A DNA stretch of 64,000 nt. It comes from an uncultured Acidobacteriota bacterium. GTDB taxonomy: Bacteria; Acidobacteriota; Vicinamibacteria; Fen-336. The notes under the pieces were generated by a model. The model was given only the letters and a program-made list of their open reading frames with translations. It did no database searches and was not told the origin of the DNA. The position numbers and the translations under genes were made by a program. The stretch covers positions 1 through 64,000 of the forward strand of contig CADEEV010000022.1 of assembly GCA_902826455.1 (NCBI GenBank). The letters run 5' to 3'. This document shows, piece after piece, positions 1 to 64,000 of this stretch; the stretch's first letter is position 1; each line of letters begins with the position of its first letter.

Positions 1-188
1 TCAAGCAGGAACGAGAATTGGTCGATGCAGGAGGCGCATCCGCCACCTATCCTGTTGCCTTTCGAGCGCGACTCGTCGAGCCCTTCGTGGTTGAACTCTG
101 CGGCCCCGTGAAACTCTGCGAGTGCTTCTTCGTGGACGGTAAAGTCGACGCCACCGGAGTACAACGACTCCTCCGAACCCGGCGTCAC
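1..188 (-). CDS. possible small protein, runs off the left edge
   Basis: This frame is open from a GTG at 188, just after an in-frame stop, to the window edge, giving 62 residues with no terminus. About three quarters of its codons end in G or C, and the composition is acidic and protein-like, unlike the Arg-rich alternative frames. It has a conspicuous GGGCASC segment near the visible end. No domain is recognised and no clear Shine-Dalgarno or -10 box precedes the GTG. The segment 1-307 is otherwise empty. It could equally be non-coding sequence or a remnant, so confidence is low. Confidence 0.25.
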   Translation of the reverse strand, partial: MTPGSEESLYSGGVDFTVHEEALAEFHGAAEFNHEGLDESRSKGNRIGGGCASCIDQFSFLL

Positions 189-307
189 AATCCGCTAGAT
201 CCAGCGGCACAGTTGCGCCTTCTAACGTAGGTCGCGCAAGACGGATCAAAGCTGTCCGACCGATGGCATCGTGCTACGCTCGGCGCAATCTCAGCTAAGG
301 AGCCCCG

Positions 308-1702
308 ATGACAACCCTCGTCAAGAACGGGACCATCGTCACCGCCTCCGACCGCTACGTCGGTGACATCTACATCGACAAGGGGGTCATCACCCTCATC
401 GGCCAGGGCCTGAACCTTCCCGCCGACACCGTGATCGACGCCAGCGGCAAGCTCGTGATGCCTGGCGGGATCGACGTGCACACGCACCTCGACATGCCGT
501 TCGGCGGCACGAACTCGGCCGACGACTTCGAGACCGGGACGATCGCCGCGGCCCACGGCGGAACCACGACGCTCATCGACTTCGCGATCCAGAACTTCGG
601 CGAGGGGCTCTACCCCGCGTTCGAGCAGTGGATGGGGCGGGCCCAGGGGCGGGCCGCGATCGACTACGGGTTCCACATGATCGTGCGCGAGCTGAGCGAC
701 CAGGCGTCCCACGACATGGACCGCATGACGCGCCACGAGGGGATCAGCTCGTTCAAGCTGTTCATGGCGTACCCGGGCGTGTTCCAGGTGGACGACGCGA
801 CGATCTTCCGGGCGCTGCTGCGCACGCGCGACAACGGCGGGCTGATCTGCATGCACGCCGAGAACGGCGGCGTCATCGACACGCTCGTGAAGGAGGCGCT
901 GCGGCAGGGGCACACGGCGCCGAAGTACCACGCGCTCACGCGGCCGACGCGGGCGGAGGGCGAAGCCACCGGACGGGCGATCGCGTTGGCCGAGATGGCG
1001 GGCGTGCCGATCTACATCGTGCACCTGTCGTGCTCGGACGCCCTCGAGAAGGTGAAGCAGGCGCGCGACATGGGGCTGCCGGCGTACGCCGAGACCTGCC
1101 CGCAGTACCTCTTCCTTAGTTATGAGGACTACGAACGCCCCGGGTTCGAGGGTGCCGGCTACGTGATGTCGCCGCCGCTGCGCGAGAAGTGGAACCAGGA
1201 GGCGCTCTGGAAGGGGCTGCAGAAGAACGACCTGCAGGTGGTCTCGACCGACCACTGCCCGTTCTGCATGAACACGCCGCCGCAGAAGCAGCTGGGCAAG
1301 GACGACTTCTCGAAGATCCCGAACGGGGCGCCCGGCATCGAGACGCGGCTGATGCTCGTGTGGGAAGGCGTGCGGGCCGGGAAGATCGACGTGCACCGCT
1401 TCGTCGAGATCGTCTCGACCTCGCCGGCCAAGATGTTCGGGCTGTGGCCGAAGAAGGGCACGATCGCCGTGGGCTCCGACGGCGACATGGTGCTGTTCGA
1501 TCCCGACCGCGAGCTGGTGCTGGCCGCGAAGTCGCTGCACATGCGCGTCGACTACAACCCGTACGAGGGGCGCGCCATGCGCGGGGCTCCGGCCGTCGTG
1601 CTGTCGCGCGGCGAAGTCATCGTCGACCACGGCGAGTGGAAGGGGCGTCCCGGCCGGGGCGAGTTCGTGAAGCGGCAGGCGGGCCGGCCGCTCGTTCCAT
1701 GA
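308..1702 (+). CDS. hydA: dihydropyrimidinase / D-hydantoinase
   Basis: This cyclic amidohydrolase (464 aa, normal family length) should open dihydropyrimidine or 5-substituted hydantoin rings to N-carbamoyl amino acids in the cytoplasm. The binuclear metal site is complete: HTH at H58/H60, the lysine expected to be carbamylated at K150 (SSFKLFMAYPG), H183 in HAENG, H239 in VHLSC and D315 in STDHCPF. An AAGGAG Shine-Dalgarno lies about 7 nt before the ATG, which fixes the start. It heads a + strand run that includes an NCS1 nucleobase/hydantoin permease, so uptake and ring opening are plausibly linked. The physiological substrate cannot be told from sequence. Confidence 0.93.
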   Translation: MTTLVKNGTIVTASDRYVGDIYIDKGVITLIGQGLNLPADTVIDASGKLVMPGGIDVHTHLDMPFGGTNSADDFETGTIAAAHGGTTTLIDFAIQNFGEGLYPAFEQWMGRAQGRAAIDYGFHMIVRELSDQASHDMDRMTRHEGISSFKLFMAYPGVFQVDDATIFRALLRTRDNGGLICMHAENGGVIDTLVKEALRQGHTAPKYHALTRPTRAEGEATGRAIALAEMAGVPIYIVHLSCSDALEKVKQARDMGLPAYAETCPQYLFLSYEDYERPGFEGAGYVMSPPLREKWNQEALWKGLQKNDLQVVSTDHCPFCMNTPPQKQLGKDDFSKIPNGAPGIETRLMLVWEGVRAGKIDVHRFVEIVSTSPAKMFGLWPKKGTIAVGSDGDMVLFDPDRELVLAAKSLHMRVDYNPYEGRAMRGAPAVVLSRGEVIVDHGEWKGRPGRGEFVKRQAGRPLVP

Positions 1703-2406
1703 GCCTGTCCCGCGCCATCCGGGCGCTCGGCCTCGACGACAGCCAGTACAACGAGCTCAAGCGCATGCTGCCGGGGCAGAAGCTCCAGGCGATCGAGCGC
1801 TACGCCGCGATCGCGAAGGTCAACAAGGCCGAGGCGCGGGCCGTGATCGAGGCCATGCAGGCCGGCAAGATCCCCGGCGGCGGGCCCGCGGTCGTCAGCG
1901 GCGACACAGTGTCGCCCGAGGCGGTGACCGGGGCCTTCGGCTCGCCGCACGTGACCGACGAGCAGAACGAGCAGATCCGGAAGCTGCTCGAGACCAACAA
2001 GGCCGAGGCGATCCAGCTCTACCACTCGCTCACGACCGGCGGGTTCGACGAGGCGAAGGACGTCATCGCCGCCATGGAGTCGGCCCTCAAGGCGCCGCGG
2101 CCTTCCGGGCCGGCGCCCGACCTCGGACGCACGGCCACGCGGCTCGCGGCCCTGCTGCCGTCGGGCTCCCGCCCGCCGACGCCGGCCGAGGTCGCGACGA
2201 TCTCGAGCCACGTCGCGAAGGGCGACTTCGACGCCGCGGCCATGCAGATCGGCGCGGGCTGGGGCGTCGACCAGGACGAGGCGCTCCGAATGGCCAAGGG
2301 CCTGCGCGGCCGCAGCAACGTCCTCGGCTGCGTGTTCTTCCTGGTCGCGATGCTGCTCGTGCTCGGCCTGCTCGGCGCCGTCGCCACGATGGTGCTGCAG
2401 AAATGA
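1699..2406 (+). CDS. membrane-anchored protein with L7/L12-like repeats
   Basis: The ATG overlaps the hydA stop as ATGA, so translation is probably coupled. The 235-residue product has three helical repeats. The first two (residues about 18-55 and 94-132) resemble the C-terminal domain of ribosomal protein L7/L12, with a K-x-x-AI-x-x-Y ... EA-x-x-x-I-x-AM pattern. The third (about 173-207) is weaker. A proline-rich linker precedes the third repeat. One C-terminal transmembrane helix (about residues 209-232) would tail-anchor the protein with the repeats in the cytoplasm. The L7/L12 likeness is my own pattern match. The function is unknown. Confidence 0.72.
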   Translation: MSLSRAIRALGLDDSQYNELKRMLPGQKLQAIERYAAIAKVNKAEARAVIEAMQAGKIPGGGPAVVSGDTVSPEAVTGAFGSPHVTDEQNEQIRKLLETNKAEAIQLYHSLTTGGFDEAKDVIAAMESALKAPRPSGPAPDLGRTATRLAALLPSGSRPPTPAEVATISSHVAKGDFDAAAMQIGAGWGVDQDEALRMAKGLRGRSNVLGCVFFLVAMLLVLGLLGAVATMVLQK

Positions 2407-2441
2407 CGGCGAACGACGCAAAGGCGGCGATAATGCTGCCC

Positions 2442-2654
2442 ATGAGCGATCGCGTCTCAGAACTCACGCCCGAGCATCAGGCGTGGCTCGCCGAGTCTCA
2501 GGCACTCTGGCGCGAAGCTCACGAAGTCGTTTCCGGCCGGCCCGATCTGGACGTGAGCGACGTCTACCACGTCTTGCGCAATCTCAAACTCTCGCCCGCG
2601 GATCGGTTGCGTCGCGGCCTGACACGTGTCCGAGTACGTCCTCACATCGGCTGA
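2442..2654 (+). CDS. putative antitoxin-like small protein
   Basis: This acidic N-terminal, basic C-terminal protein of 70 residues sits immediately upstream of, and overlaps by 29 nt, a nucleotidyltransferase-fold gene. That is the usual order for antitoxin/toxin pairs of the MNT/AbiEii type. I chose the ATG at 2442; ATGs at 2433 and 2403 (the latter overlapping the previous stop) are in the same frame. No DNA-binding motif is evident. The segment is less G+C-rich than its neighbours, which fits an acquired module. The antitoxin role is inferred from gene order only. Confidence 0.6.
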   Translation: MSDRVSELTPEHQAWLAESQALWREAHEVVSGRPDLDVSDVYHVLRNLKLSPADRLRRGLTRVRVRPHIG

Positions 2655-3084
2655 GAAGGCGCTGTTCGAGGCCCTCGAAGGCCTCGGTGTCCGTTACTTG
2701 ATCGTGGGCATGGGCGCAGCGCTTCTCGAGGGTGCCACAGGTGCGACGCAGGACCTGGATCTCTGGTTCGGGTCGATCGATCCGATCAGGGTCGGCGAAG
2801 CGGCGAAACGGGCGGGCGGGTTCTACACCGCGGGCCACGGTCTGCAGCCGCCGCTGATCGGAGGCGAGGGGCTGGACCGCATCGACCTGGTGATGACAGC
2901 GGACGGCCTGCGTGCTTTCGATGCCGAGTACGCAGGGTCGAAGGAGCACGATCTCGACGGCGTCCGGGTTCGAGCACTGCCCCTGGACCGCGTCATCGCC
3001 AGCAAGCGCGCATCGAACCGGCCGAAGGACAAGGCTCAGCTTCCGATCCTCGAGGCGACGCTCGCGTTGCGGCAGCGCCGATGA
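2626..3084 (+). CDS. nucleotidyltransferase-fold protein (AbiEii/DUF6036-like)
   Basis: This is a 152-residue protein with a GTG start inside the preceding small gene. The N-terminal half carries a nucleotidyltransferase-like signature: a GMGAALLEG loop followed by TQDLDLW, which supplies the two metal-binding acidic residues. A conserved basic C-terminal segment (DRVIASKRASNRPKDK) is typical of AbiEii-like and DUF6036 families, where a late lysine contacts nucleotide. Possible roles are a toxin that modifies tRNA or protein by nucleotidylation, or an aminoglycoside-nucleotidyltransferase relative. Its stop overlaps the next ATG (ATGA), so it is transcribed with the NCS1 permease gene, although the functions look unrelated. 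Confidence 0.7.
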   Translation: MSEYVLTSAEKALFEALEGLGVRYLIVGMGAALLEGATGATQDLDLWFGSIDPIRVGEAAKRAGGFYTAGHGLQPPLIGGEGLDRIDLVMTADGLRAFDAEYAGSKEHDLDGVRVRALPLDRVIASKRASNRPKDKAQLPILEATLALRQRR

Positions 3085-4547
3085 GCACCGACATCCGCCA
3101 CGCCGACGGCCGCGTCGAGCTCAAGGACACGGCGCGCATCGAGCGCAGCCCGCTCTACAACCACGACCTGGCGCCGGTCGCGATCAAGGACCGCAACTGG
3201 ACGACCTACAACTACGCGGCACTGTGGATCAGCATGGCCCACTGCATCCCGACCTACATGCTGGCGTCGGGCCTGATGGCCTCGGGCATGAACTGGTGGC
3301 AGGCGCTGCTCACGATCCTGCTCGGCAACACGATCGTCCTGATCCCGATCCTGCTCAACTCCCACCCGGGCACGAAGTACGGCATCCCGTTCCCCGTGTT
3401 CGCGCGGGCGGCGTACGGCACCGTCGGCTCCAACCTGCCGGCGCTGATGCGGGCAATCGTCGCGTGCGGGTGGTTCGGCATCCAGGCCTGGCTCGGCGGC
3501 GAGGCGCTGCAGACGCTGTTCACGAGCCTCATCCCCGGCTGGCCCACGCTCCTCGGCAGCCGCTTCGCCGGCCACGCCGGCACCGAGTGGCTGTCGTTCC
3601 TGATCTTCTGGGGCCTCAACGTCGTCATCATCTACAAGGGCATGGACCTGCTCCGCCACGTCGAGAACTGGGCGGCGCCGTTCGTGCTCGTGATGACCGG
3701 CGTGCTGGTCGTGTGGGCCGTGCGCGAGGCGAACGGCATCGGGCCGCTGCTCAGCCACCCCGGCACGCTCAACAGCTTCGGCGCGTTCTTCCCGGTCTTC
3801 GTGCCGTCGCTCACGGCCATGATCGGCTTCTGGGCGACGCTCTCCCTCAACATGCCCGACTTCACGCGCTTCGGCCGCAGCCAGCGCGAGCAGATGGTGG
3901 GCCAGGTGGTGGCGCTGCCGACCACGATGTCGGTGTTCGCGGCCATGGGCGTCCTCATCACCAGCGCGACCGTCATCATCTATGGGGAGGCGATCTGGGA
4001 CCCGGTGAAGCTCGTGGCGCGCTTCGACCGGCCCGTCGTGGTGGCGATCTCCATGTTCACGGCCGTCGTCGCGACCCTGGCCGTGAACATCGCCGCCAAC
4101 GTCGTCTCCCCCGCCAACGACTTCGCGAACGCGTTCCCGCGGCACATCGGCTTCCGCACCGGCGGCCTGATCACCGGCATCCTGGGCATCGTGATGCAGC
4201 CGTGGCGGCTGCTGGCCGACCCCAGCGGCTACATCTTCACGTGGCTGCTCGGCTACTCCGGCGGCCTGGGCTCGATCGCCGGCGTGCTGATCGCCGACTA
4301 CTGGATCGTCCGGAGGAAGGAGCTGCGCCTCGAGGACCTGTACCTGCCCGGCGGCGCGTACCGCTACTCGGCCGGCTGGAACCCGGCCGCGGTGATCGCG
4401 ACCCTCGCCGGCTGCGCGTTCGCCTGGGGCGGCCTCGTGATCCCGTTCCTGAAGCCGCTCTACGACTACGCCTGGTTCGTGGGCTTCGGCGTGGCGTTCG
4501 TGCTGCACGTCGTCCTGATGCGCGGAACCTCGGCCGGAAAGGCCTAG
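3081..4547 (+). CDS. NCS1-family nucleobase/hydantoin/allantoin permease
   Basis: This inner-membrane secondary transporter of 488 aa has about twelve hydrophobic segments. The N-terminal signature LYNHDLAPV ... DRNWTTYNYAALW, and the GMNWWQALLTILLGN helix that follows, are typical of NCS1 porters (Mhp1 hydantoin, PucI allantoin and CodB cytosine types). The ATG overlaps the preceding stop (ATGA). The position between dihydropyrimidinase and the purine catabolic genes makes a cyclic ureide or nucleobase the likely substrate. Hydantoin, uracil and allantoin cannot be separated by eye. Confidence 0.88.
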   Translation: MSTDIRHADGRVELKDTARIERSPLYNHDLAPVAIKDRNWTTYNYAALWISMAHCIPTYMLASGLMASGMNWWQALLTILLGNTIVLIPILLNSHPGTKYGIPFPVFARAAYGTVGSNLPALMRAIVACGWFGIQAWLGGEALQTLFTSLIPGWPTLLGSRFAGHAGTEWLSFLIFWGLNVVIIYKGMDLLRHVENWAAPFVLVMTGVLVVWAVREANGIGPLLSHPGTLNSFGAFFPVFVPSLTAMIGFWATLSLNMPDFTRFGRSQREQMVGQVVALPTTMSVFAAMGVLITSATVIIYGEAIWDPVKLVARFDRPVVVAISMFTAVVATLAVNIAANVVSPANDFANAFPRHIGFRTGGLITGILGIVMQPWRLLADPSGYIFTWLLGYSGGLGSIAGVLIADYWIVRRKELRLEDLYLPGGAYRYSAGWNPAAVIATLAGCAFAWGGLVIPFLKPLYDYAWFVGFGVAFVLHVVLMRGTSAGKA

Positions 4548-6073
4548 TGCCCCGCCAGCTGCCGCTCGCGCTGGCGGCGGCCGTGGCGTGGGCGGGCTGC
4601 CGCCAGGGAGCGCCCGTCGCGACTCCCAACGACATGCTGACCGTGGCCGTGCGCGCCGACATCACGGGCCTCTACCCCAACCCGCCCATCGTCAAGAACG
4701 AGGCCTACACCCTCCACACGAACGCCAACGTCCTCGAGGGCCTGGTGCGCTTCGACTCTCAGCTCCGGCTGGCTCCGGCGCTCGCCGAGCGCTGGGAGAA
4801 CCCCGACGACCGGACCTACGTCTTCCACCTGCGCCGCGGCCTGAGGTTCTCGGACGGCCGGCCGCTCGTGGCCCGCGACGTGGTGGCGTCTCTCGACGCG
4901 GCCCGGGCGCGGGACTGGGCGGTGCGCGACTACCTGCGCGCGATCGAGTCGGTCACGGCGCCCGACGACGGGCGCGTCGTCATCCGCACGCGCTTCCCGT
5001 ACCAGATCCTGCTCACGAAGCTGCAGTGGGCGTTCGTGCTGCCGGCCGAGGCGGTGGCACGGCGGGTGGTGCCGGTCGTGGGCTCGGGACCGTACAAGGT
5101 CGACTCGTGGACGCCCGGGCGCGAGCTGCGCCTGTCGCGCAACGCCGAGTTCCGCGGGCCGGCGCCGGCCTTCGCGAGGGCGCGGCTCGTGGTGGTGCCC
5201 GACGAGGCCGAGCGCGTCGCGATGCTGCTGCGCGGCGACGCCGACATCGCGACCGACGTGCCCCTCGACGCCGTCGAGGCCCTGAAGACGCGCCGCGACG
5301 TGAGCGTCGTGCGCCGCGGCAGCCTGCGCGTGCTGTTCCTCGAGCTGCGGCCCGACACGGCGCCCTTCGGCGACCCGCGGGTGCGCGAGGCCATCGACCT
5401 CGCCCTCGACCGCGACGAGCTGATCGCGCGGGCGCTCGCGGGCTTCACCGAGCCCGCGACGCAGATCGTCCACCCCTCGGTCGTGGGCTACAACCCGTCG
5501 ATCCTCGCGACGCGCCCCGATCGCGGGCGGGCGCGGCGGCTCCTGGCCGAGGCCGGGATCAAGCCTGGCACGGAGATCCGCCTCGACGGGCCCAACAACC
5601 GTTACGTGAACGACGGCCGGATCCTGGCCGAGGTGGCGCGGCAGCTCGCCGAGGTCGGGCTCGAGGTGCGCGTCAACACCCTCGACAAGGTGGAGTTCTT
5701 CAAGCTCATCGTCTCGGGGGCCTCGGGCTTCCACCTGCTCGGCTGGTCGTGCGAGTCGGGAGAAGCGGGCGACGTGCTCGACGCCGCGTTCCACTCGCCT
5801 TCCGGAGGCTTCGCGGACACGGACAACAGCGTCGGCCTCGCCGACCCCGAGCTCGACCGGCTGATCGACCAGAGCAACGCGAGCGTCGGCGTCGGGGAGC
5901 GCACGGCGCTGCTGCAGGAGGCCCTCGCCCGCGTCGCGGGCCTGCGCGTGGCGCTGCCCCTCGTGCTGCAGGCCGAGGCCGTGGCCATGCGCACGGGCAT
6001 CCGCTGGAACCCGCCGCGCAACTCGGCCCTGCTCCTCGCCGACGTCTCGCCGGCGGGGCCCGAGGTTCGGTAG
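4547..6073 (+). CDS. ABC transporter substrate-binding lipoprotein, family 5
   Basis: The GTG overlaps the permease stop as TAGTG. The 508-residue product starts with a short signal ending AWAGC, a lipobox giving Cys18 as the lipidated residue. It then reads as a family 5 (peptide/nickel/opine) solute-binding protein: LTVAVRADITGLYPN, a conserved LAERWENPDDRTYVFHLRRGLRFSDG block, VGSGPYKVDSW, and DPRVREAIDLALDRDELI. It would act outside the inner membrane. No ABC permease or ATPase gene is next to it, so it either recruits components encoded elsewhere or has a sensory role. The ligand is unknown; ureides or oligopeptides are possible. Confidence 0.87.
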   Translation: MPRQLPLALAAAVAWAGCRQGAPVATPNDMLTVAVRADITGLYPNPPIVKNEAYTLHTNANVLEGLVRFDSQLRLAPALAERWENPDDRTYVFHLRRGLRFSDGRPLVARDVVASLDAARARDWAVRDYLRAIESVTAPDDGRVVIRTRFPYQILLTKLQWAFVLPAEAVARRVVPVVGSGPYKVDSWTPGRELRLSRNAEFRGPAPAFARARLVVVPDEAERVAMLLRGDADIATDVPLDAVEALKTRRDVSVVRRGSLRVLFLELRPDTAPFGDPRVREAIDLALDRDELIARALAGFTEPATQIVHPSVVGYNPSILATRPDRGRARRLLAEAGIKPGTEIRLDGPNNRYVNDGRILAEVARQLAEVGLEVRVNTLDKVEFFKLIVSGASGFHLLGWSCESGEAGDVLDAAFHSPSGGFADTDNSVGLADPELDRLIDQSNASVGVGERTALLQEALARVAGLRVALPLVLQAEAVAMRTGIRWNPPRNSALLLADVSPAGPEVR

Positions 6074-6076
6074 GAT
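6071..6076 (+). promoter_or_regulatory. -10 box (TAGGAT) of a probably leaderless transcript
   Basis: TAGGAT ends 6 nt before the ATG at 6083, and no Shine-Dalgarno is present. This spacing puts the transcription start on or next to the start codon. Confidence 0.55.
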
Positions 6077-6082
6077 ACGGCC

Positions 6083-6742
6083 ATGGCGTCCCTGCTCCGC
6101 GTCCTCGTCTGCTCCGAGAAGGACTGGCGGCCCGACCTCGCGCCGACGCTGATCGGGCGCCAGGGCATCGAGGTCTACCGCGTCCAGAAGTTCGAGGACG
6201 CGAAGCTCGTGGGCTCGAGCCTGGGGGCCCAGCTGATCCTGGTGGACCGCGAGCTGCCGGAGTGCCGCGCCTTCGTCGAGCGCCTGCGCAGCGATCCCGC
6301 GACCCAGAAGCGCTCGATCGGCATCCTGGCCCGCGGCGAGATGCAGGACGACGAGCTGGAGCTGCTCGGGGCCGGGGCCAACGGCATCTTCCGGCTGCCG
6401 CCCGACGCCGACTGGGACGACCGCATCTCGCGGCTGCTCAAGGTGCCGCAGCGCCAGCAGGCGCGCCTCGTGGTGCACATAGCGGTCGCGACGCAGCCCG
6501 AGTGCGCCGCCGCGATCCTCAATCTCAGCTCCGGCGGCATGCTGCTCGCCACCCACAACGGCCTGCGCGTGAGGGACGAGCTGGGCTTCCGCTTCCGGCT
6601 GCCCGACGGCTCCGAGGTGGCGGGCACCGGGAGGGTCGCCCGGGCCGCGCCGCCCACGGGCTACGGCGTCGAGTTCCTCGACATGCGCGGGAACGGCCGG
6701 GAGGCCGTCAACAGTTTCCTGCGCTCGAACCGCCTGGCCTAG
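6083..6742 (+). CDS. receiver-like domain fused to PilZ (c-di-GMP binding)
   Basis: This 219-residue cytoplasmic protein has two parts. Residues about 5-115 look like a response-regulator receiver fold (RVLVCSEKD ... LILVDRELPECRAFVERLR), but the phosphoacceptor region is not a canonical DD...D...K set. Residues about 125-215 form a PilZ domain with both c-di-GMP motifs: RxxxR (RQQAR) and NxSxGG (NLSSGG). It probably couples c-di-GMP to an output such as motility, pili or exopolysaccharide. It is a single-gene unit whose stop codon is shared, on the opposite strand, with the EamA gene through CTAG. Confidence 0.85.
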   Translation: MASLLRVLVCSEKDWRPDLAPTLIGRQGIEVYRVQKFEDAKLVGSSLGAQLILVDRELPECRAFVERLRSDPATQKRSIGILARGEMQDDELELLGAGANGIFRLPPDADWDDRISRLLKVPQRQQARLVVHIAVATQPECAAAILNLSSGGMLLATHNGLRVRDELGFRFRLPDGSEVAGTGRVARAAPPTGYGVEFLDMRGNGREAVNSFLRSNRLA

Positions 6743-7563
6743 CGCCGCAGCGTGATCGCGATCCCGCCGAGGATCGCGACGGCGCAGATCGCGAGGCGCT
6801 GCGAGAGCGTCTCGCCCAGGAAGGCCACGGCGCCGAGCGCCGCGAGCGGGGGCACCGCGAGCTGCGCCACCGCCGCCTGGGTCGCGCCGAGGCCGCGCAG
6901 CGCGGCGTACCAGACGGCGTAGCCGAGCCCCGAGGTTACGGCGCCGGAGACCGCGGCCAGGGCGAGGCCGGCCGGCGTCGCGTGGCGGGCCGACGCGACG
7001 AGCAAGGCGGCCAGGGACAGCGGAGCCGCGAGCACGAAGGCCGTCGCGTTCGCCGCGATGGGCTCCGTGGCGCCGCGGCCGATCAGGGAGTAGGCACCCC
7101 ACGCGACGCCAGCGCCCAGCATCATCGCGAGGCTCGTGGGATCGGGCGCCGCGAGGCCCGGCAGCAGCAGCCCGACGAGACCCGCGAGGCAGACGGCGAG
7201 GCCCAGGGCCTGGCGGGCGCCCACGCGCTCGCCCAGCACCAGGCCGCGGCCGATCATCGTGGCCTGGACGGCGCCGAACAGCGCCAGGGCCCCGACCGCG
7301 GCCGGCAGCCGCAGGTAGGCCAGGGAGAACAGGATCGCGTAGCCGAACAGCGCGAGGGCCGGGACGACGCCCTTCGCCAGGCGCCACGGCGCGCGCCGTG
7401 AGAGGGCCAGCGCGCCCAGCGTGACGGCTCCCGCCACGAGCCGGACGCTCGTGAAGCTGAGGGCGTCGATCGAGCCCCGGCCGAGCGCCGCGCGGCACAG
7501 CAGCGAGTTCGCGGCGAAGGCGACGAGGGCCAGGGCCAGCAGGCCGAGCGTGCGGGGGGTCAC
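6739..7563 (-). CDS. EamA/DMT-family transporter
   Basis: This is a 274-residue membrane protein with about ten hydrophobic helices arranged as two EamA repeats: NSLLCRAALGRGSIDALSF in the first and GAYSLIGRGATEPIAA in the second. It ends in the LGETLSQR/GGIAI signature usual for drug/metabolite exporters. The GTG at 7563 is preferred over the one at 7572 because a TAGAGT -10 box lies exactly 7 nt upstream of it. The substrate is unknown; family members export amino acids, nucleosides or purines, and the neighbouring purine genes make the last worth testing. Confidence 0.85.
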   Translation of the reverse strand: MTPRTLGLLALALVAFAANSLLCRAALGRGSIDALSFTSVRLVAGAVTLGALALSRRAPWRLAKGVVPALALFGYAILFSLAYLRLPAAVGALALFGAVQATMIGRGLVLGERVGARQALGLAVCLAGLVGLLLPGLAAPDPTSLAMMLGAGVAWGAYSLIGRGATEPIAANATAFVLAAPLSLAALLVASARHATPAGLALAAVSGAVTSGLGYAVWYAALRGLGATQAAVAQLAVPPLAALGAVAFLGETLSQRLAICAVAILGGIAITLRR

Positions 7564-7570
7564 AGGGGCC

Positions 7571-7609
7571 ACTCTATCAAGAGCCGCACGGGCCCTTTGG
7601 CGGTACCAT
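7571..7609. promoter_or_regulatory. divergent -10 boxes for the EamA and Sel1 genes
   Basis: On the - strand TAGAGT (7576-7571) lies 7 nt before the GTG at 7563. On the + strand TACCAT (7604-7609) lies 5 nt before the ATG at 7615. Neither gene has a clear Shine-Dalgarno, so both are candidates for leaderless mRNAs. The whole intergenic region is 51 bp. Confidence 0.5.
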
Positions 7610-7614
7610 TTGCC

Positions 7615-9039
7615 ATGCATCCACTCCCTCTCGCCGTGACCCTGGCGGCCGTGCTGGCCGCCGCTCCCGCGTTCGCCCAGGGCGCCGCCGATCCCGCGGC
7701 GCTCAAGAAGACCTGCGACAAGGGCAACGCCGCCGACTGCCTGACCCTCGCCGGCATGCACGCCCGGGGCGAGGGGGGGGCCGCGAAGGACGCGGGCAAG
7801 GCCGAGGGCTTCTACAAGAAGGCCTGCACCGCGAACCTGGCGCCCGCGTGCCTCGAGCTGTCGCGGCTCGTGAAGCCCGAGGAGGCGCTCAAGATCCTCG
7901 ACCGCACCTGCACCCTGGGCAGCGCCGAGGGCTGCGGCGTGCTGGCCGCGCGCCACCAGAGCGGCGACGGCGTCGAGCGCAACCTGACGCGCGCCGCCGA
8001 GTACCACCAGCTCGCCTGCAACGGGAACTGGGGCGCCAGCTGCGTCGCGCTCGGCCAGATGATGCGCGAGGGCCGCGGGGTGCCGAAGGACGTGGCCAAG
8101 GCGAACGCGCTGTTCGCGAAGGCCTGCGACGCGGGCGAGCCGGCCTCGTGCGCGAGCCTGGGCATGGCGCTGCGCACGGGCGACGGCATTCCCAAGGATC
8201 CGGCGAAGGCCGTCGGGCTGCTGCGCAGGGCCTGCGACAAGAGCTCGGGCCTCGGCTGCTACGGGCTCGGCCTGAGCCTCGAGCGCGGCGAGGGCGAGGC
8301 GAAGAACCTGCCGAAGGCGTTCGAGCTCTACGGCTGGGCGTGCGACAACGGCAACGAGCCCCGCGCCTGCCAGAGCCGCGCCCAGATGCTCCGCGACGGC
8401 GCGGGCATCCCCAAGGATCCGGCCCTCGCCCTGCCGCTCTTCCAGAAGGCGTGCGACGGCAACATCGGCTCCGCCTGCTTCGAGCTCGCCTCGATGCACG
8501 AGGCGGGCCGCGGCACCAAGCGCAACTTCCTCGCGGCCATGCCGCTCTACGGCAAGGCCTGCAACGGCGGCGACGCCCGGGCCTGCGGCCGCCTCGGCCG
8601 TCTCTACAACGGCACGCCGGGCGTGGAGGTCGACAAGGACCAGGCGATCGCGTTCTTCAAGCAGGCCTGCGACGGCGGCGACATCGCGAGCTGCGGGGCC
8701 CTGGCGCCGCAGTACGAGTACGGCGAGGCGCCGCTCACCCGGGACCAGCCCATGGCCGCGTCGCTCTACAAGAAGTCCTGCGACGGCGGCACCCAGGTCG
8801 ACTGCTACAACCTCGCGCGCATGAGCTCGAACGGCAGCGGCATCCCGATCGACCTGCCGAGGGCGATCACGCTGTTCACGAGCTCGTGCGACGCCGGCAT
8901 CGGCATCGCCTGCTACGAGATCGCGACGCTCTCCGAGAAGGGGCGCGGCATGGCCATCGACCGCGACAAGACGAAGCTCTACTACAAGAAGGCCTGCGAC
9001 GCGGGCGAGAAGCGCGGCTGCGAGAGGGTGCGCTACTAG
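7615..9039 (+). CDS. secreted Sel1-repeat, cysteine-rich protein
   Basis: This 474-residue protein has a signal peptide (hydrophobic to about residue 21, cleavage near AFAQG). It is followed by about twelve Sel1-like repeats of roughly 36 residues. Each carries a pair of cysteines seven residues apart (for example CDKGNAADC, CDAGEPASC), the pattern of Helicobacter Hcp proteins, where each pair forms a disulfide in a helical hairpin. It is expected in the periplasm or outside the cell as a protein-binding scaffold. Because it is + strand and 9 bp before the xanthine dehydrogenase genes, it may be cotranscribed with them. I see no functional link. Confidence 0.88.
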   Translation: MHPLPLAVTLAAVLAAAPAFAQGAADPAALKKTCDKGNAADCLTLAGMHARGEGGAAKDAGKAEGFYKKACTANLAPACLELSRLVKPEEALKILDRTCTLGSAEGCGVLAARHQSGDGVERNLTRAAEYHQLACNGNWGASCVALGQMMREGRGVPKDVAKANALFAKACDAGEPASCASLGMALRTGDGIPKDPAKAVGLLRRACDKSSGLGCYGLGLSLERGEGEAKNLPKAFELYGWACDNGNEPRACQSRAQMLRDGAGIPKDPALALPLFQKACDGNIGSACFELASMHEAGRGTKRNFLAAMPLYGKACNGGDARACGRLGRLYNGTPGVEVDKDQAIAFFKQACDGGDIASCGALAPQYEYGEAPLTRDQPMAASLYKKSCDGGTQVDCYNLARMSSNGSGIPIDLPRAITLFTSSCDAGIGIACYEIATLSEKGRGMAIDRDKTKLYYKKACDAGEKRGCERVRY

Positions 9040-9048
9040 GACCGCGGC

Positions 9049-11262
9049 GTGGCACACGTCGTCGGCACCAGCGCGCGGCGGAAGGAGGGCCCGGAGAAGC
9101 TCTCGGGCCACGCGCGCTACGTCGACGACTACCGCATCCCCGGCTGCCTCCACGGCGTCACGGTGCGCGCGCCGATCGCCCGCGGCCGGATCCTCGGGAT
9201 CGCCCGCGACCCGGCCTTCGACTGGGACGGCGTCGTGATCGCGACGGCCGAGGACATCCCCGGGCCCAACGTCGTCACGCTCATCGAGCCCGACCAGCCG
9301 CTGCTCGCGGCCGGCGAGGTGCGTCACGCCCAGGAGCCCGTCGCCCTGGTGGCCCACGCCGACCGCTCCCGCGCCTACCAGGCGGCCGCCCACCTGAAGG
9401 TCGAGTACGAGAGCCTCCAGCCGGTGATCGACCCCGCGCAGTCCGAGCAGGTCTTCAAGAGCTTCCTGATCGAGCGCGGCGACGTGGTGGCCGGCCTCGC
9501 CGCCGGCGACCTCGTGGTGGAGGGCACCTACACGGTGCCGCACCAGGAGCACGCGTACATCGAGAACAACGCCGCGGCGGCCTGGTTCGAGGCGGACGGC
9601 ACGCTCGTGGTGCTGGCCTCGATGCAGTGTCCGTACTACGTCCACAAGGCGCTGAAGCCGCTGTTCGACCTGCCGGCCCACAAGGTGCGCATCGTCCAGG
9701 CCGTGACCGGCGGCGGCTTCGGGGGCAAGGAGGAGTACCCGAACATGATCGCGGGCCATGCCGCGCTCCTGGCGAAGAAGGCCGGCCGGCCCGTGAAGAT
9801 CGTCTACGACCGCCACGAGGACATGCTCGCGACCACGAAGCGGCACCCCGCGCGGATCCGCCACCGCACCGCGGTGAAGCGCGACGGCACCCTCGTGGCC
9901 CAGGACGTCGACGTGTTGATGGACGGGGGCGCGTACCTCACGCTCTCCCCCGTCGTGCTCTCGCGCGGGACGCTCCACGCCACCGGACCCTACGACTGCC
10001 CGAACGTCCGCATCCGCTCCCGGGTGGTCGCGACCCACACCCCGCCCAACGGCGCCTTCCGCGGCTTCGGCGCGCCCCAGACGCTGTTCGCGGCCGAGCT
10101 GCACATGGAGCGCATCGCCGAGGCGATCGGCGCCGACCCGGTGGCGCTGCGCCGCAAGAACCTCGTGCGCGAGGGCTCGACCCTCGCCGTGGGCCAGGTG
10201 CTGCGCGAGAGCGTCGGCGCCCTGCAGGCCCTCGACGAGTGCGCGAAGCGCAGCGGCTTCCGCGACAAGCGCCGCGAGTACGCGCGCTGGAACTGGCGCA
10301 AGGACCAGCCGACCTGGAAGGGCATCGGGCTCGCGGTCGTGCACCACGGCTCGGGCTTCACGGGCAGCGGCGAGACCCACCTCGCGAGCCGGGCCGCGGT
10401 GGCGCTCACCCGCGAGGGCGCGATCGTCGTGCTCGCGGCCTCGACCGAGTTCGGCCAGGGCACGAACACGATGTTCTCGCAGGTCACGGCCGACACCCTG
10501 GGGCTCCCGTACGACTGGATCACGGTGGAGACGCCCGACACCTCGAAGGTGCCCGACAGCGGGCCCACCGTCGCGAGCCGCACGTGCATGGTCGTGGGCC
10601 GGCTCGTGCGCCAGGCCGCCCTCGACCTCAAGGCGGCGCTCGTGGCCGAGCACGGCCGCGTCCCGCACACGCGCGCGCACCTGCGCGAGGCGGCCCTCAC
10701 GCTGTGCGGCGACGCCGCGGAGCGCCGCTTCGAGCGCGAGTACGAGAAGCCGTCCGGGATGGCCTGGGACGACGCCACCTACCGCGGCGACGCCTACGAG
10801 GCCTACAGCTACGCGGCCGTGGCCGTGGACCTCGAGATCGACAAGGCGACGTGGGAGGTGACCGTGCACCGCGTGACGTCGGTGCAGGACATCGGCACGA
10901 CCGTGAACCCCCTGCTCGCCGAGGGCCAGGTGATCGGCGGCACGGCCCAGGCCCTGGGCTATGCGCTGCTCGAGTCCCCGGTGTACAAGGACGGCGTGAT
11001 GCTGAACGCGCAGCTCACGAACTACGTGATCCCGACCTCGCTCGACACGCCGGAGATGGACGTCGCCTTCGTGCCGGCGCCGTACTCGAACGGCCCGTTC
11101 GGGGCGAAGGGCGTGGGCGAGCTGCCCATGGACGGCCCGCCGCCGGCCGTGGCGGCCGCGGTCCACGACGCGACCGGCCTGTGGATCACCGACCTGCCGA
11201 TCCTGCCGGAGCGCCTCGCCCGGGCCGAGCGCGAGCGGAAGGCGCCGAGGAACCGGAAGTGA
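9049..11262 (+). CDS. xdhA: xanthine dehydrogenase, molybdopterin-binding subunit
   Basis: This is the large catalytic subunit (737 aa), which hydroxylates hypoxanthine and xanthine to urate. The N-terminal region (KLSGHARYVDDY) matches the Ald_Xan_dh hammerhead domain. Cofactor-binding motifs are GGGFGGKEE, GAFRGFGAPQ and a C-terminal GAKGVGELP containing the base glutamate. It starts at GTG 9049, and its stop overlaps the GTG of the 2Fe-2S subunit (GTGA). With the next two genes it forms the classic three-subunit enzyme. Neighbouring guanine deaminase and urate-processing genes favour xanthine over CO or aldehyde as substrate. No XdhC cofactor-insertion chaperone is in the window. Confidence 0.9.
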   Translation: MAHVVGTSARRKEGPEKLSGHARYVDDYRIPGCLHGVTVRAPIARGRILGIARDPAFDWDGVVIATAEDIPGPNVVTLIEPDQPLLAAGEVRHAQEPVALVAHADRSRAYQAAAHLKVEYESLQPVIDPAQSEQVFKSFLIERGDVVAGLAAGDLVVEGTYTVPHQEHAYIENNAAAAWFEADGTLVVLASMQCPYYVHKALKPLFDLPAHKVRIVQAVTGGGFGGKEEYPNMIAGHAALLAKKAGRPVKIVYDRHEDMLATTKRHPARIRHRTAVKRDGTLVAQDVDVLMDGGAYLTLSPVVLSRGTLHATGPYDCPNVRIRSRVVATHTPPNGAFRGFGAPQTLFAAELHMERIAEAIGADPVALRRKNLVREGSTLAVGQVLRESVGALQALDECAKRSGFRDKRREYARWNWRKDQPTWKGIGLAVVHHGSGFTGSGETHLASRAAVALTREGAIVVLAASTEFGQGTNTMFSQVTADTLGLPYDWITVETPDTSKVPDSGPTVASRTCMVVGRLVRQAALDLKAALVAEHGRVPHTRAHLREAALTLCGDAAERRFEREYEKPSGMAWDDATYRGDAYEAYSYAAVAVDLEIDKATWEVTVHRVTSVQDIGTTVNPLLAEGQVIGGTAQALGYALLESPVYKDGVMLNAQLTNYVIPTSLDTPEMDVAFVPAPYSNGPFGAKGVGELPMDGPPPAVAAAVHDATGLWITDLPILPERLARAERERKAPRNRK

Positions 11263-11747
11263 AGCGCCTGTCACTGCGTGTCAACGGCACGCTGCAACGC
11301 TACGACGGCCCGCCGTTCACGCGCCTCATCGACGTGTTGCGCGAGGACTGGGGCCTGACGGGCACGAAGGAAGGCTGCGGCGAGGGCGAGTGCGGCGCCT
11401 GCACCGTGCTCCTCGACGGCAAGCCCGTGAACAGCTGCCTGATCCCGGTCTGCCACGCCGCCGGCCGGAAGGTCCAGACCGTCGAGGCGCTCGGAACGCC
11501 CGGGAAGCTCGCCGCCCTGCAGGAGGCCTTCCTCACGGAGGGCGGCGCGCAGTGCGGCATCTGCACGCCCGGCATGCTGATGACGGCGTGGGCCTACGTG
11601 AAGAAGGGCGGCTCGGACGATCCCGGGGCGATCCGGCGCGAGCTCGCGGGCAACCTCTGCCGCTGCACCGGCTACCAGCACATCGTGAACTCGGTGGCGA
11701 GCGCCGTGCGCAAGCAGCGCCGCTCGCGCGCGGCGAAGCGCCGGTGA
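11259..11747 (+). CDS. xanthine dehydrogenase, 2Fe-2S subunit
   Basis: This small electron-transfer subunit (162 aa) is of the xanthine dehydrogenase/CO dehydrogenase small-subunit type. The N-terminal plant-type ferredoxin domain holds C40, C45, C48 and C60 (CGEGECGACTV ... NSC). The C-terminal [2Fe-2S]-binding helical domain has QCGICTPG and NLCRCTGY. It starts at a GTG overlapping the upstream stop (GTGA) and ends in a GTGA overlap with the FAD-subunit frame. It passes electrons from the molybdenum site to FAD. Confidence 0.93.
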   Translation: MKRLSLRVNGTLQRYDGPPFTRLIDVLREDWGLTGTKEGCGEGECGACTVLLDGKPVNSCLIPVCHAAGRKVQTVEALGTPGKLAALQEAFLTEGGAQCGICTPGMLMTAWAYVKKGGSDDPGAIRRELAGNLCRCTGYQHIVNSVASAVRKQRRSRAAKRR

Positions 11748-11764
11748 GGGGCGCCGCGGCGTCG

Positions 11765-12600
<836 letters not shown>

Positions 12601-12604
<4 letters not shown>

Positions 12605-13836
12605 CCCAGACACCCCGCCAGCCCGTGCACACCGTCTACGGTGGCGCGCAGATCTTCAAGGCCGACACGGCGCGGCGCCTCGCGGGCCTCGCGGAGAAGG
12701 CGCTGCTCGAGAACGCTCCCGCGCCCCGCGACCTGGCCGAGGCCCTGGGCCTCGAGGTGCCGGCCGGCTCCGAGCCGATCGCGTACGCGGCCACGATCCA
12801 CGGCCGCGTCCTCGAGAAGCTCCGGCGCGAGGCCGTCGAGGACTTCCGCATCGACTTCGAGGACGGCTACGGCAACCGCCCCGACGCCGAGGAGGACGGC
12901 CACGCCGCCCAGGCGGCCACGGAGCTCGCCCACGGCCTCGCCCACAAGACCCTGCCGCCGTTCGTCGGGATCCGCATCAAGTCGCTCTCGGCCGAGCTCG
13001 CGAAGCGCAGCCTGCGCACCCTCGAGATCTTCGTCACGACGCTGCTCAAGCAGACGAAGGGCCGGCTGCCCGCGAACTTCGCCGTCACGCTGCCGAAGAT
13101 CAAGAAGGCCGGCGAGGTGGCGGCGCTCGTCCGGGCCCTCGCGGCCCTCGAGCGCAAGCACAAGCTGCCTGCCGGCGCGATCGCGATCGAGCTGATGGTC
13201 GAGACGACCGAGTCGATCTTCGACGCGAAGGGCGTCGTGGCCCTGCCGGCGCTGGTGAAGGCGGCGAAGGGCCGCTGCCGCGGCGCCCACTTCGGCACCT
13301 ACGACTACACCGCCGGCGTCGACATCACGGCCGCGCACCAGACCATGACCCACCCCGCCTGCGATTTCGCCAAGGGCGTCATGCAGGTGGCCCTGGCCGG
13401 CACCGGCGTCACGCTCTCGGACGGCGCCACGAACGTCATGCCGATCGGGGACACGGCGACCGTGCACCGGGCCTGGCGCCTGCACTACGGCCACGTGCGG
13501 CACTCCCTGCGCCAGGGCTTCTACCAGGGCTGGGACCTGCATCCCGCCCAGCTCCCGACGCGCTACGCGGCCGTGTACGCGTTCTTCCTCGAGGGCCTCG
13601 ACGCCGCCTCCAGGCGCCTCGCCAACTTCATGGACAAGGCGGCCCAGGCGACGCTCGTGGGCGACGTGTTCGACGACGCGGCCACGGGCCAGGGGCTCCT
13701 GAACTTCTTCCTGCGCGGCGTGTCGTGCGGCGCGATCACGGCCGAGGAAGCCGGCCGGACCGGCCTCAGCCTCGCGGAGCTCCAGACCCGCTCGTTCCTC
13801 AAGATCCTCGAGGGCCGCCGCAAGGCGCGGAAGTAG
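12601..13836 (+). CDS. HpcH/HpaI (CitE-like) aldolase family, DUF6986-like
   Basis: This 411-residue protein of the TIM-barrel citrate-lyase beta/HpcH superfamily has a RIDFEDGYGNR motif (about residue 80), ELMVETTESIF (the metal-binding acid, about residue 198) and HFGTYDYTAGVDI. It is longer than HpcH (about 270 aa) and resembles the DUF6986 group. My recollection is that those members sometimes sit with purine catabolic genes; that is not verified here. The ATGA overlap with the xanthine dehydrogenase FAD subunit ties it to purine breakdown. A role in handling glyoxylate or another C2/C3 product of ureidoglycolate is an inference. No ureidoglycolate lyase is seen in the window. Confidence 0.75.
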
Positions 13837-13840
13837 CGCC

Positions 13841-14401
13841 ATGCAGGAATGGCCGCGCCTCGCGCTGATGGCGATCTGGATCGCCTTCGGGCTCGGCTTC
13901 GCGCTGCGGCCCCGCGGCACGGGGCCGAAGGCGAGCGTCAAGCGCAGCCCGCGGGCCGTCCTCGGTCTCCTGCTGCAGGCCGTGGGCTTCGCGTTCGCGT
14001 GGGCAGGCCTCGGGCGCCGCGACGCGCCCGTCGTGCCGACGCTGGTCGCCGCGGCCGGGCTCGCGCTCGGCCTCGGGTCGGCCGGGCTCGCGGGGACCGC
14101 CGCGCACCGCCTCGGCAAGCAGTGGGCCCTGCAGGCCCGGCTGGTCGAGGGTCACGAGCTCGTCACCAGCGGGCCCTACGCCGTCGTGCGCCATCCGATC
14201 TACAGCGCCATGCTGGGGATGCTCGTGGCCACGAGCCTGCTGAACGGCACCGCGCGCTTCCTGCCCCTGGGCCTCGGCCCGTTCCTGCTCGGCACCTGGA
14301 TCCGCACCCGCGAGGAGGAAGCACTGCTGCGGGGCCGGTTCGGCGACGCCTTCGAGGCCTATCGCCGGCGCGCCGGCTGGCTGCTGCCCTACCTGGGCTA
14401 G
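13841..14401 (+). CDS. isoprenylcysteine/phospholipid methyltransferase-like membrane protein
   Basis: This 186-residue membrane protein has four to five hydrophobic helices and the ICMT/PEMT-type C-terminal signature: LVTSGPYAVVRHPIYSAML, then TREEEALLRGRFGDAFEAYRRR. In the family this region binds S-adenosylmethionine and methylates a lipidic or prenyl-cysteine substrate, although many bacterial members are uncharacterised. It starts 4 nt after the aldolase stop, so it is probably the last gene of the xanthine dehydrogenase operon. Its stop is shared with the convergent gene through CTAG. Confidence 0.78.
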   Translation: MQEWPRLALMAIWIAFGLGFALRPRGTGPKASVKRSPRAVLGLLLQAVGFAFAWAGLGRRDAPVVPTLVAAAGLALGLGSAGLAGTAAHRLGKQWALQARLVEGHELVTSGPYAVVRHPIYSAMLGMLVATSLLNGTARFLPLGLGPFLLGTWIRTREEEALLRGRFGDAFEAYRRRAGWLLPYLG

Positions 14402-15033
14402 AGCGCCCCCAGGCCCGCCGGCGGCGGGCACAGCTCGAGCGGAACGCGCCGGGGCTGCACGCGCTGCCGGATCACGGCGTACTCGTCGGGCGTGAAGCGC
14501 AGCGCGCCGCGCGCGGCCTTGGTCCAGTCGGACTCCGCGATCAGCCGCTTCATGAGGCCGAGGGTGGAATGGCCCGGCGGCAGGAACAGGTGGCCGAGCT
14601 CGTGGGCGAGCACGACGCCGAGGGCCAGGTCGAGGGGTATCGCGTCCTCGTTCAGCTCCTGCAGGCGATCCTCGAACACCTCGATCGTCCCGGCCGCCGT
14701 GCCGTCGGTGGCGCGCAACGCGCGCCCGCCGGCCTGGTCGCCGGTCTCGGCCGCGAGCTCCTCGCCGCGCCGCACGAAGCGCAGCCGCACGTCGTTGGGA
14801 CCGACCGGCGCGGCGCACTCGGGCCCTTCCTCCGAGCCGCACCAGCGCCACACCAGCGCCACCCCGACCCTCGAGAACACGTGCTCGACGAAGGCCTGGG
14901 CGCGACGCAGCGCGTCGGGTCCCAGCGGCGCCTTGTCCCACGAGCGCACCGTGATCGGCGGGTTGCCCTCGGCGGCGGCCGCCAGGGCGCAGAGCGTGAA
15001 GAGGGTGATGAGGGCCGGGCTCCGTCTCGACAT
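14398..15033 (-). CDS. secreted zinc metalloprotease-like protein (HELGH)
   Basis: This is a 211-residue protein with a Sec signal peptide (to about residue 23). The core has VLAHELGHLFLPPGHS, a zincin HExxH helix followed by a further His that could be the third zinc ligand, then a Met (GLMK) like a metzincin Met-turn. The ATG at 15033 is chosen because GGGAGGA lies about 8 nt upstream; an in-frame ATG at 15051 is less likely. It may be a secreted peptidase or a catalytically limited acidobacterial family member. The substrate is unknown. Confidence 0.75.
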   Translation of the reverse strand: MSRRSPALITLFTLCALAAAAEGNPPITVRSWDKAPLGPDALRRAQAFVEHVFSRVGVALVWRWCGSEEGPECAAPVGPNDVRLRFVRRGEELAAETGDQAGGRALRATDGTAAGTIEVFEDRLQELNEDAIPLDLALGVVLAHELGHLFLPPGHSTLGLMKRLIAESDWTKAARGALRFTPDEYAVIRQRVQPRRVPLELCPPPAGLGAL

Positions 15034-15108
15034 CGTTTCGTCCTCCCTCATTGCAAGATGCGTCCCAGGGGCCGGGGCGGCATCGGGAGGACTCCCCATA
15101 TTGCGAAT

Positions 15109-15139
15109 GCGTAAGTTACGGGGTGTGAGTGTCTTACGC
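15109..15139. repeat. inverted repeat GCGTAAG...CTTACGC
   Basis: A perfect 7-bp inverted repeat with a 17-nt spacer lies in the 119-bp gap between the metalloprotease start and the PuuD stop. No T-run follows on either strand, so it is not an obvious intrinsic terminator. It could be an operator for the metalloprotease gene. The rest of the gap shows nothing I recognise. Confidence 0.35.
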
Positions 15140-15152
15140 TTCCCGCAAGGGT

Positions 15153-15941
15153 TTACCGCGCACGTAGGACGCCGGCCAGCAGGCCGCCGGCCACGAGCAC
15201 CACGGCAAGGATCCAGGGCGACGCGGCGTGGCCGTAGGTCGCCGTCGGAAAGTGGTTGCTGACCATGATCAGCACCAGCGGCACGACCATGAACGTGTTG
15301 TGCTTCGAGCGCTGCTTCGCGCGCTCGCCCGGCACGGGGTCGGGCGTCTGGCCGGCGGCGATCGCCTTCACCATGCGCGCCTGCCCCGGGATGATGCGTT
15401 CCCACACGTTCGCGTTCATCAGGGTGCCGAGCAGGGCGCCCACGTGCATCCACGCGGCTCGGCCGCTCATCACGTGGGCGAAGCCGAACACGAAGCCGAT
15501 CGCGAGCAGGTACGAGAGCCCGGTGGCGAGGGCCGGGCGCGTTTCGAGCCGGCACCAGAGCTGGTCGTACGCCACCCAGCCCGCGAGGATCCCGAGCAGC
15601 CCGACGGCGCCGGCCTGGGTCGCGGAGTACGGGCCGTCGGGCGTCACGAGGAGGCCGCCGCGGTAGTAGACGAGGAGCAGCAGGCCGACGCCCGTGAGCC
15701 AGGTGATGCCGGCCTCCCACTTGAACCAGTGCAGCGTGCGCGGCAGCGTCCGCGGCCCGTGCTGCTTCTCCACGACGTAGAACCCGCCGCTGTGGACCAT
15801 GTACACGCGGCCGCCGGGGTTCTCCTCCGCGTTCTCGAGGCGCCGGTCGAGCCACAGGAAGAGCCAGGTCTGGCCGATCCACAGGATGCCGGCGAAGACG
15901 TGGGCCCAGCGCAGCGCGAGGTTCAGGAGCTCGTCGCTCAT
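15153..15941 (-). CDS. puuD: PuuD-type membrane urate oxidase, lacking cytochrome c domain
   Basis: This is a 262-residue integral membrane protein with about seven to eight hydrophobic helices and the urate hydroxylase PuuD (DUF989) N-terminal signature: LALRWAHVFAGILWIGQTW, WFKWEAGITWLTG, and a conserved NTFMVVPLVLIMVSNHFP segment. Characterised PuuD proteins continue into a C-terminal cytochrome c domain. This one ends after the membrane domain (VLRAR) with no CxxCH, so its electron acceptor must be separate. It should oxidise urate to 5-hydroxyisourate. The hydrolase and decarboxylase for the next two steps lie directly upstream in the same operon, which strongly supports the call. Confidence 0.88.
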   Translation of the reverse strand: MSDELLNLALRWAHVFAGILWIGQTWLFLWLDRRLENAEENPGGRVYMVHSGGFYVVEKQHGPRTLPRTLHWFKWEAGITWLTGVGLLLLVYYRGGLLVTPDGPYSATQAGAVGLLGILAGWVAYDQLWCRLETRPALATGLSYLLAIGFVFGFAHVMSGRAAWMHVGALLGTLMNANVWERIIPGQARMVKAIAAGQTPDPVPGERAKQRSKHNTFMVVPLVLIMVSNHFPTATYGHAASPWILAVVLVAGGLLAGVLRAR

Positions 15942-15951
15942 GGCCGGCGCC

Positions 15952-16287
15952 TCAGGTGCCCTTGTACGTGGAGTAGCCGAAGGGGCTGATCAGCAGCGGC
16001 ACGTGATGGTGCTGGCGCGGGTCGCGCAGGTCGAACTCGACCGTCACGCGCGGGTGGAACGCGGCGATGCCCAGGGCCGCCCAGAAGGCGCCGGTCTCGA
16101 ACACGAGGCGGTAGAGGCCCGCCTCGAGGGTGGCGGGGCCGAGGCCGGGCGCCCGGCCGTCGGCGTCCGTGCGCGCGCGGGAGATCTCGATCCAGGCCGC
16201 GTCGCGCAGGCCGAAGAGCGTGACCTCGAGGCCGGCGCCGGGTCGGCCATGGGTCGTGTCCAGGACGTGGGTCGTGAGGATGCTCAT
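15952..16287 (-). CDS. 5-hydroxyisourate hydrolase (transthyretin-like)
   Basis: This 111-residue protein is full length for bacterial HIUases. It opens with ILTTHVLDTTHGRPGAGLEV, carrying the conserved active-site His, and ends HHHVPLLISPFGYSTYKGT. That is close to the family C-terminus YRGS, but with K and T at the second and last positions. It hydrolyses 5-hydroxyisourate to OHCU in the periplasm or cytoplasm. Its ATG overlaps the OHCU decarboxylase stop (ATGA), and it precedes puuD by 10 bp. Confidence 0.95.
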   Translation of the reverse strand: MSILTTHVLDTTHGRPGAGLEVTLFGLRDAAWIEISRARTDADGRAPGLGPATLEAGLYRLVFETGAFWAALGIAAFHPRVTVEFDLRDPRQHHHVPLLISPFGYSTYKGT

Positions 16288-16775
16288 CAGGCCACCTCCT
16301 CGAGCAGCTTCTGCAGCCGCAGCCGCGTGATCTTCGATTGCTCCGCCGCCGCCACCGCGAGCTCGCGCCCGGGCTCGTTCCCGAGGCGCGCCTCGAGCAG
16401 CGCCAGCATCTCCTCGGCGGACTTGCCGGTCGCGCACACGATGAAGATGTAGCCGAAACGGGCCTCGTAGTCGTCGTTGCGGCGGGCCAGGGCGGCGAGC
16501 ACCGCGGCGCTCGCCGAGCGCGCGCCTGCCTGCTCCTGCGCCGTCCGCAGCGCCTGGCGGTCGCCGATGCGCGGATGGGCGCCGAAGGCCTCGAGCCAGT
16601 CGGCGCGGGTCAGGACGGCGAGCTGCCGGTCGGCCGCGGCGAGCAGCTCGGCGTTGCTCCGGTAGGGGCGGCCCGCGGTCATCGCCTGCGCCCAGCGCGA
16701 CGCGCCGCAGCAGCGGGCGAAGGCCGCGCGGGCCTCGTCCTCCGTCAGCGCCTCAAGGAAGCGAAGGGCGTCCAT
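16287..16775 (-). CDS. OHCU decarboxylase
   Basis: This 162-residue enzyme converts 2-oxo-4-hydroxy-4-carboxy-5-ureidoimidazoline to S-allantoin. Recognisable motifs are FLEALTEDEARAAFARCCGASRWA at the N-terminus, FGAHPRIGD with the conserved active-site His, and NDDYEARFGYIFIVCATGKSAEEML. It starts inside the end of the allantoicase gene (23-nt overlap) and ends in an ATGA overlap with the hydrolase gene. Confidence 0.95.
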   Translation of the reverse strand: MDALRFLEALTEDEARAAFARCCGASRWAQAMTAGRPYRSNAELLAAADRQLAVLTRADWLEAFGAHPRIGDRQALRTAQEQAGARSASAAVLAALARRNDDYEARFGYIFIVCATGKSAEEMLALLEARLGNEPGRELAVAAAEQSKITRLRLQKLLEEVA

Positions 16776-17736
16776 GGATCCGCAGCCGGCTCACGCCGCC
16801 GTCGGGGAAGATCTGCAGCCGCACGTGGCTGAAGGGGCCGCGCTCGGCCAGCTTCGTGAAGACCTGGCGCTTGTGGGCCGCGAGCTTCGTGCGGGGCACG
16901 ATCACGTTCCACTCGTGGCCGGCCGTGAGCAGGTCCTCGACCGACGCGCCGGGCGCGCTGACGGCCTCGACCACGGCGCTCTCGGGGTAGTTGCCCTTGA
17001 AGTGGTTCGTGTCGAGCTCGATCTTCTCGAGGACGCCGGGGTGGCCCAGCCTCACGATCGCCCAGTCGTGGCCCGGGCCGCGCCGGCGCCGCGTCTCCCA
17101 GCCGTCGCCCATGTTCGGCGCGCGCCCGGGCATCAGCAGGTTCTCCTTGCGCCCGAAGTGCTCGTCGCTCACGGCCATGACGACGCCGCCCAGGCCGATC
17201 GAGGCGAGATCCACGACGCCGCGCACGCGCCGCCAGTCGACCGCCACCTCGCCGTGGACGCGCAGCCGAGCGACGCCGCCGTCGGGATAGATGTTGAGCC
17301 GCACGTGGGTGAAGGGCCGCTCCTCGTGGATCTCGAACAGGTGGCGCGCGCTGGGGCCCAGGGGCTTCTGGGGCAGCACCAGCACCCAGGCCGCGTCCTC
17401 GAGCGCCGCCCGGGAGCTCGTGCCGCGCAGGTCGCAGGCGTCGATCGAGCAGCCCTCGGGCTGGTTCCCCGAGAAGTGGTTCGTGTCCACGTCGACCCCG
17501 CGCACGATACCGCGCAGGCCGAGCTCGATCACGCACCAGTCGTGGCCCGGCGTGCGGCGCCGCCGCGTCTCCCAGCCGTCCATCCACTTGCCGCGGGCCG
17601 TGAACTTGCCGGGCACGAACACCCCGCGCCCCGGCTTCAGCAGGTTCTGGCGCGCGGCGAAGAACTCGTCGTTCGCGAACAGGGCGCGGCCCCCGAGGCG
17701 CGCCGCGGCGAGATCGGTGAGGTCGGCGAGGTTCAA
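16753..17736 (-). CDS. alc: allantoicase
   Basis: This 327-residue protein has two homologous jelly-roll repeats, as in all allantoicases. Each contains the MDGWETRRRR / MGDGWETRRRR motif, a GHDWxxxxLG segment and DTNHFxGN. It hydrolyses allantoate to ureidoglycolate and urea. The start is a TTG overlapping the allantoinase stop (TTGA); a TTG start is unusual but is supported by the conserved N-terminal LADLTDLAAARLGG. It lies between allantoinase and OHCU decarboxylase. Confidence 0.94.
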   Translation of the reverse strand: MNLADLTDLAAARLGGRALFANDEFFAARQNLLKPGRGVFVPGKFTARGKWMDGWETRRRRTPGHDWCVIELGLRGIVRGVDVDTNHFSGNQPEGCSIDACDLRGTSSRAALEDAAWVLVLPQKPLGPSARHLFEIHEERPFTHVRLNIYPDGGVARLRVHGEVAVDWRRVRGVVDLASIGLGGVVMAVSDEHFGRKENLLMPGRAPNMGDGWETRRRRGPGHDWAIVRLGHPGVLEKIELDTNHFKGNYPESAVVEAVSAPGASVEDLLTAGHEWNVIVPRTKLAAHKRQVFTKLAERGPFSHVRLQIFPDGGVSRLRIHGRPSLP

Positions 17737-19073
17737 GGGGCCTCCGCGCGCAGAAGCTGTCCCCGGGGCGTCGCGGCGGCCCCCGGGCCGAACGCCGCGT
17801 GGCCGCGCACGAACGTGGCGTGGACGACGCCGTGGAGCGTGCGGCCCAGGTACGGGGTCGCCGCGTGCCGGTGCCGGAGGCGCGCCTTGTCGACCACGAA
17901 CGCGGCGTCGGGATCGAAGACCACGAGGTCGGCATCATAGCCCTTCTCGAGCCGGCCCTTCCGCCGGCCCAGGCCCGCGAGGCGGGCCGGCGCGGCGCAC
18001 ATCCACTCCACGAGCCGCGCCAGCGGGAGGCCCCGCCGGCGCGCCTCGGTCCAGGCCACGGGCAGCGCGAGCTGCACGGACGCGACGCCGCCCCAGGCCG
18101 TCATGAAGTCGCCGGGAGGCTTGAGCTCGGGCGTGCACGGCGAGTGGTCGGACACCACCATGTCGATCGTGCCCGCCTCGAGGCCCTGCCACAGCCGCTC
18201 GCGGTTCTCGGCCTCGCGGATCGGAGGCGCGCACTTGAACTCGGTGCGGCCGTCGGGCACGGCCTCGGCGTCGAAGACGAGGTAGTGGGGGCAGGTCTCG
18301 ACCGTGACCGGCACGCCGGCCGCGCGCGCCGCGGCCAGCGCGGGCAGGGCTTCCGACGACGACAGGTGCACCACGTGGACCCGGCAGCGATACTCCGCCG
18401 CGAGCCGGAGCAGCAGGGCGATCGCCTCGTTCTCCCAGGCCCGGGGCCGCGACGCGAGCCAGCTCGCGTGGCGGGCCGGATCGCCGGGCGGGGGCGCCTC
18501 GACGCAGGCCATCTCCGCGTGGGCGAGCAGCACGCCCCCGCCGGCCGCGAGCCGCGGCATCGCCGCGCGCAGGTCGGCCTCGGTGGAGGCCGGGAAGTCG
18601 TCGATGCCCGAGTGGATGAGGAAGGCCTTCGCGCCGGCGACGCCCGCCTCGAGCAGCGGCCCGAGCTCCGCCGCGTTGCCCGGCACGACGCCGCCCCAGA
18701 AGCCGACGTCGACGTGGCACTGCCCCGCCGCCGCCGCCCGCTTCACGTCGAGGGCCGCCCGCGAGGTGGTCACGGGGATGCTGTTGAGGGGCATGTCGAC
18801 GAGCGTCGTGACGCCGCCGGCGGCCGCGGCGCGCGTCGCGCTCGCGAAGCCCTCCCACTCGGTGCGCCCCGGCTCGTTCACGTGGACGTGGCTGTCGACG
18901 ACGCCCGGCATCACGACCCGGGTCCCGCAGTCCAGGAAGGAGGAGCCCGCCGGCAGGGCGGCCGGGGCCACGACGTCGAGGATGCGCCCGGCACGCACGA
19001 GCACGACCGCGTCCCGCTCGCCCTCGGGCGTCAGCACCCGGCGGCTGCCGACGGCGAGGTCGAAGGGGGCCAC
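17733..19073 (-). CDS. allB: allantoinase
   Basis: This 446-residue cyclic amidohydrolase opens allantoin to allantoate. The metal ligands are DSHVHVNEPGR, a carbamylatable Lys in GAKAFLIHSG, HAEM, VHLSS and SDHSPC. The DSHVHVNEPGR ... WEGF context and the FKCAPPIRE segment separate it from the dihydropyrimidinase at the left of the window. The GTG start follows the guanine deaminase stop with no gap (TGAGTG), and its stop overlaps the allantoicase TTG. Confidence 0.94.
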   Translation of the reverse strand: MAPFDLAVGSRRVLTPEGERDAVVLVRAGRILDVVAPAALPAGSSFLDCGTRVVMPGVVDSHVHVNEPGRTEWEGFASATRAAAAGGVTTLVDMPLNSIPVTTSRAALDVKRAAAAGQCHVDVGFWGGVVPGNAAELGPLLEAGVAGAKAFLIHSGIDDFPASTEADLRAAMPRLAAGGGVLLAHAEMACVEAPPPGDPARHASWLASRPRAWENEAIALLLRLAAEYRCRVHVVHLSSSEALPALAAARAAGVPVTVETCPHYLVFDAEAVPDGRTEFKCAPPIREAENRERLWQGLEAGTIDMVVSDHSPCTPELKPPGDFMTAWGGVASVQLALPVAWTEARRRGLPLARLVEWMCAAPARLAGLGRRKGRLEKGYDADLVVFDPDAAFVVDKARLRHRHAATPYLGRTLHGVVHATFVRGHAAFGPGAAATPRGQLLRAEAP

Positions 19074-19550
19074 TCAGTACGTCTGCTGGTCCGGGAGGTT
19101 CTTCCAGTCCACGAGCAGCTGACGGCAGGCCGCGCGCGCGACGCCGGCGTGGATCACCAGGGGGCTCTTGCCGAGGCGCTTCAGGGTGCGGTTCGAGATC
19201 GTGAGCTCGTTGAAGCCCAGGCGCTGCACGTCGGGCACGCTCGTGCCGAAGTGCACCTCGCGCATGCGCGCCCAGTGGATCGCCGAGAAGCACATGGGAC
19301 AGGGCTCGGTGGTCGAGTAGATGTCGCAGCCCTCGAGGATGTGGCTGCCGAGGCGCTTGGCCGCGAGGCCGATCGCCACGACCTCGGCGTGCTGGGTCGG
19401 GTTGCCCGTCTTCAGCACCATGTTGTGGGCGAGGGCGATCACGCGGTCGCCCTTCACGACGCACGCCCCGAAGGGGCCGCCGTCGTGGCGGCGGATGCCG
19501 CGCTCCGCCTCGTTGATCGCCGCTTTCATGAACTCGGAGGGCTGGCTCAC
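19074..19550 (-). CDS. guaD: guanine deaminase (cytidine deaminase-like fold)
   Basis: This 158-residue zinc deaminase of the Bacillus GuaD type has the HAEVVAIGLA zinc/proton-shuttle motif and TTEPCPMCFSAIHWAR, with the two zinc cysteines. The C-terminal LLVDWKNLPDQQTY end is usual for GuaD. It feeds guanine into the pathway as xanthine. It is the first gene of the - strand purine operon. The GTG at 19550 is supported by a TACAAT -10 box 6 nt upstream; an in-frame ATG lies at 19529. Cytosine or tRNA adenosine deaminases share the fold, but the context favours guanine. Confidence 0.88.
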   Translation of the reverse strand: MSQPSEFMKAAINEAERGIRRHDGGPFGACVVKGDRVIALAHNMVLKTGNPTQHAEVVAIGLAAKRLGSHILEGCDIYSTTEPCPMCFSAIHWARMREVHFGTSVPDVQRLGFNELTISNRTLKRLGKSPLVIHAGVARAACRQLLVDWKNLPDQQTY

Positions 19551-19556
19551 CGGATG

Positions 19557-19580
19557 ATTGTAAACCCCGCCGGTTAGAAT
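19557..19580. promoter_or_regulatory. divergent -10 boxes for guaD and the sulfatase-like gene
   Basis: TACAAT on the - strand (19562-19557) ends 6 nt before the guaD GTG. TAGAAT on the + strand (19575-19580) ends 8 nt before the ATG at 19589. The 38-bp intergenic region leaves no room for leaders. Confidence 0.55.
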
Positions 19581-19588
19581 GGCCGCCC

Positions 19589-20889
<1,301 letters not shown>

Positions 20890-20893
<4 letters not shown>

Positions 20894-23477
20894 TAGAGCC
20901 GCTCGCGGAGCTCGGCCACGAGCGTCGCGTGCTCGGGCAGCGACGCCACGTTGCGGCGCTCCCCCGGGTCGGCCCGCAGGTCGAACAGCTCGCGGCTGCC
21001 GTCGGGCCATTCCGTGAAGCGGTAGCGCGCCGTGCGGATGGAGCGCGCCAGGCGCGGCGGGCTCGCGGCGCGGAAGCTGAAAGCGGCCTGGCGCCAGGCA
21101 CGCTCCGGGTCGTCGAGGAGCGGCCGCAGGCTGACACCGCCGACGCCCGGCGGAGGCGCGAGGCCGGCGAGGTCCACGAGGGTCGGGTACAGGTCCACGA
21201 GCTCGACCAGCCCACGGGCCGCCCGGCCGGGCTGGACGAGGCCGGGGGCCGCGACGATCAGGGGCGTGCGCAGGGCCGGCTCGAACAGCGTGTCCTTGCG
21301 CCAGAGGCCGCCGTGCTCGTCGAGGTCGTAGCCGTGGTCGCCGAGCAGCGCCACCACCGTCGTGTCCCACAGCTTCAGCCGGTCGAGGGCGTCGAGCACG
21401 ACGCCGACCTGGGCGTCCACGAAGCTCACGGTCGCGTTGTGGGCCGCGATCGCGCGGCGCCTCGAGAGCGCGTCGAGCTCCTGCACCTTGCCGGTCTCGA
21501 ACAGGCCGGGGCGCTCGAGGGCCGCGTTCGCGAGGGCGATCGACGGGATGTCGTCGCGATCGTGCTCGGGCTGCGGCTCGAGCGTCACGCCCTCCGGCGG
21601 GTACATGTCGAAGTACTTCTTCGGCGCGACCCAGCGCCGGTGGGGCTTCGCGAAGCCGATCGCGAGCAGGAGAGGCTTGGTGCGCGGCGCGGCGAGCAGC
21701 TCCGCGGCCTTGCGGGCGCGCTCGCCGTCGGGCTCGGCCGCGTCGTCGTCGTTCGTGGCCTCGAACCACTTGGACACGTCGGCGCCGGCGTCGCCGTCCT
21801 CTTCCTCCTGGGCGAGCCGCGCGGCGCGGGCCCGCCGCGCCTGGCCGCGGGGCGCCTCGGGGCGGCCCTCCTCGCCCGTCGAGTCCCAGGCGAAGGCGCG
21901 CTCCCAGCGGCCATGGAAGAGCTTGCCGATGCGCGCCACGAAGTAGCCGTTGGCCTTGAAGTGCTGCTGGATCGGCACGCCGCGCCCGAGGTGGCCCTCG
22001 ACCGGCGTGTTGTTGTTCCACACGTTCAGGGCCTCGGGGCGCTGCCCGGTCAGGAACGAGGCCCGCGACGGGCTGCACATGGCGACGCCGCAGTAGGCGC
22101 GGTCGAAGCGGCGGCCGCGCGCCGCCAGGCGGTCGATGTTCGGCGTCTTCACGTCGGAGCCGTAGCAGCCGAGGCGCGCGCTCAGGTCGTCGAGCACGAT
22201 CAGCACCACGTCGCGCTTCGGCGCCGCCGCGGACCGCGGCTTCGGCACGTCGGCGGGCGCGCCGGCGTTCGGGGTCTCCAGGCTCTTGCCGAGCAGCGCC
22301 TGCAGCGTCGCGCGCACCGGGCCGCCCTTCGAGGCCAGGTTGTCGTGCTCGCCCGGGTCCGCCTGGTGGTCGTAGAGCTCGGCGCTGCCGTCGGGCCACT
22401 CGTTGTAGCGATAGCGGTCGGTGCGCACGCTGTAGCCGAGGCGCGGCGCGTCGCGCGGGGCCGCCGACAGGACGGCCTCGCGCCCGGGCCGCGCCGGGTC
22501 CTGGAGGATCGGCACGAGGCTGCGGCCGTCGAGACCGGCCGGGGCCGTTACACCCGCGAGGGCCGCGAGCGTCGGGAAGACGTCGACGGTCTCGACCAGC
22601 GCGTCGCTCGGCGTGCCCGGCGCCGCGACGCCGGGGCCCGCCACGACGAGGGCCGTGCGCAGCGAGCCCTCGTGGAGCAGGTCCGCGCGCTGCAGCACGC
22701 CGCGGTCGGCGAGGTCGCGGCTCGAGTCCCCCGCCACGGCCACGACCGTGCGCTCGAGGGCGCCCGTCTTCGCCACCGCCGCCACGATCGCCCCGACTTG
22801 CGCGTCGACGGACGAGGCCCGGGCCCGCTGGCCTGCGATGCGGCCGCGCCACGCGTCGACGCTGTCGGCCCTGGGCCGACGCGTTCCGCCCGCGCGCCCG
22901 GGCCGGCCCGGGTCGAGGGCGATCACCGGCATCTCGGGCGGCGTCGCGTCGGGGGTCGCGAGTGGTACCCGGGCCGGCGGGTACTGCGCGAGGAACCGCG
23001 GCGGCGTCGGGCCTTCGTCGAGGCCGACCACGAGCAGGACCGGCTGCGGCCCCGGGGACGCCAGGGCCGTCGCGGCGCTGGCCGCCGTCGCGTCCCAGCG
23101 GTACTGGGCCTCGGCGCCGCCGCCGAAGACGCGGCCCACGCGCACGGTGCGATAGCCCGCGGCTGCGAAGGCCTCCTGGATCGGAACCCCCTCGGCGAGC
23201 CGGCGCGAGGGGGCGGCGAGGACGCCGGTCGTCTGGGGCCGCCGGCTCACCGCGATCGCGAAGCGCGAGGGCACCGACAGCGGGTGCTGCGCGTAGGCGG
23301 CGGCGAAGCGCCGGCCGCGGCGCGCGAGGGCGTCGAGGTTCGGGGTGTCGACGGGATCGCCGGCGGCGCCGAGCTCGGCCCCCAGGCTCTCGGCCAGGAT
23401 CAGGACGACGTTCGGGCGCGACGGCGCCGCCGGCGTCGCCGCGGGCGCCAGCAGCGCCGCGGCCAGGAGCGCCGGAC

Positions 23478-23484
<7 letters not shown>
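20890..23484 (-). CDS. tandem sulfatase: decayed N-terminal domain plus active iduronate-sulfatase-like domain
   Basis: This 864-residue secreted protein has two homologous sulfatase domains. The C-terminal one (from about residue 420) is intact: [29 protein letters not shown] with the formylglycine Cys at 470, and [13 protein letters not shown]. It resembles iduronate-2-sulfatases and would need a formylglycine-generating enzyme, not seen here. The N-terminal domain has LILAESLG in place of the metal-binding Asp pair, SVPSR with Ser70 in place of Cys, and AGDSSRD in place of GDHG, so it is probably inactive. Both halves end with a matching RYRxxEWPDGSxEL block. The GTG at 23484 overlaps the serine dehydratase stop by 7 nt. 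Confidence 0.85.
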
Positions 23485-24890
<1,406 letters not shown>

Positions 24891-24937
24891 GGCGCGAATC
24901 CATCTTACCCCGCGCCTCGCGGAGCCCCGGCTCGAGC

Positions 24938-25402
24938 TCAGGGGAAGGTGTTGGGCGCTCCCTGCTTCGTGCCGGTCCACTGCACGGTGTAGCGGCAGTC
25001 GGGCGTCGGCGCGGGCCGGTTCTCGTCGACCGTGACGGTGGCGGTGAGGCCGCTCCCGGTGAAGCGCCCGCCGATGCCGATGCCCAGGGTCGTGGCGCCG
25101 CTCGCGACCGAGAGCGGATCGCCGACGAAGACGCCGTCGTTCCCGACGTTGCCCTGGAACGTGGTGGGCCCGTGGACGAGGCTGAAGCGGCCGGCTCCGG
25201 GCGTGTGGGTGACGCTCGTGGGCTGGGTCTGGACCGTGACCGCGCCGCAGGTGTTGTCGCCGAGGGCGACGGCCACCGTGTACGCGCCCCCGACGGACAG
25301 GACGGCCGCGGGCGGGGGTGTCGTCGGCGACGAGCCGCCGCCCCCGCAGGCCGCGAGGGTCAGGAGAGCGCCGAAAGGCAGGTGCGGGATGCAGAGCTTC
25401 AT
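24938..25402 (-). CDS. small lipoprotein of unknown function
   Basis: This 154-residue protein begins with a lipoprotein signal (LLTLAAC, lipidated Cys at about residue 19), then a [12 protein letters not shown] linker. The remainder is rich in Gly, Thr and Val, suggesting a small beta-sandwich, with two later cysteines. A TAGGTT -10 box lies 6 nt before the ATG. I recognise no family. The last codons are only 47 bp before sdaA, but both genes have their own -10 candidates. Confidence 0.68.
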
Positions 25403-25510
25403 GCCCCGAACCTACGGGCCCGTGGCCCGGCCCGGCAAGGCAGTAGGTTGTCAGCGACGAACCCGAGCCGGCTCCTGGACTTGCGGGCACGCATGAGGCA
25501 CTCTCGGGCC

Positions 25511-26914
25511 ATGGACGTGCGGCGTTTCGGGCGCTTCGAGGTGGACCTGGCCGAGCAGGAGCTGCGGCGCGACGGCCTGCGCGTGAAGCTGCAGCCCCGG
25601 CCCTTCCGCGTCCTGGCCCTGCTCGTGGATCGCTCCGGCAGCGTCGTCACCCACGACGAGATCCGCCGCCACGTCTGGGGCGACGACACGTTCGTGGACT
25701 TCGACCACAACCTGCGGTTGTGCATCCACCAGGTCCGCGCGGCGCTCCACGACGACGCGCGCCAGCCCCGCTTCGTCGAGTCCGTGCCGCGGCTGGGCTA
25801 CCGCTTCCTGGCGAAGGTCGAGGCCGGCGGCGCGCCCGTCCCGGCGGCGCCTCCGGCGCCGGCCCCGAGGTCGCGGTTCGCGGCGCTCGCCGCCGCGGGG
25901 CTGCTGACGTTCGGCCTCGCGCTCGGCTCGGAGCCCGGGGCGATCCCGACCTCGCCCGCGGTGCAGGGTCCGCCGGAGTTCCTGCGCGGCCTGTACCTGC
26001 GCCAGGCGGGCCCGGGCGCCCTCGAGAGCGCGGCGGCCGCGCTCGAGAACGCCGCCCGCGTCGAGCCCGGCCGCGCCGACATCCACGCGACCCTCGCCGC
26101 CACGTACGTGGAGCTGGCCGATCTCGGGCTGTGGCCGGCCCGCGAGGCGCTGCCGCGCGCCGAGATCGCGGCGCGCCAGGCGCTGCGCCTCGATCCCGCG
26201 AGCGCCTCGGCCCACGTCTCGCTCGGCATCGCGCGCCTGGCCGGGGCCTGGGACTGGGACGACGCGCGCGGCCACTTCCAGCGCGCCCTCGTCCTCGACC
26301 CCGGCCTGACGCCGGCCCACTCCGCCTGGGCCGCGTTCCTCTCGGCCTCGGGCGACCAGAAGGGCGCCCTCGCGGCGATCGCGCGTGCCCGCAGCATCGA
26401 CCCGGCCTGCCCGCTGATCCGCGGCGAGGCCGGCTGGTACCTCTACTGCGCCCGGCGCTTCGACGACGCCGCCGCCGAGTGGCAGCGCGCGATCGCGATC
26501 GATCCGACGCTCCCGGGAACCCACGAGCGGCTGGTGCGGGCCTATCGCAACGCCGCGCGCCCCGACCGGGCCGAGGCCGAGGCCCGCGAGACGATGCGCC
26601 TCGTGGGCTCTCCCGCCGACGGGCCCGTCGACCTGCGCCGCTTCCTGCTCGGCACCGCCCGCTGGCTCGAGGCGGCGCCGGCACCGGGACCGGACGCCCT
26701 CGAGCGGCGCGCGGGGCTCTACGCGAGCGTGGGCGATCGCGAGGCGGCGCTCGCCGCCCTCGAAGCGGCCGTCCGGGCCCGCTCGCGCTTTCTCCTGAAG
26801 CACCTCGCGGCCGATCCGGACCTGGAGCCGATCCGCGGCGAACCTCGATTCCAGGCGCTCCTGCGAAGGGTGGGACGCGGTATCATGGCGGCCAGCGGAA
26901 CCCCCGCCCCCTAA
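25511..26914 (+). CDS. CadC-like membrane regulator: OmpR-type wHTH, TM helix, TPR domain
   Basis: This is a 467-residue protein. Residues 1-98 form an OmpR/PhoB-type winged helix ([42 protein letters not shown], and the closing [17 protein letters not shown]), which is typical of acidobacterial ToxR/CadC-type regulators. A Pro/Ala linker and one transmembrane segment (about 117-136) follow, then periplasmic TPR repeats. It probably senses an envelope signal and binds DNA directly from the membrane. The ATG at 25511 has GAGG 11 nt upstream; an in-frame ATG at 25493 is possible. Confidence 0.83.
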
Positions 26915-26930
26915 GGAGACGAAAGTAACG

Positions 26931-27527
26931 ATGCGAACGCTGAGCCGTATCCTGCCTGTCCTTCTGTTCACCGTCCTCGCCGCCGCGTGCGGCAAGGCTC
27001 CCGCCGAACAGGCCCTGAAGGCCGCCGACGCCGCTCTCGCGGCCGCGCAGCCCGAGGTCCAGAAATTCGCTCCCGCCGAGTGGACGGCGCTGTCGGCCGA
27101 CGCCGCCGCCGCGAAGGCGCAGTTCGACAAGGGCGAGTACAAGGAAGCCCTCGCCGGCGCCCAGGCGCTGCTGCCCAAGATCCAGGCCGCCGTCGCGGCC
27201 GCCTCGGCCAAGAAGACCCAGCTGATCGCGACGTTCACGGCGCTCAAGGCGACGCTGCCGGGCGCCGTCGACGCCCTGACGAAGCAGCTCGCCGCCTACG
27301 CCGCGATGCGCAAGCTGCCAGCCGGCATCGACAAGGCCGCCGTGGCCAGCGCCCAGATCGAGCTGCCCCTCGTCGCCGCCGCGTGGACGAGCGCCGCCGC
27401 CGCGTTCGACGCCGGCGATCTCGCGAAGGGCGTCGAGGTGGCGAACCAGGTGAAGACGAAGGTCGACGAGCTGTCGAAGACCTTCCTGCCGGTGGCCACG
27501 GGCGTCACCCCGCCCGCGGCGAAGTAG
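26931..27527 (+). CDS. helical lipoprotein of unknown function
   Basis: This 198-residue protein has a lipoprotein signal ending LAAAC (Cys at about 20). The rest is Ala/Lys-rich and predicted helical, with repeated heptad-like segments (AEQALKAADAALAAAQ, AKAQFDKGEYKEALAGAQALLPK). It is likely an elongated helical bundle facing the periplasm. A strong AAGGAGA Shine-Dalgarno precedes the ATG, and the 16-bp gap suggests cotranscription with the CadC-like regulator. No named family is recognised. Confidence 0.75.
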   Translation: MRTLSRILPVLLFTVLAAACGKAPAEQALKAADAALAAAQPEVQKFAPAEWTALSADAAAAKAQFDKGEYKEALAGAQALLPKIQAAVAAASAKKTQLIATFTALKATLPGAVDALTKQLAAYAAMRKLPAGIDKAAVASAQIELPLVAAAWTSAAAAFDAGDLAKGVEVANQVKTKVDELSKTFLPVATGVTPPAAK

Positions 27528-28295
27528 TCAGCTCTTCCAGAACCCGACGACGCTCGCGAGGCGTCCGTCGGGCGCCAGCTCGAAGCTGTTCGTGCCCTCG
27601 CCACGGGGCTCGCCGCCGGGCCCCGTGGCGGTCCACTCGACCAGGGCCGCACCCTGCACCTCGCGCACGTCGCCCCGCCGCGCGAGGCTCATGCCCGGCA
27701 TGAAGTGCCGCACGGCCGCGATGTGCGCGGCCAGCTCCTCCCGGCCCACGGTGCAACCGTAGGCGTCGCGGAACGAGACGCCGTCCGTCACGACGTCGAG
27801 CGCGGCGAGGCGCGCCGCGGCGTCGGCCTCGTTCCAGGCCCCGAGGTAGCGATCGACCACGGCCCCGAGGGCCGCGTTCTGCACGCGGGACGCGGCCACG
27901 GCGAACACGGCCATCTGATAGCGCCAGCCCTGGACGTGCTGGTCGCGGATCTCCGCGGAGCCCACGTCGTGGCGCAGGGTGACGAGGGTGCCGTCGGTCC
28001 GGGCCTCGAGCGTCACGGTCACGAGTGAGCCGCCGGGCGGGATCGGCTTCGCCGGATCCTCGTAGCCGTAGGTGAAGACGACGCGCGTCACGGGGCGCAT
28101 CTCCACCACCTCGCCCGAGGCCACGACGCCCCCCGGGTAGACGATGCGCAGGCGGCCGCCGGGCCGGCCGTCGATCGTGGAGCCCGTTCCCCACCAGAGC
28201 GCGAAGCGGGCGGAGTCGGTGAAGAAGCCGAACACGGTCTCGGGCGTCGCCCGGATCAACACCCGGCGTTCGAGGGAATGGGGATGGTCGGTCAT
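27528..28295 (-). CDS. SRPBCC/AHSA1 domain fused to a SnoaL-like domain
   Basis: This 255-residue cytoplasmic protein has two parts. Residues 1-145 form an AHSA1-type START/Bet v1 domain (RVLIRATPETVFGFFTDSARFALWW, GWRYQM). Residues about 150-250 form a SnoaL/NTF2-like domain (VDRYLGAWNEADAAARLAAL, FRDAYGCTVGREELAAHIAAVR). Its ATG overlaps the ArsR-type regulator stop (ATGA), a very common partnership in which an HTH repressor controls an AHSA1 protein. The ligand is unknown. Confidence 0.85.
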   Translation of the reverse strand: MTDHPHSLERRVLIRATPETVFGFFTDSARFALWWGTGSTIDGRPGGRLRIVYPGGVVASGEVVEMRPVTRVVFTYGYEDPAKPIPPGGSLVTVTLEARTDGTLVTLRHDVGSAEIRDQHVQGWRYQMAVFAVAASRVQNAALGAVVDRYLGAWNEADAAARLAALDVVTDGVSFRDAYGCTVGREELAAHIAAVRHFMPGMSLARRGDVREVQGAALVEWTATGPGGEPRGEGTNSFELAPDGRLASVVGFWKS

Positions 28296-28642
28296 CGACG
28301 GCTCCTTCGTGTTCTGCGTCCCTTCGGCTGCGGCCCGCGACGGGCCTGCTCGAGCTCGGCCACGAGCTTGAGCTTGTACAAGGCGTCACCCCACATGGCC
28401 TCGAGCCAGCCGCGAAACGGGGCCAGCGCCTTGCGATTCGCGGAGTAGAGGCGCCGCTGGGCGTCGCCGCGCCGGCTCACGAGGCCGTGGGCTTCCAGCA
28501 GTCGCAGGTGCTGCGACACGGCCCCGAACGTCACGTCGCCCAGGGCCCGGTGGATCTCCCCCGCCGGCAACTCGTCCCGCCACACCAGGCGCAGGATCTC
28601 CCGCCGTCGCGGAGCGGCGAGCACCTCCAGGATTCCGGCCAT
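28292..28642 (-). CDS. ArsR/SmtB-family transcriptional regulator
   Basis: This 116-residue winged-helix protein has LEVLAAPRRREILRLVWRDELPAGEIHRAL, then the recognition helix FGAVSQHLRLLEAHGLVSRRG. No metal-binding cysteine box (ELCVCDL) is present, so it belongs to the AHSA1-linked, non-metal group. It is first in a two-gene operon and is probably autoregulated through the palindrome that overlaps its own -10 box. The C-terminus is Arg/Lys-rich. Confidence 0.92.
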   Translation of the reverse strand: MAGILEVLAAPRRREILRLVWRDELPAGEIHRALGDVTFGAVSQHLRLLEAHGLVSRRGDAQRRLYSANRKALAPFRGWLEAMWGDALYKLKLVAELEQARRGPQPKGRRTRRSRR

Positions 28643-28648
28643 GGGTCT

Positions 28649-28666
28649 ACTTTAGTGATAACTAAA
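28649..28666 (-). promoter_or_regulatory. palindromic operator overlapping the ArsR-gene -10 box
   Basis: TTTAGT-GATA-ACTAAA (28651-28666) is a perfect 6-bp inverted repeat in an A+T-rich island. The - strand -10 candidate TAAAGT (28654-28649) ends 6 nt before the ATG at 28642. A dimer bound here would block RNA polymerase, as expected for autorepression. Confidence 0.65.
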
Positions 28667-28709
28667 ATACAGAGTCAAGGCTTTTCTGGCGGGAGTCGGG
28701 CGCCGGGAC

Positions 28710-29375
28710 CTACCAGCCGCCGCTGATGCCGACCGTGTACTGGACGAGGTCGGCTTCGCTGCGGCGCGGCGTGAAGTCGATGCCGCCGTCGCCGTCGTCG
28801 ACGATGTCGCCCTCGGTCAGGTAGCTGACCCGTGAGTTGGACACCCAGGCGACGCCGAGGTCGAGGGCGATCGAGCCCGAGAGCGGGACGTTGACGCCGC
28901 CGCCGACGCTCCACCGGAACGTCCAGTCGTCGTAGTTCGTGGAGCGGGCGAAGGCCTCGAAGTCGTCCTCGCCCTTCACGTCGGACGTCGTCGCGAAGTA
29001 CGAGACGCCGAGGGTCGCGTTCACGTAAGGGCGGATGGGACCCGTGCGCACCGCGAACTGCGGCCCGGCGCCGAGGTGGGCGATCCAGTTGTCGGTCGTG
29101 ATCTCGACGCCGACGCGGCCGCCGCTCCCGGAGAACGGCACGTTGAAGCTCTCGCTGCCGTAGACGAGGACGCCCGCCTCGAGGCGGACGCCGAAGGGCG
29201 CATGGTCGGGTGTGAAGAAGGCATGGCCCAGCGCGCCGAAACCGTTGTCGGCCGCCTGGGCGAAGTCGCCCTTGGCGTCGGCGCCGAGGAGGGCGAGCCC
29301 GCCGATGAGATCGGCATGGGCGACGGTCGGGGCGGCGAGCACGAGGACGGCGAGGGCGACGCGGATCTGACGCAT
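28710..29375 (-). CDS. outer-membrane beta-barrel protein
   Basis: This 221-residue protein has a clear signal peptide (VALAVLVLAAPTVAHA, cleavage near residue 21). Alternating hydrophobic strands with aromatic girdles follow, and the C-terminus is VQYTVGISGGW with a terminal aromatic, the usual Bam recognition end. It looks like an eight-stranded OmpA/OmpW-type porin-like barrel. A TAGAAT box (29388-29383) lies 7 nt before the ATG. No specific function can be given. Confidence 0.78.
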   Translation of the reverse strand: MRQIRVALAVLVLAAPTVAHADLIGGLALLGADAKGDFAQAADNGFGALGHAFFTPDHAPFGVRLEAGVLVYGSESFNVPFSGSGGRVGVEITTDNWIAHLGAGPQFAVRTGPIRPYVNATLGVSYFATTSDVKGEDDFEAFARSTNYDDWTFRWSVGGGVNVPLSGSIALDLGVAWVSNSRVSYLTEGDIVDDGDGGIDFTPRRSEADLVQYTVGISGGW

Positions 29376-29385
29376 GGACCCTATT

Positions 29386-30096
29386 CTAAGCGCCAGGAAT
29401 CAGGCTCTCGAGGGACGCCCCGGCGGGGACCTCCTCCGGCGGCTGGCCCTTGCGGAACAGCCGGGCGCCGGCGTTTCCCCTGAGCACGACGCGCGTGCCC
29501 GAGACCCGCAGCATCGCGCCCTCGCGCAGGCCGAGGACGGGCGTGTCGTTCTCCTCGTGGAACTCGCGGATGCGCGTCTCGCGGCTCTCGCCCATGTGCT
29601 TCGAGGACGGGTCCGCATCGACGTAGTGCGGGTTGATCTGGAAGCCGATCAGGCCGAGGGCCTCGAAGGACGGGGGCTGCACGATCGGCATGTCGTTGGT
29701 CGTCTTGAGGGTCGGGCACGCCATGTTGCTGCCGGCGCTGGCGCCCGCGTAGCGCAGCCCGTCGCGAACGCGCCGACGGAACACCTCGACGAGGCCGTTC
29801 TCCTGCAGCGTGCGGAGCAGCCGGAACGTGTTGCCGCCGCCCACGAAGACGGCCTCGGCGCCCTCGAGAGCGGCGGCGGCCGAGAGCGTGTCGTGGATCG
29901 AGTCGAGCCCGAAGCCGAGGCCCGCGAAGCCCTCCCGCGCCTTGGCCGCGTAGGCGTCGCGATCCTTGAGAGCGTAGGGCACGAAGAGCACGCGCGAGAC
30001 GCCTCGCAGGAAGTCCCGCAGCTCGTCCGCCGCGTGCTCGAGATAGCGGGTGCCGAAGGTCGTGGAAGTGCTGAGCAGCAGGAGCTCTCGTGCCAT
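29386..30096 (-). CDS. pepE: peptidase E-like (S51) dipeptidase
   Basis: This 236-residue cytoplasmic serine peptidase is of the alpha-aspartyl dipeptidase family. Motifs are EAVFVGGGNTFRLLRTLQE, the nucleophile elbow YAGASAGSNMACPT with the catalytic Ser, and FQINPHYVDAD with the catalytic His. It cleaves Asp-Xaa dipeptides in characterised members. A TAGGAT box sits 6 nt before the ATG, and the gene diverges from the nuclease-fold gene across a 32-bp gap. Confidence 0.92.
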   Translation of the reverse strand: MARELLLLSTSTTFGTRYLEHAADELRDFLRGVSRVLFVPYALKDRDAYAAKAREGFAGLGFGLDSIHDTLSAAAALEGAEAVFVGGGNTFRLLRTLQENGLVEVFRRRVRDGLRYAGASAGSNMACPTLKTTNDMPIVQPPSFEALGLIGFQINPHYVDADPSSKHMGESRETRIREFHEENDTPVLGLREGAMLRVSGTRVVLRGNAGARLFRKGQPPEEVPAGASLESLIPGA

Positions 30097-30102
30097 CGGC
30101 CG

Positions 30103-30120
30103 ATCCTAATCCAGTATCAT
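30103..30120. promoter_or_regulatory. divergent -10 boxes for pepE and the nuclease-fold gene
   Basis: TAGGAT on the - strand (30108-30103) ends 6 nt before the pepE ATG. TATCAT on the + strand (30115-30120) ends 8 nt before the ATG at 30129. Confidence 0.55.
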
Positions 30121-30128
30121 CGGCACGC

Positions 30129-31574
30129 ATGCAACGCCCCTCGGTCGCCGCGTTGGCCCTGCTCGCTCTCGCCGCTCCGGCCGTGCACGCAGCGCCTCCC
30201 GAGTGCCCCTCCACGACCCTCAGCGTGCTCGCCTTCAACGTCGAGTACGGCGGCGATCTCGTGAGCTTCGCGAAGGTCGTCGAGGCGGTGCGCGCGAGCG
30301 GCGCCGAGATCGTCGGGATCGAGGAAGCCTGGGGTCACGTGCCGCGCCTCGCCCGGGAGCTGGGCTGGCCGTCGTACGACGCGCGCACCCACGTGCTGTC
30401 CAAGTGGCCGCTCGTCGGGCAGCAGGGCGCCCACGACGCCTACGACCTGGTCGAGGTGGCGCCGGGCTGTGTCGTGGGCATCGGCAACGTGCACCTGCCG
30501 TCGTACCCGTCGGGCGAGGACGAGGCGCGGGCCGGCAAGGCCTGGGCCGAGGTCGTGGCGATCGAGCAGAAGGCCCGCATCCCCCCGATCACGACGATGC
30601 TGACCGAGCTCACCCGGGTCGCGCGCGGGGGCATCCCGGTGTTCCTGACCGGCGACTTCAACGCGCCCTCGCACCGCGACCAGGTGCGGCCCTGGCCGGT
30701 GAGCCTCGCGGTGGAAGCGGCGGGCTTCAAGGACTCCTACCGCGACCTCCACCCGGACGCCGAGAAGGATCCGGGCTTCACGTGGTGGGCCGGCCGGCCG
30801 CCGGTGAAGGGCTGGAACCCCGATCCGAAGGATCCCCAGACGCGCATCGACTACGTGTACGCGCTGGGCGACGCCACCGCCACGAGCAGCCGCATCCTGG
30901 GAGAGAAGGGCAGGGCCTGGGTCGACATCGCGATCGACCCGTGGCCGGCCGACCACCGCGGCGTCGTGTCGACGTTCACGGTGAAGCCCGGGCCCGCGCC
31001 GGCGCTCGTCGCGGTGCCGGGCCAGATGGCGGTCGCCGGCAGCGAGCTCGCGGTCCAGTATCACGCGCCCGCCGGAAGCCGGCTCGTCCTGGTGCCGGCA
31101 GGCACGGCGCCCGAGACGATCGGCGCCGCGCAGACACTCGAAGCGGGCTCGGGGGTCGCGACGCTGCGCGTCCCCACGACCGGCGTCGCTCCGGGAGCCC
31201 ACGAAGCCGTGGTGATGGGCCCCGACGGCGCCGTGCTGGCGCGGCAGCCGTACTGGATCGTCGCGAAGGGCGCGAAGCCCACCCTCACCACGAGCAAGCG
31301 CGCCTACAAGCAGGGCGAGCCGATCGTGGTGCGCTGGGCGAACGCGCCCGGCCAGCGCTGGGACTGGGTCGGTCTCTATCCCGCCGCCAAGGCCGACATC
31401 CCGAAGCCGATGCTGTGGCGGCACACGAAGGCCACGATCGCCGGCGAGGGATCCCTGGACGGCGACTCCGAGGCCGAGGTCTGGCCCCTGCCCCCCGGCA
31501 AGTACAGCGTGAAACTCCTGCTCGACGACGGCTACACCCGGCTGGCGGAGAGCGGCTTCGAGGTGGTCCGATGA
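30129..31574 (+). CDS. secreted endonuclease/exonuclease/phosphatase-fold protein
   Basis: This 481-residue protein has a signal peptide and an EEP catalytic domain to about residue 290: [55 protein letters not shown] and [12 protein letters not shown]. All metal and catalytic residues (N, E, D/N, D, H) are present. Residues about 300-481 form beta-sandwich domains ([19 protein letters not shown]). It could act outside the cell on DNA, phospholipid or phosphosugar. The downstream gene overlaps its stop (ATGA). Confidence 0.87.
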
Positions 31575-31846
31575 CCCACAGCCAGGACGTGACGAACCTC
31601 GCCACGGCGCAGCGGCGGCTCGCCTTGACGCTCACCGCCGCGATGAGCGCCATCTACTTCGGCTTCATCCTGCTCGTGGCGTGGGACAAGCCCCTGCTGG
31701 GCACGCTGCTGGCGCCGGGGCTGTCCCTGGGCACGCTGCTCGGGGCGCTCGTGATCGTCTCGGCCTGGATCCTGGTGTGGATCTACGTGCGCTGGGCCAA
31801 CGCCCACTACGACTCGACGGTGGCGTCGCTCCGGAAGGATCGCTAG
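31571..31846 (+). CDS. DUF485 small membrane protein (YjcH-like)
   Basis: This 91-residue protein has two transmembrane helices and a C-terminal [20 protein letters not shown] tail, the DUF485 hallmark. Such proteins are almost always encoded just before an ActP-type acetate/monocarboxylate symporter and probably assist it. It is coupled on both sides: ATGA with the preceding gene and TAGTG with the symporter gene. Confidence 0.92.
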
Positions 31847-33378
31847 TGCCGTCGGCCCTCGGCGCGCCCAACCCCGTCGCGATCGGGTTCTTCTTCCTGT
31901 TCATCTCAGTGACGCTCGGCATCACCTGGTGGGCGGCGCGGCGCACCAAGACGGCCGAGCACTTCTACGCCGCGGGCCGCAGCGTCACGGGCCTGCAGAA
32001 CGGCTTCGCCCTGGCCGGCGACTACATGAGCGCCGCGAGCTTCCTGGGCATCGCGGGCCTCGTCGCCACCTCGGGCTTCGACGGCCTCATCTATTCGATC
32101 GGCTTCCTCGTCGGCTGGCCGATCGTCATGTTCCTGATCGCCGAGCCCCTGCGGAACCTGGGCAAGTACACGTTCTCGGACGTCGTGGCCTATCGCCTCG
32201 AGGGCACGAGCGTGCGCGTGGCGGCGGCCATCGGCACGCTGGCCGTCGTGTCGTTCTACCTGATCGCGCAGATGGTGGGCGCCGGCAACCTGATCCGGCT
32301 GCTGTTCGGCCTCTCCTACGAGAAGGCCGTGGTGCTGGTGGGCGGCGTGATGCTGCTCTACGTGCTGTTCGGCGGCATGATCGCGACCACCTGGGTCCAG
32401 ATCGTGAAGGCGGTGCTGCTGCTGACGGGCGCGTCGATCCTGGCGGGCCTCGTGCTGCTGCAGTTCCACATGAACCCCCTCGAGCTCTTCGCGGCCGCGG
32501 CGGCGAAGTACGGCGACAAGGTGCTGGCCCCCGGGCAGCTCGTGAGCAATCCCTTCGAGGCCGTCTCCCTCGGCCTCGCCCTCATGTTCGGGACCGCGGG
32601 CCTCCCCCACATCCTGATGCGCTTCTACACGGTGCCCGACGCGCGCACGGCCCGCACGTCCGTGAGCTACGCGATCGTCCTGATCGGCTTCTTCTACCTT
32701 CTCACGTTCATCCTGGGCTTCGGGGCCATGGTGATCGTGGGGCGCGAGACGATCCAGGGCATCGACAAGGGCGGCAACATGGCGGCGCCGCTCCTGGCCG
32801 AGGCCCTGGGCGGCACCGGCTTCCTGGGCTTCATCTGCGCGGTCGCCTTCGCGACGATCCTGGCCGTCGTGGCGGGCCTCACGCTCTCGGGCGCCGCGGC
32901 CCTCTCCCACGATCTCTGGGTGAGCGTCGTGCGCAAGGGCTCGGCTCCCGAACGCGAGCAGCTCCTCGTGGCCCGCGGTGCGACCGTGGCGCTGGCGGTC
33001 CTCTCGATCATCCTGGGCATCGCCTTCAAGGGCCAGAACGTCGCGTTCATGGTCGGGCTCGCCTTCGCGATCGCCGCCTCCGCCAACTTCCCCGCCCTCG
33101 TGCTGTCGGTGTTCTGGAAGCCGTTCACCACGCGCGGCGCCCAGGCCAGCATGATCGTCGGCACGCTCTCGGCCGTGATCCTGATCGGCCTCTCCCCCAC
33201 GATCCAGGTGCAGATGCTCGGGCGTCCCTCGGCCTACTTCCCGCTGGCGAACCCGGGCCTCGTCACGATCCCCCTCTCGTTCGTCGTGGGCATCGTGGTG
33301 TCGCTGCTGGCGCCCGAGAAGCGCGCGGCCGACGGCTTCGCGGGGCTGCAGAAGCAGCTCCACCTGGGAGGCGACTGA
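31846..33378 (+). CDS. actP: ActP-type sodium:solute (acetate/monocarboxylate) symporter
   Basis: This 510-residue SSS-family inner-membrane symporter has about thirteen helices. It has [32 protein letters not shown] near the N-terminus, the conserved [21 protein letters not shown] loop, and a C-terminal [22 protein letters not shown] segment. These match acetate permease ActP. The start is a GTG overlapping the DUF485 stop (TAGTG), and the DUF485-actP order supports acetate or related monocarboxylates as substrate. Confidence 0.93.
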
Positions 33379-33749
33379 TGAACGCCCTGGGGACCGCCAT
33401 CGTCGCGCTCGTGGCGCTCGAGCACGCCTGGTTCTTCGTGCTCGAGAGCTTCCTGTTCACCGCGCCGATCGGCCTGCAGACCTTCCACAACACGCCGGAG
33501 AGGGCCGCAACCCTCGCCGTCCTCGCGAAGAACCAGGGCGTCTACAACGCGTTCCTGGCCGCGGGCCTCGTGTGGAGCCTCGTGCACCCGGATCCGTCCG
33601 TCGCGTTCCAGCTGCGGGCGTTCTTCCTGGGCTGCGTGTTCGTGGCCGGCATCGTCGGCGGGGCGACACTCTCGTTCCCGGTCTTCCTCCTGCAAGGGAT
33701 GCCGGCCCTCGTGGGGCTCGGGGTCGCCTGGCTGGCCTGGCCGCGCTGA
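33378..33749 (+). CDS. DUF1304 membrane protein
   Basis: This 123-residue protein has four transmembrane helices and the DUF1304 pattern: ALEHAWFFVLESFLF, FHNTPERAATLAVLAKNQGVYNAFLAAGL. The function is unknown in the family. It starts at an ATG overlapping the symporter stop (TGATG) and so is the third gene of the DUF485-actP unit. Confidence 0.9.
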   Translation: MNALGTAIVALVALEHAWFFVLESFLFTAPIGLQTFHNTPERAATLAVLAKNQGVYNAFLAAGLVWSLVHPDPSVAFQLRAFFLGCVFVAGIVGGATLSFPVFLLQGMPALVGLGVAWLAWPR

Positions 33750-34181
33750 GCCTCGCGCTGCTCGTGGCCGCGGCCACGGCGGCGGACGTGCCCGAGCCGA
33801 AGGTCACCCGGCACGTCGAGCACTACGCGGTCGGCGCGAACACCGAGCGCGAGATCCGGGCCGAGATGACGCGCCTCGGCCCGAAGACCGCGGACGGCAT
33901 CAGCTTCGACGGCAACAGCCTGTGGAAGGCGGACTGGGACTTCACCTACGAAGAACCGCGCCACGGCTGCGCCGAGCCTCGGGGCGAAGTGGGACCGGTA
34001 CGTCGCCGCCCTCGAGATCCACGAGAAGGGCCACGAGGACATCGGCCGCGCCATCGGGGTCGAGGTGCGCCGGCGCCTCTCGGCCCTGACGCGCGCGTCG
34101 ACCTGCAAGGAGCTGCACGCGGCGCTCGACCGCGAGGGGCAGGCGGACCACGGCGTCACCCAGGGCGCCGTGTTCCCGTGA
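33746..34181 (+). pseudogene. DUF922-type putative zinc protease, frameshifted with internal deletion
   Basis: The first part reads as a signal peptide plus the DUF922 N-terminal half (YAVGANTEREIRAEMTRLGP, FDGNSLWKADWDFTYEEPRHGC) in one frame up to about 33976. The C-terminal half (AKWDRYVAALEIHEKGHEDIG, with HExxH) continues in the -2/+1 frame from about 33971 to the stop at 34181. The middle strand segment expected between them (roughly 25-30 residues) is missing. The simplest reading is a deletion of a non-multiple of three. A CTG at 33746 overlapping the DUF1304 stop, or a GTG at 33761, would be the start. An assembly error cannot be excluded. Confidence 0.72.
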
Positions 34182-34245
34182 TGCTATGCTTCGCGCAACC
34201 CCGTCTCAGCCGTCCGACGCCGCATCCAGCGCAGGAGAACCCGCC

Positions 34246-34515
34246 ATGGCCATACTCGGAATGGTGCTCACGATCGTCGGCTCGCTCGTCATGCTCGTCT
34301 TCAGCATCCAGATCCTGATCCAGGCCTTCAAGACGAGCATCGCCTGGGGCATCGGCAGCCTCGTGATCCCGTTCGTGCTGCTCGTCTACGTGGCGAAGAA
34401 CTGGCAGGCCACGAAGCAGCCGTTCCTGCGCATGCTCGGGGGCTTCGTCGTGATGATCGTGGGCTCGGTGCTCGGCATCTTCGGCGCGGCCAGCAGCGCC
34501 GGCACGACCCCCTAG
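34246..34515 (+). CDS. small two-helix membrane protein
   Basis: This 89-residue protein has about three hydrophobic stretches (ILGMVLTIVGSLVMLVFSIQ, GIGSLVIPFVLLVYVA, FVVMIVGSVLGIFGAA). A clean AGGAG Shine-Dalgarno lies about 8 nt before the ATG, which sets the start. No family is named with confidence; short acidobacterial membrane proteins of this look are common. Confidence 0.72.
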   Translation: MAILGMVLTIVGSLVMLVFSIQILIQAFKTSIAWGIGSLVIPFVLLVYVAKNWQATKQPFLRMLGGFVVMIVGSVLGIFGAASSAGTTP

Positions 34516-34525
34516 CTCCGCTCCC

Positions 34526-35500
34526 CTACTCGAGCCGCCACAGCCGCGCCGTGCCGTCGTCGCTGGCCGAGGCCAGCGTGCGGCCGTCCCGCGACACGTC
34601 CACCGCCCACACCAGGCCCGTGTGGCCGGTGAGCACGGCGGGGCTCGTGGTGGCGCCGGCCGGATCCAGCGCGACGATCGTGTTGCCCATCGTGGCGAAG
34701 AGCCGCAGGCCGTCGGGCGTGTAGGCCAGGGCCAGGACGATGTCGGTGCCGGCCCGGAGCGTGCGCAGCTCGTGGCCATCGGCCACGGAGTACACGTGGA
34801 CCTCGCCGAACGTGCCGCCGGCCGCGAGCTCGCCGCCGCCGGGCGCGAAGGCGAGCGACCAATGGGCCGTCTCGGCGAGGTTGCGCGCGGTCCAGAGCGG
34901 GCTCCCGGCCGGATAGGCCCAGAGCCGCACCGCGGCGTCCAGGAAGCTGCCGGCCGTGGCGAACGCGTGCTCGTCGCCGGCCAGGGCGACGTCGGTCACG
35001 ACCGCGGCGTGGGCGTCGATGGCCTGCAGCAGCCGGCCGGTCGCGACGTCGTACAGGCGCACCTTGTGGTCGTTGGACGCGGCCAGCAGCGTGAGGCCAT
35101 CGGCCGAGAACGCGACCGCGCCGATCCCGAAGCTGGCGCCCGTCAACGTGCGCACCAGCGTGCCGTCGCTCGCCTGCCACAACGGCACGCGGCCGCTCTC
35201 GGTGCCGCCCGCGAGCAGCGTGCCGTCCGGGCTCACGGCGACGGCGAGCACCGGCGTCGAGTCGGACGTGAAGGTCCGCTGGAGGACACCGTCGGCGACG
35301 GTCCACAGCCGGACGGTGCCGTCGACGGAGCCGGTCGCGACCTCGCGCGAATCGCGGGTGAAGGCCACCGACGTGACGCGCTGGGTGTGGCCCGTGAGCG
35401 TGCGCTCGAGACAGGCCACGGCGTCGCAGGTCGGCACGACGGGCGCGTCGCCGCCGCAGCCGGCGAGCGCCACCAGCGCGAAGGACGCGAGGCGCTTCAC
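34526..35500 (-). CDS. WD40-repeat lipoprotein
   Basis: This 324-residue protein has a lipoprotein signal (ALVALAGC, Cys at 15). About seven WD40 blades follow, with GH ... LW / LY endings (LTGHTQRVTSVAFTRDSREVATGSVDGTVRLW, SNDHKVRLYD, LTGHTGLVWAVDVSRDG, SASDDGTARLW), forming a beta-propeller. It should sit on the periplasmic side as an interaction scaffold. The GTG start overlaps the fhs stop (GTGA), so it is cotranscribed with fhs without an evident functional link. Confidence 0.88.
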   Translation of the reverse strand: MKRLASFALVALAGCGGDAPVVPTCDAVACLERTLTGHTQRVTSVAFTRDSREVATGSVDGTVRLWTVADGVLQRTFTSDSTPVLAVAVSPDGTLLAGGTESGRVPLWQASDGTLVRTLTGASFGIGAVAFSADGLTLLAASNDHKVRLYDVATGRLLQAIDAHAAVVTDVALAGDEHAFATAGSFLDAAVRLWAYPAGSPLWTARNLAETAHWSLAFAPGGGELAAGGTFGEVHVYSVADGHELRTLRAGTDIVLALAYTPDGLRLFATMGNTIVALDPAGATTSPAVLTGHTGLVWAVDVSRDGRTLASASDDGTARLWRLE

Positions 35501-37143
35501 TCGACTCCGACGATCGTGCCGTCGGCGGTGAGGTCGATGTCGTGGGAGTGCGGACGCTTGGGCAGGCCCGGCATCGTGAGGATCTCGCCGGTGAGCGGCA
35601 CCAGGAAGCCGGCGCCCGCGGCGATGCGCACCTCGCGCACGGTCATCTCGAAGTCGCGCGGGCGGCCCAGGCGCTTCTCGTCGTCCGAGAGCGAGAGGTG
35701 GGTCTTCGCCATGCAGATCGGCACCTCGCCGAAGCCGAGGCGCACGGCGCGATCGAGCTGCGACTTGGCCGTGACCGTGAAGTCCACGTCGGCGGCGCCG
35801 TAGATCGCCCGGGCGATCTTGCGGATCTTCTCGGCCGGCGGGTCGCTGAGCTCGTAGGTGTAGCGCGGCTTCGGGTCGGCCGCCTTCGCCCGCGCCACGA
35901 TCTTCTCCGCGAGCTCCAGGGCACCGCCGCCGCCCTGTCCGTAGACGTCGGCGAGGCCCGCCTCGACGCCGTCCTGCTTCAGGCGGTCGAGCACGTACTG
36001 CAGCTCGCCCGGCGTGTCCTCCTTGCGGACGTTCAGCGCCACCACGGGCGCCAGGCCGAACTGCGACACGCTGTCGATGTGCTTCTCGAGGTTCTCCATG
36101 CCGCGGGCGAGGGCCTTGGCGTTCTCCTTCGCGGCCTCGGCCGCCGGCACGCCGCCGTGGAACTTGAGGGCCCGCAGCGTCGCGACCAGCACCACGGCGT
36201 GGGGCCAGATGCCGGCCGCCCGGCACTTGATGTCCAGGAACTTCTCGGCGCCGAGGTCGAAGCCGAAGCCGGCCTCCGTGAACACGAACTCCGCCCGGCG
36301 CAGGGCGAGGCGCGTGGCCACGAGGCTGTTGCAGCCGTGGGCGATGTTGCCGAACGGGCCGCCGTGGACGAGGGCCGGGGCGCCCTCCGTGGTCTGGGCG
36401 ATGTTGGGCAGGAGCGCGTCGCGCAGCAGGGCCGCCATGGCGCCCTCGGCTTGCAGGTCGCGGGCGTACACGGGCTCGCCCTCGCGCGTGAAGCCCAGCA
36501 GGATCCGGCCCAGGCGCTGCTTGAGGTCGGTGTAGTCCTTCGAGAGGCACAGGATCGCCATCACCTCGCTGGCCGCGGTGATGTCGAAGCCGCCCTCGCG
36601 GGGCACGCCCATGGCCTTGCCGCCGAGGCCGAAGACCGTGTGGCGCAGGAAGCGGTCGTTCATGTCCATCACGCGGCGGAACGTCATCTGGCGGTGGTCG
36701 AGCTCGCGGCCCGCCTCGCCGGCCGGCGTGCGGAAGTAGACGTGGTTGTCGGCGAGCGCCGCGAGCAGGTTGTGGGACGCGGTCACCGCGTGCAGGTCGC
36801 CGGTGAAGTGCAGGTTGATGCGGGCCGAGGGCTCGAGCTTCGACTGGCCGCCGCCCGTGCCGCCGCCCTTCTGGCCGAAGACCGGCCCGAGCGACGGCTC
36901 GCGCAGCGCGCAGGCGGCGCCGACGCCGAGACGACGGGCGGCCTGGGTCAGGCCGATCGTGCAGGTCGTCTTGCCCTCGCCCGCGGGCGTCGGGCTGATG
37001 GCCGAGACCAGGATCAGCCGCGCCTTCAGCGGGTCCTCGCGGAAGGCCACCTCGGGCGCGATCTTGGCGACGCCGCCGCCCCAGGGTTGGATGTCGTCCG
37101 GGCCGAAGCCCAGGTCCGCCGCCACGTCGGAGATTGCGCGCAT
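35497..37143 (-). CDS. fhs: formate-tetrahydrofolate ligase
   Basis: This 548-residue enzyme makes 10-formyl-THF from formate, THF and ATP in the cytoplasm. The P-loop-like ATP site is TPAGEGKTT. Other signatures are LREPSLGPVFGQKGGGTGGG, FTGDLHAVTASHNLLAALADNH, RGFDITAASEVMA-like FDITAASEVMAILCL, and the closing GEILTMPGLPKRP. Length is normal. A TAGAAT box lies 8 nt before the ATG. It supports one-carbon metabolism and could take formate or serine/glycine-derived units produced by other catabolic genes here. Confidence 0.97.
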   Translation of the reverse strand: MRAISDVAADLGFGPDDIQPWGGGVAKIAPEVAFREDPLKARLILVSAISPTPAGEGKTTCTIGLTQAARRLGVGAACALREPSLGPVFGQKGGGTGGGQSKLEPSARINLHFTGDLHAVTASHNLLAALADNHVYFRTPAGEAGRELDHRQMTFRRVMDMNDRFLRHTVFGLGGKAMGVPREGGFDITAASEVMAILCLSKDYTDLKQRLGRILLGFTREGEPVYARDLQAEGAMAALLRDALLPNIAQTTEGAPALVHGGPFGNIAHGCNSLVATRLALRRAEFVFTEAGFGFDLGAEKFLDIKCRAAGIWPHAVVLVATLRALKFHGGVPAAEAAKENAKALARGMENLEKHIDSVSQFGLAPVVALNVRKEDTPGELQYVLDRLKQDGVEAGLADVYGQGGGGALELAEKIVARAKAADPKPRYTYELSDPPAEKIRKIARAIYGAADVDFTVTAKSQLDRAVRLGFGEVPICMAKTHLSLSDDEKRLGRPRDFEMTVREVRIAAGAGFLVPLTGEILTMPGLPKRPHSHDIDLTADGTIVGVE

Positions 37144-37151
37144 GAGGCGAC

Positions 37152-37161
37152 ATTCTAGTAT
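37152..37161. promoter_or_regulatory. overlapping divergent -10 boxes (fhs and SIS gene)
   Basis: TAGAAT on the - strand (37157-37152) ends 8 nt before the fhs ATG. TAGTAT on the + strand (37156-37161) ends 11 nt before the GTG at 37173. The two boxes share a TA step, so polymerase binding in one direction should exclude the other. Confidence 0.5.
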
Positions 37162-37172
37162 TCTTCACGCGC

Positions 37173-38210
37173 GTGACGACCCTCTTCGAGACCGAACTGC
37201 GCGAGCAGCCGAGCGTCCTCGCGCGCCTGCTGCGCGAGGGTCGCGGACCGGCCGAGGCCGTCGCGAAGCGCATCCGCGAGCGCCAGGTCCGCTTCGCCGT
37301 GCTGGCCGCGCGCGGCTCCTCGGACAACGCCGCACGCTACGGCCAGTACGTCTTCGGCGTCCACAACGGGCTCGTGGCCGCCCTCGCGACGCCCTCGGTG
37401 TTCACGCACTACGGCGCGACGCCGAGCCTCGCGGACAGCCTCGTCATCGGGATCAGCCAGTCCGGCCAGTCCCCGGACATCGTCGAGGTGCTGCGGGCCG
37501 GCCGCGCCCAGGGCGCCTTCACCCTGGCCCTCACGAACGAGCCCGACTCGCCCCTCGCGAAGACGGCGGAGGCCGTGCTGCCGCTCCTGGCCGACAAGGA
37601 GCGCGCGGTGGCCGCCACCAAGACCTACACGGCGCAGGTGCTCGCCGTCGCCATGGTGAGCGCCGCCCTCGCCGGCGAGGAGCGCCTCTGGCTCGACCTC
37701 GCGGGCGTGCCCGATCTCGCCCAGACCGCGATCGCCACCAACCTCCCCAACGCCTCGGCCGCGGAGGCGCTGCGCGACCACAGCCGCCTCGTGGTCGTGG
37801 GCCGCGGCTACAACCTCTCGACGGCCTTCGAGATCACCCTCAAGGTGAAGGAGACGACGGGCGTGATGGCCGACGGCTATTCCTCCGCCGACTTCCTCCA
37901 CGGCCCGAAGGCCATCCTCGACCGCCACCTGCCGGTCCTGGCCGTCGCCCCGGGCCCGCGGGTCTTCGACGACCTCGACGGGCTGGTGCGGCTCACCCGC
38001 GACAACGGCGCGCCCCTGATCGCGATCAGCGATCGCGCCGAGGTGCTGTCGCAGGCCGACATCGCGCTGCCGCTGCCGGCCATGCCCGAGTGGCTGTCGC
38101 CGATCGTCGCGGTGATGCCGGGACAGATCTTCGCCCTCGGCTTGAGCCTGGCGCGCGGCATGCAACCCGACGCGCCCCCCGGCCTGTCGAAGGTCACCCA
38201 CACGCGCTAG
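37173..38210 (+). CDS. double-SIS sugar-phosphate isomerase/deaminase (GlmS-isomerase/NagB-II like)
   Basis: This 345-residue cytoplasmic protein has two SIS domains and no glutaminase domain. Motifs are AVLAARGSSDNAARYGQYVF, LVIGISQSGQSPDIVEVLRAGR, ALTNEPDSPLA, and VVVGRGYNLSTAFEITLKVKETTG. It is typical of glucosamine-6-phosphate deaminase (NagB-II) or AgaS-type enzymes. The amino-sugar locus later in the window gives a plausible substrate, glucosamine 6-phosphate, but it is 15 kb away. It starts at GTG 37173. Confidence 0.86.
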   Translation: MTTLFETELREQPSVLARLLREGRGPAEAVAKRIRERQVRFAVLAARGSSDNAARYGQYVFGVHNGLVAALATPSVFTHYGATPSLADSLVIGISQSGQSPDIVEVLRAGRAQGAFTLALTNEPDSPLAKTAEAVLPLLADKERAVAATKTYTAQVLAVAMVSAALAGEERLWLDLAGVPDLAQTAIATNLPNASAAEALRDHSRLVVVGRGYNLSTAFEITLKVKETTGVMADGYSSADFLHGPKAILDRHLPVLAVAPGPRVFDDLDGLVRLTRDNGAPLIAISDRAEVLSQADIALPLPAMPEWLSPIVAVMPGQIFALGLSLARGMQPDAPPGLSKVTHTR

Positions 38211-38222
38211 GCGGTCACGGTC

Positions 38223-38783
38223 TTGTCCAGGGGCGACGCCAGGGTTCGCGGCATCCTGCTGCTCAACACGGTGCGCTTCGTGGTCGAGCACTACGGCGAG
38301 GAGGCCCACGCACGCGTGATGGCCGCCCTGCCCGACCCGGCGTCGCGTGGGGTGTTCTCGGGGCCGGCCCGTGAGGCCTCGTGGGCCCCGCTCGGGCCCA
38401 TCGTGGAGTACATGGTGGTCGCGCAGCGGCTGCTGGCGCCGGGCGACCCGAGCTTCCACCGGCGCATGGGCCGCTTCTCGGGCGGCCTGAGCCGCGCCGT
38501 GGGCGGCTTCCTGCCGATGGTCGTGAGCAAGCCGATCGCCGTGCGGATGGCGACCAAGCTGTTCCGCTCGTTCTACGACCGCGGGCGGATCGAGGTGAAG
38601 CCCGTGTCCGAGCGCGAGATGCGCCTGGTGCTCCACGACTTCCCCGCCGCGACGCCCCACTGCGAACGCTTCTGCGGCGCCCTCGAGGCGCTCATCGGAA
38701 GCGAGGACTTTCCCCTCGCGATCGAGGAGGTGGCCTGCGCCGCCGACGGTCACGCCCGCTGCGAGATGCGCGCGACCTGGTAG
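38223..38783 (+). CDS. DUF2378-like (TIGR02265) protein
   Basis: This 186-residue protein resembles the DUF2378/TIGR02265 family, abundant in Myxococcales. It has an N-terminal ILLLNTVRFVVEHYGEEAHARVMAALP segment, a central LGPIVEYMVVAQRLLAPG, and a C-terminal V4R-like ending (DGHARCEMRATW). These relatives look like heme-NO-binding/V4R sensory folds, but their function is unknown. The start is taken as TTG 38223 because an in-frame stop lies 5 codons upstream and the next candidates would cut the conserved N-terminus. It follows the SIS gene by 12 bp. Confidence 0.65.
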   Translation: MSRGDARVRGILLLNTVRFVVEHYGEEAHARVMAALPDPASRGVFSGPAREASWAPLGPIVEYMVVAQRLLAPGDPSFHRRMGRFSGGLSRAVGGFLPMVVSKPIAVRMATKLFRSFYDRGRIEVKPVSEREMRLVLHDFPAATPHCERFCGALEALIGSEDFPLAIEEVACAADGHARCEMRATW

Positions 38784-41060
38784 CTACTTCCTGATCTCGA
38801 AGTCCTGCTTGAGGCCCGCCACCGACACCGTGAAGGCCCCGGGCTCGAGGACGGTCTTGCCCGCGGCGTTCACGAAGGACAGGTCGGGCTTCGCGAGCGT
38901 GAAGGCGAGCGTCCGGCTCTCGCCCGGCTTGAGCTCGACGCGCGCGAAGCAGCGCAGGCGCTTCACGGGCGGCGCGATGCTCGCGTACTGGTCGGTCACG
39001 TAGACGAGCACGGGCTCGGCGCCGGCGCGGGCGCCCGTGTTCTTCACCGTGACGCTGACCGCCACCGGCGCGCCGGTCGCGGCCGGCGTGACCTTGAGGT
39101 CGGAGTACGCGAAGGTCGTGTAGCTGAGGCCGTGGCCGAACGCGAACTCCGGCGTGTACGCCTTGAGCCCGAAGCCCGTGTCCTGGTCCTCGAAGGCCTT
39201 GTGGTCATAGGTGAGCAGGGCGTTCGCGAAGCGCGGGTAGGTGATCGGCAGCTTCCCGCTGGGGTTCACGTCTCCGTAGATCACCTCGGCCAGGGCCTGA
39301 CCGCCTTCGTGGCCCGGGTTGAGTCCCAGCACGACGCCCTTGGCACCGTCGACGACGCGCCGGATCAGGCGCGGGCGGCCTTCCAGGAGCACGAGCACGA
39401 CCGGCTTCCCGGCGGCGATCACCGCCTTCGCCAGGGCGAGCTGGGCGTCGGGCAGCGCCAGGTCGTCGATGTTGCCCGGGGTCTCGGCATAGGCCTTCTC
39501 GCCGAGGCACACGATCGCCACGTCCGCCGAAGCGGCGGCCGTGGCGGCTGCCGCGACGTCGAGCTCCTTCTCGAGCTCGGCGCCCGGCACGTACGTGACG
39601 TTCGCCTCGCCCACGCGGGCCTTGATCGCCGCCAGGACCGTCTTGCGGTCCCTGGGGTAGAGCTCGCCGCGGTCGCCCTGCCAGGTGATCGTCCAGCCGT
39701 TGTTGAGGGACATCAGCGAATCGGCCGTCGGCCCCGTGACGAGCACCTTCGCCGTCGGGCTGAGCGGCAGCACGCCGCCCTCGTTCTTCAGCAGGACGAT
39801 CGACTGGCGCGCCGCCTCGAGGGCCTTGGCGCGCGAGGCCGCCGAGCCGACCTCGGTCGGCGCCTGGGTGCCGCGCAGCGGGTCGTCGAACAGGCCCATG
39901 CGGGCCTTCATGGTGAGGATCCGGGTGACGGCCTCGTCGACGCGGGCCATGGGCACGGCGCCTTCCTTCACGAGCGCCTCGAGGTGCGTCGCGAAGCTCG
40001 TGTCCGTCGGCACCATGCTCATGTCGATGCCGGCCAGGACGGCGATGCGGGTCGCTTCCTTGTCGTCGGGCGCCGCTCGGTGGATGTTGACGGCCTTCTT
40101 GATGTCCTCCCAGTCCGAGACCGCGACGCCGTCGAAGCCGAGCTCGCCGCGCAGGACGTCGACCAGGAGATGCCTGTTGAAGTGGCCGGGCACGCCGTTC
40201 ACGTCGCCCGAGTTGACCATCACCGACAGCGCGCCCGCCTTCACCGCGGCGGCGAAGGGCGGCAGGAAGATCTCGCGGAGCAGCGTGTCGGGGATCAGGG
40301 CCGGCGTGCGGTCGTGGCCGTTCGTCGGGAAGCTGTAGCCGATGTAGTGCTTGAGGCTCGAGCCCACGGTCGTGGCGGTTCCGGGGTCGCTGCCCTCGTA
40401 GCCGCGCACGGCGGCGACGCCCATCACGGTCGCGACGTAGGGGTCTTCGCCGAAGGTCTCGTAGAGCCGCGGCCAGAGCGGCTGGCGGCCGACGTCGAGG
40501 ACCGGCGAGAAGTTCCAGGCGACGCCGGCGGCGCGCGTCTCGGCCGCCGTGATCCGGCTGCCCTCGAGGAGCAGCTCGGGGTTGAAGGTCGCCGCCATGC
40601 CCAGGGGCTGGGGGAAGAGCGTGGCGCCGGCCACGTAGGTGGCGCCGTGGATCGAGTCGAGGCCGTACACGACGGGGATCTTGAGGCGGGTCTTCTCGAC
40701 CATGGCCTGGATCTCCTTCTGGCGTTCGCGCCACCAGGAGGCCGGCATGGCGATGTCGGCGACGTTGAGGAGCGACGACACGCCGTCGTCCACGATCGCC
40801 TTCTCGAGCTTCGCGGGGCTGAGCTTGAGGTTCTCGTTGCTCCCGTCGGAGACGGCCGCCAGCGTGAGCTGGGTCATCTGGCCGACCTTCTCGTGGAGCG
40901 TCATCTTCGCGAGGAGGGCCTTCACCTTCGCGGCCTGGCCGGCCGCCACGCGCTGCGGCGGCTGGTGCTTCTCGAGGAAGGCCTGGCTGTCGGGCAGCTC
41001 CTGGGCGGAGGCGGAGGCGGCGAGCACGGCGACGGCGAGACCGGCGGCTCTCAAGGACAT
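38784..41060 (-). CDS. bglX: GH3 beta-glucosidase (BglX-like)
   Basis: This 758-residue secreted enzyme has a signal peptide to about residue 19. The GH3 N-terminal domain has LDSIHGATYVAGATLFPQPLGMAATF, the KHYIGYSFPTNGHDRTP loop, and the nucleophile Asp in GVAVSDWEDI. The C-terminal alpha/beta sandwich domain (SIVLLKNEGGVLPL) and a fibronectin-III-like domain at the end follow. It hydrolyses beta-linked gluco-oligosaccharides in the periplasm. GGGAGGG lies about 11 nt before the ATG. It follows the Oar-like receptor gene on the same strand but is separated from it by a terminator. Confidence 0.95.
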   Translation of the reverse strand: MSLRAAGLAVAVLAASASAQELPDSQAFLEKHQPPQRVAAGQAAKVKALLAKMTLHEKVGQMTQLTLAAVSDGSNENLKLSPAKLEKAIVDDGVSSLLNVADIAMPASWWRERQKEIQAMVEKTRLKIPVVYGLDSIHGATYVAGATLFPQPLGMAATFNPELLLEGSRITAAETRAAGVAWNFSPVLDVGRQPLWPRLYETFGEDPYVATVMGVAAVRGYEGSDPGTATTVGSSLKHYIGYSFPTNGHDRTPALIPDTLLREIFLPPFAAAVKAGALSVMVNSGDVNGVPGHFNRHLLVDVLRGELGFDGVAVSDWEDIKKAVNIHRAAPDDKEATRIAVLAGIDMSMVPTDTSFATHLEALVKEGAVPMARVDEAVTRILTMKARMGLFDDPLRGTQAPTEVGSAASRAKALEAARQSIVLLKNEGGVLPLSPTAKVLVTGPTADSLMSLNNGWTITWQGDRGELYPRDRKTVLAAIKARVGEANVTYVPGAELEKELDVAAAATAAASADVAIVCLGEKAYAETPGNIDDLALPDAQLALAKAVIAAGKPVVLVLLEGRPRLIRRVVDGAKGVVLGLNPGHEGGQALAEVIYGDVNPSGKLPITYPRFANALLTYDHKAFEDQDTGFGLKAYTPEFAFGHGLSYTTFAYSDLKVTPAATGAPVAVSVTVKNTGARAGAEPVLVYVTDQYASIAPPVKRLRCFARVELKPGESRTLAFTLAKPDLSFVNAAGKTVLEPGAFTVSVAGLKQDFEIRK

Positions 41061-41088
41061 GAAGCGTCACCCTCCCGGGAACGAGAAA

Positions 41089-41134
41089 GACCCTGAAAAC
41101 GAAAACGGGCTGCGGACCCGGAGGCCCGCAGCCC
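41089..41134 (-). terminator. intrinsic terminator of the TonB-dependent receptor gene
   Basis: On the - strand a strong GC hairpin (41134-41107; arms GGGCTGCGG and CCGCAGCCC) is followed by a T-rich run, GTTTTCGTTTTC. It begins about 25 nt after the receptor stop. It is one of only two clear intrinsic terminators in the window. Confidence 0.75.
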
Positions 41135-41159
41135 TTGAGAGACCAGCTCTAGGTGCGGC

Positions 41160-44100
41160 CTAGAACCGGAGGCGGATACCGAACTGGACGACCCGGGGGT
41201 CGGCCGCCGCCGTGAGCTCGCCGAACCCGCCGGGGTTCGTCGCGCTGACGATCGTGGTCGCCGTCTGCGGGTTGCCGGTGTTGTAGACCGGGTTCTGCGG
41301 ATTCCAGGTCGTCTGCTGCGCGCCGCCGAACGTGCCGAAGAGGTTCACCGTGTTGAGCACGTTGTAGACCTCGGCACGCAGCTGCAGCTGAACCTTCGGA
41401 CCCAGCTTGATGTTCTTGTAGAGCGACGCATCCCACTGGAAGAAGCCCGGGCCGTCGCACACGTTGCGGCCCGAGTTGCCGTTGGTTCCGATCTGGTAGC
41501 CGTTGACCGTCCACGCGTTGACGTTCAGCCACTGGGTCTTGGAGCTGCCGTCGGCGCGGCAGGGCACGCCCTCGACCACGTTCGGACGCTGGTTGCCGGT
41601 GAAGCCGGTGCCGGCCGCGCCACCGTTGCCGTCGAGCCCCGGAGGCACGCCGAGGAAGACGGTGATGGGGAAGCCGGTGGCGGCCTGGACGATCGACGTG
41701 ACCTCCCAGTCACCGAACACGTTGCGAACCACCGAGCCCTTGTTCTCCAGGGACGGCAGGGCGAGGATCACGTTCGCGTTGAAGATGTGGCGACGGTCGT
41801 TGTTGCCACGGGCACGATCCAGGTCGGGCTGCGTGCTGTCCGTGTAGCCGTTGAGGACGCTGTAGGAGCCCGGGCCGTCCGCGTTGGAGAGGCCCGTGTT
41901 GCCGATGGACTTGGACCAGGTGTACGAGGCCTGGGCCGAGGAGCCGCGTCCGAAGCGGGTCACGACCTGCGTCTGGAGGCTGTGGTAGATCGAGCTGCGG
42001 TTCTGCTCCCACAGCGCCAGGTTGCTGCCGGCGCCGAAGGTGTTGATGCCGTTCAGCGGACGCAGCGCGCCGTTGCCCGTCTGGGCGAAGGCCAGGCGAT
42101 CGGCGACCGGGATCTCGTTCAGGTTGCGCTGACCGAGGAGGTTGCGTCCGGCGCTGCCGACGTAGGCGACTTCCATCGTCGTGTTGTGGGCGATCTCCTT
42201 CTGGACCGCGACGTTCCACTGGATGGAGTAGGGGTTCGCCTTTTCCTGCGAGACGGCCGTTGCGGGCGTGCCGTAGGAGGGCGTCAGGTCGCCGACGACC
42301 GGCGTGTTGTTGCCGAGGGTACGGATGACGCTCGCCGTGCCCGAGAGCGGAGGAGCCTGGCCGAGGCCGAGACCGCCGCTGACGCGCTCGCGCTGGTAGA
42401 AGAGACCGCCGCCGCCGCGGACGGCCAGCTTGCCGTCACCGTTGACGTCCCACGCGATACCGAGGCGCGGAGCGAAGTACATGAACTTGGTCGGCACCAG
42501 GGAGCGGTTCGGACCGTCGCTGCCGCCGGCCAGGCCCAGGGCCGGGCAGGGGTTCTTGCCGGGGACGTAGATCATGCCGTTGCAGGGACTGTTGCCAAGC
42601 GCGGGGTCGATCGTCGCCGGGTCGAAGTTGCCGAAGACGTCGCGGGCCTCGTAGGGCAGGGTGAAGTGCGTCGCACGCACGCCGAAGTCGGCGGTGACGC
42701 GCGGCGTGAGCTTCACGGAGTCGGCGAGGTAGAACTCGTAGTCCTTCCAGCGCTGCTGGACGGGGAGGTTCGCCTGGATCTCGCTCGTGTTCCAGACCAT
42801 GCCCTGGAGGAGCCAGTTGGCGATCGTGTTCTGCGTCGTGAGGCCGTTCGAGATCTGGCCGTTCGGGGCGCGGAAGCCGTACGTCCCGTTGACCTGCACC
42901 GACTCCTGGGTGGTATTCGCCGGCTCTTCGTTCTTCTTGTTCGTGCTGAGCAGGAAGCCGGCCTTCACGAAGTGCTTGCCGAAGACGGCCGAGAAGTCGT
43001 CCTTGAGGACGAAGAGGTCCTGGTTGTTCGTCCAGGGCGCCTGGTTCCAAAGGATGCCGCCGCCGTAGTTGCCGAGGGAGCCCCACATCGCGCCGGGCTG
43101 ACCGGCGCCGCCGCGGGACTTGATGTCGGCCGGGTAGGCCGTCGGAATGGCCTCGGCGAGCTGCGTCGCGAGCTCGGGGTTGTCGCCGCCGCGCGTCACG
43201 TTGATCTTGTTGGCCGAGTAGGAGAACGTCAGGGCGTTCACCATGCTCGAGCCGATGTTCCTGTTGAGCTGGGCGACGAGCGACTTGCCCGGCTGGTCCC
43301 AGTCCGAAGCGACGACCGGGAACGGATCGTCGCCCCAGAGGCCGTTCGGGGACGCCGAAGCCGTCCAGCTATCCTGCGTGTAGCGCACCATCATGCGGGT
43401 GCTCTGGCCGAGGGTCCAGTCGACGCGGGCGTTGATCTGGTCCCACTTCACCGGCGTCGGCGTGGCGAACACGTAGTTGTTGCAGCTGCCCGCCTGGGTG
43501 ACGTTCGGCAGGGACATGAGCTGCATCATCAGCAGGCCGCCCTGTTCGATGCGGTTCTGCGGAATCACGTTGCCCGGGAAGGGCTGGCCGGTCAGCGGGT
43601 CGATCGGCGTCGGGTCGGAGCAGCCCGGGATCGGGTTGCTGAAGTCGCCGGCGCGCTCGGCCGCGGTCGGAACCTGGGCGGTGCGGACCGTGCTGCGCTT
43701 GTCGTTGTTCTTCTCGTACGACAAGAAGAAGTGCAGCTTGTCCTTGAGGATCGGGCCGCCGAACGTGCCGCCGAAGTCGTCCCAGTGGAGGGGCGCCGCG
43801 TCCTGGCCGGTCTGCTCCAGGAAGTAGTCGGCCGAATTGAACTTGTCACGGCGCATGTAGTAGTACGCGCTGCCGTGGAAGTCGTTCGTGCCGCCGCGCG
43901 TCACGAGGTTGATCTGCGCGCCGCCGGCCTGGCCGAACTCGGCGCCGTAGTTGTTGCGCTGGATCTTGAACTCCTCGATCGCGTCGACCGAGGGGTAGAC
44001 CAGCAGCGTGCGGTTGGAGCCGACGTCATTGTTGTTGGCGCCGTCCACGAGCCACAGGTTGCCCGTGGTCGTGCCGCCGCCGACGGAGACGTCGGAACCG

Positions 44101-44627
44101 CCCTGCAGCCCCTTGTCCTTGGTGTTGAGACCCTGCTGGGCCGTGACACCGGGCTGGAGCAGCGTGAGCTGGATGAAGTTGCGGCCGTTCAGCGGCAGCT
44201 CGCGCACCTGCTCGCCGCTGATCAGGCCCGAGACGTCGGCGCCGACGGTGCGTACCGCGACGGCGGCCACCTCGACGTCCACGACCTCGCTGACCTGGCC
44301 GGTCTGGAGCTGCACGTCGATCGCGCGCACGTCGGCCGCGGTCACGACGATCTTGCTGCGCGCCTCGGACTTGAAGCCCGCCGCCTCGACCTCGACACGA
44401 TAGCTGCCGATCGGCAGCTCCGAGAACGAGTAGTTACCCGACGAGTTGGTCACCTGATTCTGGGTGAAACCCGTTCCCTCGTTCTTCACGGTGACTTTGG
44501 CTCCCGCCATCACCGCGCCTGTCGCATCCGTGACGGTACCGCGGATGGAAGCCGAGATCCTTTGCGCCATGGCGGGCATCGCCATGAGCAGAAGGACCGC
44601 GGCCGAAAGCAACCAATGTTTCCGCAT
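41160..44627 (-). CDS. Oar-like TonB-dependent outer-membrane receptor
   Basis: This 1155-residue protein has a signal peptide (1-21). A carboxypeptidase-regulatory-like beta domain follows at about 25-110 (SIRGTVTDATGAVMAGAKVTV, GSYRVEVEAAGFK), then a plug (REL-PLNGRNFIQLTLLQPGV at about 145-165, DGANNNDVGSNRTL), and a long barrel ending in FGIRLRF with the terminal Phe. It is the standard acidobacterial transporter-like family for polymers or glycans. GGAGGA lies about 9 nt before the ATG, and a near-consensus promoter lies upstream. The ligand is unknown; the adjacent beta-glucosidase gene suggests a glycan. Confidence 0.94.
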   Translation of the reverse strand: MRKHWLLSAAVLLLMAMPAMAQRISASIRGTVTDATGAVMAGAKVTVKNEGTGFTQNQVTNSSGNYSFSELPIGSYRVEVEAAGFKSEARSKIVVTAADVRAIDVQLQTGQVSEVVDVEVAAVAVRTVGADVSGLISGEQVRELPLNGRNFIQLTLLQPGVTAQQGLNTKDKGLQGGSDVSVGGGTTTGNLWLVDGANNNDVGSNRTLLVYPSVDAIEEFKIQRNNYGAEFGQAGGAQINLVTRGGTNDFHGSAYYYMRRDKFNSADYFLEQTGQDAAPLHWDDFGGTFGGPILKDKLHFFLSYEKNNDKRSTVRTAQVPTAAERAGDFSNPIPGCSDPTPIDPLTGQPFPGNVIPQNRIEQGGLLMMQLMSLPNVTQAGSCNNYVFATPTPVKWDQINARVDWTLGQSTRMMVRYTQDSWTASASPNGLWGDDPFPVVASDWDQPGKSLVAQLNRNIGSSMVNALTFSYSANKINVTRGGDNPELATQLAEAIPTAYPADIKSRGGAGQPGAMWGSLGNYGGGILWNQAPWTNNQDLFVLKDDFSAVFGKHFVKAGFLLSTNKKNEEPANTTQESVQVNGTYGFRAPNGQISNGLTTQNTIANWLLQGMVWNTSEIQANLPVQQRWKDYEFYLADSVKLTPRVTADFGVRATHFTLPYEARDVFGNFDPATIDPALGNSPCNGMIYVPGKNPCPALGLAGGSDGPNRSLVPTKFMYFAPRLGIAWDVNGDGKLAVRGGGGLFYQRERVSGGLGLGQAPPLSGTASVIRTLGNNTPVVGDLTPSYGTPATAVSQEKANPYSIQWNVAVQKEIAHNTTMEVAYVGSAGRNLLGQRNLNEIPVADRLAFAQTGNGALRPLNGINTFGAGSNLALWEQNRSSIYHSLQTQVVTRFGRGSSAQASYTWSKSIGNTGLSNADGPGSYSVLNGYTDSTQPDLDRARGNNDRRHIFNANVILALPSLENKGSVVRNVFGDWEVTSIVQAATGFPITVFLGVPPGLDGNGGAAGTGFTGNQRPNVVEGVPCRADGSSKTQWLNVNAWTVNGYQIGTNGNSGRNVCDGPGFFQWDASLYKNIKLGPKVQLQLRAEVYNVLNTVNLFGTFGGAQQTTWNPQNPVYNTGNPQTATTIVSATNPGGFGELTAAADPRVVQFGIRLRF

Positions 44628-44677
44628 CGAGGTCGTCCTCCGAACTCTTAGTTAATCGCGTTTACGAAGTTGGAAGT

Positions 44678-44707
44678 CTTATAAAATACGCGGCGCAGGT
44701 GTGTCAA
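44678..44707 (-). promoter_or_regulatory. near-consensus housekeeping promoter for the Oar-like receptor
   Basis: The - strand reads TTGACA (44707-44702), an 18-nt spacer, then TATAAG (44683-44678). The expected start is near 44671, giving a leader of about 44 nt that carries the GGAGGA ribosome site. The region is markedly A+T-rich. Confidence 0.75.
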
Positions 44708-44804
44708 GCATATTTCTCGGGAACATCTCTGCATTTTCTTGGAACGTAACGATTTCTTGAAGAGTAAGGTCGCCAGAACCGACCCCGGGTCACGACTTCG
44801 CCCG

Positions 44805-44810
44805 TAGAAT
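44805..44810 (+). promoter_or_regulatory. -10 box (TAGAAT) for the first TPR gene
   Basis: TAGAAT ends 9 nt before the ATG at 44820. No Shine-Dalgarno is present, which is consistent with a leaderless or near-leaderless mRNA. Confidence 0.55.
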
Positions 44811-44819
44811 GGCGCGCGA

Positions 44820-46685
44820 ATGTCTTCGCTGATTCGGGCGCGCCGGGGCCTCGCCGCCATCGTCTTCGCGGTCGCGTTGCTCGCCGGGGCGCGGGCCGCC
44901 GCCCCTCAGGACGAATCCCCCGCAAGTGCCTTCGATCAGGCCATCTTGCAGGCCGAAAAGAGTTTGCAGGAGGGCCGCTTCGCCGAGGCCGAGCGCCTCT
45001 ACGGGGTCGCGCAGGGCGAGGGTTGGCTGCTGCTCGGGACCCTCCAGAGGCTCGCCGGGGATCCGGTGCGGGCACGCGCTTCGCTCGGCGACGGACTGGC
45101 CGCAAGCCCCGGAAATCGCCGCATTCGGGCTGAAACCGCTCTCACGGAAGTCCAAAATGGTGAAGTCGCCTCGGCCGAGAAAATCGTGCGCGCGCTGCTC
45201 CAGGAGGAGCCTGCAGACCTCGAGGCGCTCTTCGCCCTCGGCCGTGTGGAGCTCGCGGCCTCGAGGCCCGAGGAGGCCGCTGCGGCCTTCGCGAAGCTCG
45301 TTGCGGAACGGCCGATCCCGCAGACCCACATGATCCTCGGCCGCACGTACTCCGACTTCCGCCTCTTCGCGCGTGCCCGAGACGAGTGGCGGGCGGCGCT
45401 GGCCCTCGACCCGCACCTCCCGCGCGCGCACTACGAGCTGGGCATGACGGCCCTGGCCCAAGCGGGCCGCGCCGGTCTCGAGGAGGCGGTCGGAGAGTTC
45501 GAGGCCGAGCTCGCACGCGCCCCCGACGATCCCCGCTCGCGGCTCGAGCTCGGCGTCGCACTCGTGGAGCTGCAGCGCTTCGAGGAAGCCCTGCCCGCCC
45601 TCGATGCGGCCGCGCGCCTCGGCGTGCGCGACACGCGGCTCGTCGCCTACCGCGGCCGGGCGCTGCTCGGCACCGGCCACGCCCCGGAGGCCGTGGCGGC
45701 CCTCCAACAGGCGCTCGAGACGGGGCGGGCGCAGGGCGCCAACGCCGGCGGCATCCGGGCCATGCAGCTGCACCTCGGCCAGGCGCTGCGGGCGGCGGGC
45801 AGGACGGACGAGGCCGCCGCGGCGTTCGCCGAGGTGGCGCGCTTGTCCGAGCAGAACACCGCGGACGAGCGCGACCAGATGGCGACCTACATGGCCGATG
45901 CGCAGGCGCCGCCAACTGCCAAGGGCGGGCCGTCGCTGCGCGAGCTCTCGCCGCTCGCGGCCCTCCCGCCGGCCGCGCGGGCCGCGCTCCTCGCCCGCGT
46001 CGAGAATGCCCTGGGCCAGGCCTACCTGAACCTCGGGATCCTGAAGGCGCAGGCGGGCGCCTTCGACGCGGCCGCGGAGCGCCTCGCGACGGCCGCGCGC
46101 CTTGCGCCCGGGCTGCCGCAGGTCCAGGCCTCCCTCGCGATCGCCTACTTCAACAGCCGCCAGTTCGGAAAGGCGGTGGCGCCCCTCGTGAAGGCCCGCG
46201 AGACGAGCCCCGAGGACCCGGGCCTGCGCCGGATGCTCGCGATCGCACGGCTCAACACGCGGGCGTTCGCGGAAGCCGCGGCGCTGCTCCGCGACGACCC
46301 GCAGCGCGAGAGCGACGCGTCGCTGCAGCTCGCCTACGTCGCGGCGCTCATCAAGGGCGGCCATGCCGCCGAAGCCGACCCGCTGCTCGAGCGGCTGCGA
46401 ACGAGCGCCGGACCGTCCCCGGAGCTCAGCGTGCTCGTCGGCCAGTCCTACGCGCAGCAGGGCCACGTCGAGTCCGCGATCGCGGCCCTGCGCGACGCCC
46501 TCGCCGCGCGGCCCGACGTGGCCGAGGCCAACGCGACGCTGGGTCTTCTCTACCTGCGCCAGGGCCGCGTGGCCGAGGCCATCGTGGAGCTCGAGACCGC
46601 CGTGCGCCTGGCGCCGGAAGACGCGAGCCTGCGGGCGCCCCTGGCCCAGGCCTATCGGAAGGCCGGCCGCACTCCCCCGCCCTAG
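44820..46685 (+). CDS. secreted TPR-repeat protein (copy 1)
   Basis: This 621-residue protein has a signal peptide (core AAIVFAVALLAGARA). About a dozen TPR units follow, the first starting AILQAEKSLQEGRFAEAERLYG. It is a clear paralogue of the second TPR protein: both contain YFNSRQFxKA, GLRRMLAxAxLNT and DDPQRExDA blocks at equivalent places. It probably scaffolds a periplasmic complex with CRTAC1 partners. Its stop is shared with the convergent CRTAC1 gene through CTAG. Confidence 0.88.
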   Translation: MSSLIRARRGLAAIVFAVALLAGARAAAPQDESPASAFDQAILQAEKSLQEGRFAEAERLYGVAQGEGWLLLGTLQRLAGDPVRARASLGDGLAASPGNRRIRAETALTEVQNGEVASAEKIVRALLQEEPADLEALFALGRVELAASRPEEAAAAFAKLVAERPIPQTHMILGRTYSDFRLFARARDEWRAALALDPHLPRAHYELGMTALAQAGRAGLEEAVGEFEAELARAPDDPRSRLELGVALVELQRFEEALPALDAAARLGVRDTRLVAYRGRALLGTGHAPEAVAALQQALETGRAQGANAGGIRAMQLHLGQALRAAGRTDEAAAAFAEVARLSEQNTADERDQMATYMADAQAPPTAKGGPSLRELSPLAALPPAARAALLARVENALGQAYLNLGILKAQAGAFDAAAERLATAARLAPGLPQVQASLAIAYFNSRQFGKAVAPLVKARETSPEDPGLRRMLAIARLNTRAFAEAAALLRDDPQRESDASLQLAYVAALIKGGHAAEADPLLERLRTSAGPSPELSVLVGQSYAQQGHVESAIAALRDALAARPDVAEANATLGLLYLRQGRVAEAIVELETAVRLAPEDASLRAPLAQAYRKAGRTPPP

Positions 46686-48364
46686 TCGGGCTCGCGCACG
46701 ACGACCACGCGATCGCCCTCGACGGCCTTCAGCACCTGGACCCGGCCCGACGGCCACGTGACCGTGACCTCCCGGGCCGACGGCGCCGCGCCCAGGCCGA
46801 AGTGCACGCGCACGTCGGAGGCGGAACCGTAGCCGACGCTCGTCGTGACGTGGGAGTACTGGGGGCCCGCGTCGGTCACGACCTTCACGCGCGCCCCCAT
46901 GCCGTCCCGGCTGCTCTTCGAGCCGACGAGCTTCAGGGCCAGCCAGTGGTTCGGCGTGGGCGAGACGTTGCGCCAGATCTCGAGGGCGCCGTCGAGGGCC
47001 GTCGTGACCACGTCCACGCGGCCGTCGTTGTCGACGTCGCCGAAGGCGGCGCCGCGATGCACGGCCTTCTTCTGGAAGTCGGCGCCCGCGGAGGCGCTCG
47101 CGTCGGCGAAGTGGCCGTCCTTGAGGTTCACGAACACGGCGTTCGACTGGGCCACGCGCGCCTTGAACTCCCCCTGGGGGTCCATGACGTCGGCGCAGGC
47201 CGCGAAGAGGTCCTTCCAGCCGTCGTTGTTGAGGTCCACGATCCCGTTGCCCCAGCCGGCCCGCGGCCGCGAGAACTGCGCGAGCGACGAGCGGATCGTG
47301 ACGTCCTCGAAGCTGGCCTTGCCGAGGTTCCTGAAGAGCGGGAACGTCTCGTTCATGAGCGCCGTCTCGAACAGGTCCGGCAGGCCGTCGTTGTCCACGT
47401 CGCGGGCGTCGGCGCCCATGCCCGCGATCGCGTCGGAGCTCCCGGTCAGCGCGACGCCCCGCTCGAAGGCTTTCTCGGCGAAGGTCCCGTTGCCGTTGTT
47501 GAGGAACAGCGCCGCGGGCTGCGTGTCGTTGGCCACGAAGACGTCCGGCCAGCCGTCGTCGTCGAAGTCGGCCACGGCCACGCCCATGCCCTTGCCCACG
47601 TGGCCGCGGATGCCCGCCGCGGCCGAGACGTCGCTGAACGTGCCGTCGCCGTTGTTGCGGAAGAGCGCGTTCGGCAGGCCCTCGTACTGCCGCGGGTGGC
47701 AGTAGTCGGGCGCCTTCGGGTTGCCGCACAGCGGCTCCTTCGCCGGCTCCCAGACCACGTAGTGGGAGACGAAGAGGTCGAGACGGCCGTCGCGGTCGTA
47801 GTCGAGGAAGCTCGCGGCCACCGCCCACATGGGACCGTACTTCGCATCGGGCTTGCCGAGTCCGGCCGCGTCGGTCACGTCGGCGAAGGTGCCGTCGCCC
47901 TTGTTCCGGTAGAGCGTGCTGCGGCGCAGGCCCGCGACGAAGAGGTCCGTCCTCCCGTCGTTGTCGTAGTCGCCGGTCGTCACGCCCAGGTCGTAGCCGT
48001 GCCCGGCCAGCTTCGCGGACTGGGTGACGTCCTTGAACGTGCCGTCGTGGTTGTTGCGGAAGAGGCGATTCCAGTGCCGTGGTCCGGCCTTCTCGAGGGA
48101 CGGGATGGGAGCCCCGTTGACCGCGAAGACGTCGAGCCAGCCGTCGTCGTCGTAGTCGAAGAGCGCGACGCCCGACACCATCGTCTCCGGCTGGTGCTTG
48201 CGCGCCGACCGGCTGGAGTCCGTGGTGAAGCGCACCCCCGCGCGCGCGGCGACCGCTTCGAAGGCGACCGGATCGAACTTCGGAGCGGGGAGGGCGGAAG
48301 CGGCGAGGGCACAGGCGGAGACCACGAGGACGACGGACCACGGCCAGCGGGCGATTCGCATCAT
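46682..48364 (-). CDS. CRTAC1-family FG-GAP/ASPIC-UnbV protein (copy 1)
   Basis: This 560-residue secreted protein has an N-terminal signal peptide. Repeated Ca-binding FG-GAP/VCBS blades follow (DYDDDGWLDVFAVNG, DYDNDGRTDLFVAG, DYDRDGRLDLFVSH, DFDDDGWPDVFVAND, DVDNDGLPDLF), making a beta-propeller. A C-terminal ASPIC/UnbV domain ends it (VRVHFGLG ... VTVTWPSGRVQVLK). Such proteins are expanded in Acidobacteriota and Planctomycetes and often encoded beside TPR proteins; their role is unknown. A TATCCT box lies 8 nt before the first of two ATGs. Confidence 0.91.
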   Translation of the reverse strand: MMRIARWPWSVVLVVSACALAASALPAPKFDPVAFEAVAARAGVRFTTDSSRSARKHQPETMVSGVALFDYDDDGWLDVFAVNGAPIPSLEKAGPRHWNRLFRNNHDGTFKDVTQSAKLAGHGYDLGVTTGDYDNDGRTDLFVAGLRRSTLYRNKGDGTFADVTDAAGLGKPDAKYGPMWAVAASFLDYDRDGRLDLFVSHYVVWEPAKEPLCGNPKAPDYCHPRQYEGLPNALFRNNGDGTFSDVSAAAGIRGHVGKGMGVAVADFDDDGWPDVFVANDTQPAALFLNNGNGTFAEKAFERGVALTGSSDAIAGMGADARDVDNDGLPDLFETALMNETFPLFRNLGKASFEDVTIRSSLAQFSRPRAGWGNGIVDLNNDGWKDLFAACADVMDPQGEFKARVAQSNAVFVNLKDGHFADASASAGADFQKKAVHRGAAFGDVDNDGRVDVVTTALDGALEIWRNVSPTPNHWLALKLVGSKSSRDGMGARVKVVTDAGPQYSHVTTSVGYGSASDVRVHFGLGAAPSAREVTVTWPSGRVQVLKAVEGDRVVVVREPD

Positions 48365-48372
48365 GGGCGCCA

Positions 48373-48382
48373 AGGATAGAAT
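48373..48382. promoter_or_regulatory. overlapping divergent -10 boxes (CRTAC1 copy 1 and TPR copy 2)
   Basis: TATCCT on the - strand (48378-48373) ends 8 nt before the ATG at 48364. TAGAAT on the + strand (48377-48382) ends 9 nt before the GTG at 48392. They share a TA step, and the whole divergent region is 27 bp. Confidence 0.55.
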
Positions 48383-48391
48383 AAAAATCCC

Positions 48392-50560
48392 GTGCTTGCG
48401 CCTCTGCTGCGCCCGTGTCTCGCCCTCGCCGTGCTCGTGCCCGGAGTGCTCGCGGCACAGGAAGAGTCCGTGCCCGGCACCCGCCTCGCCCAGAGCGTGG
48501 GGCAGGCCGAGGCCAGCCTGCAGCGCGGCGACTTCCCGGCGGCCGAGCGCGCCTACCGCGCCGCCCTGTTCGAGGGCTTCCGCCTGGTCGGCGTGCTCGA
48601 GGGGAGCGCCGGCCACAAGGCGGCGGCCCGCGCGGCGCTCGACTCCGCGGCCGGCCAGGCGAGCGACGATCCGGCCGAGCTCCTGGCGCTCGCCACGGCC
48701 CGGCTCCAGGTCGGCGACGCGCCCCAGGCCCTCGAGCCGCTGCGGACCCTGCTCGCGAAGCAGCCGGGCCACGGCTCCGCGCTCCGGCTGCAGGCGCGCG
48801 CGCTCGTGGCCACGGACGCGATCGAGCCCGCCCTCGCGAACCTCGCCGAGGCCGCCCGCCACACGGCCGGCGACCCGGAGCTCGCCTTCCACCTCGGCAC
48901 GGACTATCTCTGGCTCAAGAAGCCCGAGCTGGCGGAGCCGCTGTTCGCGGCGGTGCTCGCGGCGCGCCCGATTCCCCAGAGCCACGTGCTCATCGGCCGC
49001 GCCTACCGCGACGCCTCGGAGTACGCGCGGGCGACGGCTCAGCTCCGGGCGGCGCTCGCCCAGGATCCACGGGTGCGCCACGCCCACTACTACCTCGGCA
49101 TGATCCTGCGCTCCGATCCCAACACCGGTCCGGACCGCCTGGACAAGGCGATCGCGGAGTTCCGGCTGGAGCTGAAGCTCGCCCCCAGGGACGCGCTCAC
49201 GAACGACCAGCTCGGCCTGGCGCTCCTCGAGTCCGAGCGTTTCGAGGAGGCGCTCGCGCCGCTCGAGCTCGCCGCGGCCGAGGCCCGGCCGCTCTACGCC
49301 TACCATCTCGGCCGCGTGCTGCTGGGGCTGGGACGCACCGGGGAGGCGGCCGCGCAGCTGACGCGCGCGATCGGCCTCGCCGCCGACAGCGAGCCCGATC
49401 TCGAGAAGTTCCACTACCAGCTCGGGCTCGCCCTGCGCGCGCTGGGTGACGCCGCGGGCGCCGACGCGCAGTTCGCCGAGGCGCGGCGCGTGGCGGCGGC
49501 CCACGACCCGAGCCCCGGCGCAGCGGCGAACCCCGACGCCGTCACGCCGCTGCTCGAGACCTCCGACCTCGCGCAGCTCCCGCCCGCGGCGCGCGCCGAT
49601 CTCCAGAAGCGCGTCTCGAGCGCCCTGGCCCGGGCCCACCTCAACCTCGGCGTGCTGCGGGCGCAGGCGGAACAGTTCGAGGCCGCGGCGGAGCTCGCCG
49701 CGCGGGCGGCCGTGCTCGATCCGACGCTGCCCCAGGTCCAGGCGTCGCTGGGCGTCGCGTACTTCAACAGCCGGCAGTTCGCGAAGGCGACGGGGCCCCT
49801 CGAGAAGGCGACCGCCGAGAACCCGAACGACGCGGGGCTCCGGCGCATGCTGGCCATGGCCTGGCTCAACACGCAGCAGTTCGGCAAGGCCGTGGAGCTG
49901 CTCCAGGACGACCCGCAGCGCGAGGCCGACGCGACTCTCGACTTCGCCTACGCGATGGCCCTCGTGAAGAGCGAGCGCGGCGGCGAGGCGGAGCCGGTGT
50001 TCGGGCGCCTGCTCGCGCGTCACGGCGCCTCGCCCGAGCTGAGCGTGCTCGTGGGTCAGGCTCACGCGCAGCAGGGCGACTTCGACGGCGCCATCGCGAC
50101 GCTCCAGCGCGCCCTCGAGATGAAGCGCGACGTGCGCGAGGCCAACGGCACGCTCGGCGTGATCTACCTCAAGCAGGGCAAGCTCGAGCAGGCCGAGGCC
50201 GCCTTCGAGGCCGAGCTCGCGGCCCACCCCGACGACATCCTGACCCGCCACAACCTCGGCAACGTCCTCGACCTGCTGGGCCGGCCGGCCGAGGCAATGG
50301 ACGCGCTCCGCGCGGTGCTGGCCGCGCGCCCGACGTTCGTGGACTCGCGCTACCTGCTCGGCAAGATCCTGCTCGCCCAGGGCCGGACCGCGGAGGCCGT
50401 CGGCGAGCTCAGCGGCGCGGCGCAGCTCGCGCCCGGGGATGCGAACATCCACTACCAGCTCGCGCAGGCGTACCAGAAGTCCGGAGACGCGGCGCGGGCG
50501 GAGCAGGAGTTCGAGGCGTTCCGGAAACTGAAGGACCTGAAGCGCGGAGCCACCCCTTGA
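48392..50560 (+). CDS. secreted TPR-repeat protein (copy 2)
   Basis: This 722-residue paralogue of the TPR protein at 44820 has a signal peptide (LALAVLVPGVLAAQ). TPR units run through the whole length (EASLQRGDFPAAERAYRAAL, LNLGVLRAQAEQFEAAAELAARA, HNLGNVLDLLGRPAEAMDALRAVLAARP). It begins at GTG 48392. Its stop overlaps the TTG of the next CRTAC1 gene (TTGA), a direct TPR-CRTAC1 translational coupling that supports a physical partnership. Confidence 0.89.
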   Translation: MLAPLLRPCLALAVLVPGVLAAQEESVPGTRLAQSVGQAEASLQRGDFPAAERAYRAALFEGFRLVGVLEGSAGHKAAARAALDSAAGQASDDPAELLALATARLQVGDAPQALEPLRTLLAKQPGHGSALRLQARALVATDAIEPALANLAEAARHTAGDPELAFHLGTDYLWLKKPELAEPLFAAVLAARPIPQSHVLIGRAYRDASEYARATAQLRAALAQDPRVRHAHYYLGMILRSDPNTGPDRLDKAIAEFRLELKLAPRDALTNDQLGLALLESERFEEALAPLELAAAEARPLYAYHLGRVLLGLGRTGEAAAQLTRAIGLAADSEPDLEKFHYQLGLALRALGDAAGADAQFAEARRVAAAHDPSPGAAANPDAVTPLLETSDLAQLPPAARADLQKRVSSALARAHLNLGVLRAQAEQFEAAAELAARAAVLDPTLPQVQASLGVAYFNSRQFAKATGPLEKATAENPNDAGLRRMLAMAWLNTQQFGKAVELLQDDPQREADATLDFAYAMALVKSERGGEAEPVFGRLLARHGASPELSVLVGQAHAQQGDFDGAIATLQRALEMKRDVREANGTLGVIYLKQGKLEQAEAAFEAELAAHPDDILTRHNLGNVLDLLGRPAEAMDALRAVLAARPTFVDSRYLLGKILLAQGRTAEAVGELSGAAQLAPGDANIHYQLAQAYQKSGDAARAEQEFEAFRKLKDLKRGATP

Positions 50561-52218
50561 GACAGAGCCTCATCCTCGCAGTCGTGATCGCCGCCGCGGC
50601 GGCCTCCGCCTCGGCCCAGGCGCCGAAGCTGTTGTTCCGCGACATCCGCCAGGAGGCGGGCATCACGTTCCAGCACCACGCGGCGCCCGAGAAGAAGTAC
50701 ATCGTGGAGTCCATGAGCGGCGGCGTCGCGTTGTTCGACTTCGACAACGACGGCCTGCTCGACATCTACCTCACCGACTCGCTCACGGTCGACACCGCGA
50801 ACGACCCGAAGGCCGCCCGCAGCGCGCTCTACCGGAACCTCGGCAACGGCAAGTTCGCCGACGTCACCGCGAAGGCCGGCGTCGGCCACCCGGGCTGGGC
50901 CATGGGCGTGTGCGTCGCCGACGTGGACGGCGACGGCTTCCGCGACGTCTACGTCACCGGCCTCGGGCGCAACTATCTCTACCGCAACAACCGCAACGGC
51001 ACCTTCACCGACATCGCCGAGGCCGCGGGTCTCACCGGTGGCGGCTGGTCGACGGGCTGCGGCTTCGCCGACTACGACCGGGACGGCCGCCTCGACCTGT
51101 TCGTGACGCGCTACGTGAAGCTCGACCTCAAGAAGCTGCCGGAGTTCGGCAAGGGCAAGACCTGCGAGTTCCGGGGCGTCGCGGTGCAGTGCGGACCGCG
51201 CGGCCTGCCGGGCGACTCCGACTTCCTGTTCCACAACGACGGCAACGGCCGCTTCAGCGAAGTGAGCACGGCGGCCGGCGTCCACGATCCCCACGAGTAC
51301 TTCGGCATGGGCGTCGCCTGGGTCGACGTGAACGACGACGGCTGGCTGGACCTCTACGTCGCGAACGACTCGGGTCCGAACTTCCTCTACATCAACCAGA
51401 AGAACGGCACGTTCAAGGACCAGGCCTTCCCCCTCGGGGTCGCCGTGAGCGAGGACGGCGGCGAGCAGGGCAGCATGGGCATCGCCGTCGGCGACTACAC
51501 CCACACGGGCCGCTTCAGCTTCTACGTGACGAACTTCGCCGAGGAGTACAAGGCGCTCTACCTCAACGAGGGCACCCACTTCACCGACGTGTCGTTCCGC
51601 TCGAAGACCGCGGCCTCGAGCCTGCCCTACGTGGGCTGGGGCACCGCGTTCCTCGACTACGACAACGACGGCTGGGAGGACCTGATCGCGGTCAACGGCC
51701 ACGTCTACCCCCAGCTCGACAAGACGCGCTCGGGGGCCGCCGCCGGCTACCGCCAGAAGAAGCTGCTCTACCGCAACCGCGGCGACGGCACGTTCGACGA
51801 CGTCGGCGCGCAGTACGGCACGATCTTCACCGAGGAGCGCGTGAGCCGCGGCCTCGCCCTGGGCGACATCGACAACGACGGCCGCGTCGACGTGGTGATC
51901 AACGACCTCGACGGCAGCCCGCAGCTGCTCCACAACGAGCTCGCGGCCACGGGCAACTGGCTGATCGTCAAGCTCAAGGGCAAGGGCAAGAACACCGACG
52001 CGATCGGCGCCACCGTGCGCATCCAGGCCGGAGCGCAGCGCGCGATGCGCCTCGTGCAGAGCGGCACGAGCTACATCTCGCAGGACGACACGCGGCTGCA
52101 TTTCGGCCTCGGCAAGGCCACCCAGGTGGACGCCCTCGAGGTGCGCTGGCCCGATGGGACGAGCACGAAACTCGGCGCGGTGAAGGCGAATCAGATCCTG
52201 CCGATCGCGCAGCAATAA
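50557..52218 (+). CDS. CRTAC1-family FG-GAP/ASPIC-UnbV protein (copy 2)
   Basis: This 553-residue secreted protein has a signal peptide to about residue 20. FG-GAP/VCBS repeats follow (DFDNDGLLDIYLTD, DVDGDGFRDVYVTG, DYDRDGRLDLFVTR, DVNDDGWLDLYVAND, DYDNDGWEDLIAVNG, DIDNDGRVDVVIND). A C-terminal ASPIC/UnbV domain ends it (RLHFGLGKATQVDALEVRWPDG). The TTG start overlaps the TPR stop (TTGA). It is homologous to the copy at 46682 but transcribed in the opposite direction. An intrinsic terminator follows it. Confidence 0.92.
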   Translation: MRQSLILAVVIAAAAASASAQAPKLLFRDIRQEAGITFQHHAAPEKKYIVESMSGGVALFDFDNDGLLDIYLTDSLTVDTANDPKAARSALYRNLGNGKFADVTAKAGVGHPGWAMGVCVADVDGDGFRDVYVTGLGRNYLYRNNRNGTFTDIAEAAGLTGGGWSTGCGFADYDRDGRLDLFVTRYVKLDLKKLPEFGKGKTCEFRGVAVQCGPRGLPGDSDFLFHNDGNGRFSEVSTAAGVHDPHEYFGMGVAWVDVNDDGWLDLYVANDSGPNFLYINQKNGTFKDQAFPLGVAVSEDGGEQGSMGIAVGDYTHTGRFSFYVTNFAEEYKALYLNEGTHFTDVSFRSKTAASSLPYVGWGTAFLDYDNDGWEDLIAVNGHVYPQLDKTRSGAAAGYRQKKLLYRNRGDGTFDDVGAQYGTIFTEERVSRGLALGDIDNDGRVDVVINDLDGSPQLLHNELAATGNWLIVKLKGKGKNTDAIGATVRIQAGAQRAMRLVQSGTSYISQDDTRLHFGLGKATQVDALEVRWPDGTSTKLGAVKANQILPIAQQ

Positions 52219-52250
52219 GCAGCGGAGCGCGGGGCCCGCTGCTGTTTCTT
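52218..52250 (+). terminator. intrinsic terminator after CRTAC1 copy 2
   Basis: An 8-bp stem, AGCAGCGG (52218-52225) with CCGCTGCT (52236-52243), and a 10-nt loop are followed by GTTTCTT. It begins at the last base of the stop codon. Confidence 0.7.
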
Positions 52251-52272
52251 CGGCCCATCACGAAGAGCGCTT

Positions 52273-52294
52273 CCCTCCCCCGACGTGGGGAGGG
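52273..52294. repeat. REP-like palindrome
   Basis: CCCTCCCC-CGACGT-GGGGAGGG is a perfect 8-bp inverted repeat followed by an ACAGGGTGGGGGG tail. This purine/pyrimidine-biased palindrome plus tail looks like a dispersed intergenic repeat. Only one copy is in the window, so its repetitive nature is inferred. Confidence 0.4.
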
Positions 52295-52320
52295 ACAGGG
52301 TGGGGGGTCGATGAATCTCG

Positions 52321-52350
52321 TTGACTTGCTCGCCCCTGAACGCATAGCGT
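52321..52350 (+). promoter_or_regulatory. promoter of the ROK kinase gene
   Basis: TTGACT (52321-52326), an 18-nt spacer and TAGCGT (52345-52350) lie 10 nt before the ATG at 52361. The start of transcription should be at or within a few nucleotides of the ATG. Confidence 0.6.
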
Positions 52351-52360
52351 ACGCGGCCGA

Positions 52361-53230
52361 ATGACCACCGGGCCGTACTACCTCGGCGTCGATCTGGGCG
52401 GAACGCAGATGCGGATGGGCGCCGTGGCCCTCGACGGGCGACTGCTGGCCGACGTGATCAGCGTGCCCACCGGCACCACTTTCGGCGGCGACGCCTTGCG
52501 CGGAAACCTGCGCGGGATGATCGAGCAGTTCCGCGCGGCGCTCCCGGGCCGGCCCATCGAAGCCCTGGGCTTCGGGATCGCCGGCGTCGTGGACCAGACC
52601 GCCCTCAGCCAGTCCCCGAACCTGCCGCTCCTCGACGGCGTCGATCTCGCCGACCTCGTGGGCGAGGCCGTGCCGTTCTCGGTCGCCCTCGAGAACGACG
52701 CGCGCTGCTTCGCCCTCGCCGAGGCGCGCTTCGGCGCGGGACGCGGCGCGCGTCACCTGTGCGGCATCACCCTCGGCACCGGCGTCGGCTGCGGGGTGAT
52801 CGTGAACGGCAAGCCGCATCGCGGCGTGAGGAGCCAGGCCGGCGAGGTGTGGAACGTGCCGCTGCGCGGCAGCCACCTCGAGAACTTCCTGGCGGGCGCC
52901 GGGATCGTGCGCGGCTACGAGGCCGCGGGCGGCACCGTGGACGCGGGCCTCGACGCGGCGGAGGTCGCCGACCGGGCCCGCGGCGGCGATCCCCCGGCGA
53001 TCGCGGCGTGGCGCTCCTTCGCCGAGGACCTCGCGTTCCTGTGCGCCTTCGCCATCAGCCTGATCGATCCCGAGAAGATCGTGATCGGCGGCTCCATGTC
53101 CCAGGCGTCCGACCTGTGGGGGCCGGTGCTCACCGAGCGCCTGATCGAGAACAAGACGCCGATCGTCACGGCGCAGCTGGGCGCCGCCGCGGGCGTGATC
53201 GGAGCCGCGGCGCTCAACATGCCCGCCTAG
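52361..53230 (+). CDS. ROK-family sugar kinase
   Basis: This 289-residue kinase of the ROK/hexokinase fold has the ATP phosphate-1 motif YLGVDLGGTQMRMG, FGIAGVVDQT, the catalytic Asp in ALENDARCFALAEA, and the ITLGTGVGCGVIVNG phosphate-2 segment. The usual ROK zinc motif (GHxxxxxxxxxCxCGxxGCxE) is replaced by AGEVWNVPLRGSHLENFLAG, with no cysteine cluster. It probably phosphorylates glucose, GlcNAc or another hexose. The surrounding genes favour an amino sugar. The stop is shared with the convergent deacetylase gene via CTAG. Confidence 0.88.
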   Translation: MTTGPYYLGVDLGGTQMRMGAVALDGRLLADVISVPTGTTFGGDALRGNLRGMIEQFRAALPGRPIEALGFGIAGVVDQTALSQSPNLPLLDGVDLADLVGEAVPFSVALENDARCFALAEARFGAGRGARHLCGITLGTGVGCGVIVNGKPHRGVRSQAGEVWNVPLRGSHLENFLAGAGIVRGYEAAGGTVDAGLDAAEVADRARGGDPPAIAAWRSFAEDLAFLCAFAISLIDPEKIVIGGSMSQASDLWGPVLTERLIENKTPIVTAQLGAAAGVIGAAALNMPA

Positions 53231-54141
53231 CGCATCGCGCGGGCGAGGTCCTTCCAGCCGACCAGCACGAAGCCCTGCTTCTTCAGGAAGGCGCGGAAGC
53301 TGTCGCTCTTCACCACCTCGAGATCGCGCTGGCGCCAGGCGGAGCCCCAGCCGGGATGGTCGAAGGTGGCGCCGCTCATCTCGGGATCGTCGTAGGCGAG
53401 GTGCAGGATCAGCTCGTAGACGCCGGGGCCGAGGGCGGACAGCTTGCGCTCGTAGGCGGCCTGCCAGTCGGCCGCCGTGACCGTCTCGTCGTGGGAGAGC
53501 ACGAGGTCGACGAGCGCCGACTCCTGGGCGTGGGTGGCCCACGGCGAGGCGTCCCCGCCCCGGGCGCCGACGCGCTCCATGAGCAGGGGCAGGCCGTAGT
53601 CGCGGCCCAGCCTGCGGTAGACCTCGAAGAACTCGGGCGTGCCGAAGAGCTTGGCCATGTGCGAGTCGAGGTGGGTCAGCGTCACGCCCGACGCCTTCGC
53701 CTTGTCGACCTGGGCGCGCAGCTCGCGGTCGATCTCGGCGGGCTTCGCCTTCGTCACGTCCTCGAGGGGCAGGTAGCCGTCGGCGTCGAGCAGGCTCGGC
53801 ACCGTCTCGCGGCCGCTGATCGGGCCCCAGCGGAACGGCGTCCACTCGCTGTTGAGGGCCAGGTGGATGCCGAGGTCCGCGTCGGGATGCTTGCGGGCCC
53901 AGGCCGCGACCTCGGGGAACCAGGGGCAGGGCACGAGGATGCTCGCGGACGTGATCCAGCCCTTCTCGAGCGCCTCCAGGGTCGCCCGGTTCACGGAGTG
54001 GGACATGCCGAGGTCGTCGGCGTGCAGGATCAGCAGCCGCGCGTCCTTCGGGTATCCCAGGCGCTCCTGGACCGTCGCGGCCGGCTCCGCTCCCACGCTC
54101 GCCGCGAGGAGAAGACCCGCGACGAGGGCGAGGCGCTTCAC
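53227..54141 (-). CDS. YdjC/ChbG-family carbohydrate deacetylase, secreted
   Basis: This 304-residue protein has a signal peptide (LALVAGLLLAASVGA). The YdjC/ChbG core has LLILHADDLGMSHSVNRATLEAL with the metal-binding DD, DLGIHLALNSEW with His, and THLDSHMAKLF with His. In characterised members it removes acetyl groups from chitobiose or related N-acetyl sugars. It starts at a GTG overlapping the ROK repressor stop (GTGA). The coupling to a ROK regulator, and the GH2 glucosaminidase across the divergent promoter, support amino-sugar use. Confidence 0.88.
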   Translation of the reverse strand: MKRLALVAGLLLAASVGAEPAATVQERLGYPKDARLLILHADDLGMSHSVNRATLEALEKGWITSASILVPCPWFPEVAAWARKHPDADLGIHLALNSEWTPFRWGPISGRETVPSLLDADGYLPLEDVTKAKPAEIDRELRAQVDKAKASGVTLTHLDSHMAKLFGTPEFFEVYRRLGRDYGLPLLMERVGARGGDASPWATHAQESALVDLVLSHDETVTAADWQAAYERKLSALGPGVYELILHLAYDDPEMSGATFDHPGWGSAWRQRDLEVVKSDSFRAFLKKQGFVLVGWKDLARAMR

Positions 54142-55391
54142 GACGCGCCTCCGCTCGGAAGGCTCAGGCCCTCGCGCAGGGCCCCGCGCAGGCCCTCGCG
54201 AGCCAGGTTCATTCCCACCAGCAGGCTTCCCCACAGCGGCGCCTCCTTGCCGAGCTCCGACACCACGATCTCCCCCGGGCCCGGCACCACGCGGGCGACG
54301 ATGCGGCGCACCTCGCGCACCAGGGGCTCGCCCTGCTGCACGAGAGCGCCGCCCAGCACGATCAGCGACGGGTCGAGCACGAGGCTCAGGTTGGCGGCCG
54401 CGATGCCGATGAGCGTCGCGGCCTCGTCCACGGCCTGGCGGGCCTGCAGGTCGCCGGCTTCCGCCGCGTCGAACAGCTCGCTCACCCACTGGTCCGGGTC
54501 GCGCTGCGCCACGTGGGGCCAGCGCGCCGCCAGGGCCTTGAGGCCGGCCAGGGTCTCGAGGCAGCCGCGCGAGCCGAAATCCTGGCCCACGAACTGCGGG
54601 CCCATGCACATGAGGGCGATCTCGCCGGCCAGGAAGTGATGGCCGCGGTGCAGCGCGCCGTCCACCACGAGCCCGGCGCCGATGCCGGTGCCGAGGGCGA
54701 TGAACGCGCACGTGCCGTGGCCGCGGGCGGCGCCGCGCCAGTGCTCGCCGAGGACCGCCAGGTTGACGTCGTTCTCGACCACGACCGGCGCGCCCAGGGC
54801 GCGCTGCAGGATCGCGCCCATCGGGACCTCGGTCCAGCCCTTGAGGTTGGGGGCGAGGGAGACGACGCCGCGGTCGCGATCGACGGCGCCCGGCGCTCCG
54901 GCGCCGACCGCGAGCAGCCGGCCGTGAGGCACGTTGGCCTCCTTCAGCAGCACGCGGACTTCCTTCGCGAGGCGCGAGAGCATCTCGGCCGGGCCGAGGC
55001 CGGGCGGCGTCGGCACGACGCGGTAGGCCAGGCGCTCGCCGCGCAGGTCCGCGACGGCGATGCGGGTCTTCGTGGGGCCGATGTCGATGCCGGCCACGAA
55101 GCCGTGGCGCGCGTTGAACTCCATGAACGACGGGCGGCGGCCGCCGCTCGACGGCCCGGTGCCGAGGTCGCGCACGAGGCCACTGCGGATGAGGCGCCCC
55201 ACGAGCGTGCCGACGGTCGGCGCCGAGAGCCCCGTCGCGTCGATCACCTCGGTGCGCGTGAACGGCCCGTCGCGGTCGATCGCGAGGGCCAGGACGCTGT
55301 CCAGGTTGATGCCGCGGAGCAGCGTCCCGACGCCGGCGTTGCGCTTGGTTCTCATAGACGTGTGTGAATCCCCCGTCCCGCCGCTGCCCAT
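54138..55391 (-). CDS. ROK-family transcriptional repressor (NagC/XylR-like)
   Basis: This 417-residue protein has an N-terminal winged helix (about 20-85: FTRTEVIDATGLSAPTVGTLVGRLIRSGLV) and a ROK sugar-binding domain (GIDIGPTKTRIAVADLRG, VVENDVNLAVLGEHWRG, IALGTGIGAGLVVDG). The zinc-motif region keeps only parts (GSRGCLE). It likely represses the divergent GH2 operon and its own operon until a sugar ligand binds. The ATG at 55391 is preferred over 55355 because a TAATTT box lies exactly 6 nt upstream and no Shine-Dalgarno exists. Confidence 0.9.
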   Translation of the reverse strand: MGSGGTGDSHTSMRTKRNAGVGTLLRGINLDSVLALAIDRDGPFTRTEVIDATGLSAPTVGTLVGRLIRSGLVRDLGTGPSSGGRRPSFMEFNARHGFVAGIDIGPTKTRIAVADLRGERLAYRVVPTPPGLGPAEMLSRLAKEVRVLLKEANVPHGRLLAVGAGAPGAVDRDRGVVSLAPNLKGWTEVPMGAILQRALGAPVVVENDVNLAVLGEHWRGAARGHGTCAFIALGTGIGAGLVVDGALHRGHHFLAGEIALMCMGPQFVGQDFGSRGCLETLAGLKALAARWPHVAQRDPDQWVSELFDAAEAGDLQARQAVDEAATLIGIAAANLSLVLDPSLIVLGGALVQQGEPLVREVRRIVARVVPGPGEIVVSELGKEAPLWGSLLVGMNLAREGLRGALREGLSLPSGGAS

Positions 55392-55426
55392 ACTAGCAAA
55401 TTAGTAAAGCGGTTTAATTAAGTCTT
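55392..55426. promoter_or_regulatory. A+T-rich operator/promoter between ROK repressor and GH2 operon
   Basis: This 35-bp A+T-rich island contains ACTAGCAAATTAGT (ACTA...TAGT inverted repeat, 55392-55405), followed by an imperfect repeat TTAGTAAA-GCGG-TTTAATTAA (to 55422). These overlap the repressor -10 (TAATTT, 55403-55398). ROK repressors typically bind such A+T-rich palindromes. The assignment is by position and symmetry. Confidence 0.6.
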
Positions 55427-55482
55427 GCGCGAGGGGCCGGTTGGGAATAACCTCCCTCCGGCTCACTCCCAGGAGGTCTTGC

Positions 55483-58110
55483 ATGCGCCGCCCCCTTCTC
55501 TGGCTCTTGGCTGCCGCGGCTCTCGCGCCCGCGCCGGCCCGCGCCGATTCCGATCGTCTGGCACTGCGGGAGGGCTGGGCGATCCAGTCCACGGCCAAGG
55601 TCGCCGAGAAGGGCGACGTCGTGTCGCGCTCCGGCTACGAGCCCGAGGGCTGGCAGAAGGCCACGGTGCCCAACACCGTCGTCGGGGCGCTCGTCGAGAA
55701 CGGGACCTACGAGGACCCGTACTTCGGCATGAACCTCCGCAAGATCCCGGGCACCCAGTATCCGATCGGCCAGCGCTTCACGCTGCTGCCGACGCCGGAC
55801 GACAGCCCGTTCAAGCCGGCCTGGTGGTACCGCAAGGAGTTCGAGGTGCCCGCGCGCCTCGCGGGCCGCAGCCTGTTCCTGCACTTCGACGGCATCAACT
55901 ACCGCGGCACGGTGTGGTTCAACGGCACGAAGGTCGCGGGGCCCGACGAGATCGCCGGCACGTTCCGCCGCTACGAGTTCGACGTGACGGCCCTGGCGAA
56001 GCCCGGGGCGGCCAACACCGTGGCGGTCGAGGTGCGCGGACCCGAGCCGAGCGATCTCGCGTTCATGTGGGTCGACTGGAACCCCACCCCCGCCGACAAG
56101 AACATGGGCCTCTGGGACGACGTCTACCTGACGGACAGCGGCCCGATCACGCTGCGCCACCCGCAGGTCGTCACGAAGCTCGAGATGCCGTCCCTCGCCT
56201 CCGCGAAGCTCGCGATCACCGTCGAGGCCACGAACGCCACGGGCGCGCCCGTGAGCGGCGTCGTGCGCGGGGCGATCGAGGCGGTCCAGTTCTCGAAGGC
56301 CGTGAGCCTCGGCCCGAAGGAGACGAAGACGGTCAGCTTCACGGCCGAGGACACGCCGGGCCTGAAGATCGCGAAGCCCCGCGTCTGGTGGCCGTACCGC
56401 ATGGGCGCCCAGAACCTCTACACCCTCGCGCTCGACGTGGACGTGGCCGGCGCCGTCTCGGACCGCGAGGACGTGCGCTTCGGCATCCAGGAGATGTCGT
56501 CGGAGCTGACCCCGGCCGGCCACCGGATGTTCAAGGTGAACGGCAAGCCGATCCTGATCCGCGGCGGCGGCTGGGCCTCGGACATGATGTTCCGGCCCGC
56601 CTCCCAGTCGCGCCTCGAGACCGAGATGCGCTACGTGCGCGAGATGGGCCTCAACACGATCCGCCTCGAGGGCAAGCTCGAGCAGGACATGTTCTACGAC
56701 CTCGCCGACCGCCTCGGGATCCTGGTGATGCCGGGCTGGTGCTGCTGCGACCTGTGGGAGCGCTGGAAGGACTGGGACGCCGAGGACTACCGCGTGGCAC
56801 CCGCGTCCCTCGACAGCCAGATCCTGCGCCTGCGCAACCATCCCAGCGTGATCGCGTGGTTCAACGGCAGCGACTACGCGCCGCCGCCCGACGTCGAGAA
56901 GTCGTACCTGGCCGTGACGCAGAAGCGCAACTTCGACAAGCCGGTCGTCTCCAACGCGACCGAAGCCGTCGGCGTCGAGGGTCCCTCCGGCGTCAAGATG
57001 CGAGGGCCCTACGACTACGTGCCGCCCAGCTACTGGCTCACCGACAAGGACCACGGCGGCGCCTTCGGCTTCGCGACGGAGATCGGGCCGGGCGGCGCCG
57101 TGCCCGAGGTCGAGTCCCTGAAGCGCTTCGTCCCCGCCGACAAGCTGTGGCCGATCAACGAGTACTGGACCTTCCACGCGGGCGGCGACGAGTTCAAGGA
57201 CCTCAAGCTGTTCATCGGCGCCCTCGAGGGCCGCTACGGCAAGGCCACGAGCCTCGAGGACTTCACGCGCAAGTCGCAGGCCCTGACGTACGAGTCCCAG
57301 CGCGCGATGTTCGAGGGCTACGCGCGCAACAAGTACACCTCCACCGGCGTCATCCAGTGGATGCTCAACAACGCCTGGCCGTCGATGATCTGGCACCTCT
57401 ACGACTACTACCTGCGGCCGGGCGGCGGCTACTTCGGCACGAAGAAGGCCTGCGAGCCGCTCCACGTCCAGTACTCCTACGACGACCGCGGCATCGTCGT
57501 GGTGAACGACCTGCAGGAGTCCTTCACGGGCCTCAAGGTCACGGCTTCCCTCGTGAACCTCGACGGCACGGTCAAGTTCACGGGCAACGCCACGGTCGAC
57601 GTGGGTCCGGACGCGGTCGCGAAGGCGCTCACGCTGCCGAAGGCGAAGGAGCTGAGCCCGACCTACTTCCTGCGCCTGCGCGTCGACGACGCGAAGGGGG
57701 CGCTGGTGAGCGAGAACCTCTACTGGCTCTCGACCCGGGAGGACGTCCTCGACTGGAAGAAGACCCAGTGGTTCTACACGCCCACCAAGGTCCACAGCGA
57801 CCTGACGGCGCTCTCCACGCTGCCGGCGACGACGCTCGCGGTGACGTCGCGCTTCGAGGCCGGCGGCGCCGAGGGCCGCGCGGTCGTGAGCCTCGAGAAC
57901 ACCGGCAAGACCGTCGCCTTCCAGGTGCGTCTCAAGGTGGTGGACGCGAAGGGCGAGGAGATCCTGCCCGTGTACTGGGCCGACAACTACGTGTCCGTCT
58001 TCCCCGGGGAGAAGCGCGACGTCGCGGTCGCCTTCCCGCGCGGCGAGGGCGCCGGCGCCCTGGGCGTCGAGTTCGGCGGATGGAACGTCGCGAACGGAAG
58101 GAGTCAGTAG
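55483..58110 (+). CDS. GH2 exo-beta-D-glucosaminidase-like glycosidase
   Basis: This 875-residue secreted enzyme has a signal peptide (LLWLLAAAALAPAPARA) and the GH2 order: sugar-binding jelly roll, Ig-like domain, TIM barrel, Ig-like domain. Catalytic candidates match the CsxA-type exo-chitosanase layout: the acid Asp464 in WFNGSDYAPP and the nucleophile Glu533 in GFATEIG. Both are spaced as in that family, whose acid is Asp where other GH2 enzymes have Glu. It would release glucosamine from chito-oligosaccharide ends. A perfect AGGAGG lies 6 nt before the ATG. The next gene follows after 1 nt. Confidence 0.9.
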   Translation: MRRPLLWLLAAAALAPAPARADSDRLALREGWAIQSTAKVAEKGDVVSRSGYEPEGWQKATVPNTVVGALVENGTYEDPYFGMNLRKIPGTQYPIGQRFTLLPTPDDSPFKPAWWYRKEFEVPARLAGRSLFLHFDGINYRGTVWFNGTKVAGPDEIAGTFRRYEFDVTALAKPGAANTVAVEVRGPEPSDLAFMWVDWNPTPADKNMGLWDDVYLTDSGPITLRHPQVVTKLEMPSLASAKLAITVEATNATGAPVSGVVRGAIEAVQFSKAVSLGPKETKTVSFTAEDTPGLKIAKPRVWWPYRMGAQNLYTLALDVDVAGAVSDREDVRFGIQEMSSELTPAGHRMFKVNGKPILIRGGGWASDMMFRPASQSRLETEMRYVREMGLNTIRLEGKLEQDMFYDLADRLGILVMPGWCCCDLWERWKDWDAEDYRVAPASLDSQILRLRNHPSVIAWFNGSDYAPPPDVEKSYLAVTQKRNFDKPVVSNATEAVGVEGPSGVKMRGPYDYVPPSYWLTDKDHGGAFGFATEIGPGGAVPEVESLKRFVPADKLWPINEYWTFHAGGDEFKDLKLFIGALEGRYGKATSLEDFTRKSQALTYESQRAMFEGYARNKYTSTGVIQWMLNNAWPSMIWHLYDYYLRPGGGYFGTKKACEPLHVQYSYDDRGIVVVNDLQESFTGLKVTASLVNLDGTVKFTGNATVDVGPDAVAKALTLPKAKELSPTYFLRLRVDDAKGALVSENLYWLSTREDVLDWKKTQWFYTPTKVHSDLTALSTLPATTLAVTSRFEAGGAEGRAVVSLENTGKTVAFQVRLKVVDAKGEEILPVYWADNYVSVFPGEKRDVAVAFPRGEGAGALGVEFGGWNVANGRSQ

Positions 58111-58111
58111 C

Positions 58112-59473
58112 ATGAAGAAGAGCACCCTGGCGCACGCGGCCGCGGCTTCACTCCTCTGGGCAGGTCTCGCCCTCGCCGCGGAACAGGTCCCCTCCGCGGC
58201 CGACGACAGCTACGCGTTCGTGGCCGGCAAGGGCGAGGAGACGAAGGTCGCCTTCGCCGCCACCGGCACCGGCGTCAGCTTCGCCTGGCCGGGCGCCGCG
58301 GCCGCCGACTGGGACACGGCCCTCGTGAGCGCGCGCATCGCCGCCCAGGCCGGCGTCGAGCCCTGGGTCGAGATGGTGGCCGGCCCGGCCCGCGCGACGC
58401 TCTATCTCGACGCCGACGGCAAGGGCCTGCGCTGGCTCAACCTGAGCGCGCTCAAGCCCCAGCTCCAGAAGGGCGCGACCGTCGAGATCCAGACCCACGG
58501 CGTCGCGATCGAGGCGGGCAGCGCGACGCTGCGCGTCTTCTCGAACCGGCTCGACCTCACGAAGACGATCCTGGTCGTGGCGCCGCACCCCGACGACGCC
58601 GAGATCGCGGCCTTCGGCTTCTACGCGGGGCGCAACGCCTCCATCGTGACCGTGACCTCGGGCAACGCCGGCGACGCGAACTACGCGAACGAGTTCCCCG
58701 ACCCCGCCGAGCAGTACCTCTTCAAGGGCTTCCTGCGCGCCGTGGACAGCGTCACGGTGCCCTGGCAGGGCGGCATCCCGCCCGAGCGCTGCTTCAACCT
58801 CGGCTACTTCGACGCGCGCCTCAAGACGATGCACGGCAAGCCCAACGAGATCGTGCCCGAGCTCTACGGGCCCAACACCGACGTGGCGCCCTACCGCCGC
58901 GCCAACGTCGGCCGCCTGCTGCCGGACCTCAAGGGGCCGAACCGCTGGTCGAACGTCGTCGACGACCTGGCCGCGATCCTGAAGAAGGTGAAGCCCCAGA
59001 TCGTCGTGATGCCCTACCCGCAGCTCGACACCCACGGCGATCACCAGTACGCCGCCGTGGCGGTGGCCGAGGCCCTCGAGAAGTACAAGGGCACGGCCAC
59101 GTTCCTGCTCTACACGAACCACACCTTCCGCAACCTCTATCCCTTCGGGCCCGCGGGCACGGGCATGTCCCTCGCCCCGTACTCGAGCCAGGAGCTGTCG
59201 GTGCAGTCCGTGTACTCCCACCCCGTGAGCAAGGACGTGCAGCGCCGGAAGCTCTACGCCCTCGAGACGATGCACGACCTGCGCCTCAACCCCACCGAGC
59301 AGAACGGCTGCCTGCCCCCCGGCACCGAGCCGAAGCGGCCGGACTACCCGCGCGTGAACTCGGTCGACTACTTCCGGCGCGGGCCCCGCGCCGAGGAGGT
59401 CTTCTTCGTCTACGATCGCGATGGCGTGAAGAACGTCATCCAGTCGTTCCTGAAGAAGGAGAGCGCTCAGTGA
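58112..59473 (+). CDS. secreted PIG-L-family (LmbE-like) N-deacetylase
   Basis: This 453-residue protein has a signal peptide (to about residue 23) and an N-terminal beta-rich domain (to about residue 145). A PIG-L deacetylase domain follows: VVAPHPDDAEIAAFG (zinc His, Asp-Asp) and LDTHGDHQYAAVAVAEAL (further zinc His). Family members de-N-acetylate GlcNAc-containing compounds. It is cotranscribed with the GH2 glucosaminidase, so removing acetyl groups to supply that enzyme is a reasonable inference. Its stop overlaps the permease GTG (GTGA). Confidence 0.9.
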   Translation: MKKSTLAHAAAASLLWAGLALAAEQVPSAADDSYAFVAGKGEETKVAFAATGTGVSFAWPGAAAADWDTALVSARIAAQAGVEPWVEMVAGPARATLYLDADGKGLRWLNLSALKPQLQKGATVEIQTHGVAIEAGSATLRVFSNRLDLTKTILVVAPHPDDAEIAAFGFYAGRNASIVTVTSGNAGDANYANEFPDPAEQYLFKGFLRAVDSVTVPWQGGIPPERCFNLGYFDARLKTMHGKPNEIVPELYGPNTDVAPYRRANVGRLLPDLKGPNRWSNVVDDLAAILKKVKPQIVVMPYPQLDTHGDHQYAAVAVAEALEKYKGTATFLLYTNHTFRNLYPFGPAGTGMSLAPYSSQELSVQSVYSHPVSKDVQRRKLYALETMHDLRLNPTEQNGCLPPGTEPKRPDYPRVNSVDYFRRGPRAEEVFFVYDRDGVKNVIQSFLKKESAQ

Positions 59474-60819
59474 CCGAATCCCAGCCGGCCGCGGCCGGCA
59501 GCCTCAAGAGAACGCTGACGCTGTGGGACCTCGTGTTCTACGGCGTCGTCATCATCCAGCCGGTCGCGCCCATGGGCATCTACGGCGTCGTCAGCATGAA
59601 GGCCGAAGGCCACGTGGTGACGACGATCCTGATCGGCATGTGCGCGATGCTCGCGACCGCCTTCAGCTACGGGAAGATGGCGGCCGCCTATCCTTCGGCC
59701 GGCTCGGCCTTCACCTACGTCGGCCAGGAGCTCCATCCGAGCCTGGGCTACGCCACGGGCTGGTCGATGGTGATGGACTACCTGCTGAACCCGGTGATCT
59801 GCACCGTGCTGTGCAGCAAGCTCGTGGTCGCGACCGAGGCCGGGCGGATGCTGCCCGAGGCGGTCTGGGTACTGTTCTTCGCGTCGCTCTTCACCGGCCT
59901 CAACCTGCGGGGCGTCAAGCAGAGCGCGCGCACGAACGAGCTGCTGGCGATCTTCATGGGTGTCGTCGTGATCCTGTTCCTGGGCTCGGCGCTCAAGTAC
60001 CTGCTGGGCGCCTCCCTGACCGGCGGCGACCTGGTGCGGCCCTTCTACGATCCCGCGACGTTCTCGACCGGCAAGGTGCTCGCCGGCACCTCGCTCGCGG
60101 CCCTCACCTACATCGGCTTCGACGGCATCTCGACGCTATCCGAGGAGGTCGAGAACCCGCGCCGCAACATCCTGCTGGCCACGGTCTACACCTGCCTCGC
60201 GATCGGCATCCTGTCGGCCCTCGAGGTCTACACGGCCCAGCTCGTCTGGGGCAACTGGAACGGCTTCACGAGCGTCGAGACCGCGTTCGTCGAGATCGCG
60301 CGCAAGGCCGGCGGCACGTTCCTCTTCACGATCGTCAACGCCACGCTGCTCGTGGCGACGATCGGCTCCGGCATGGGCGCCCAGCTCGGCGCCGCGCGCC
60401 TGCTCTACGGCATGGGCAAGAGCGGCGCCCTGCCGCGGCCGTTCTTCGGGGCGGTGGCGCCCAAGAGCGGCATCCCCCGCAACAACGTCCTGCTCGTGGG
60501 CGCCTTCGCCCTGCTCGGCGCCTACCTGCTCTCGTACGAGCGCGGCGCCGAGATGCTGAACTTCGGCGCGTTCATCGCCTTCATGGGCGTGAACCTCGCG
60601 GCCTTCGTGCGCTACTTCGTGCGCGCCGGGAAGAAGACGGCCGGCAACTTCTTCATCCCCCTGATCGGCCTGTTCTTCTGCTTCAACCTGTGGTGGAACC
60701 TGAGCTGGGCCTCGATGAAGTGGGGCGCGCTCTGGCTGGGCATCGGCCTGATCTACGGTGCCATCCGCACCAAGGGCTTCCGGAAGGAGCTCGTCACCTT
60801 CGACGCGCCGCCCGAGTAG
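59470..60819 (+). CDS. APC-superfamily permease
   Basis: This 449-residue inner-membrane transporter has twelve or more helices and the APC signature: LTLWDLVFYGVVIIQPVAPMGIYG, SYGKMAAAYPSAGSAFTYVGQ, and TYIGFDGISTLSEEVENPRRNI. APC members usually carry amino acids or polyamines. As the third gene of the GH2/PIG-L operon, coupled by a GTGA overlap, it might import glucosamine or an amino acid. I regard the sugar option as speculative. Confidence 0.88.
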   Translation: MTESQPAAAGSLKRTLTLWDLVFYGVVIIQPVAPMGIYGVVSMKAEGHVVTTILIGMCAMLATAFSYGKMAAAYPSAGSAFTYVGQELHPSLGYATGWSMVMDYLLNPVICTVLCSKLVVATEAGRMLPEAVWVLFFASLFTGLNLRGVKQSARTNELLAIFMGVVVILFLGSALKYLLGASLTGGDLVRPFYDPATFSTGKVLAGTSLAALTYIGFDGISTLSEEVENPRRNILLATVYTCLAIGILSALEVYTAQLVWGNWNGFTSVETAFVEIARKAGGTFLFTIVNATLLVATIGSGMGAQLGAARLLYGMGKSGALPRPFFGAVAPKSGIPRNNVLLVGAFALLGAYLLSYERGAEMLNFGAFIAFMGVNLAAFVRYFVRAGKKTAGNFFIPLIGLFFCFNLWWNLSWASMKWGALWLGIGLIYGAIRTKGFRKELVTFDAPPE

Positions 60820-61461
60820 TCAGCGTTCGAGGTAGCTCTCGAGGGCCTTTTCGGCCGCGTCCGTGTCGAAGCCGAAAGGGCCCATGCCGCCCTTGTAGAC
60901 GACCTTGCCGCCCGGAGCGAGGACGTAGAGCCGCTCCGGCCAGGCGGCGAACGCGGCGTCGAACGCGTTGTCGAGGCCGTCGACGGCCAGCGGCACCCGG
61001 TAGTGAAACGCGTCGAGGAGGACCTTCGCCAGGGTCTTGCGCTCGTCGAACGTCTTCGGCTGGTCGAAGACGAGCTGCTCCGCGCGGTTCGAGTCGAGCT
61101 GCCACTCGTCGTCGGGATGGGCCTCGGCGATGTAGACAGTGAGGAACTCGGCCCGGGCCCTGTGCTGGTCGTAGATGCGGTGAAGATCGCCGATCTTCTT
61201 GCGGAACGGCGGTCAGGTGCAGCTCCCGAAGATCAGGAAGACGGGCTTCGTCTGCCAGAGCTTCGAGAGGCTCGTCGCCGTTCCGTCGAACATGGTGACC
61301 GGCAGGTCGGGAGCGGCGGCGCCAACCCTGAGGCTGCCGCGCTCGCGGCGATCCCACTTGTTGTAGCGGAAGACGCCGGCCTTCACGAGCTTCATGTAGG
61401 CGAAGAAGCCGAGGCCCCCCAGGGCCGCGACGGCCAACGCAAGGATCGCGTACATCAGCAT
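60820..61461 (-). CDS. deiodinase-family thioredoxin-fold selenoprotein (in-frame TGA = Sec83)
   Basis: The frame starts at an ATG (61461, or 61455 with better Shine-Dalgarno spacing from GGAG) and reads a membrane helix (residues 4-22). It then reads a thioredoxin-fold lead (VGAAAPDLPVTMFDGTATSL, PVFLIFGSCT), one TGA at 61215-61213, and continues without another stop for 130 codons. Post-TGA sequence matches iodothyronine deiodinases: PPFR, EFLTVYIAEAHPDDEW (His115), LDNAF...ERLYVL and YKGGMGPFGFD. Deiodinases have SCT-Sec-PPF at this point. Total length is 213 residues. It is likely a membrane-anchored selenol redox enzyme; actual dehalogenation is not implied by the fold alone. It is last in an operon after a halogenase-like gene. 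Confidence 0.93.
61182..61212 (-). promoter_or_regulatory. bacterial SECIS element following the Sec codon
   Basis: Fourteen nt after the UGA, the mRNA forms a perfect 7-bp stem, GAAGAUC / GAUCUUC (61198-61192 with 61188-61182), capped by a GGC loop. The apical loop starts 22 nt after UGA with G as its first base. That fits the bacterial SECIS consensus (stem of several pairs, small loop, G in the first two loop positions, loop about 16-37 nt from UGA). Confidence 0.78.
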
Positions 61462-61474
61462 GAGCTCCGGCAGT

Positions 61475-62977
61475 CTACACCGCGGCCGAAAAGCCGCAGC
61501 GCTCGAGCAGGCCGTGGAGCTCGGGCTCGCTCGCGCCGAGGCGCTCCCTGGCCGCGAGGAGATCGTCCGCACGCACCGGGTACCAGTCGCGTCGGCTGCG
61601 ATCGCCGAGTCCCGCGACGTCGAAGGGCGCGATCGCCCGGTCGATGCGCGCTTCGATCCTCGCGCCGCGCTCGCCGTCCAGGATCGCCTCGGCGATCGCC
61701 GCGCTGTCGGGACCGAAGCTCGCGTGACGGCACAGCAGGAAGCCGGGCGCCAGCGCGGGGCGGCCGAGCCGACGCGCGGCCTCGCTGAAGCTGGCCGCCG
61801 CGAAGTAGAGCAGGCTCAGGCGCTTGAAGAGCGCGAAGTGGCCCATCGTGGCGTACAGGGCGGCCACCAGCCGCTCGGTCGCGTCGAGCTCGGCCTGGGT
61901 GTCGTCGGCATAGGCCGCGAGGCTTTCGGCCGACGGCGTGCCGTCCTTCTCGAACGCCGCCGCGAGACGCTGGATCCCGAGCAGCGTCAGGGGAAAGCCC
62001 GTGGACAGGAGCGGGTCGATGACGCCGGCGGCCGACGGCAGCAGCGCGAAGCGGTCGCCGTGGACGTGTGCGCTGCGGAACGCGAGCCGGGGCGAGTGCA
62101 CGAACGGCGTCACGGCTTTCGCCGTCGCGAACTGCGCCTCGACCGCGGGCAGCGATCGCAGCAACCCGGCCCAGTCCGCTGGCGTGTCGGCCTTCAGGCC
62201 CGCGCCGGCGCTCGTGAGGCCGTTGGCGAAGCGCAAAACCCAGATCCACCCGCCGTCGAACACGTGGTGCAAGGCCGCGTCGTCCACGGGATAGGGTGGC
62301 GCGCCGTCGCCCGGGACGAGAGCGTCCCAGCGCTCGACGCCTTCGAAGTGCGCGTAGAGCGCCTGGGTCGGGGGCAGCCAGCGGAAGGCTCGCTCCCCGA
62401 GTCCGAGGCGCCGGTGCAGGAAGCCGCGGGGTCCGGTCGCGTCCACGACGAACGCGGCATCGACGGTGACGGCGGCCGCCGTGAGGCGCGCGCCTCCCGG
62501 CGTCCATTCGAGGTCCGTGATCTCGGTGCCCTCGAGGTGCGTCGCCCCGGCGCTCACGGCCTCGTTCGCGAGGAACTGGTCGACGTCGGGGCGGTACCAG
62601 TGGGTGTCGCCGATCGCGTCGTGGGGACTCGCGGCGACGAGCAGCTGCCGCGCGTGCTCCGGGTCCGGCCGCCACGGCTCGCCGTCGCCGTGACGAAGGA
62701 AGCTGAACCCGCGCTTCAAGCCGACACCGAGCTCCGGGTACGCCGCGCGCCACGTGCCCCACTTCGACAGGGGCCGGATCCGCGGCAGGTCGTAGCGGTC
62801 CGCCAGCTCCTCCAGCAGCAGGTTCGCGAGGGGCGTCGAGGACTCCCCGATCGCGAAGCGCGGGTGGCGGCCGCGCTCGATCAGCACGACCGAGCGGCCC
62901 AGGCGACGCAGCACGAGCGCCAGCAGCGAGCCGCTGAAGCCGGAGCCGAGGATGGCGACGTCGGCCTTCAGCCGCAT
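61475..62977 (-). CDS. flavin-dependent oxidoreductase, tryptophan-halogenase-like
   Basis: This 500-residue protein has an N-terminal FAD motif GSGFSG (G11, G13, G16) and a halogenase-like FAIGESSTP (44-46). Lys88 in GVGLKRGFSF aligns with the catalytic lysine region (FKxGIRF) of flavin halogenases, and GGWIWVLRF resembles the halogenase WxWxIP motif with Pro replaced by Arg. A second FAD segment reads LLPSAAGVIDPLLSTGFPL. Halogenase, dehalogenase and simple monooxygenase activities are all possible. The gene overlaps the radical SAM stop by 10 nt and precedes the selenoprotein gene by 13 nt, so the three are one operon. Confidence 0.8.
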   Translation of the reverse strand: MRLKADVAILGSGFSGSLLALVLRRLGRSVVLIERGRHPRFAIGESSTPLANLLLEELADRYDLPRIRPLSKWGTWRAAYPELGVGLKRGFSFLRHGDGEPWRPDPEHARQLLVAASPHDAIGDTHWYRPDVDQFLANEAVSAGATHLEGTEITDLEWTPGGARLTAAAVTVDAAFVVDATGPRGFLHRRLGLGERAFRWLPPTQALYAHFEGVERWDALVPGDGAPPYPVDDAALHHVFDGGWIWVLRFANGLTSAGAGLKADTPADWAGLLRSLPAVEAQFATAKAVTPFVHSPRLAFRSAHVHGDRFALLPSAAGVIDPLLSTGFPLTLLGIQRLAAAFEKDGTPSAESLAAYADDTQAELDATERLVAALYATMGHFALFKRLSLLYFAAASFSEAARRLGRPALAPGFLLCRHASFGPDSAAIAEAILDGERGARIEARIDRAIAPFDVAGLGDRSRRDWYPVRADDLLAARERLGASEPELHGLLERCGFSAAV

Positions 62978-63957
62978 GCCGTGCACCGGATGGCTGGCAG
63001 GACGCGCTGCTCCAGGTTCATGGCATGGAGCCGGGTCCGCCGTGCGTCGAGGCACGCCGTGCAGTCCGAGAACGCCGCGAGGTCCCACAGGTCCGCGAAC
63101 ACGCGGCCGCGCGGCTCCGGCAGCGCGGCCGCCAGGGCCTGTTCGAGATCGCGCAGCCGCGGCGCACGGAACTGCCCCTGCGCGTGGAGAGCGTCGAGCG
63201 CGCCGTTGCCGAGACGCGTCGGCACGAGGGACACGACCGAGATGCCGCACTCGAACGCGAAGGCGATCGACCGGCGCAGCCATTCCGCCTCTTCGTCCCG
63301 GGCCACGAAGGGCGGCGGTACGAGGAGAAACGCGCGGACGCTGGCGCCGTACGCCGAGAGGCGGGCCGAGGCCGCCGCGAACTGGTCGAGCGTCATGCGC
63401 TTGTGCAGGCGCTCGAGGGCCTCGGGGTGCGCCGTCTCCAGGCCCATCGCCACTTCCAGGGAGACCGGCCCCAGGGCGTCGCGCCAGCGCTCGACGCGCT
63501 CGCCCACGAGCGCCGGGTGCGATTCGACGACGACCTGCTCGAAGCGCTGCAGCCGGGATGCGAGCGGGCCGTAGTCCTCGAGAGGAACGGCCTGGAGGTC
63601 GAAGAAGCTGCCGGCGTTGTAGAGCTTGATCCGCGATGGCAGAGCGCCTTCGCGGTCGAGCGGCCCGAGGGCCAGGTCCAGCTGGCGCACGAGGGACCCC
63701 GGCGCCGTGGGCTCCTCGAGGGTGTGGAGCCACAGGTCGCACATCACGCAGCGCCAGGGACACTCGGCGCCGGTGAGGAACACGGTCGCGACGCGGGCGA
63801 TCGCCCCGCTCTCGCTGCGCTCCTCCTCGACGACCACACCGCCCGGCCGATCGGGATCGTGGCGTGGCCGCGGCGGACGCCGCTCCAGGACGAAGCGGTC
63901 GCGCTCGCGAGGCGTCGCGGGCCACGGCCCGCTCAGGAGCTCAGGCGTAGAGCGCAA
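62968..63957 (-). CDS. radical SAM enzyme with C-terminal cysteine pairs
   Basis: This is a 329-residue protein. The radical SAM CxxxCxxC is C66, C70 and C73 in ECPWRCVMCDLW. Downstream features are IKLYNAGSFFD, VVVESHPALVGERV, and SLEVAMGLETAHPEALERLHKRMT, which recall Elp3/RaSEA-type radical SAM proteins. The C-terminus has two CTAC pairs (SDCTACLD ... RCTACG) that could hold zinc or an auxiliary cluster. The start is taken as TTG 63957, overlapping the upstream gene by 17 nt. The substrate is unknown. Operon position links it to the halogenase-like and selenoprotein genes. Confidence 0.82.
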   Translation of the reverse strand: MRSTPELLSGPWPATPRERDRFVLERRPPRPRHDPDRPGGVVVEEERSESGAIARVATVFLTGAECPWRCVMCDLWLHTLEEPTAPGSLVRQLDLALGPLDREGALPSRIKLYNAGSFFDLQAVPLEDYGPLASRLQRFEQVVVESHPALVGERVERWRDALGPVSLEVAMGLETAHPEALERLHKRMTLDQFAAASARLSAYGASVRAFLLVPPPFVARDEEAEWLRRSIAFAFECGISVVSLVPTRLGNGALDALHAQGQFRAPRLRDLEQALAAALPEPRGRVFADLWDLAAFSDCTACLDARRTRLHAMNLEQRVLPAIRCTACG

Positions 63958-64000
63958 GGAAGCGCTGTCGGTACGTGGCCTCGGCGCCCGACAGGCGCTG
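63941..64000 (-). CDS. C-terminal end of a gene cut by the right edge
   Basis: The last 19 codons (ending YRQRFLALYA, stop at 63941) run in from the window edge and overlap the radical SAM start by 17 nt, so this is the upstream gene of the same operon. Too little is visible to name it. Confidence 0.6.
   Translation of the reverse strand, partial: QRLSGAEATYRQRFLALYA

Follow-up and report, generated by a model that had tools for sequence, protein, structure and literature searches.

The question raised by this locus is whether a single TGA inside an otherwise open frame is read as selenocysteine (Sec) in a bacterial member of the iodothyronine deiodinase family, or whether it is a real stop, a mutation or a fault of the assembly. 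The gene lies on the minus strand of a 64,000-nt window (the whole stretch of DNA that was analysed) from an uncultured Acidobacteriota bacterium. Its frame runs from 61461 to 60820 and comprises 213 sense-or-Sec codons followed by a terminal TGA stop (60822–60820); the sole internal stop is the TGA at 61215–61213, which corresponds to residue 83 (U83) within the motif GSCT-U-PPF. The first-pass annotation had described an open frame broken by one TGA at these positions, and translation bears this out. It had also warned that standard gene finding would report a truncated protein of 82 residues, and with translation table 11 the frame does end at 61215–61213. Standard annotation would split the gene in two in many Acidobacteriota genomes. 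A putative Shine-Dalgarno-like GGAG, proposed from the sequence, is found on the same strand at 61465–61468, 3 nt from the ATG at 61461 and 9 nt from a further ATG at 61455. Because of the better spacing, translation may start at the latter codon (residue 3) instead of the former.

If the TGA is read through, the resulting protein of 213 residues matches the Pfam family PF00837 (T4_deiodinase) with an E-value of 4.6e-32 and 111.7 bits, above the cut-off of 27. Compared by sequence with solved structures, it matches mouse DIO3 (1.7e-24) and DIO2 (2e-17). Both alignments run through the TGA codon with homology on its two sides, in agreement with the earlier proposal that GSCT-[TGA]-PPF is the deiodinase active-site signature. 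In addition, residues 45–207 give a partial match to the NCBIfam model NF038285 ('deiodinase family protein', 347 positions) with an E-value of 8.5e-48 and a score of 163.6 bits, which lies under the curated cut-off of 250.

The family was then followed through a phylum sample of 396 genomes, 28 of which have a match, with 30 homologous matches in all. One in-frame TGA stands at the active-site column in 22 of the 30, and the other eight have Cys at this column and no TGA; the 22 TGA-bearing genomes are spread over the phylum. In the genomes G218 and G234 the Sec form and the Cys form of the family are both present. Relatives in a second collection, among them a Deltaproteobacteria record assigned to Myxococcota, likewise possess TGA at the active-site column. 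Within the same order two further genomes carry the TGA form, one of them apparently identical to L024, and one Cys form is fused to an apparent TPR-repeat protein. L078 (same family) and L045 are likewise long TPR-like repeat proteins that carry a Cys-form deiodinase domain C-terminally.

Over 32 aligned sequences the Sec/Cys site, Y110, E113, H115 and G185 are invariant, and four of these positions lie after the TGA. Furthermore, conservation in the homologue alignment is higher after the TGA than before it, the opposite of the unconserved downstream region which the first-pass annotation had named as possible counter-evidence. Apart from the Sec/Cys site, the family has no conserved Cys. 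A standard gene finder would give the 82-residue stop product, and the TGA would be a true stop if this product were the functional protein. However, such a stop would sever the thioredoxin fold after its first half, and the part left untranslated keeps Y110, E113, H115 and G185 throughout the 32 sequences, which makes this explanation highly improbable.

Bacterial SECIS elements are coding-region hairpins just after the UGA with a small loop containing a G (PMC1088965). On the minus strand at 61182–61198, 18–34 nt from the U of the UGA, the sequence GAAGATC-GGC-GATCTTC forms a 7-bp stem with a 3-nt loop beginning with G, and fits this description in its position and its small G-containing loop. 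For each homologue the 29-base segment that starts at +10 after the UGA was compared with 500 synonymous recodings that used the codon usage of the gene itself and left the protein fixed. This segment folds into a hairpin in all 26 Sec homologues examined, with a mean z of −2.16 versus −0.04 for control segments elsewhere in these genes. All 26 lie below their respective controls (Wilcoxon p 3e-8), and p 0.05 is reached individually by 15; the gene of this genome has a z of −4.34 (p 0.006 versus synonymous recodings). Within its clade the stem is kept and the loop varies between GGC, GGT and GTG, and in L025 one A-U pair of the stem is changed on both sides to G-C and thereby compensated. In other branches the stem letters differ, and the loop, which often contains GGU, lies about 4 nt nearer to the UGA. 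A plain dinucleotide shuffle of the 51 nt around the UGA gave a weak signal (z −1.1) and is superseded by the codon-preserving test. When a longer segment of this gene (48 nt) is folded, the hairpin is rivalled by an alternative that is about equally or more stable, and an Rfam scan of the 64,000-nt window returned no match. Since the hairpin matches the expected bacterial SECIS element, recoding of the UGA to Sec is very likely.

The first-pass annotation had also proposed a look for the selenocysteine machinery, and all components sought were found in the genome: tRNA-Sec (70 bits; anticodon TCA according to ARAGORN), selA (525 bits), selD (360 bits) and selB (290 bits). The selB match stops at profile position 370 of 581, close to where its contig ends, and a different contig holds a C-terminal piece; the gene is apparently split between the end of G000:C36 and the start of G000:C97. 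Across the phylum sample selA occurs in 19 of the 22 genomes with the Sec form versus 232 of 374 others (Fisher p 0.02), which lends modest support because selA is common in the phylum. Each of the three Sec-form genomes lacking a selA match has a high-scoring tRNA-Sec. G333, with the Sec form and tRNA-Sec, shows no selA match at E 1e-60 though it is 97% complete, and this may be an assembly gap. A second selenoprotein candidate of the present genome (L083, G000:C1:297641-297928, minus strand) is peroxiredoxin-like and has one TGA read through in FLRHFG-U-MFCRE, a UxxC arrangement. At least one copy of the formate dehydrogenase alpha subunit in this genome (L079, on G000:C71) is a Cys form, with the sequence CARVCHSPT.

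Taken from one assembly, a lone TGA might be a nonsense mutation in a Cys protein or a TGC or TGT read wrongly, but this explanation is hardly tenable in view of the same TGA column in 22 genomes from across the phylum, the more conserved part after the TGA, the hairpin under selection beside it and the Sec apparatus of the genome. Sequencing error in particular, raised already by the first-pass annotation, is excluded in practice by the TGA at the same column in 22 of the 30 matches and Cys in the other eight. On account of the conserved TGA column, together with the invariant residues and the higher conservation after it, error, pseudogene and true stop are all rejected. The locus can be regarded with high confidence as a genuine deiodinase-family selenoprotein, a judgement that covers Sec and family membership and leaves the substrate aside.

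An AlphaFold model calculated with the 32-sequence alignment (pLDDT 91.5, pTM 0.85) consists of an N-terminal helix, residues 2–27, and a thioredoxin-type domain. The helix, encoded at 61381–61458 on the minus strand, is also indicated by hydropathy and is a predicted membrane anchor. The earlier statement that it matches the animal enzymes goes beyond this prediction: likeness in sequence is undetectable, and homology starts near residue 44. An analysis of charge-bias topology gave no common picture for the N-terminus, as the relatives disagree and some have signal-peptide-like or lipobox-like N-termini. The latter are found in the Cys forms L048, L053 and L055 and the former in the Sec forms L046 and L047, which suggests that part of the family works outside the cytoplasm. 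A Foldseek search ranked 9h48 (DIO2) and 4tr3 (DIO3) first and second among solved structures, with TM-scores by target of 0.83 for DIO2 and 0.77 for DIO3, followed by ResA and 1-Cys peroxiredoxins.

The proton relay of DIO2 is composed of Ser127, Thr129, Tyr157, Glu160, His162 and His182 (PMC11592359). Five of these six residues are kept (S80, T82, Y110, E113 and H115), and the His182 position is taken by P135. In DIO3 numbering the Ser, Thr169, Sec170, Pro171-Pro172-Phe173, Tyr197, Glu200, His202, Trp207, Glu259-Arg260 and the GGxGP turn are all kept; deiodinase landmarks after the TGA had been noticed already on first inspection. Other positions are changed: DIO3 His219 corresponds to Pro135, the basic clamp for the substrate carboxylate (DIO3 Arg275, DIO2 Lys241) to Met193, and DIO3 Cys239, a Cys with a resolving role, to Val156. 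At the position of the shielding Phe of DIO2 and DIO3 (DIO3 Phe258) stands Pro175, and DIO1 has Pro here as well. The Cys two residues before the Sec (Cys81) is common to DIO3, and other branches have Tyr, Phe, His or Ile. The Myxococcota record L029 keeps the His219 equivalent (QHRS).

In the mechanism proposed here, SelB with Sec-tRNA would bind the hairpin and the ribosome would insert Sec at the UGA instead of stopping. The product would be a thioredoxin/peroxiredoxin-fold domain held by the N-terminal membrane anchor. Its U83 selenolate, activated by the network of Ser80, Thr82, Tyr110, Glu113 and His115, would attack an electrophilic atom of a small substrate. Re-reduction would be left to external thiols, and in this subclade alone Cys81 may take part in it. 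The family has no second conserved Cys, and the simplest reading by analogy is therefore a mechanism with a lone Sec, as in the 1-Cys peroxiredoxins. Our best guess is that the selenoenzyme is anchored in the membrane, is recycled by thiols and reduces a peroxide-like substrate; a lipid or small hydroperoxide as substrate, the first choice, is a guess with about an even chance of being right. A redox function other than that of the animal enzymes was assigned to the bacterial members by the authors of the 2005 study (PMC1088965).

The second choice, again a guess and to be taken as possible though unlikely, is reductive dehalogenation of a non-thyronine halo-aromatic. An equally tentative form of it sees the protein as a reductive dehalogenase or deiodinase that acts on a halo-aromatic of bacterial or environmental origin and is paired with an FAD-dependent oxidoreductase of the Trp_halogenase superfamily (PF04820, E 8.2e-15). 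The flavoprotein gene is located at 61475–62980 on the minus strand, with a putative start near 62980. Its end 13 nt upstream of the selenoprotein gene on the same strand favours this pairing, as do the Sec site, TUPPF and the Glu, His and Trp of the DIO pocket, which are kept. The two genes are probably co-transcribed. However, a flavoprotein homologue beside the deiodinase-family gene was found in none of 20 other loci compared, and the protein has lost the carboxylate clamp and one His of the relay. Moreover, the flavoprotein reads WIWVLR, whereas classical tryptophan halogenases have the motif WxWxIP.

The flavoprotein gene is overlapped by a radical-SAM-like gene (62968–63957, minus) with the motif CPWRCVMC and no Pfam match, and judging from their arrangement the radical-SAM-like, flavoprotein and selenoprotein genes possibly form one transcript in this genome only. 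A conserved operon uniting the selenoprotein gene with the FAD halogenase-superfamily gene and the radical-SAM-like gene upstream was considered and rejected; as it is absent from the 20 other loci, no functional link with the upstream genes is claimed. Recurrent neighbour families at the compared loci were restricted to close-relative pairs and antisense shadows of the gene itself. It seems improbable that the Sec-dominated TUPPF lineage in Acidobacteriota dehalogenates a natural halogenated metabolite and is coupled here to a flavin halogenase-type enzyme. If this were true, deiodinase chemistry would have arisen in bacteria before animal thyroid signalling.

Some other reduction of disulphide or sulphoxide type is a third guess and an unlikely one. 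Very unlikely, finally, is a true thyroid-hormone deiodinase: family membership and the kept active-site core speak for it, but DIO3 His219 has become Pro135, Arg275 (DIO2 Lys241) Met193 and Cys239 Val156. Thyronines as substrates are disfavoured because the carboxylate clamp and one histidine of the relay have been lost, and they are also not expected in these bacteria, as has likewise been argued before (PMC1088965). Judged by the aligned residues, 'deiodinase' is to be taken as a family name that does not imply thyroid-hormone deiodination, since the protein lacks one His of the relay as well as the Arg/Lys clamp and a Cys at DIO3 position 239. The reading preferred here remains the thiol-recycled selenoenzyme with a peroxide-like substrate.

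In animals the deiodinases act as gatekeepers for thyroid hormone, and the origin of their selenium chemistry is at issue. A tree of 35 sequences needs three changes between Sec and Cys forms, and a branch with 96/96 support separates the mouse DIOs, together with most Sec forms, from the rest. The order on their side of the branch is without resolution and the root is set by midpoint only, so no claim is made as to which bacterial branch is nearest to the animals. The analysis yields a set of about 20 bacterial members that contain Sec, are placed taxonomically, have a Sec apparatus and each possess a SECIS-like hairpin, as well as a structural model of high confidence and an inventory of the active-site residues that are kept or lost. 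With these three, the chemistry that preceded thyroid hormone is now open to direct assay.

Bacterial deiodinase-like selenoproteins as such are known. They were predicted from marine metagenomes, in the Sargasso Sea in 2005 (PMC1088965) and in GOS in 2008 (PMC2398784), and later tables from 2022 and 2026 list them with the motif UxxC, still without tested function (PMC9312934, PMC13188914). This agrees with the first-pass remark that such proteins are predicted and barely characterised. No report of the present branch in Acidobacteriota was found in the open-access literature, to which the search was confined. What is added here, as far as sequences can tell, is a Sec-dominated Acidobacteriota branch with codon-level SECIS evidence. 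With the known bacterial proteins it shares PF00837, Sec at the deiodinase position, a SECIS straight after the UGA and Cys homologues. However, in place of the tabulated UxxC it has the animal-like TUPPF without a Cys at +3; all Sec relatives found read TUPPF (TUPPY or TUAPY in one branch), and UxxC occurs in none of them. The earlier cases were marine, whereas the present branch comprises Acidobacteriota and one Deltaproteobacteria/Myxococcota record. The thioredoxin fold is shared with the ResA-like thiol-disulphide oxidoreductases and the 1-Cys peroxiredoxins AhpE and LsfA, but ResA possesses a CxxC motif and the protein described here a lone Sec with no family-conserved resolving Cys. Animal DIO2 and DIO3 (PDB 9h48, 4tr3), the best solved matches by both sequence and fold, have S-x-T-U-P-P-F in common with it; their SECIS is located in the 3' UTR, whereas here it lies within the coding frame.
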